Shown piece by piece: positions 1-22,797 of a stretch of 22,797 nt of DNA. A model generated the notes under the pieces. It was not told the DNA's origin. It ran no database searches and saw only the letters and a list, made by a program, of their open reading frames with translations. The DNA is from a virus. The stretch spans positions 1 to 22,797 of the IMG/VR virus record IMGVR_UViG_3300028173_000065; one strand, given 5' to 3'. Made by a program: the position numbers and the translations under genes. Each line of letters starts with the position of its first letter. The stretch's first letter is position 1.

Positions 1-1
1 A

Positions 2-697
2 ATCAAGACAGGATTTAAAGCATTTTTATATGAAGACATAAACGGCAGGGGTGAATACAATGTAAAAAATGAATTTACAACGCGAATACCAAATGATAAT
101 GTTTTCGATAATGTTTCACCTTATAGAGCAGACACACGCGGTTTAACTTTATTATTGGAAAATGCAATAAACACAACTGGAACGACAGATGTAAAAGGTG
201 ACAATGATATATTTATTGTCAAGTCTCAAAGCGGTGGCGTAAATTGGATAGCTGAAACCGATGAACTGATTACAGTATTAAATGATACTTCGATGTTTCA
301 AGACGGTTCGTTTAATTTAATCTATTCACCAAAACGCAATTTGATAAGGCATTTAGGTAAAATCATGTCAGGACTTGATAAGTCACCAGCTTCAATTGTT
401 CAATTTCAAACCTCAGATAAAGACGCTCAACTTGAAACTTCTGACGGCATAGTTGGACCGACTCACCAATTTGTAGAAAACGATGATTTAAATGTTTCTG
501 ACTTGGGTGATCCACGTTGGAATCCTAAAGCATTGATTTGGGAGGGTAGATTTTTTGAAGCTGACTACATTACTTTGAAAAACAATCTTAAAAAGCTGGT
601 AAGATTAGCAACTGGAAAAGAGGGTTGGATATTAGAAGCAGACTATAAATATACAGAAAATAAAATAAAACTTAAATTACTTGAAAAATGGGCTTAG
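2..697 (+). CDS. Phage structural protein, C-terminal part (runs in from the left edge)
   Basis: The reading frame is open from base 2 with no in-frame stop, so this is the last ~231 codons of a larger gene whose start is outside the window. A TTG at 155 is in frame but lies inside coding sequence and is not the true start. The protein is acidic and lacks membrane segments or recognisable catalytic motifs. Its last bases overlap the next gene by 10 bp, which suggests translational coupling. Its position just before fiber genes suggests a tail or baseplate component; that is context only, as I do not recognise the family. Confidence 0.8.
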   Translation: MKTGFKAFLYEDINGRGEYNVKNEFTTRIPNDNVFDNVSPYRADTRGLTLLLENAINTTGTTDVKGDNDIFIVKSQSGGVNWIAETDELITVLNDTSMFQDGSFNLIYSPKRNLIRHLGKIMSGLDKSPASIVQFQTSDKDAQLETSDGIVGPTHQFVENDDLNVSDLGDPRWNPKALIWEGRFFEADYITLKNNLKKLVRLATGKEGWILEADYKYTENKIKLKLLEKWA

Positions 698-1848
698 TTG
701 TAAGTGTTTTAAATAGTATTCATTTTTCGATTGTAGATTCAAATCTACGAAATAGGGAAAATACGCTTACATCTGACGAAAAGTTTGCAGCGTTTTGGAT
801 GAAGTGTTATAAGCAAAAATTTGATGACGGCGATACGATTACTTGCCAGTGTACCGATGACGGTTCGGCAGCGTTGCCTACTGTTACTGTATATGCTAAC
901 GGCTTAGTTGATCCTTTGGCAAGAAGTTTAAAATCTACTTATGGATCACCTGCTGATAGATGGTATTTTGAATTTGATGTAGTAATGGCTTCTTATACCG
1001 CTTACGATAGATTTTATATTGAGGTGGTTAAAAGCGGGGTTACATGGCGAAGCGAATATATCCAATCTATTGATTTGGAAGACGACTTGGAAAATGGTAA
1101 TATGTTAAAATTAGAGTACACAAACAAAGACCATTCGTCAGATTTTCCGACTCGACAAGTAGATTGGACAACTGATATTGAAATGTCATTATATATTGAA
1201 TCGACTGACATAGAAAGCCTTTATGAAATGGAGGATGAAGTATTTACAAATATTGATTCTAAAGAGTTAATAGAGTCGCAGGTGTTTGTAGGGTTTAACT
1301 TTAAAACTTCACCTTTACCAAAAAACATAATAAGAAAAATAGCATTAGCCTTACGTTGTTACTTAGTTGTAATTAATGACTTGCAATATGTAGCAGAAGG
1401 AGCTGCGGAGGTCACACCAATGGGAGGAACTAATTTTGAAGAACTAAAGCAAAAAATGTTAGCTTCTGACTTTTTAGGATTAACAACAAATAGTAGAGGA
1501 TTTGACATTGAAAAAGACATTGAAAGCGAAATGGTAATAACAAGAAAGGTAACAATTAATGGTAGCTCAAAAGATACTTTTGAAATACCGGCGGGTTATG
1601 TTATGCACACTTTTACGTGTGGGCATGATTCTGGTTCGGCTGGGGACTATACATTTAAAGCGGGTTACGCAGACGGCGATGATGATATAATTACAGATTT
1701 TGTAGGTGTAGTGCCTCAAACGGGTGGCAACGTACCTATTCCTGTACACCATCAATATTCATTTGACGCTGCTAAGACGGTTCATATATCAGTAACAGGT
1801 GCAAGCTCAAAATCTAAAATTTGGATTCAATTAATACAAAACGAATAA
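688..1848 (+). CDS. Putative phage tail or baseplate structural protein
   Basis: 386-residue protein starting with ATG inside the end of the preceding gene. It has no signal peptide or membrane segment and is rich in Asp, Ser, Thr and aromatic residues. The last ~100 residues, from about TRKVTINGSS, read like a separate beta-sandwich module (alternating hydrophobic and polar residues, many Gly and Thr) such as those attached to virion proteins for carbohydrate binding or decoration. The stop overlaps the next start by one base (TAATG). Tail assignment is inferred from order and composition; the family is not recognised. Confidence 0.7.
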   Translation: MGLVVSVLNSIHFSIVDSNLRNRENTLTSDEKFAAFWMKCYKQKFDDGDTITCQCTDDGSAALPTVTVYANGLVDPLARSLKSTYGSPADRWYFEFDVVMASYTAYDRFYIEVVKSGVTWRSEYIQSIDLEDDLENGNMLKLEYTNKDHSSDFPTRQVDWTTDIEMSLYIESTDIESLYEMEDEVFTNIDSKELIESQVFVGFNFKTSPLPKNIIRKIALALRCYLVVINDLQYVAEGAAEVTPMGGTNFEELKQKMLASDFLGLTTNSRGFDIEKDIESEMVITRKVTINGSSKDTFEIPAGYVMHTFTCGHDSGSAGDYTFKAGYADGDDDIITDFVGVVPQTGGNVPIPVHHQYSFDAAKTVHISVTGASSKSKIWIQLIQNE

Positions 1849-2867
1849 TGAAATATTTAATATACATATTGTTTTTTATATCATTTGCAGGGTATTCACA
1901 AAACGCAAGATTTAAGAGGGTAGAAATAACCGATAACTTAAAAATTGATTCGATTGCTACAATGCTACAATCAGGTATGATTATAAACGGTTCTGATACT
2001 ATGGTATCTGCAAATATTATTTATGATTATGTTGATACGGCTTTTCTTCAATTTAGCGATACTACTGCAACAATTGCAACAAGGTATGACATTGATACAC
2101 TTACAAACGCTGTTTATGATACACTTTCAGACCATTTAGATACTTTGCAGGCACATAATACAAAAATTCTTGCAAACTTAGATTCTTTAGCAGACCATTT
2201 GGACACCTTGCAAGCACACGACTTACGAATAATTGACGTTGTGGACTCTTTATTTTGGTCAGATGACGGTAGTAACTTGTTTTCTAAGACTGGCAGGGAT
2301 TTGAATATTTTATCGGGAAATATAGCTTGGACAAATGGGACAGATATCCAAAATGATGACGCTGATACGTTGGAAATTGCAGAAGCTATTACAAAAATCA
2401 GGGGTAGTTTGTTTGTTACTGGAAATATTTATGAAGATGATATAATACATTTATTTTCTTACTTTGGTGATTCTGCAGTTTCTTTAGCTTATTCAACGAG
2501 TTGGACTCATTTAACTAATGTAGGTTATTCAATGTATGTGCATGATGAATTAGACGGATTTACAATTTCAAATGATACTATTACAATTTTAAGGGCTGGA
2601 GATTACGACCTAACGGCTTTTCATACTCACGACGGCGACAATGCAGAAACAGTAAGTATAAGGTTTTACAACGTAACACAGACAGCTGGTTGTCCGGTTG
2701 CTGGTGCAAATACAACGAGAGGAGCAAATAATTTTATGACCACTCCAGTAAGTTCATATTTTGAATTTGCTGCAAATGACAAATTAATTTTACAATATAA
2801 AGGAGACGCTAATGGAACGGCTGTTTTTAAAAATGGAATTATTAAAATATATTATAAACATGAATAA
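1848..2867 (+). CDS. Tail-fiber-like protein with Sec signal peptide and duplicated shaft module
   Basis: 339 residues from the ATG that overlaps the previous stop; an in-frame TTG at 1821 would place the signal peptide internally, so the ATG is preferred. Residues 1-18 form a secretory signal (MKYLIYILFFISFAGYS) with predicted cleavage before Gln. Then comes a helical shaft with repeats of the type DxLxxHLDTLQAHDxRI, ending in a SLFWSDDG motif. The C-terminal ~140 residues form a beta-rich tip with the stretch AGDYDLTAFHTHDGDN, reminiscent of C1q/TNF-like jelly rolls in receptor-binding tips. The shaft is shared with the gene at 3320. An outer-membrane or surface protein carried by the phage is the alternative. 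Confidence 0.75.
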   Translation: MKYLIYILFFISFAGYSQNARFKRVEITDNLKIDSIATMLQSGMIINGSDTMVSANIIYDYVDTAFLQFSDTTATIATRYDIDTLTNAVYDTLSDHLDTLQAHNTKILANLDSLADHLDTLQAHDLRIIDVVDSLFWSDDGSNLFSKTGRDLNILSGNIAWTNGTDIQNDDADTLEIAEAITKIRGSLFVTGNIYEDDIIHLFSYFGDSAVSLAYSTSWTHLTNVGYSMYVHDELDGFTISNDTITILRAGDYDLTAFHTHDGDNAETVSIRFYNVTQTAGCPVAGANTTRGANNFMTTPVSSYFEFAANDKLILQYKGDANGTAVFKNGIIKIYYKHE

Positions 2868-2869
2868 TA

Positions 2870-2902
2870 TTTGTAAAAGATAAAAGAAAATTAATAACTT
2901 TG
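2870..2902 (+). promoter_or_regulatory. Bacteroidota-type promoter
   Basis: TTTG at 2870-2873 and TAACTTTG at 2895-2902, separated by 21 bp, match the -33 and -7 elements of the Bacteroidota primary sigma factor. Transcription would start about 5 bases before an A-rich stretch leading to the ATG at 2916. It gives the second and third fiber genes a start independent of the structural operon. Confidence 0.6.
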
Positions 2903-2915
2903 TAAAAAAAAAGAA

Positions 2916-3323
2916 ATGAAAAAACTAATTTTAATAATTTTAATCGCAGTTGGGTTACAGGTGTCAGCTCAACAAGTTGATGTAGATTTTATAAAACAAT
3001 ATACATTAACGACATATACAATGGACGGGGATACATCTTATGTATTCAAAACGACGGCACAATATTATTTTGATATTCAATTTGTTTGGGCTTCTTTGGA
3101 TCAAACGGACGGAAGTGTAAAAGTACAAATATCTGAGGATGGAACTAATTATGAAGACTATCCTAATACAGATAGTCTATTATTTAATTCCGCCGGAGGT
3201 TCTGGTATAATAAGAGATACATATAAGGGAACTGCAAGCAGATATATAAAATTAAATGTAGATTCTGGCACTTGTTCGGCTGGTACTTTAGATATTTTCG
3301 GTAATTTAGCAAAAAAGAAATGA
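2916..3323 (+). CDS. Small secreted beta-rich protein, fiber accessory or tip
   Basis: 135 residues. The first 18 (MKKLILIILIAVGLQVSA) are a clear signal peptide followed by QQ, again obeying the Q-rule. The mature part is about 115 residues of beta-type sequence with a TDGSVKVQISEDGTNYEDY segment and an RYIKLNVDSG segment, a pattern common in discoidin-like or phage adhesin beta-sandwich domains. It lies between two fiber genes sharing a shaft module, and its stop overlaps the next ATG (ATGA). It is probably a fiber-associated or receptor-binding subunit; no family assigned. Confidence 0.7.
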   Translation: MKKLILIILIAVGLQVSAQQVDVDFIKQYTLTTYTMDGDTSYVFKTTAQYYFDIQFVWASLDQTDGSVKVQISEDGTNYEDYPNTDSLLFNSAGGSGIIRDTYKGTASRYIKLNVDSGTCSAGTLDIFGNLAKKK

Positions 3324-4522
3324 AAAAGTTATTAATTTTATTCAGTTTATTGCCATTTGTGATATATTCACAGACAGGCACAGTAATAGAACCAAGAATA
3401 GACGCACAAACCTTAAATGGTTTTGCTTCATCTTACTTTGTTGACACTGCAACAAACCAAACCATAAGCGGAAATAAAACTTTTATGGATAATTTATTTT
3501 TGAATGCTTACGGGGTTTTAGGTACTTCTGGAATGATTCTTAACGGTTCAGATACTTTAGTGGACGCCAACGCTGTTTATGATTATATTGATACAACTGC
3601 CGTTTTATTTTGGGGTGATACTATTAGTCTTTTAGGCACAAAATATGATGTTGATACGTTAGCGGCTTCGGTTTATGACACACTTTTAGCTCATTTAGAT
3701 TCTTTACAATCTCACGACATAAGAATAAATGCAAATTTAGATTCATTAGCTGATCATCTTGATACTTTACAGGCACATGATACGAGAATAAATAATAATT
3801 ATGATTCGCTTTTCTGGTCAGATGATGGTACGGATTTATTTCCAAAATCAACAAGAAATTTAGATATAACAGGAACTATTCTGGCTACTACTTCATTAAC
3901 GGTTGGTGATGATATTTTGAATACATCAGGGCAGATAAATGGTATTGCAAGCGATGGTGATGCTTCTGATATACTCTGGAATACATCAGACCAAATTACA
4001 TTTAATAATGCTGGCAGTGGTTATGTTTTTGATGGGAAGATTTATTCAAATGATTCGTATATATGGGAATCAGGCACTGAACTTAAATTCAGAGCTGCAA
4101 GCGGTTCAACGTATGGTTTTGGTGCGGGTGCATCTGGCGGAAATGTTGTTACTATTTCAGAAACCGGAGATTTAGTTGCTGCAACAATTTTAAGTGATAG
4201 CAGTATAACTGTGTCATCAAATTTAATTAATAGTGTTGAAACTTCAATTACTGCAAGCACAACGCAGGCACAAGGACAGCAACCTTTAACAAAAGATATT
4301 AATGAAGTTGCAACCGTTGGAAATGCAAATGATGTTGTTACATTACAAACAGCGATAGCAGGCTTAGAAATATTTATTATAAATAATGGGGCAAATGTAT
4401 TACAAATATTCCCTGCAAGTGGGGATGACTTAGGAGCAGGTGTGAATACTTCGACAACGTTAGCAGCGGGGTCAAATGTTACCTTTGTTTCATTTGATGC
4501 TACAAATTGGGAAATTAAATAA
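3320..4522 (+). CDS. Tail-fiber-like protein with Sec signal peptide, paralogue of the gene at 1848
   Basis: 400 residues. Residues 1-17 (MKKLLILFSLLPFVIYS) are a signal peptide followed by Gln. A shaft of about 110 residues closely resembles the 1848 product: shared motifs include SGMI-NGSDT, VYDY-DT, LDSLADHLDTLQAHD, SLFWSDDG and a closing RNLDI. After that the proteins diverge; here the C-terminus has Gly/Ser/Thr-rich beta repeats, with LTKDINEVATVGNANDVV and a terminal FDATNWEIK, typical of phage tail fiber ends. It starts in an ATGA overlap. Most likely an adhesin or fiber; the signal peptide is unusual for a virion protein. Confidence 0.75.
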   Translation: MKKLLILFSLLPFVIYSQTGTVIEPRIDAQTLNGFASSYFVDTATNQTISGNKTFMDNLFLNAYGVLGTSGMILNGSDTLVDANAVYDYIDTTAVLFWGDTISLLGTKYDVDTLAASVYDTLLAHLDSLQSHDIRINANLDSLADHLDTLQAHDTRINNNYDSLFWSDDGTDLFPKSTRNLDITGTILATTSLTVGDDILNTSGQINGIASDGDASDILWNTSDQITFNNAGSGYVFDGKIYSNDSYIWESGTELKFRAASGSTYGFGAGASGGNVVTISETGDLVAATILSDSSITVSSNLINSVETSITASTTQAQGQQPLTKDINEVATVGNANDVVTLQTAIAGLEIFIINNGANVLQIFPASGDDLGAGVNTSTTLAAGSNVTFVSFDATNWEIK

Positions 4523-4530
4523 TTAAAATT

Positions 4531-4707
4531 ATGGCAGAATATAAAATTGAAAACGGAAGTCTTGTTTCAATCGAAACACATGAGAAGTCTTTTAGTATCT
4601 CAGATATTGAAAGGGGAATAAGTAATTCAACTGAAAAAATTAAAGAATTTAAGGTTATACTTGAAAAATGGCAAACTTTAAAATCAGAATATGAAAAGCT
4701 GGTATAA
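4531..4707 (+). CDS. Small coiled-coil protein of unknown function
   Basis: 58-residue ORF (MAEYKIENGSLVSIETHEKS...), ATG 8 bases after the fiber stop. The C-terminal half is charged and heptad-like (GISNSTEKIKEFKVILEKW), predicting one amphipathic helix or coiled coil. There is no membrane segment. Placement right after a fiber gene would fit a small fiber chaperone or tail accessory protein, but there is no sequence motif to prove this. Confidence 0.6.
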   Translation: MAEYKIENGSLVSIETHEKSFSISDIERGISNSTEKIKEFKVILEKWQTLKSEYEKLV

Positions 4708-4739
4708 TAAATTTAATAATATTACTAATATAAAATTAA

Positions 4740-4946
4740 ATGGATAGCAAAATTAAAATTAGAGATGTTATATATATAATTCTTATAGTTGCATCAGCAT
4801 TAAGTTCTCATTTTATAACAATGGGATCGGTAAACACAAGATTATCACTTACTGAAAGGGATATTGTATGGATAAAAGATAATGTAGATAAAATTCAAAA
4901 AGATGTTGGGGAAATTAAAACTATTGTTCTTAGTATTGGCAATTAG
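4740..4946 (+). CDS. Small membrane protein with coiled-coil tail (holin or hemolysin-XhlA-like)
   Basis: 68 residues. One N-terminal transmembrane helix (about residues 9-29, VIYIILIVASALSSHFITMG) is followed by a charged helix (LTERDIVWIKDNVDKIQKDV). This topology is that of XhlA-type lysis proteins and some phage membrane accessory proteins. The last 44 bases overlap the next gene in another frame. Lies at the start of the lysis region. A role in lysis is inferred from topology and position. Confidence 0.6.
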   Translation: MDSKIKIRDVIYIILIVASALSSHFITMGSVNTRLSLTERDIVWIKDNVDKIQKDVGEIKTIVLSIGN

Positions 4947-5097
4947 TTTATTTGTATTTTCACAGAAAAAAAAAGATACTTTAAAAACTAATGTCAGACA
5001 AATACAATGTGATCTTAAAATAATTAAGAAGAAGGTTGATTCTATAAAATTAAGTAAAAAGATAACGCTGTTAAAAATTAAAGACACAATAAAATGA
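4903..5097 (+). CDS. Small exported basic protein, lysis region
   Basis: 64 residues starting within the previous gene at an ATG followed by a hydrophobic signal segment (KLKLLFLVLAISLFVFS) with Gln next, the fourth Q-rule signal in the window. The mature part is very Lys-rich and helical (QKKKDTLKTNVRQIQCDLKI), with one Cys. No lipobox Cys follows the signal, so it is not an obvious o-spanin lipoprotein. The out-of-frame overlap with a membrane protein resembles nested Rz/Rz1-type arrangements, but identity as a spanin is speculation. Confidence 0.55.
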   Translation: MLGKLKLLFLVLAISLFVFSQKKKDTLKTNVRQIQCDLKIIKKKVDSIKLSKKITLLKIKDTIK

Positions 5098-5282
5098 AAG
5101 TAGGAATAAAACAAATACCAAAAAAGACGCCTTCATTTATTAGAAAAATAGGTACTTTTTTAATATCTTTGGGCAGCTCTGGAAGCGCTTTATTTGCAGG
5201 GCTGGGAATGAATAAATTAGCTGTTATTTTTGCAGTTGGCGGATTAATAGGCAAAGGTTTGACTCAGCTTTTCGGTGAATGA
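5094..5282 (+). CDS. Putative holin-like membrane protein
   Basis: 62 residues, ATG overlapping the preceding stop (ATGA). A basic N-terminus is followed by two hydrophobic segments (roughly residues 21-40, FLISLGSSGSALFAGLG, and 42-56, LAVIFAVGGLIGKGL) with a short turn, a two-helix holin-like topology. It lies in the lysis block about 560 bp before the endolysin. The holin role is inferred from size, hydrophobic pattern and location. Confidence 0.6.
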   Translation: MKVGIKQIPKKTPSFIRKIGTFLISLGSSGSALFAGLGMNKLAVIFAVGGLIGKGLTQLFGE

Positions 5283-5354
5283 AATGGATAAAAATAAAGT
5301 TTTCGATTATTCTTAGAATGATTGATACATCATATAAACAAATACTTATAAGAA

Positions 5355-5714
5355 ATGGAAAAAGGAATATTATCAAAAGCAGCAGAAAAAAAAATCGGCG
5401 GAGTTTATTTAGACAACCTGGTAAAAGCCGGAATATTTGAATTATTCGACGGACAAGCATTTACTTTTGCTGTCAGATATTTAGACAATAAATTTGGCGA
5501 CGAAGTACCTGATCCGTACAAAACCGATATAAGAAATTTGATCGACAAAATAGTAGTTGATGAAAATTATGTCGGCACAATTGATGAAGTTTGTCTATAT
5601 TTAGATGATGTTATTGATTTTCCCTTTATTGATGATGAAGGCGAAAAGCTTATTTTTGATGGACTTGCAAACATTTTAAAGGGTATTTTTAAAATAATTG
5701 AAAAAAACGCTTGA
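5355..5714 (+). CDS. Hypothetical phage protein, acidic and helical
   Basis: 119 residues, soluble and acidic, with no signal or membrane segment (a moderately hydrophobic C-terminal helix IFDGLANILKGIFKII is amphipathic). I do not recognise a family. It lies between the holin-like gene and the endolysin. Its stop is within the -33 element of the next promoter, so it probably ends the preceding transcription unit or is followed by read-through. Confidence 0.65.
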   Translation: MEKGILSKAAEKKIGGVYLDNLVKAGIFELFDGQAFTFAVRYLDNKFGDEVPDPYKTDIRNLIDKIVVDENYVGTIDEVCLYLDDVIDFPFIDDEGEKLIFDGLANILKGIFKIIEKNA

Positions 5715-5740
5715 CTTTTCTAAAAAGTGTTGTATATTTG
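5711..5740 (+). promoter_or_regulatory. Near-perfect Bacteroidota promoter in front of the endolysin
   Basis: TTG at 5711-5713, 19 bp spacer, TATATTTG at 5733-5740 followed by C: an excellent match to the TTG-N19-TAnnTTTGC consensus. The transcript would start near 5746 and run into the hairpin at 5793-5828 before reaching the endolysin start at 5840. Confidence 0.75.
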
Positions 5741-5770
5741 CAGGGTAAGATTTTTTCATATTTTTAATAT

Positions 5771-5791
5771 ATGATTTTAGTTAATGATTGA
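5771..5791 (+). other. Possible six-codon leader ORF (MILVND)
   Basis: An ATG inside the leader of the endolysin gene opens a six-codon ORF that stops at 5791, immediately before the terminator-like hairpin. Listed because the three other hairpin leaders in this window also contain small ORFs. By itself such a short ORF could be chance. Confidence 0.25.
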
Positions 5792-5792
5792 G

Positions 5793-5828
5793 AAGCGGGG
5801 TTTTGGTAAATTTTCCCCGCTTTTTTTT
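5793..5828 (+). terminator. Intrinsic terminator-like hairpin with T8 run, 11 bases before the endolysin start
   Basis: GCGGGG at 5795-5800 pairs with CCCCGC at 5815-5820 (extended by AA/TT at the base), loop of 14, followed by eight T. This is a textbook rho-independent terminator shape. It lies downstream of the promoter at 5711 rather than between genes, so it either ends a ~80-nt RNA or attenuates the endolysin gene. Confidence 0.8.
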
Positions 5829-5839
5829 ATTTGAAAATT

Positions 5840-6211
5840 ATGACTTTAAGTAAACATCAACAAATCTTTAGTATAAACATTGCGAAGCTTATTTTAAAAG
5901 CTAATGAATTAGGGATTGGGTTAACATTTGGAGAGGCACATAGAACCGATGATCAGCAATATTTATATTATAAAGGGAAAAAGATTAAAGACGGTAAACT
6001 GGCAGAAGGGATTAAGCGATCTTGGACAATGGAATCAAATCATTTAAGACGTTTGGGCGTTGACTTTAATTTTTTCATCAATGGCAAGTTGAATTATGAG
6101 TATTTAAAACTCCATGATCTTGGTAAATATTGGGAAAGTTTAAACGAAAATAACCAGTGGGGTGGATTTTGGAAGTACAAAGACACGCCGCATTTTGAAA
6201 TGAACGTTTAA
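5840..6211 (+). CDS. Endolysin, peptidase M15 family (VanY / L-Ala-D-Glu peptidase type)
   Basis: 123 residues from the ATG at 5840; an in-frame TTG at 5831 is less likely. The zinc-peptidase M15 signature is present: S66-N-H68-x6-D75 (SNHLRRLGVDF) gives two zinc ligands, and TPHFEM near the end gives the third, H118, with E120 beside it. An upstream GEAHRTDDQQ segment (31-40) corresponds to the conserved region around the substrate-binding Arg. Such enzymes cleave peptidoglycan peptides at the end of infection. Small size is typical of single-domain phage M15 lysins. Flanked by holin-like and spanin-like genes, which supports the lysis role. Confidence 0.9.
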   Translation: MTLSKHQQIFSINIAKLILKANELGIGLTFGEAHRTDDQQYLYYKGKKIKDGKLAEGIKRSWTMESNHLRRLGVDFNFFINGKLNYEYLKLHDLGKYWESLNENNQWGGFWKYKDTPHFEMNV

Positions 6212-6213
6212 TT

Positions 6214-6408
6214 ATGAAAGCAAGAATATTAATAATAGTTGACAGAAAACGCACTTTAGGTAATTGGTTTCGTTTCCAAAAAATGAGAGGTGTCACCACT
6301 TTAGGTTGGAAAATTGGTATTTTTAGATATGAAATAAGATTTTATAATGAGGGTTTTAATAATAGTAATTTCAGCAGCGATTTTAATAGGATTTGTTCTA
6401 TTAATTAA
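6214..6408 (+). CDS. Hypothetical small protein between endolysin and spanin-like gene
   Basis: 64 residues, basic and rich in aromatics (GWKIGIFRYEIRFYNEG). It starts 2 bases after the endolysin stop, and its last 62 bases overlap the next gene in another frame. No signal peptide or membrane helix. Function unknown; the tight spacing to the endolysin argues that it is real. Confidence 0.5.
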   Translation: MKARILIIVDRKRTLGNWFRFQKMRGVTTLGWKIGIFRYEIRFYNEGFNNSNFSSDFNRICSIN

Positions 6409-6538
6409 AGGACATTCCGATACAGTAATAAAAAAGGACGCTGTAATTGCAAAAAAAGAAGCTGAAATTATAAGGCTTCGGAAGGATTTACAATCACTTT
6501 ATAAGATAAAAAAGGATACTTTAAAGGAATTACAGTAG
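6347..6538 (+). CDS. Rz-like (i-spanin-type) membrane coiled-coil protein
   Basis: 63 residues in the zero frame: an N-terminal transmembrane helix (residues 3-20, VLIIVISAAILIGFVLLI) followed by a charged coiled coil (IKKDAVIAKKEAEIIRLRKD). That is the layout of an inner-membrane spanin, and it follows the endolysin as spanins usually do. Near the end, codons ATA AAA AAG contain the slippery heptamer A AAA AAG (6508-6514) in the correct frame. A -1 shift there would extend the protein by 33 residues to 6612, giving 89. No overlapping o-spanin lipoprotein was found. Confidence 0.65.
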   Translation: MRVLIIVISAAILIGFVLLIKGHSDTVIKKDAVIAKKEAEIIRLRKDLQSLYKIKKDTLKELQ

Positions 6539-6615
6539 AATCAAAATTAAGCTACCATATAAGCTGTATAACGCACGATAATATAAAAGTAGTAGTACAC
6601 ACCCAAAACAACTAA
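6508..6615 (+). other. Possible programmed -1 frameshift site and 33-codon extension
   Basis: A AAA AAG at 6508-6514 is the dnaX-type slippery sequence, and codon boundaries of the spanin-like gene match X XXY YYZ. The -1 frame then reads GYFKGITVESKLSYHISCIT... to a TAA at 6613-6615. This reads like ordinary protein, whereas the zero frame ends after only eight more codons. The -1 frame has a stop just upstream and no start codon of its own. A single-base deletion or sequencing error would look the same. Confidence 0.4.
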
Positions 6616-6633
6616 AGAGGGGGTAATTTAAAA

Positions 6634-6664
6634 AGGTCTATTCTTAACCAGATAGGCTTTTTTT
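6634..6664 (+). terminator. Intrinsic terminator of the structural-lysis transcript
   Basis: AGGTCTAT at 6634-6641 pairs with ATAGGCTT at 6652-6659 (eight pairs, two G-U) with a 10-base loop and a T7 run from 6658. It lies about 100 bp after the spanin-like gene and before the control region of the early genes, a sensible place for the end of the late transcript. Confidence 0.7.
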
Positions 6665-6825
6665 ATGCCTAAAAAGTTCAATAAATTACATAATGTAACA
6701 AAACACGCCTAAATTTTAGCACTTTTCAACTACATATTGATAAAATATATTAGTGTTATTTTAGAAACCTTTGTAATAATGTTACTAACAGCGACTTACA
6801 ACACATGAATATTATTTCAATAACA
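6665..6825. promoter_or_regulatory. Noncoding control region with operator-like palindromes
   Basis: No ORF is supported here. A perfect palindrome TTACATaATGTAA lies at 6686-6698. A second arrangement has AATGTTA at 6778-6784 and its complement TAACATT at 6821-6827, the latter overlapping the -33 element of the promoter at 6826. Such dyads near an early promoter suggest repressor or activator binding, but in AT-rich DNA short palindromes can arise by chance. Confidence 0.35.
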
Positions 6826-6856
6826 TTGACATTTCGATAAAATCGTTGTATATTTA
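6826..6856 (+). promoter_or_regulatory. Bacteroidota-type promoter for the early gene block
   Basis: TTG at 6826-6828, 20-bp spacer, TATATTTA at 6849-6856 followed by C. The -7 box differs from consensus by A for G in the last position. It would start transcription about 50 bases before the gene at 6912, the first gene after the terminator. Confidence 0.6.
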
Positions 6857-6886
6857 CATCATAATAATTAACCAAAAAATTACCAA

Positions 6887-6900
6887 CCGGCAACCTTAAA
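6887..6900 (+). repeat. 14-bp direct repeat, copy 1 (CCGGCAACCTTAAA)
   Basis: This GC-containing 14-mer lies in the leader of the gene at 6912 and recurs exactly at 7135-7148. The two copies sit 12 and 4 bases before an ATG (6912 and 7152). In AT-rich DNA a chance exact match of this kind within 250 bp is unlikely. It could be a leader or translation element. Confidence 0.6.
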
Positions 6901-6911
6901 AATTAGAAATT

Positions 6912-7106
6912 ATGAATGCAATCGAATCAATTACTTATGGAAAAACAACTTTCAAAAATGAGAGTTCATATCAGGAAATTAGAAAAAATAACATTTTAAT
7001 TGGATTTTACTGCGAATTTGTAGAACCTGATTTGTCTGATAGTCATATTTGGCACGAAGATATAAAAGGTAGCGTATTAAGTTTTGATGAATTGTTGAGA
7101 AATTAA
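6912..7106 (+). CDS. Hypothetical small early protein
   Basis: 64-residue acidic protein (MNAIESITYGKTTFKNESS...) with no membrane segment or known motif. It is the first gene after the late terminator and has its own promoter, so it is probably expressed early. Function unknown; such small early phage proteins often act on host factors. Confidence 0.6.
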   Translation: MNAIESITYGKTTFKNESSYQEIRKNNILIGFYCEFVEPDLSDSHIWHEDIKGSVLSFDELLRN

Positions 7107-7119
7107 CATCTTAATCCGA

Positions 7120-7139
7120 GCCGGAGCGGATACTCCGGC
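7120..7139 (+). other. GC-rich perfect hairpin
   Basis: GCCGGAG (7120-7126) and CTCCGGC (7133-7139) form a perfect seven-pair stem with a six-base loop, very stable for this AT-rich genome. There is no T run behind it, so it is not a normal intrinsic terminator. Its 3' arm overlaps the second copy of the 14-bp repeat and it precedes the tRNA-like element, so the two may form one RNA. Confidence 0.65.
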
Positions 7140-7148
7140 AACCTTAAA
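7135..7148 (+). repeat. 14-bp direct repeat, copy 2 (CCGGCAACCTTAAA)
   Basis: Exact copy of 6887-6900. Here it overlaps the 3' arm of the hairpin at 7120-7139 and ends 3 bases before an ATG that opens a 25-codon ORF (7152-7229) running through the tRNA-like element. Confidence 0.6.
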
Positions 7149-7153
7149 TAAAT

Positions 7154-7225
7154 GGCTATCCTCACGGATCGAAAGAGGGGGCAACGCTTAGATGAGTTGA
7201 GGGGGTTCGATTCCCCTGATGGCCG
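7154..7225 (+). ncRNA. tRNA-like cloverleaf, non-canonical (or tRNA remnant)
   Basis: 72 nt. GGCTATC (7154-7160) pairs over seven positions with GATGGCC (7218-7224, one G-U), and directly inside the 3' strand lies a classic T arm: GGGGG, TTCGATT, CCCCT (7201-7217). A D-like hairpin CTC/GAG and a central stem CAAC/GTTG with a 10-base loop can be drawn. However, the linker at positions 8-9 is absent or atypical, the D-loop GG is misplaced and no standard 7-base anticodon loop forms. No CCA is encoded. A decayed tRNA, a tRNA mimic or a structured leader for the gene at 7252 are all possible. The same bases also encode a 25-residue ORF (MAILTDRKRGQRLDELRGF...). Confidence 0.45.
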
Positions 7226-7251
7226 CTAATTATTAACTTAAATTTGTAAAA

Positions 7252-7464
7252 ATGGAAACAATTGATATAACATGGAACGACAAAGATGTAACCGTTTATG
7301 GAAACTATGTAGCCGGTCAAGTACATATTCCTTTCAAAATGGAAGGGATAGCACCAAGATTTGACATTGAAAAAGTTATGTACAAATATAAGGAATTGGA
7401 TTTAATAATTTCAGAGTATGAAGAAATTGAACAATTAGTAATTAACCAAATCGAAAATTTATAA
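7252..7464 (+). CDS. Hypothetical phage protein
   Basis: 70 residues (METIDITWNDKDVTVYGNYV...), acidic, with a beta-type N-terminal half and a helical C-terminus (YKELDLIISEYEEIEQLVI). No motif recognised. It is followed after one base by the next gene, so both are probably co-translated from one early transcript. Confidence 0.65.
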   Translation: METIDITWNDKDVTVYGNYVAGQVHIPFKMEGIAPRFDIEKVMYKYKELDLIISEYEEIEQLVINQIENL

Positions 7465-7465
7465 T

Positions 7466-7813
7466 ATGAAAAAATTAACATTAAAGGAATTGGCAATAAA
7501 ACATGATTATTATTGTAGTGATAATAATTATTATAGTAATGAAGCAAGAGTAAGTTATGAAACTTTTTCCGACTTCTATGAAGAGTTTCATGATGCTGAT
7601 GTAGATATGAATTTAATATTTAGATGGGATTTGAGAGAACGTGAAGAAAGTAAAAGGCATTATTTAGAATTATTTATGATGAATCAACGAAAAGGTATAT
7701 TTAGACCTATATATATAGCACTATTTGATGAAAAAGATATTGACTTATTTGTTAAATATTTACAGCCACATATTGAAAAATTAAAAACTATTTGGAAACC
7801 ATTTAACTTTTAA
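7466..7813 (+). CDS. Hypothetical phage protein, Asp/Tyr-rich
   Basis: 115 residues, acidic with many aromatics (KHDYYCSDNNYYSNEARVSY, then FSDFYEEFHDADVDMNLIF). No membrane segment or catalytic motif is recognised. The strong Asp/Glu and Tyr content might suit a DNA-mimic or protein-interaction role, but nothing in the sequence proves this. Confidence 0.7.
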   Translation: MKKLTLKELAIKHDYYCSDNNYYSNEARVSYETFSDFYEEFHDADVDMNLIFRWDLREREESKRHYLELFMMNQRKGIFRPIYIALFDEKDIDLFVKYLQPHIEKLKTIWKPFNF

Positions 7814-7843
7814 AATATTCTTAAAATCAAGTAATTTATAACG

Positions 7844-7873
7844 ATTCTTAACAAAATAATACTTAAATTTACA
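7844..7873 (+). promoter_or_regulatory. Phage promoter-like bipartite motif, copy 1
   Basis: ATTCTTAACAAAAT, 5 bp, TTAAATTTACA. The same two blocks with identical spacing occur at 15586-15615. TAAATTTAC fits a -7 element (TAnnTTTRC), but no TTG lies 19 bp upstream, so the left block may replace the normal -33. The predicted transcription start falls on or next to the ATG at 7876, implying a leaderless or nearly leaderless mRNA. Confidence 0.6.
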
Positions 7874-7875
7874 CT

Positions 7876-8067
7876 ATGAAAAACAGATATATTGTAACAA
7901 TGGAGTTTTACATGTTTGCCGAAAACAACGAAATGGCAATTGAAAAAGCTGAGAGATTAGCAAAAAAGCAGAGGCAAAAAAAAGACAACCAAGCTAAGAT
8001 TTCTTTAATTCAGAAGCATGATTTTGGTTCTTTAAGTTGCGTAGAAATATTTAAACCGATTTATTAA
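7876..8067 (+). CDS. Hypothetical small basic protein
   Basis: 63 residues (MKNRYIVTMEFYMFAENNEM...), a beta strand followed by a Lys-rich helix (AIEKAERLAKKQRQKK). No known family. It is directly downstream of the bipartite motif and 16 bases before the recombinase gene, so it probably leads the recombination operon. Confidence 0.6.
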   Translation: MKNRYIVTMEFYMFAENNEMAIEKAERLAKKQRQKKDNQAKISLIQKHDFGSLSCVEIFKPIY

Positions 8068-8083
8068 CATAAAATTTACAGAT

Positions 8084-8611
8084 ATGGAAATTTACAAAAA
8101 ATTAGCTGCATTCCAAAATGAATGCCCAGTAATTCACAAAGGCACTCAAGGATTTAATTATACCTATGCTGATTTACCTTCAATATTAGAAATTGTAAAT
8201 CCAATATTAAAAAAGCATAATTTAGGATTTACGCAACCTTTAGACGGTGAAAATTTAAAAACAATTTTGTTTGATATTGAAACCGGAGAAACAATTGAAA
8301 GTACCGTACATATTCAACAAAACGTACAACTTGCAAAAATGAATGTTTTCCAAGTATTAGGTTCTGCAATTACTTATTACCGCAGATATTCGTTAAGTGC
8401 TTTATTGGGTATTGTAACAGATAAAGATACAGACGCAGCGGGTAAACCGGAGAAAAAAAGTATTAAACTACCAGAATTACTACCGACAAATAAAGCCAAT
8501 TGGTTAAAAGTAAAACAAGCCTTAAATAACGGTTTTACGATAGATCAGGTAAAAACAAAATGGAGGCTTTCAAAAGAAAATCAGGAAATTTTAATAAGTG
8601 AAGCGGTATGA
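8084..8611 (+). CDS. erf: ERF-family single-strand annealing recombinase
   Basis: 175 residues. The ERF signature is clear: FNYTYADLPSILEIVNPIL (24-42), the hydrophobic FTQPL strand, and the hallmark QVLGSAITYYRRYSLSALLG (90-109) followed by the acidic VTDKDTDAAG. ERF proteins bind single-stranded DNA and anneal complementary strands during phage recombination. The next gene is an exonuclease overlapping by four bases (ATGA), the usual pair in which the nuclease makes the strands that ERF anneals. The C-terminal ~50 residues are a short helical tail. Confidence 0.92.
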   Translation: MEIYKKLAAFQNECPVIHKGTQGFNYTYADLPSILEIVNPILKKHNLGFTQPLDGENLKTILFDIETGETIESTVHIQQNVQLAKMNVFQVLGSAITYYRRYSLSALLGIVTDKDTDAAGKPEKKSIKLPELLPTNKANWLKVKQALNNGFTIDQVKTKWRLSKENQEILISEAV

Positions 8612-9381
8612 AGGATTTCAAAATAAGGTGTTCGGCAATTAGTCAAATAATGGGTGATCTTGTTGGTATTACAGATATTCAATTAAAAGAATTAGACACC
8701 CTTCAATCTAAAGAAAAACGAACCGAAAAACAGCAAGAAAAACTAAACTTGTTAATAACAAAAAAAGATACACCAACTGAATTATCTGCAGGTGGAAAAA
8801 CTCATTGTGAAAATTGGTACAAAGAACAATTATACAGCCGTAAAAAGGAATTCTCAAGTAAAATGACAGATAAAGGAATGATAATGGAAGATGAAGCAAT
8901 TGATTTTGTCGCTGATCACCTTAATTTGGGAATGCTTTTAAAGAACGAAAAACATTTTTCAAATGAATATATGAAAGGTACACCAGACGTTATTTTACCG
9001 AAATTAGTTATTGATACCAAATGTAGTTGGGATTGCTTTACGTTTCCATTGTTTGAAACAAAGATTAATCCAATATATTACTGGCAGGGTCAGGGATATA
9101 TGGAATTAACAAACCGTGATAACTTTAAATTGATTTATGTTTTATTAGACACTCCCGCACATTTAATAAAAAGTGAAGCTTGGTATTTTGTGAAAAATAA
9201 CGGATATGATGAACTTGACGAAGAAATGTATCAAAGATTTGTTGATAAAATGACTTATCCCAATATTTCTAAACGTTTAAAAATTAAAATTTACAGTTTT
9301 GCTCGGAATAATGATGACATTGCAAAAATCAAGACTCAAGTTGAAAAATGCAGAAAATATTTAAAAACAATTAAGATATGA
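8608..9381 (+). CDS. PD-(D/E)XK exonuclease (YqaJ / lambda Exo-like)
   Basis: 257 residues. The core motifs are GTPDVI (124-129, catalytic Asp127), VIDTKCSWD (134-142, with D136-x-K138 in place of the common ExK) and YWQGQGYMEL (158-166), matching the QxxxY/M helix of YqaJ-type nucleases. An early helix with ENWYKEQLY (68-76) may supply the first acidic residue. It likely resects linear double-stranded DNA for the adjacent ERF protein. ATGA overlaps at both ends show tight coupling. Confidence 0.85.
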   Translation: MKDFKIRCSAISQIMGDLVGITDIQLKELDTLQSKEKRTEKQQEKLNLLITKKDTPTELSAGGKTHCENWYKEQLYSRKKEFSSKMTDKGMIMEDEAIDFVADHLNLGMLLKNEKHFSNEYMKGTPDVILPKLVIDTKCSWDCFTFPLFETKINPIYYWQGQGYMELTNRDNFKLIYVLLDTPAHLIKSEAWYFVKNNGYDELDEEMYQRFVDKMTYPNISKRLKIKIYSFARNNDDIAKIKTQVEKCRKYLKTIKI

Positions 9382-9659
9382 CAAAATTAGAAATTTACAA
9401 AGAAGCTTTAGAATTAGCTAAAGCCGATTATAAAAGAAAATATTATGTAAAAGGTATTTGTAATTATATGCAAGATGTTGAATCTCTTTATCATATTGCT
9501 TTGACACTTATACCATTTATATTTGATAAATATCCTAAATTTAAAAAATACAAACCAAAAAACCAATATGATGGACTTTTTTGGTTTCCACAAAACAAAG
9601 AAGGTTTACAAAAAAGAATTGACATATTAAAAACCGTAATTAAAGAACTTGAACAATGA
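9378..9659 (+). CDS. Hypothetical protein in the recombination operon
   Basis: 93 residues, basic with many Lys and Tyr, mostly helical (MTKLEIYKEALELAKADYKR...). The C-terminal RIDILKTVIKELEQ is a typical amphipathic helix seen at the end of many phage early proteins. It overlaps neighbours on both sides by four bases. Family not recognised. Confidence 0.65.
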   Translation: MTKLEIYKEALELAKADYKRKYYVKGICNYMQDVESLYHIALTLIPFIFDKYPKFKKYKPKNQYDGLFWFPQNKEGLQKRIDILKTVIKELEQ

Positions 9660-9949
9660 AAGCAAAAGAATATTTTAAAAGATTAAAAGAAGCTGATGAC
9701 AGAAAAAAAATGTTTATAAAAAACGCAGAGGACTTTGCACTTGAATTTTCAGACATGAGTCATAAAAGGAAAATTAGTACAAACACAGGAATAAAAACAC
9801 TATATAATGAATTTCATAAAAAATGGTGTGTTTATGCTTTAATGGTAAATACTAAATTATATCCATTTGATGAACCAGTGCGATACGAAGGGTTCAAAAA
9901 TATGATTAAGATAATTAGTCCCGAATTAGATATATTATTAAAAAATTAA
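9656..9949 (+). CDS. Hypothetical protein in the recombination operon
   Basis: 97 residues, Lys-rich and helical (MKAKEYFKRLKEADDRKKMF...). It overlaps the previous gene by four bases. No catalytic motif or membrane helix is visible. Probably cytosolic and early expressed; function unknown. Confidence 0.65.
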   Translation: MKAKEYFKRLKEADDRKKMFIKNAEDFALEFSDMSHKRKISTNTGIKTLYNEFHKKWCVYALMVNTKLYPFDEPVRYEGFKNMIKIISPELDILLKN

Positions 9950-9951
9950 TT

Positions 9952-10023
9952 ATGAAAAATCAAACAACACAAAAAGAAGTAATAAAAAGTATTGTTTATC
10001 CAAATAATTGTTTATCTTTGTAG
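9952..10023 (+). CDS. Very short ORF, possibly a gene cut off upstream of the HNH insertion
   Basis: ATG two bases after the previous stop opens a 23-codon ORF (MKNQTTQKEVIKSIVYPNN...). The stop lies inside the promoter of the following HNH gene. It may be a normal mini-gene, or the 5' remnant of a gene truncated when the endonuclease cassette arrived. No motif supports either. Confidence 0.3.
   Translation: MKNQTTQKEVIKSIVYPNNCLSL
9992..10020 (+). promoter_or_regulatory. Bacteroidota-type promoter for the HNH endonuclease
   Basis: TTG at 9992-9994, 18-bp spacer, TATCTTTG at 10013-10020. It would start transcription about 120 bases before the endonuclease start, giving a long leader that contains a small ORF and a terminator-like hairpin. 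Confidence 0.65.
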
Positions 10024-10039
10024 TGTCAAAAAATAAATA

Positions 10040-10123
10040 ATGAATAATCACAAAGAAATAAATCCTATTAAAGTATCCGGTGACCGTGAGGCTTCGGGGG
10101 AGTGTTACATTATTAGCTTCTGA
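10040..10123 (+). CDS. Possible 27-residue leader peptide of the HNH gene
   Basis: ATG at 10040 opens MNNHKEINPIKVSGDREASG... and stops at 10123, between the two arms of the terminator-like hairpin. A ribosome on this ORF would cover the 5' arm at 10064-10076. It could be a regulatory leader peptide or noise. Confidence 0.35.
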   Translation: MNNHKEINPIKVSGDREASGECYIISF

Positions 10124-10145
10124 TAATACTTTAGTAGGTTTTTTT
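10064..10145 (+). terminator. Terminator-like long hairpin directly before the HNH start codon
   Basis: CCTATTAAAGTAT (10064-10076) pairs with ATACTTTAGTAGG (10126-10138) over 13 positions with one G-U, followed by T7 (10139-10145) and the ATG at 10149. The loop contains a GC-rich part (10079-10100) that includes CGGTGACCG and can fold on its own. AGTGTTA (10101-10107) can instead pair with TAATACT (10124-10130), using part of the same 3' arm. Thus two alternative folds exist. Confidence 0.6.
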
Positions 10146-10148
10146 ATT

Positions 10149-10691
10149 ATGGAAATTTGGAAAAATATTAAGGATTACGAAGGAATGTACCAAGTTAGTA
10201 ATTTGGGGAATGTAAAAAGTCTTTCGAGAAAATTAAGAGTGCACCATAATAGTATGCGTTTATTAAGAGAAAGAATATTAAAATGCGGAATATTAAGACA
10301 AGGTTATAAAGCTGCTGCATTATGGGAAAATCAAAAAGTAAAATTATGTACAATTCATAGATTAGTTGGAATTGCTTTTATTCCAAATCCTAAAAACAAA
10401 CCTTGTATTAATCATAAAAACGGTATAAAAACAGACAACCGAGTTGAAAATTTAGAATGGGTAACTTATTCAGAAAATATGATTCATGCGTTAAAACATA
10501 ATTTAATAAAAAAGGGTGAGGAAAAATGTAATACACAATTAACTAATAAAAATGCATTAATAATTAAACTGTTATATAAAGAAGGAATATATACCCAAAA
10601 ACAAATAGGATTAAAATATAATATTTCACAACATACAGTTAGTAGAATAGTAAATAAAAAATCATGGAAACATATAACAGAAGTAAATTAA
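10149..10691 (+). CDS. HNH homing endonuclease with NUMOD4 motif
   Basis: 180 residues from the ATG at 10149; an upstream in-frame start at 10080 would run through the hairpin and is rejected. The N-terminus WKNIKDYEGMYQVSNLGNVKS is a NUMOD4 motif. It is followed by an HNH domain with IHRLVGIAFIPNP, CINHKNGIKTDNRVENLEW and VTYSEN, and a C-terminal helix-turn-helix (TQKQIGLKYNISQHTVSRIV). These free-standing endonucleases cut a specific phage site and spread themselves. The last 28 bases overlap the next gene, and it carries its own promoter, as mobile genes often do. Confidence 0.92.
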   Translation: MEIWKNIKDYEGMYQVSNLGNVKSLSRKLRVHHNSMRLLRERILKCGILRQGYKAAALWENQKVKLCTIHRLVGIAFIPNPKNKPCINHKNGIKTDNRVENLEWVTYSENMIHALKHNLIKKGEEKCNTQLTNKNALIIKLLYKEGIYTQKQIGLKYNISQHTVSRIVNKKSWKHITEVN

Positions 10692-10885
10692 TAATATTAG
10701 ATGTATTTGATTATATGCCTAATGAATTTAAAAGTATTGACTTGATAAGACAAACTAAAACAATATTAGGACATAATTCTATATTGGATGGGTCAATTTT
10801 GAGAATCTTAAGAACATTAAGTAGTGAAAAGAAAGTAAATTATGTTTGTAAGAAAAGATACACCGGTAAATATATAAAATTATGA
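10664..10885 (+). CDS. Small winged-helix-like protein
   Basis: 73 residues if it starts at 10664; a second Met at 10715 (MPNEFKSIDLIRQTKTILG...) gives 56 and would avoid the overlap with the HNH gene. The pattern FKSIDLIRQTKTILG ... DGSILRILRTLSSEKKVNY ... YTGKYIKL resembles a helix-turn-helix with a short beta wing. Probably a DNA-binding accessory protein. The start is uncertain, because insertion of the HNH gene may have changed the 5' end. Confidence 0.6.
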   Translation: METYNRSKLIILDVFDYMPNEFKSIDLIRQTKTILGHNSILDGSILRILRTLSSEKKVNYVCKKRYTGKYIKL

Positions 10886-11037
10886 AAATAACAATTGAAT
10901 TTGAGTTGGACGATAGTTGGGAAGCCTATTATTCAAATGATGAAGAAATGATATATGACATAATCGGAGAACACGATGGAGTTATATATAAAATAATTGA
11001 ATCTGATAGAAAAATTATACAAAATGATAAAAACTAA
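10882..11037 (+). CDS. Small acidic hypothetical protein
   Basis: 51 residues (MKITIEFELDDSWEAYYSND...), ATGA overlap with the previous stop. Strongly acidic N-terminal half and a Lys/Ile-rich end. No motif recognised. Its last 14 bases overlap the next gene. Confidence 0.6.
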   Translation: MKITIEFELDDSWEAYYSNDEEMIYDIIGEHDGVIYKIIESDRKIIQNDKN

Positions 11038-11269
11038 TTACAAAGAGCAAGCCGCCGAAATGAGTATTTACCAATCACATGGTAGAAAATTAATATTGCG
11101 ACCGTTTAGCCGAAACATGCGAGAAAAACACAAATTACAAAAGGGTTATCCTGACCCTAATTTTCTAAACACAGGGCTGGCATTAGTGGCAGTATTAAAA
11201 GAAGACCAGTCATTTTCAGAGTTTAAAGAGTACTGGATAAAAAACCAGAAAATATTTAATGGAAAATAA
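11024..11269 (+). CDS. Hypothetical protein
   Basis: 81 residues from the ATG at 11024; the in-frame TTG at 10997 would need a longer overlap and is less likely. Basic protein with SHGRKLILRPFSRNMREKHK and a C-terminal YWIKNQKIF helix. Function unknown. Confidence 0.6.
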   Translation: MIKTNYKEQAAEMSIYQSHGRKLILRPFSRNMREKHKLQKGYPDPNFLNTGLALVAVLKEDQSFSEFKEYWIKNQKIFNGK

Positions 11270-11306
11270 TTAAATTAGAATAAACCAAAATATTAAAAAT
11301 TAAGAA

Positions 11307-11726
11307 ATGAAAAAGAAAATTAAACTTGCAATAGAAGAATATCAGTGTTTAGGATGTGTTGTTGGATGTGATATATCATGTTTTAAAATAAATACAACCA
11401 GTGGAGTTGGTTGTGGGCAACACTATGCAGGAACAGTGGCAATAGGTATTGGTACTTTCTTTTTAGGAATACCAAAGGGATTTAATCGACTTGGTGAGTA
11501 CACAAAGCTTAAACCTAATATTTATGATACCTTTGAAAGTTCGGAATGGAGTTATGATATGTTGAAGATCCCTGTTTGGAAATATTTATCAAAAGATGGC
11601 CATACATTTGTCAGGGGAATAATGCCACGTAAAAATGAACCTTTTATTCATATATTTCTCGAAAATTGTATAAGTAAAATAAACTGTCTTGAAATTACTC
11701 CGGCTGATGTTGAAAGTATGGATTAA
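11307..11726 (+). CDS. Cys-rich hypothetical phage protein, possible metal binding
   Basis: 139 residues. The N-terminal part has five Cys and a His in YQCLGCVVGCDISC followed by VGCGQHYAGT, a probable zinc or iron-sulfur site. Then GTFFLGIPKGFNRLGEY and a C-terminal helical region. The family looks like one seen in many Bacteroidota phages, but its function is not known to me. It stands alone between two intergenic gaps. Confidence 0.65.
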   Translation: MKKKIKLAIEEYQCLGCVVGCDISCFKINTTSGVGCGQHYAGTVAIGIGTFFLGIPKGFNRLGEYTKLKPNIYDTFESSEWSYDMLKIPVWKYLSKDGHTFVRGIMPRKNEPFIHIFLENCISKINCLEITPADVESMD

Positions 11727-11777
11727 AATAATTCAAAAATAAACACAAATAAGTTTGTTTAATTGAAAATAAATAGA

Positions 11778-12653
11778 ATGAAAAAAGATAATTTATTTGT
11801 ATCAGTATCTGGTGGAGAAACATCATGGTATATGGCTAATCTTATAAAAGAAAAATTAAGTAACAAATATAATCTCCTTTTTGGATTTGCAAATACAGGG
11901 AAAGAAAGGAAAGAAACGTTTGATTTTAATATCAGATGTTCAGAATATTTTGAAATTGATTTGCATTGGATCGAAGCAATTGTTCATTATAATAAAAGAA
12001 AAGGATGTACTCATAAAATAGTAAATCAAACTAATTATTCAAAAAATGGAGAACCATTTGAAGACGTAATAAAAAAATATGGATTACCTAATGTTGCTTT
12101 CCCTCATTGCACCAGAGAATTAAAATCAAACCCATTAAGATCATTTGCAAAAGAATATTTTAACGGAGAGAAATTTAAAATAGCGATTGGCATACGTGTA
12201 GATGAAATTGATAGGGTTAGTAATAATAAAAATTATTTATACCCACTTGTTTCGCTATTCCCGACCATGAAAACCGAAATTAATAAATTCTGGAAATTAA
12301 TGCCGTTTAGGCTTGAATTAAAGTCTTATGAAGGCAATTGTGATTTGTGTTTTAAAAAAACATTAAGAAAGTTATTAACAGTAATATCAGAAAAAAAATG
12401 TAATATTGATTGGTGGAAAGAAATAGAGAAAAAATATGAATATTATAGTGCAAATAGAGATAATTCAAAAGTTCCATTTAGATTTAATAGAAAAAATATA
12501 TCGGTTCAAGAATTAATAAACATGAGTTATCCTTATTTTGAAAAGGCTATTGATGAAAAAACAAATTACGGTAGTAGATATAAACAATCTGAATTATTTA
12601 ATTTAAATCTTGATGTTACAAACGGATGTATAGAGAGCTGTGAACCCTTTTAA
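11778..12653 (+). CDS. PP-loop ATPase, phosphoadenosine phosphosulfate (PAPS) reductase-like
   Basis: 291 residues from the ATG at 11778; a TTG at 11763 is the alternative. The PP-loop SGGETS (11-16) binds ATP or PAPS; FGFANTGKERKETFDF, FPHCTRELKSNPLRSF and AIGIRVDEIDR are further core motifs of the adenine nucleotide alpha-hydrolase fold. C188xxC191 (GNCDLCFKK) and a C-terminal CIESC suggest metal or Fe-S binding. Phage members of this family have been linked to thiolation or phosphorothioate-type DNA chemistry, but a partner such as DndD/DndE is not seen here. Exact substrate unknown. Confidence 0.85.
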   Translation: MKKDNLFVSVSGGETSWYMANLIKEKLSNKYNLLFGFANTGKERKETFDFNIRCSEYFEIDLHWIEAIVHYNKRKGCTHKIVNQTNYSKNGEPFEDVIKKYGLPNVAFPHCTRELKSNPLRSFAKEYFNGEKFKIAIGIRVDEIDRVSNNKNYLYPLVSLFPTMKTEINKFWKLMPFRLELKSYEGNCDLCFKKTLRKLLTVISEKKCNIDWWKEIEKKYEYYSANRDNSKVPFRFNRKNISVQELINMSYPYFEKAIDEKTNYGSRYKQSELFNLNLDVTNGCIESCEPF

Positions 12654-12680
12654 AAATTTTAAAAATAATTACAAAAAAGC

Positions 12681-12710
12681 TTGTTTAATCGAAATATTGA
12701 TTTAACTTTG
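12681..12710 (+). promoter_or_regulatory. Strong Bacteroidota promoter
   Basis: TTG at 12681-12683, 19-bp spacer, TAACTTTG at 12703-12710 followed by C: a near-perfect consensus. Transcription should start within a few bases of the leader ATG at 12715. Confidence 0.75.
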
Positions 12711-12714
12711 CATT

Positions 12715-12826
12715 ATGGTATCAGGTTATTCATATAGATTTTATTTAATTAATATAATGTTAATTGTTTGGGGGGACTCCAGCCTGATACCCTGCCCCCC
12801 TTCTTTTAACATAAGAGGGTATCATA
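12715..12826 (+). promoter_or_regulatory. Structured leader with mutually exclusive hairpins (switch or attenuator)
   Basis: Five segments in order: A GGTATCAGG (12717-12725), B G6 (12770-12775), A' CCTGATACC (12783-12791), B' C6 (12795-12800) followed by TTCTTTT, and A'' AGGGTATCA (12816-12824) just before the ATG at 12827. A pairs with A' (9 bp), B with B' (terminator shape), and A' also pairs with A'' (9 bp, TGATACCCT at 12785-12793). A:A' and B:B' cross, so they compete or form a pseudoknot. A small ORF (MVSGYSYRF..., 12715-12840) spans the entire leader and starts almost at the predicted RNA 5' end. Confidence 0.65.
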
Positions 12827-13585
12827 ATGGCAGAAAATAAAAAAGGTTTTGTTCTGTATGCTGATTTAATCCATACAGTAAAAAAATTACCAGACAAAAA
12901 AGCCGGTCAATTATTAAAAATCATTTTAAGTTATGTTAATGATGAAAATCCAAAAGTTGATGATCTTATAATTAATATTGCATTTGAACCGATAAAACAA
13001 CAATTAAAAAGAGATTTACAAAAATGGGAAACCATAAGAGTTAAAAGATCGGAAGCAGGAAAAATAAGTGCAGAAAAAAGAAAGCAACAAAAAGCAACAA
13101 ATTCAACAAATGTTGAAAGTGTTGAACAAAAAGCAACAAATTCAACAGTAAAAGATACAGTTAAAGTTACAGTTAAAGTTACAGATACAGTTAAAGAAAA
13201 AGTAATAAAAGATAATACTGGCAAACAAAAAAGTTTGCATTCAATTTTACAAAATGACTTTTTAAAATATTATAAATGGCTTAAAAAAGAGGATTTTTGC
13301 TGGTCTGCAAAAGAAGGTACAAATTTAAAAAGCTTAATAACAAAATTAAAATTTTCTATTAAAAATAACAACCATGAACCTACGGATGAAAACATACAGG
13401 CTACCTTTCAAAAAATATTAAAATCAATAAAAGATAAATGGATATTAGAAAAGTTATCTCCATCAATTATAAATTCACAATACAATGAAATCATTGGAAA
13501 AATCAAATCAAGTCCAGAAGCACTCAGGGAAAAACTGGTTAGAGAAATGGAAGAAGCCGCTATTGAGCATAACGAAAATAAGTGA
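12827..13585 (+). CDS. DUF6291-like replication-associated protein
   Basis: 252 residues. The N-terminus KKGFVLYADLIHTVKKLPDKKAGQLLKII, then VDDLIINIAFEPIKQQLKRD and KRSEAGKISAEKRKQQ, is the pattern of the DUF6291 family found before replication genes in Bacteroidota phages. A low-complexity Lys/Thr/Val linker (about residues 85-130) follows, then a helical C-terminal domain, a layout reminiscent of DnaD/lambda O type initiators. The linker DNA contains iteron-like repeats. It starts right behind the structured leader. Initiator function is an inference from organisation. Confidence 0.7.
   Translation: MAENKKGFVLYADLIHTVKKLPDKKAGQLLKIILSYVNDENPKVDDLIINIAFEPIKQQLKRDLQKWETIRVKRSEAGKISAEKRKQQKATNSTNVESVEQKATNSTVKDTVKVTVKVTDTVKEKVIKDNTGKQKSLHSILQNDFLKYYKWLKKEDFCWSAKEGTNLKSLITKLKFSIKNNNHEPTDENIQATFQKILKSIKDKWILEKLSPSIINSQYNEIIGKIKSSPEALREKLVREMEEAAIEHNENK
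13086..13196 (+). repeat. Iteron-like direct repeats and palindrome inside the replication gene
   Basis: A 23-bp segment at 13086-13108 is repeated exactly at 13125-13147 (39 bp apart). Overlapping the first copy, TTCAACA-aa-TGTTGAA (13102-13117) is a perfect palindrome. Downstream, ACAGTTAAAG occurs at 13157, 13169 and 13187. Lambda-type phages keep origin iterons inside the initiator gene O, so this may be the origin. Alternatively it merely reflects the repetitive protein linker. Confidence 0.45.
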
Positions 13586-13592
13586 TGTTTTT

Positions 13593-14123
13593 TTGGCGAA
13601 AACTCCATCTTTATCATTAATTAAAAAAGAACGTGGAGAGGATGTGATGTTACATTATTTAACATTATGGTTATTGGATAGAAATAATTTTGCCGGTGGA
13701 AAAATGACTGAATCAGAGTTGAAAATAACAGCACAAACAATATATGAAGACTTTTATTTTCTTACGATGGCAGATTTAAAATTGTTGGCAAAAAGATTGA
13801 GACAGCGTAAATTTATAAGAGTTTCAGGAAATGAAATTTATAATGAATTTGAAAAATATTTTAATGACCGGTGTTTAGAATCGCAGAAAGGAAGTCAAAA
13901 AGAATCGGATTTGAATAAAAACAATTTTGCACAGGTTTTAACTGATAATGAATTAAAACGACTTTATAAGGATGTAAAAGACGGCGAAGCCTTAACGTCG
14001 CCTGTAAAAAATGACAGGGGTATTAAAAAGGAAATTCAAAAAGATAAAGCAGCATGGAAAGAATATGTTAAAAGCGAAATGATAAGAAAAGAAAAAGAAC
14101 ATTCAGAAAAAATAAAAAAATAA
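13593..14123 (+). CDS. Replication-region protein, DUF6633-like (start uncertain)
   Basis: About 176 residues. The motif DFYFLTMADLKLLAKRLRQRKF, then NEIYNEFEKYFNDRC, resembles the central helix pair of DUF6633 phage proteins, and a charged C-terminal helix follows. The frame has no ATG at its natural start: TTG at 13593 is used here. An ATG that overlaps the preceding stop (TGATG, 13585) is followed by seven T and would be in frame only with one T more or two fewer. A start at 13485 would need a 100-bp overlap in another frame and is rejected. Likely works with the preceding gene in replication. Confidence 0.6.
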   Translation: MAKTPSLSLIKKERGEDVMLHYLTLWLLDRNNFAGGKMTESELKITAQTIYEDFYFLTMADLKLLAKRLRQRKFIRVSGNEIYNEFEKYFNDRCLESQKGSQKESDLNKNNFAQVLTDNELKRLYKDVKDGEALTSPVKNDRGIKKEIQKDKAAWKEYVKSEMIRKEKEHSEKIKK

Positions 14124-14127
14124 AGTT

Positions 14128-14487
14128 ATGGGAGTGGATTTAAGATTATTACCACAGTACAGCCAAAACGCTGACTTTGCACATGATATTTTAGAGTGTG
14201 ATAGAGATTATTATATGTTTGATATTATAAGCGAGGCTGAGAAACAAAATGGTAGGCAAGTACCAAGAAACGGAATAAACACTTTTACGGCAAGAGGAAA
14301 GAATGATGAAATGTGTTATGGAAAAACAATAGAAACTCCTTATGGTGGTGAAATGAATAGTGTGCAGGCACGTAAACTAAAGAAAGTTTTAGCTAATTAT
14401 AAAACGAATAGTTGGAGAAATAAGGCTGTTATTGCTTTTTTAAATGAAATACCTGATGAACTTGAAATATGGTTATATTGGCATTAG
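14128..14487 (+). CDS. Hypothetical phage protein
   Basis: 119 residues starting MGVDLRLLPQYSQNADFAHD, a widespread phage opening, with DILECDRDYYMF and a central GRQVPRNGINTF. No catalytic motif recognised. It is four bases after the previous gene and belongs to the replication block. Function unknown. Confidence 0.7.
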   Translation: MGVDLRLLPQYSQNADFAHDILECDRDYYMFDIISEAEKQNGRQVPRNGINTFTARGKNDEMCYGKTIETPYGGEMNSVQARKLKKVLANYKTNSWRNKAVIAFLNEIPDELEIWLYWH

Positions 14488-14576
14488 AACATAAAAGAAA
14501 ATAGCAGTATTAGATTATTTTAAAACCGCTAAGGAAATGGATATTAAATTAAGTGAAATAATTAAAGCATAAGAAA
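14488..14576. other. Short gap with a possible decayed ORF
   Basis: A frame without a start codon reads KKIAVLDYFKTAKEMDIKLS... to a stop at 14571-14573 and looks like the end of a small protein. Only an internal ATG (MDIKLSEIIKA) is available. It may be a remnant of a gene whose 5' end is lost, or use a rare start. No promoter or terminator is seen. Confidence 0.25.
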
Positions 14577-14936
14577 ATGAAAAAAGAAGACTATTTACAA
14601 ATTGCAGTTGCTGATTATTTAAGAATGCAATATCCGAAAGTATTATTTACGCACGTTGCAAATGAACGTCAAACCTCAAAAATGCGTGGTTATAAACTTA
14701 AAAGAATGGGCGTTCGTGCAGGTATGTCTGACACATTGATATTTAAGTCTAAATATTCTAACGGCTCAATAACTCCTGATTATGTTGGTTTAGCAATAGA
14801 ACTAAAAATCGAACCTAATAAACCGACAAAAGAGCAATTGGAAGTATTAAAACAATTATTTGATAATGGCTGGAAAACGGCTGTTTGTTATTCATTTGAT
14901 GAAGCGAAAGAAATTATTGATAATTATTTAAAGTAA
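14577..14936 (+). CDS. VRR-NUC domain nuclease
   Basis: 119 residues covering almost exactly one VRR-NUC domain, a PD-(D/E)XK-type fold. Seen: QIAVADYLRMQYP, FTHVANERQTS (the usual H-xPNE-like strand), GVRAGMSDTLIF (the G-x-PD strand with the catalytic Asp), GLAIELKIEPNKPTKEQLEV (ExK and Gln), and GWKTAVCYSFDEAKEIIDNY. Phage single-domain VRR-NUC proteins are thought to resolve branched DNA. Located downstream of the replication genes, as is common. Confidence 0.9.
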   Translation: MKKEDYLQIAVADYLRMQYPKVLFTHVANERQTSKMRGYKLKRMGVRAGMSDTLIFKSKYSNGSITPDYVGLAIELKIEPNKPTKEQLEVLKQLFDNGWKTAVCYSFDEAKEIIDNYLK

Positions 14937-14963
14937 TGAATGGGTAATTAAAAACTTAAAGAA

Positions 14964-15233
14964 ATGGAAATAACAAAAATCACTTACAAAAAATTGTTTT
15001 CGTTAGAAAATTATGAAAATGAACAAATAGGAATTGAGTTTGAAATCGAAAATGACACTCCTGAAATAGCTTTACAAAAGGCTAAAGAATGGGTTAATAA
15101 AAACAGCACATCTAAAAATATAAGAAATGCTTTAAATAAAGCAAATGATATTTTAGATGACTGGACAAATCATTCTATGGAAGAAATTCAAGAGGCAAAC
15201 AAATTAATCAAAGAAGATTATTTACCTTTTTAA
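14964..15233 (+). CDS. Hypothetical phage protein
   Basis: 89 residues: a beta-rich N-terminal part (ITYKKLFSLENYENEQIGIE) and a long helical C-terminal part (ALQKAKEWVNKNST). I recognise the opening YKKLFSLENYENE as typical of a recurrent phage/bacterial small protein family without known function. Acidic, cytosolic. Confidence 0.7.
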   Translation: MEITKITYKKLFSLENYENEQIGIEFEIENDTPEIALQKAKEWVNKNSTSKNIRNALNKANDILDDWTNHSMEEIQEANKLIKEDYLPF

Positions 15234-15244
15234 CAAAAAAAGCT

Positions 15245-15586
15245 ATGGAAATAAAATATAGGGCATGGGATTCGTATCAAAAAAAAATGTATGAATGGGA
15301 TGAGATATGTGAAATGGATAAAAAAGGTAGTTTAACACTATCAAATTTATTAAACAATAGAATTAAACACATTAAGCCAATGCAATTCATAGGATTAACT
15401 GATAAAAACGGAAAGGAAATTTATGAGGGTGATAAAATACGTGATTATGTAGGAATTGAATATATTATAAAATTTATAGGTGGAGCATTTACGCTATCAG
15501 ACGAAAATAATAATTGGGTAATACATAGCCCAGATAAATTAGAAGTAATTGGAAACATACATGAAAATAAAAGTAATTTAGAATAA
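15245..15586 (+). CDS. YopX-family phage protein
   Basis: 113 residues with YopX features: RAWDSYQKKMYEWDEI near the start, MQFIGLTDKNGKEIYEGDKI in the middle, and a closing KLEVIGNIHENK. YopX proteins are frequent in phages of Gram-positive and Bacteroidota hosts; function unknown, with an SH3-like beta fold. The final base overlaps the promoter-like motif at 15586. Confidence 0.88.
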   Translation: MEIKYRAWDSYQKKMYEWDEICEMDKKGSLTLSNLLNNRIKHIKPMQFIGLTDKNGKEIYEGDKIRDYVGIEYIIKFIGGAFTLSDENNNWVIHSPDKLEVIGNIHENKSNLE

Positions 15587-15615
15587 TTCTTAACAAAATT
15601 AGTATTAAATTTACA
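15586..15615 (+). promoter_or_regulatory. Phage promoter-like bipartite motif, copy 2
   Basis: ATTCTTAACAAAAT, 5 bp, TTAAATTTACA: the same blocks and spacing as 7844-7873; only the 5-bp spacer differs (TAGTA against AATAC). It ends 9 bases before the ATG at 15625. Two exact copies in front of two unrelated genes suggest a dedicated promoter or activator-bound element. Confidence 0.6.
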
Positions 15616-15624
15616 TAAAATAAT

Positions 15625-16032
15625 ATGATTTTCTACGGAATAAAAAAATACGGTCAAATAGTTGCTGCGGGTGATAGTGATTATGAAGTTATAAAACGTC
15701 TCAAGGAGGGCGAAACTTATAAATTCACTGTAAAAAAAGACCGAAACTATGAATTTCATAAAAAGGTTTTTGCACTTTTAAGAATTGGTTTTAAAAACCA
15801 AGATGAAATAATTTGTGAGGAAATATATCGTAAACTTATGATTATACGAACTGGACGCTTTACTGGAGCTGAATTTGAGGGCGTTCAAATACCAATAGCT
15901 GATTCAATGGATTACGAACGCATGGATCAGGCGGAAATAGAGAATCTTTATAATGATATATTAAATTTACTTATTAAAGATTTACACATAAGTAGTGAGG
16001 ACATTGAAACGGAATTAAGTAATTTTTATTAA
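15625..16032 (+). CDS. DUF1367-family phage protein
   Basis: 135 residues. The pattern YKFTVKKDRNYEFHKKVFAL, then FKNQDEI, LMIIRTGRF, and a later SMDYERMDQAEIENLYNDIL, matches DUF1367, a phage family found in lambdoid and Bacteroidota phages near Holliday junction and recombination genes. Its function is unknown; its position suggests nucleic-acid processing. Confidence 0.85.
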   Translation: MIFYGIKKYGQIVAAGDSDYEVIKRLKEGETYKFTVKKDRNYEFHKKVFALLRIGFKNQDEIICEEIYRKLMIIRTGRFTGAEFEGVQIPIADSMDYERMDQAEIENLYNDILNLLIKDLHISSEDIETELSNFY

Positions 16033-16047
16033 CTAAAATATATTAAA

Positions 16048-16377
16048 ATGATAACAATTAACGAATATGAAGAAGCTAAAAAGGTGATTAAAGATTATGA
16101 ATCACAACAAATTATTAATGAAGAAAAAATAAAAGAAGGTGATATTAATTTGTTTGATGTTTTAAGTACAAGGATAAAGAATTGTTTATTACAACATAAT
16201 AAAAACTGTAAATTATATCCAAGCTGGTATAGAGATGCTGGAGATGAAATTATATTTGCAAGCGACGCTGCAAAGTTTATTAAAAAAACGGGTGATAAAT
16301 ATGCGTTTTTAAAATTAAGAAACATGGGACATAAATCACATAGAGAATTAATGGTATGTATTAAACCATATTTATAA
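16048..16377 (+). CDS. RNA polymerase alpha-CTD-like protein
   Basis: 109 residues. FDVLSTRIKNCLLQH and the final YAFLKLRNMGHKSHRELMV match the two halves of the RNA polymerase alpha C-terminal domain (LS-xR-xxNCL and L-xxxxNxGxKSxxEI), a helix-hairpin-helix fold that binds UP-element DNA and activators. About 25 extra residues separate the halves. It may modulate host transcription at phage promoters. Assignment is by pattern, without a profile search. Confidence 0.6.
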   Translation: MITINEYEEAKKVIKDYESQQIINEEKIKEGDINLFDVLSTRIKNCLLQHNKNCKLYPSWYRDAGDEIIFASDAAKFIKKTGDKYAFLKLRNMGHKSHRELMVCIKPYL

Positions 16378-16378
16378 A

Positions 16379-16684
16379 ATGGAAGACAAAGAAAAAACCC
16401 ATAAAACAATAAAAGAGCTTTTTATATATGTGTGGCAAAACAGGGATCATGTAAGCGAGCTTTCGGGTAAACCGTTATTAAATAAAAACCAATTTAAATT
16501 TCATTTCCAATTTCTCCACGTCCTCTCAAAAAATACATATCCTAAATACGCTTTAAAATCAAAAAATATTTTATTAGCTTTGCCGGATGAACACGAAAAG
16601 CAAGACACTTATCCAAAATTTAAGGATATGCAATTAAAATTAATACAGGAGTACATGAAAGAATTTTATTCTAAAGAATATTGA
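16379..16684 (+). CDS. HNH-like (NinG/Rap-type) protein with degenerate zinc ligands
   Basis: 101 residues. ELSGKPLLNKNQFKFHFQFLHVLSKNTYPKYALKSKNILLALPDEH resembles the recombination endonuclease type HNH (C-xx-GKPL ... HxLSKGxYP ... NI+L-xxxH). The Cys that normally bind structural zinc are replaced (SELSGKP), but FLHVLSK and the N of KNI are kept. It starts one base after the previous gene. Either an active zinc-free variant or an inactive relative. Confidence 0.6.
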   Translation: MEDKEKTHKTIKELFIYVWQNRDHVSELSGKPLLNKNQFKFHFQFLHVLSKNTYPKYALKSKNILLALPDEHEKQDTYPKFKDMQLKLIQEYMKEFYSKEY

Positions 16685-16685
16685 G

Positions 16686-16856
16686 ATGAAAGTACAATTC
16701 ATAATCACAACCGAAAAAACAACCAAGTTTAAAAAACGAAGTCGTATTATAACTGAAAAAGAAATCAATACAAAAGATGATATTGAAGCATTTATATTTT
16801 CAGTACAAAGGGGAATTCCAAGTATCAAATCATTTATTAATCAAAACCTAAAATAA
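16686..16856 (+). CDS. Small basic hypothetical protein
   Basis: 56 residues (MKVQFIITTEKTTKFKKRSR...), basic, with a helical C-terminus (DDIEAFIFSVQRGIP). One base after the previous stop, and its stop overlaps the next ATG (TAATG). Function unknown. Confidence 0.55.
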   Translation: MKVQFIITTEKTTKFKKRSRIITEKEINTKDDIEAFIFSVQRGIPSIKSFINQNLK

Positions 16857-16990
16857 TGGATAAATTAGATTATAAAGACAGGGAAATGTTTGGTGTAGAT
16901 AAAAGAACAGAAAAATTAATATATACAATATCCTTTTTTGCAGGCATAGGAATTGCTGTTTTTTTATTTTTAATATGGTTAATATTGTAA
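16856..16990 (+). CDS. Small single-pass membrane protein
   Basis: 44 residues with a charged N-terminal half and one C-terminal transmembrane helix (about residues 22-44, LIYTISFFAGIGIAVFLFLI). Starts in a TAATG overlap. Located among replication accessory genes, not in the lysis block. Might be a superinfection or membrane-anchoring factor; unproven. Confidence 0.6.
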   Translation: MDKLDYKDREMFGVDKRTEKLIYTISFFAGIGIAVFLFLIWLIL

Positions 16991-17004
16991 CGAAATTGAG
17001 ATAA

Positions 17005-17172
17005 ATGACTGAAAAAGAAAAGAAAAAAATTATTGATGATTTTACAATAATGACAGCTAAGGCAACTTTAGAATTGTTTTATAAGCTTGGATTAAAAACA
17101 CATATAGAAGCAATGATTATTAATGATGAGAATGGAGATGAATTTATATTCTCATTTAAAAAATTAAAATAA
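17005..17172 (+). CDS. Small hypothetical protein
   Basis: 55 residues (MTEKEKKKIIDDFTIMTAKA...), a Lys-rich helix followed by THIEAMIINDENGDEFIFSF, a beta hairpin. No family recognised. Located 14 bases after the membrane protein gene. Confidence 0.55.
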   Translation: MTEKEKKKIIDDFTIMTAKATLELFYKLGLKTHIEAMIINDENGDEFIFSFKKLK

Positions 17173-17289
17173 TTGAGTTGTAAATATTTAGAAAACGGCA
17201 TTTGTAAGCATAAAGTCATACAATCTTTAAAAGGATTTGGCGAAAAAATGAATTGTTTGATTTGTCCTTTTTTTAGAAAACCTGAATAA
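17173..17289 (+). CDS. 38-residue zinc-ribbon-like mini-protein with TTG start
   Basis: From TTG one base after the previous stop: (M)SCKYLENGICKHKVIQSLKG... ending CLICPFFRKPE. Four Cys (3, 11, 28, 31) plus His13 fit a single zinc site. No ATG is in frame except late at residue 26. The tight spacing and clean Cys pattern argue for a real gene. Function unknown, perhaps nucleic-acid or protein binding. Confidence 0.5.
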   Translation: MSCKYLENGICKHKVIQSLKGFGEKMNCLICPFFRKPE

Positions 17290-17299
17290 AATAAAAATT

Positions 17300-17626
17300 A
17301 TGGGATATAAAATAATGAACAGAGAACTTACGGGATGTTCTTTAAGTGGTTTTGATTGTCCGCAAGTTTATGAAAGAAATAAAAAATACCATATTTCTAA
17401 AAAATACAATTCTTACGGAGATGTACTTGTTAAAACTCAAAAGATATTATCGGGTTTTCAATTAAAATTAAGTATTTTTTACAGAAACCATTGGTATTGG
17501 AAACCCGTCTATCATTTAAAATATAGAATATATTACTTTCATTGGTTATTTTTTATGTTTTGGATTGACAGAGAATATACAGAATCAAAGCCTGAAATTA
17601 TTAAAGATCATTTAAAAGTAAAATAA
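17300..17626 (+). CDS. Hypothetical aromatic-rich protein, possible membrane association
   Basis: 108 residues. After a soluble N-terminal part (GYKIMNRELTGCSLSGFDCP) the C-terminal half is extremely aromatic (YRNHWYWKPVYHLKYRIYYF followed by HWLFFMFWIDREY). The FHWLFFMFWI stretch could dip into a membrane. Function unknown. It ends just before the promoter of the methyltransferase unit. Confidence 0.6.
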   Translation: MGYKIMNRELTGCSLSGFDCPQVYERNKKYHISKKYNSYGDVLVKTQKILSGFQLKLSIFYRNHWYWKPVYHLKYRIYYFHWLFFMFWIDREYTESKPEIIKDHLKVK

Positions 17627-17630
17627 ATCA

Positions 17631-17659
17631 TTGTTAATTCAAAATAATAACTATCTTTG
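17631..17659 (+). promoter_or_regulatory. Bacteroidota-type promoter for the methyltransferase unit
   Basis: TTG at 17631-17633, 18-bp spacer, TATCTTTG at 17652-17659. The transcript would start only a few bases before the leader ATG at 17667. Confidence 0.7.
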
Positions 17660-17666
17660 TAAAAAT

Positions 17667-17768
17667 ATGAGGTTCTCAAAAAATATTAACAGCACAAACA
17701 AGCGGAGGTTATCCGAATTGAACCTCAGCCCCTCTGCTTTGTTTTGTGCTAATCAAAAATGAGGTTTA
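17667..17768 (+). promoter_or_regulatory. Structured leader with crossing hairpins, same topology as 12715-12826
   Basis: A TGAGGTTC (17668-17675) pairs with A' GAACCTCA (17720-17727). B AGCACAAACAAGCGGAGG (17691-17708) pairs with B' (17731-17750) over 18 positions with two T bulges; A' lies in its loop. A'' TGAGGTT (17760-17766) again complements A' and ends 2 bases before the ATG at 17769. A small ORF (MRFSKNINSTNKRRLSEL..., 31 codons) begins at 17667 and stops at 17762 inside A''. The order A, B, A', B', A'', start is identical to the other leader, though the sequence is unrelated. Confidence 0.65.
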
Positions 17769-19160
17769 ATGGAACAATTGAAAATGTTTAAACAAAAAAT
17801 CGAATTAATAAAAGTTGATAGCGTTATTGGTTCAGGTTATGAAGAAGAAGTATCAAAATTGGCAATCGAAGACGGGGTGGCTTACAGGGCTGCAAGAAAA
17901 AATATGCAAATTCATTCAGCAATTATATTGAAAATAGATAATGAATTTTGTGGGTTTTTTACGTTTCAAGTAAATCATATAGCTAAAGAATTTTGTTTAT
18001 TGCAATCAGCTATGGATTTAAACAAAAAAGACAGGGATATTTATATCAAAATGGTTGAAAAAATAATCGAACAAAACACGTTCGGTTATCCAATGATAAT
18101 GACAGTTAGTACTAAGCATGACTTAGAATGCCCAAAAGTATTTGAAAAGGCAGGATTTAAAACATATTTAAATTTAAGTGGATTTGAATATATGGTTTAC
18201 GGTACATTTGAACAAATAAGAATGAAACGCTTAGCACATGCAACTATGACAAACGCATGGACTACAACAAGATCGGACTGGTTAAAAATGAAAAAGGAAT
18301 GGAACGCAAAAATAGAAGAAATGGGTGAGAAGCATAATATCCCTAATCCTAAATTTGCTTCACGTGATGGTTGCTGGCAAGGTTCAAACGGATATTCTAA
18401 TGTTGTACTTTCAAGTAATGTAGTAGAAAACGGAAAAGTCGTTCATAAAAAGGGAAAATCATTTAATGGCAATGCTTCAGTTTTAGACCCTGTAGCCTGT
18501 GAAGCAATTTTAAGATTTTTTATGCCGACTGACGGAAAAAGAGTTTACAACCCTTTTGGAGGCGGTGTTCAATTTGGTTTTATTGCGGGGAGTTATGGAT
18601 ATGATTACGTAGCAAGCGAAATAAGGCAAAACCAATGTGACGCCAATAATGAATTATGTAAAGATTTAAAAGGAAATGCTAAATGGATTAAAAGTAACAG
18701 CGCAACCTATGAACCTGATGGAATGTTTGATTTATGTTTTATGTGTCCACCTTATTATAAAGTAGAAAAATATATTGATTACGATAATGTTATTCCAGAA
18801 GGCGAATTAAATAATTTACCGACTTATGAAGAGTTTAGAGATTCTTTATTTTCTGGCTATAAAAATGCAATTAAACATTTAAACGATAATTGTTTTTTTG
18901 TTGTAATGACAGGTGATTCGAGAGATAAAAATGGTGCTTATTATGGTAGTGAGGCAGAGCATGAATTATTCTTTAAAGATCAAGGTTTTCATATTTATAA
19001 CAAAATTGTTTACCTTGAATGTGAATTTACAAGACTTGCACATGCAAAAAGAACACTTGATTATAGGAAATTTCCAAAAAGAGAACAAAAAATACTGGTA
19101 TTTTATAAAGGTGATATGAAAAAAATAAAAGAATTGTACCCACCTATTGGAAGGTTATAA
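17769..19160 (+). CDS. DNA methyltransferase fused to a GNAT-like N-terminal domain
   Basis: 463 residues. Residues ~1-135 look like an acetyltransferase-type (GNAT) domain: HSAIILKIDNEFCGFFTFQV, then KVFEKAGFKTYLNLSGFEY. From ~165 on it is a class I methyltransferase: VYNPFGGGVQFGFIAGS (about 258-274) is the SAM-binding motif I variant and FDLCFMCPPYYKVE (about 320-333) holds motif IV CPPY, close to the DPPY/SPPY of amino-methyltransferases. It may methylate or otherwise modify phage DNA against restriction. The following gene starts after one base, implying joint function. Catalysis by the GNAT part is unproven. Confidence 0.8.
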   Translation: MEQLKMFKQKIELIKVDSVIGSGYEEEVSKLAIEDGVAYRAARKNMQIHSAIILKIDNEFCGFFTFQVNHIAKEFCLLQSAMDLNKKDRDIYIKMVEKIIEQNTFGYPMIMTVSTKHDLECPKVFEKAGFKTYLNLSGFEYMVYGTFEQIRMKRLAHATMTNAWTTTRSDWLKMKKEWNAKIEEMGEKHNIPNPKFASRDGCWQGSNGYSNVVLSSNVVENGKVVHKKGKSFNGNASVLDPVACEAILRFFMPTDGKRVYNPFGGGVQFGFIAGSYGYDYVASEIRQNQCDANNELCKDLKGNAKWIKSNSATYEPDGMFDLCFMCPPYYKVEKYIDYDNVIPEGELNNLPTYEEFRDSLFSGYKNAIKHLNDNCFFVVMTGDSRDKNGAYYGSEAEHELFFKDQGFHIYNKIVYLECEFTRLAHAKRTLDYRKFPKREQKILVFYKGDMKKIKELYPPIGRL

Positions 19161-19161
19161 A

Positions 19162-19950
19162 ATGAAAGAATATTTAGGGAAAATAACATTAATTAAAAAC
19201 AAAAGAGGTGTCTATGATTTAGACACCTCGAAGGGATGTTGTAGTGGACTTGAAAATAATAAAAATGGATGTTATAATGATTGTTATGCCGCAAAAAATG
19301 CAAAAATATATGGTTATGATTTTAGTAAAACTGTTTTAAGAAAATTTGAAAGTGACAGACATAAACATAAAATCATTAAACAAATAAATAAATTTAATGT
19401 ACCGTTTATAAGAATTGGTACAAGTGGTGATCCTTCAGAAAATTGGGGACATACGTTAGATATAATAAAAAAAATATTAGCTGATTATCAATTAAGTTTA
19501 TTTCCTGAACAAAAAAAAGAAATAGTAATAATTACAAAACATTGGAATAAATTAACAAAAAAACAACTGAGTAAAATACGAAAATATAATATTTGTATTA
19601 ATACATCCTTATCAGCATTAGATAGTAAAAAGCAATTGAAAGCACGTTTAAATCAATATAATATACTAAAAAAATATTGTAAATCAGTACTAAGAATTGT
19701 ATCATGTGATTTTAATAAAAAGAATAAAAAAGGCTTAAAATTAAGTAAAATCCAGGATAAATTGTTTAAAAACGAAAATATTATAGACACTATATTTAGA
19801 TGTAGTAAAAACAATATTAATGTTAAATCGGGTTTAATAAATATTGAAAAAATTAAATTCTTAAATCAGTTATGTTATGTTAGTAGATTTAATAAAAATA
19901 CATATTTTGGAAAATGTAATAATTGTTTAGAACAATGTGGAATAACATAA
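19162..19950 (+). CDS. Radical-SAM-like protein, DUF5131-like
   Basis: 262 residues from the ATG at 19162. An N-terminal Cys cluster (C26, C27, C37, C41 in KGCCSG ... NGCYNDCYAAKNA) precedes a TIM-barrel-like series: FIRIGTSGDPSENW, EIVIITKHWNKLT, ICINTSLSALD. The spacing differs from the canonical CxxxCxxC but recalls radical-SAM relatives ending in DCYA. A second cluster CNNCLEQC (252-259) closes the protein and could hold another metal site. Coupled with the methyltransferase, it could perform a further modification step. A non-catalytic Fe-S protein is the alternative. Confidence 0.65.
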   Translation: MKEYLGKITLIKNKRGVYDLDTSKGCCSGLENNKNGCYNDCYAAKNAKIYGYDFSKTVLRKFESDRHKHKIIKQINKFNVPFIRIGTSGDPSENWGHTLDIIKKILADYQLSLFPEQKKEIVIITKHWNKLTKKQLSKIRKYNICINTSLSALDSKKQLKARLNQYNILKKYCKSVLRIVSCDFNKKNKKGLKLSKIQDKLFKNENIIDTIFRCSKNNINVKSGLINIEKIKFLNQLCYVSRFNKNTYFGKCNNCLEQCGIT

Positions 19951-19958
19951 TTAGAGAC

Positions 19959-20192
19959 ATGAAAAAAAAGAAACTAAAAAGAAAAATAGCAGATTTGGAG
20001 TTAAAAGTTGAATCGTACCATACAACGCTTATTGAAATGATAGCAGGGAATGCCAGAAACATTGATAAATTAAAGGAAACTTACAGGAAGAGAATTGCAA
20101 AAATTCACAAAAGAATAAATAAATCTCATTTATATTTATCAGAAAGAATAAGAAACCAATTGCCTTATAAAATTAGGGAAATAGATTTATAA
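19959..20192 (+). CDS. Small basic coiled-coil protein
   Basis: 77 residues from ATG 19959 (MKKKKLKRKIADLELKVESY...). Almost wholly helical and Lys/Arg-rich, with heptads throughout. An upstream in-frame ATG at 19923 would overlap the radical-SAM-like gene and add a non-helical tail, so it is not preferred. Probably a nucleic-acid-binding or structural accessory protein. Confidence 0.6.
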   Translation: MKKKKLKRKIADLELKVESYHTTLIEMIAGNARNIDKLKETYRKRIAKIHKRINKSHLYLSERIRNQLPYKIREIDL

Positions 20193-20219
20193 TAATTAAA
20201 TATAAAAAGATAAAAAATA

Positions 20220-20447
20220 ATGACAGAAAAAGACAAAAAGATTATTGAAGATGCTGAACGTGAAGATATACCTATTTTCGTATTAACAGCTAAAGACAAA
20301 TTAAGTATAAACGCATTGTCGGGATATGAAGGAGCTTGCAAAGGATATAACTGTGACCCAAATCATATACTCGGAATCGGAAGCCGTAAGATGCAGTTTG
20401 AACATTGGCAAATTAAAAACCCTGATAAAGTAAAATTACCTGATTAG
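20220..20447 (+). CDS. Hypothetical phage protein
   Basis: 75 residues (MTEKDKKIIEDAEREDIPIF...), with LTAKDKLSINALSGYEGACK and NHILGIGSRKMQFEHWQIKN. Two Cys (GACKGYNCD) may be functional. Helical start, compact C-terminal domain. Family not identified. Confidence 0.65.
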   Translation: MTEKDKKIIEDAEREDIPIFVLTAKDKLSINALSGYEGACKGYNCDPNHILGIGSRKMQFEHWQIKNPDKVKLPD

Positions 20448-20521
20448 AAACTAAAGCGGTGCGGGGACAAAGGTTTTACTTATATGTTTACCTTATAAAC
20501 TCACTGTATTAATAATAAAAC
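20448..20521. other. Short noncoding gap with a GC-rich patch and small hairpin
   Basis: No ORF. A GC-rich patch (GCGGTGCGGGGA, about 20455-20466) stands out in the AT-rich background, and GTTTA-CCTTA-TAAAC forms a small hairpin near 20487. No T run follows, so I cannot call a terminator. The promoter at 20522 begins directly after it. Confidence 0.35.
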
Positions 20522-20552
20522 TTGACAAATCAATAATTATAGACTATATTTG
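20522..20552 (+). promoter_or_regulatory. Near-perfect Bacteroidota promoter
   Basis: TTG at 20522-20524 (TTGAC), 20-bp spacer, TATATTTG at 20545-20552 followed by C. It drives the gene at 20573 with a short unstructured leader, unlike the hairpin leaders elsewhere in the window. Confidence 0.7.
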
Positions 20553-20572
20553 CAAGATGAAATAAAAAAACA

Positions 20573-20926
20573 ATGGAAGCAAAAGAATTAAGAATAAATA
20601 ATTATTACCTATCAACAAAATTTAACACTCCGGTAAAATGTAGCATTGAAGACTTTTATAATCTTTGTGTAGATTGTGATGGAGCAGAATTAGATTCCGA
20701 TATTATTGGAAATGTTTTTAAACCAATACCATTAACCGAAGAATGGCGATTGAAGGCGGGATTTGTAAACGACAAACTTAAAGCAGCACATAATACAATA
20801 ATTTGGTATAATAATCATATAGGAATAAAAGGAATGTTAGGGGTTGTTAAACCAGTTGAATGTAAATATGTACATCAATTACAGAATTTATTTTTTGCAC
20901 TTACTGGTACTGAACTTGATTTATAA
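20573..20926 (+). CDS. Conserved Bacteroidota phage protein of unknown function
   Basis: 117 residues. KELRINNYYLS at the start, PIPLTEEWRLKAGF in the middle and a final YVHQLQNLFFALTGTELDL are hallmarks of a recurrent Bacteroidota phage/prophage family. Mixed alpha/beta, soluble. Function unknown. Confidence 0.8.
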   Translation: MEAKELRINNYYLSTKFNTPVKCSIEDFYNLCVDCDGAELDSDIIGNVFKPIPLTEEWRLKAGFVNDKLKAAHNTIIWYNNHIGIKGMLGVVKPVECKYVHQLQNLFFALTGTELDL

Positions 20927-20980
20927 AATAGAAGAATATGCACAAAAACAAGTAAAATTAAACAATTAAAAAAATTAACT

Positions 20981-21262
20981 ATGAAAAATGGAATAGTAAT
21001 TACAGAAGGTTACCCAAAAAGAATGCTTGTTTGGAATGACGGAGAAAAAAACCATAAAAAAGAAAGAACAGTATTATGTATGATAATAGGGTGTTTATAT
21101 CCAGTAAGAGTTGTTAGCGCTCTTTCTGAAGTAGATTATATTAATAATGAACCGTTTAGTGAAACTGCATATCATTATTGTAAACCAATCCCAGAAGTCC
21201 AAAAAATGACAGTATCAGAAATATGCAAAGAACTCGGAAGAGAAATCGAAATTGTGAAATAA
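20981..21262 (+). CDS. Hypothetical phage protein
   Basis: 93 residues (MKNGIVITEGYPKRMLVWND...). It is beta-rich, with a short helical C-terminal MTVSEICKELGREIEIVK that also ends many other Bacteroidota phage proteins. Function unknown. An A-rich leader of about 50 bases precedes it. Confidence 0.7.
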   Translation: MKNGIVITEGYPKRMLVWNDGEKNHKKERTVLCMIIGCLYPVRVVSALSEVDYINNEPFSETAYHYCKPIPEVQKMTVSEICKELGREIEIVK

Positions 21263-21273
21263 AATTAACTAAT

Positions 21274-21579
21274 ATGATTATAAAAAACGGAATTATAGGA
21301 AGATCAGAAAATATTGTAGTAGCTTTGTTTGGAACAGGAACAATACATATAAGAAACGGATTTACACCAAAAGAATTTGGAGATGTTACATTTGTAACTG
21401 GTGAGCCAAAAAAAATAGGTGAAGAATGGAAGTGTGATGAAAGCGAAACATGGGATAATGCACCACCTGAAATAATATTTAGATTTACAAAAACAGAATC
21501 TATCGATGTAGTAATTCACAAATTAAATAAATTAAAAGAAACAATGCTAAGTAAAGAATTTATTAATCCATCTGAATAA
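21274..21579 (+). CDS. Hypothetical phage protein
   Basis: 101 residues from ATG 21274; an upstream in-frame ATG at 21223 overlaps the previous gene and is less likely. Beta-rich N-terminal part (IVVALFGTGTIHIRNGF) and a terminal helix (VIHKLNKLKETML). Acidic. No family recognised. Confidence 0.65.
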   Translation: MIIKNGIIGRSENIVVALFGTGTIHIRNGFTPKEFGDVTFVTGEPKKIGEEWKCDESETWDNAPPEIIFRFTKTESIDVVIHKLNKLKETMLSKEFINPSE

Positions 21580-21580
21580 T

Positions 21581-21588
21581 TAACTTTG
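21581..21588 (+). promoter_or_regulatory. Possible -7 promoter element before the terminase genes
   Basis: TAACTTTG matches the -7 element, and transcription would start at or just before the ATG at 21593. No clear TTG lies 18-21 bp upstream (the region reads TTTATTAATCC), so the call is weak; a phage activator might compensate. Confidence 0.35.
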
Positions 21589-21592
21589 TAAA

Positions 21593-21751
21593 ATGAAAGC
21601 AGAAATAATTAAAACTATCGAAGACCTTATTGAAGCAAAAAATAAGGGTAAATTAAACCATCTTAGTAGTACTGTTATTGGATGTATAGCAATAGCTATA
21701 AAAAAAATTGATATTGAAAGAAAACAATTTGGAGATTTAAACACAAGGTAA
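21593..21751 (+). CDS. Small hypothetical protein preceding terminase
   Basis: 52 residues (MKAEIIKTIEDLIEAKNKGK...), helical with a moderately hydrophobic second half (SSTVIGCIAIAIKKIDIERK). Its stop overlaps the terminase small subunit ATG (TAATG), so the two are coupled. Function unknown. Confidence 0.6.
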   Translation: MKAEIIKTIEDLIEAKNKGKLNHLSSTVIGCIAIAIKKIDIERKQFGDLNTR

Positions 21752-22329
21752 TGGAAACCGAAAAGAAATACACTAAAAAAGAGTTAAAAAAACTACTCAC
21801 CGAGAAACAAATAATATTTTGTCACCAAATTATAATAGACTGGAACGCAACAAGATCATATCAATTCGCATATCCAGATTCAAGTTATAATGCAGCAAGG
21901 TCAAGTAGTGCCGATCTCCTAACAAATCCTAACATATTGCAATACATTGATTTAATCAAAGATGACATAGAAAAAGAATCAGGTATAACCAAACTAAGAA
22001 ACTTAAAAGAACTTGCAAAAATAGCATACTCAACAATCGCACATTTACATAATACTTGGATAGAATTAAAAGAGTTTGAATCATTAACAGATGACCAAAA
22101 GTCATCTATTGAATCAATAGAAACAAAAGTTTTAAAAAAGAATGTAGTCATAAATGGAAAACCCGAAACAATAAATATTGAATTTATTAAGATTAAATTA
22201 TATTCCAAAGTGCCTTCAATTGCAGAAATAAGCAAAATGTTAGGACATTATGAACCAGAAAAACACGAACACGAAATTGATGATAAACGTATTTCAAAAG
22301 TAACAGTAAACAGACCAGATGGGAGTTGA
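21751..22329 (+). CDS. terS: Terminase small subunit
   Basis: 192 residues. The N-terminal LTEKQIIFCHQIIIDWNATR, then SYQFAYPDSSYNAARSSSAD and LLTNPNILQYI, is the helix-turn-helix DNA-recognition domain of Terminase_2-type small subunits. The central segment (KELAKIAYSTIAHLHN) is the helical oligomerisation region. It binds the packaging site and hands DNA to the large subunit encoded next, which starts 11 bp before this stop. Confidence 0.9.
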   Translation: METEKKYTKKELKKLLTEKQIIFCHQIIIDWNATRSYQFAYPDSSYNAARSSSADLLTNPNILQYIDLIKDDIEKESGITKLRNLKELAKIAYSTIAHLHNTWIELKEFESLTDDQKSSIESIETKVLKKNVVINGKPETINIEFIKIKLYSKVPSIAEISKMLGHYEPEKHEHEIDDKRISKVTVNRPDGS

Positions 22330-22797
22330 GTTAGATGTTGGTAAAAATTATGATGAACTTGATTTAAATTTTGATTGGGAAAAATCAAAGAAACAAATCA
22401 AGCAAATCTTTATCCTTGAAGGTGGTGGCGGTAGTGGTAAAACATGGGATATACTGCAATTTATAATAACATATTGTGACAATTATTTTAATTGGAATAA
22501 AGACATATTAATTGCACGTGATACTTATGCAGAATGTAAGAAAACCGTGATGAAGGATTTTTTTAAAATTCTTAAAAGACACGGAATATACAAAAAAAAG
22601 AATCATAAAGAATCACACCCGCAATCATATAATTTATATGGAAATGATATATTTTTTAGTGGATTAGATAGTGAAGGAGCACATGGCGAAAGACATGATT
22701 TTGTTTATATTAATGAAATATTAGGTACTGATTGGAATGATATAAAGCAAATTAATCAAAGATGTAATGAAGTTTTAATAGGAGATTACAATCCGGC
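22319..22797 (+). CDS. terL: Terminase large subunit, N-terminal part (runs off the right edge)
   Basis: First 159 codons. FILEGGGGSGKTWD (31-44) contains the Walker A P-loop G35-T42 of the packaging ATPase. ILIARDTYAECKKTVMKDFF matches the adenine/Q-motif region typical of TerL, and FVYINEILG is a Walker-B-like strand with NE instead of DE, as in several PBSX-type terminases. The C-terminal nuclease domain is beyond the window. It overlaps the small subunit gene by 11 bp. Confidence 0.92.
   Translation, partial: MGVELDVGKNYDELDLNFDWEKSKKQIKQIFILEGGGGSGKTWDILQFIITYCDNYFNWNKDILIARDTYAECKKTVMKDFFKILKRHGIYKKKNHKESHPQSYNLYGNDIFFSGLDSEGAHGERHDFVYINEILGTDWNDIKQINQRCNEVLIGDYNP

Follow-up and report, generated by a model that had tools for sequence, protein, structure and literature searches.

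The methyltransferase gene of a viral genome fragment is preceded by a leader that, judged from its sequence, appears to be one of a widespread and unannotated kind of RNA that stands where phage genes for DNA replication and DNA modification begin. The window, i.e. the whole stretch of 22,797 nucleotides that was analysed (IMG/VR record IMGVR_UViG_3300028173_000065), contains two such leaders (Table 1). The second of these (leader 2) is probably an RNA switch acting in cis, a member of a class of phage leaders; its segment A' would pair with either A or A''. Observed for this class are a common topology, anchoring to promoters, covariation in relatives, the rule that A and A'' are the same sequence and the reverse complement of A', and two output types: a terminator-like U-run after hairpin strand B' or, as in leader 2, a copy of A at the start codon.

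Table 1. Features of the two leaders, a possible third leader and the genes behind leaders 1 and 2 (window coordinates).
Feature	Position	Strand	Remarks
Possible third leader, before HNH gene	10013..10146	+	TATCTTTG; B 10064-10076; B' 10126-10138; T-run; by eye
Leader 1 -7 element, TAACTTTG	12703..12710	+	6 nt upstream of A; not noted in the preliminary description
Leader 1 A, GGTATCAGG	12717..12725	+	
Leader 1 B, ATGTTAATTGTTTGGGGGG	12757..12775	+	
Leader 1 A', CCTGATACCCT	12783..12793	+	9 bp with A, 9 bp with A''
Leader 1 B', CCCCCCTTCTTTTAACAT	12795..12812	+	
Leader 1 A'', AGGGTATCA	12816..12824	+	Ends 2 nt before ATG at 12827
DUF6291 gene behind leader 1	12827..13585	+	PF19808, E 7e-22; phrog_6451, E 4e-5, weak primosomal-protein similarity
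Leader 2 -7 promoter element, TATCTTTG	17652..17659	+	Match to Bacteroidota TAnnTTTG; read from the sequence
ATG-started frame, 31 codons, across leader 2	17667..17762	+	TGA at 17760 inside A''; not conserved in relatives
Leader 2 A, TGAGGTTC	17668..17675	+	
Leader 2 B	17691..17708	+	5' strand of long hairpin
Leader 2 A', core GAACCTCA	17717..17727	+	Core 17720-17727; apical loop of B:B'
Leader 2 B'	17731..17750	+	3' strand of long hairpin; no U-run after it
Leader 2 A''	17760..17770	+	Second copy of A; TGAGGTT 17760-17766; extends into start codon
Methyltransferase gene behind leader 2, 463 aa	17769..19160	+	phrog_498 DNA methyltransferase, E 1e-36; predicted fold matches methyltransferases

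The segments of leader 2 lie where the preliminary description had placed them (A from 17668, A' from 17720 and TGAGGTT from 17760), and its bulged B:B' helix of 18 pairs, with A' in the loop, was likewise recovered. By direct reading, A and A' are 100% complementary over 8 nt. A' and A'' (ATTGAACCTCA with TGAGGTTTAAT) form 11 pairs, including one G-U, that reach into the ATG and extend further than first reported. The -7 element, which had gone unmentioned, conforms to the Bacteroidota consensus TAnnTTTG (PMC7366714), and A starts 8 nt downstream of it; judged from the position of this element, the transcript probably begins just before A, as it would in leader 1. The two alternative helices are of similar strength (-12.8 kcal/mol for A:A' and -16.2 kcal/mol for A':A''), pseudoknot energies being sums of separate helices without a folding model. 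The energy of folding alone is unremarkable (z = -1.4), because the pseudoknot cannot be scored. Apart from their own A and A'', nothing in the window complements the loops of leaders 1 and 2 over at least 9 nt. A DNA similarity search with leader 2 and its gene found no match in known phages; no close relatives of leader 2 itself were found, and its own pairs are thus without a covariation test.

In the proposed mechanism, transcription would begin a few bases 5' of A, and A would pair with A' in the apical loop of B:B', as a loop-loop interaction or H-type pseudoknot, leaving the start codon open. The second copy of A at the start codon, A'', would compete for the A' loop; with A':A'' formed, the start codon would be covered and the methyltransferase left untranslated. 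Because A and A' are made before A'', the default state is probably ON, and removal or occupation of A would turn it OFF. Sibling leaders would use the same sensor, with a terminator-like U-run after B' replacing A'', and a possible role would be to control the dose of genes for replication, recombination and modification. Production of the RNA, control of translation or termination, direction of the switch and the role in gene dose are all inferred, there being no RNA, structure or expression data.

Leader 1 has two 9-bp pairings, A:A' and A':A'', offset by two bases and again similar in energy (-17.9 and -18.5 kcal/mol, respectively). In an unbiased scan of both strands, leaders 2 and 1 were the best two A-B-A'-B' sites of the window (-40.2 and -38.3), with the third at -31.6. 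In the possible third leader (window 10013-10150), a 13-bp hairpin is followed by seven or eight Ts; its A:A' candidate is merely AT-rich and weak, and is not significant alone. The 31-codon open reading frame that had been reported to span leader 2 and stop inside A'' exists as a sequence feature. It is not a common trait of the A''-type relatives, and is probably incidental. A translation-coupled attenuator driven by this frame would suit leaders 1, 2 and L293, where an AUG frame runs from in or at A to A'' or into the gene; such control is nonetheless very improbable, as other A''-type leaders have no comparable frame on reading of their sequences (five codons in L085; none from an AUG in L135, L215, L324, L058 and L094). 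A leader peptide or peptide-coupled attenuator was rejected on the ground that the frame is not conserved.

Searched against shuffled sequence, a check proposed in the preliminary description, the topology proved far commoner in real DNA, whether anchored to promoters or not. Relatives of the methyltransferase and of DUF6291 were drawn from viral contigs, whole contigs, bacterial genomes and cultured phages, with dinucleotide-shuffled sequence as the control. Across 3175 distinct promoter-like sites, the anchored A-B-A'-B' arrangement was present at 20 with scores <= -32 (0.0 in shuffled downstream sequence) and at 26 with scores <= -28 (1.0 shuffled). The five-segment form, defined by an A'' ending 2-9 nt before AUG, occurred 15 times at scores <= -28 without promoter anchoring, compared with twice in one shuffle (2.76 Mb). 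Nearly all true five-segment sites directly follow TAnnTTTG, and 2-5 nt separate the end of their A'' from AUG. Their A sequences are unrelated (CUACCA, AUGCAG, UGAGGU, GUGCAG, GUUGCA, AGGCAG, CAGCAC and GGUAUC), and the identity of A, A'' and the reverse complement of A' is therefore true of about ten independent sequences. An unanchored four-segment scan over all loci gave little excess, since GC-rich coding DNA yields high-scoring long duplexes; this was resolved by TAnnTTTG anchoring or by requiring A''. The descriptor score thresholds were set after the first examples had been seen. Independent of that choice are the shuffles, the loops dealt among members, a new genome locus (L330, allele GGUCGAA/UUCGACC) and the cultured phages. 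Weak sites of this kind do arise by chance, but chance pairing in AT-rich phage DNA is scarcely credible as an explanation: it is contradicted by the ranking within the window, the excesses over shuffles, and the A:A' counts and covariation in classes I and II, and is already refuted for the class.

Two subclasses of relatives can be told apart by the internal loop that each conserves in hairpin B. In class I this module is UGAA/GGAU, with which 31 scaffolds were found without use of A or A'. All 31 have a 7-nt loop complement upstream, against 4.0 with loops dealt among members and 0.2 in shuffles. With the pseudoknot written into the class I alignment, covariation was 0.616 against 0.203, and 0.137 with partners slid by one column; the A:A' helix is 96.6% paired, with two-sided changes at six of its eight pairs and one-sided changes at none. 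A'' is found in 0 of 34 class I leaders. Class II carries the module AGUA/GAA, which presumably resembles the sarcin-ricin bulged-G motif. Here A:A', not used to find the members, is present in 14 of 14 and A'' in 11 of 14 (2.8 and 2.5 when dealt); within this sample L034 is apparently a chance match, several others are near relatives of each other, and the A'' of L221 lies inside the coding start. A forms the loop of a small 5' hairpin with a stem of at least 5 in 58 of 91 sites (19 shuffled), and A:A' is therefore usually a kissing loop.

Pairing is kept by compensatory change where relatives exist. Together with the topology, this supports the original proposal that both leaders of the window belong to one class of regulatory RNA; the regulation itself remains inferred. 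Hairpin B of leaders 1 and 2 has neither UGAA/GGAU nor AGUA/GAA; all that links these two leaders to the described classes is topology, promoter anchoring and A''. The membership of leader 2 would thus be topological, with evidence borrowed from the relatives on the strength of a common topology, the place of the promoter, the type of gene behind and the A'' rule. A mobile-element origin, with A and A'' as a target duplication, was rejected, since A' covaries with both. Rfam gave no match over any leader of the window and 35 loci, even at E up to 5 for 15 loci, and a literature search found no description of such leaders. A self-cleaving HDV-like fold was rejected by eye, as the spacers and catalytic core do not fit. 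A type II hammerhead ribozyme was matched by Rfam, at the gathering threshold, elsewhere on L069 (1910-1968, minus strand), a phage contig that also has a methyltransferase and an A-B-A'-B' leader.

The catalogue comprises 91 sites, roughly 20-25 of them apparently due to chance. A U-run alone is present at 57, A'' alone at 8 and both at 1, and the two nearly exclude each other (8/33 vs 1/58; Fisher p = 0.001). The five-segment topology first described is real, though only a minority of the relatives have this output: in most, a U-run follows B' and A'' is lacking. Leaders 1 and 2 have no U-run. The hairpin and pseudoknot at the RNA 5' end, with the U-run of most members, could be read as an ordinary 5' mRNA-stabilising structure, or as a plain terminator plus promoter, in which loop pairing serves stability only and no switch exists. 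That account is improbable in that it leaves unexplained the start-codon copies of A'' with their three-way sequence agreement, the near exclusion of A'' and U-run, and the strict Watson-Crick covariation of the loop pair.

Genes behind the leaders are largely replication or recombination starts. They include those for a DnaD-like helicase loader, RecT, a DNA helicase and a ParB-like plus N6_N4 methylase, in addition to HNH and DUF6291 genes, the methyltransferase of the window and small unknown frames; homologous genes stand without any leader in numerous phages and prophages elsewhere. Over its N-terminal 215 residues (window 17769-18400), the methyltransferase has no Pfam match, and an acetyltransferase-like (GNAT/Mom-like) domain is suspected there by eye. 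In circularly permuted form, the window is contained in IMGVR_UViG_3300024259_000007 (41,322 bp), a sequence with Erf, an exonuclease, a terminase and a PAPS-reductase-like gene but without a tyrosine integrase. Upstream of position 846 in L015, a leader of the same topology precedes a methyltransferase and has a TATAAT-type promoter, on the basis of which the design may extend beyond the phages of Bacteroidota.

Unannotated leaders are also present in cultured phages. They occupy the expected gaps of Flavobacterium Lillamyvirus and Muminvirus (before an HNH gene, and before DUF6291 or a helicase operon), precede the replication protein operon of Elemovirus, and occur in Cellulophaga phi13:2, which has a tyrosine recombinase and an HTH gene, and phi19:3. 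Near-identical leaders differ by compensated changes (GUGAGACG/CGUCUCAC in tooticki and lillamy, GUGGAACG/CGUUCCAC in snusmum and mumin, GUGAGAAG/CUUCUCAC in morran), and Elemovirus phages of one host (BAL314) carry three alleles. PMC7077304 describes the Flavobacterium phages infecting LMO6 and LMO9 as virulent, with one exception. The class I model matched once in 395 Bacteroidota genomes, in that of L330, where the leader lies on a 29.6-kb contig; class I leaders are therefore essentially phage-borne. On a chromosome contig of Pedobacter sp. Leaf170 (L338, near 3001), the leader AAGAUUGACA/UGUCAAUCUU, with an extra hairpin in its loop, precedes DUF6291. Integrase genes lie on the first contig of this genome at about 392 and 457 kb, and the locus may be a prophage.

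Where class I leaders precede related genes, A has diverged more quickly than either the gene or the scaffold. Phages with 94-97% identical genes have A identities of 25-62% in several pairs (for L095/L101, gene 0.96, hairpin-B scaffold 0.93 and A 0.38), and identical leaders precede genes that are only 76% identical. From such comparisons the leader would seem to be an exchangeable specificity module, whole leaders being swapped between genes. The alleles nonetheless do not vary without constraint: a CUCAC/GUGAG core occurs in 12 of 55 (1.2 permuted) and YUNR, a U-turn motif typical of antisense RNA loops (PMC4485353), in 32 of 55 (18.8 permuted); the alleles are related, which makes the permutation p-values optimistic. 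That the pairing sequence varies from phage to phage like a lock code suggests that phages use RNA loops to limit or tune replication and modification genes.

Such variation could also reflect control in trans, as in satellite phage P4. A short A-B-A'-B' RNA, released by termination or processing, would use its loop to pair with A or A'' in other leader transcripts that share its specificity; expression would then fall as own-type genomes multiply, and like-coded coinfecting phages would shut each other down. This is tenable though rather unlikely: it is favoured by a segment order equal to that of P4, by the replication and recombination genes behind the leaders, by the occurrence of different A before near-identical genes and of identical leaders before diverged ones, and by the YUNR excess, for which only the optimistic p-values are available, and no RNA data support it. 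Furthermore, none of 19 contigs with leaders, among them the window's 41-kb relative, carries the integrase PF00589, and the cultured Flavobacterium carriers are described as virulent (PMC7077304); prophage immunity is therefore not the general role. Slightly more doubtful still, and without trans data, is a loop code for phage self-recognition. By such a code, virulent and temperate Bacteroidota phages would control the starts of their replication, recombination and DNA-modification genes through short RNAs; the loops of these, hypervariable yet strictly complementary, would recognise same-type RNAs in trans. The result would be copy-dependent restraint and the exclusion of like by like, and the leader would be swapped between phages as a specificity cassette.

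The cis-acting switch remains the preferred reading of leader 2. A regulatory RNA that is conserved in shape and in the complementarity of its loops, but not in sequence, escapes both ordinary homology searches and Rfam. Such leaders stand in front of core genes for replication and modification in Flavobacterium and Cellulophaga phages that are in culture and open to testing, and allele pairs on the same host (tooticki/snusmum/morran; Elemovirus on BAL314) make P4-like RNA control in virulent phages directly testable.

Several known systems share parts of this design. In the T4 gene 32 leader, a phage mRNA carries an H-type pseudoknot at its 5' end; unlike that leader, the present ones precede many unrelated genes, not one autoregulated gene, and copies of the loop complement lie at the start codon. 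Riboswitches and r-protein leaders likewise combine one sensor with two outputs (terminator or start-codon occlusion), whereas here no ligand pocket is conserved across the class, the pairing sequence varies and the genes behind have no common product. ColIb-P9 repZ, with its loop-to-start-region pseudoknot, presumably bears a likeness to the present leaders. In the rep leaders of IncI/IncB/IncL-M plasmids, kissing loops set specificity and incompatibility at replication initiator genes (PMC10724649). Pairing in IncI-type leaders is controlled by an antisense RNA (RNAI) from the opposite strand, whereas antisense promoters are not enriched in 34 class I leaders (6 vs 6.5 expected). The closest known logic, by analogy, would be the seqA-CI-seqC immunity RNA of P4, with segment order seqA - CI(seqB) - seqC (PMC4825925). 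Assigned by position and complementarity in NC_001609, the segments are, in transcript order, GUGAGAA (8667, small apical loop), UUCUCAC (8448) and GUGAGAA (8415), in agreement with PMC4825925. Membership is not claimed, given the lack of an integrase in most carriers, of a U-run in leaders 1 and 2 and of trans data. P4 immunity depends on a short, stable, trans-acting RNA and on premature transcription termination; as to the latter, most class members have a U-run after B', but leaders 1 and 2 have none. Unlike P4, the present phages mostly have no integrase and do not meet the criterion of a temperate carrier, though phi13:2 and the Pedobacter genome have integrases; the output is an intrinsic-terminator-like U-run or start-codon occlusion, A and A' are close together, and the host phylum is another. 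Like P4, leaders 1, 2 and about ten others have a loop segment able to pair with two copies of its complement in the same leader, one upstream and one downstream. As in the present leaders, the upstream copy in P4 sits in a small apical loop (CGGG[CGUGAGAA]CCCG) and a replication operon follows, and the P4 core GUGAGA/UCUCAC recurs among the present alleles.
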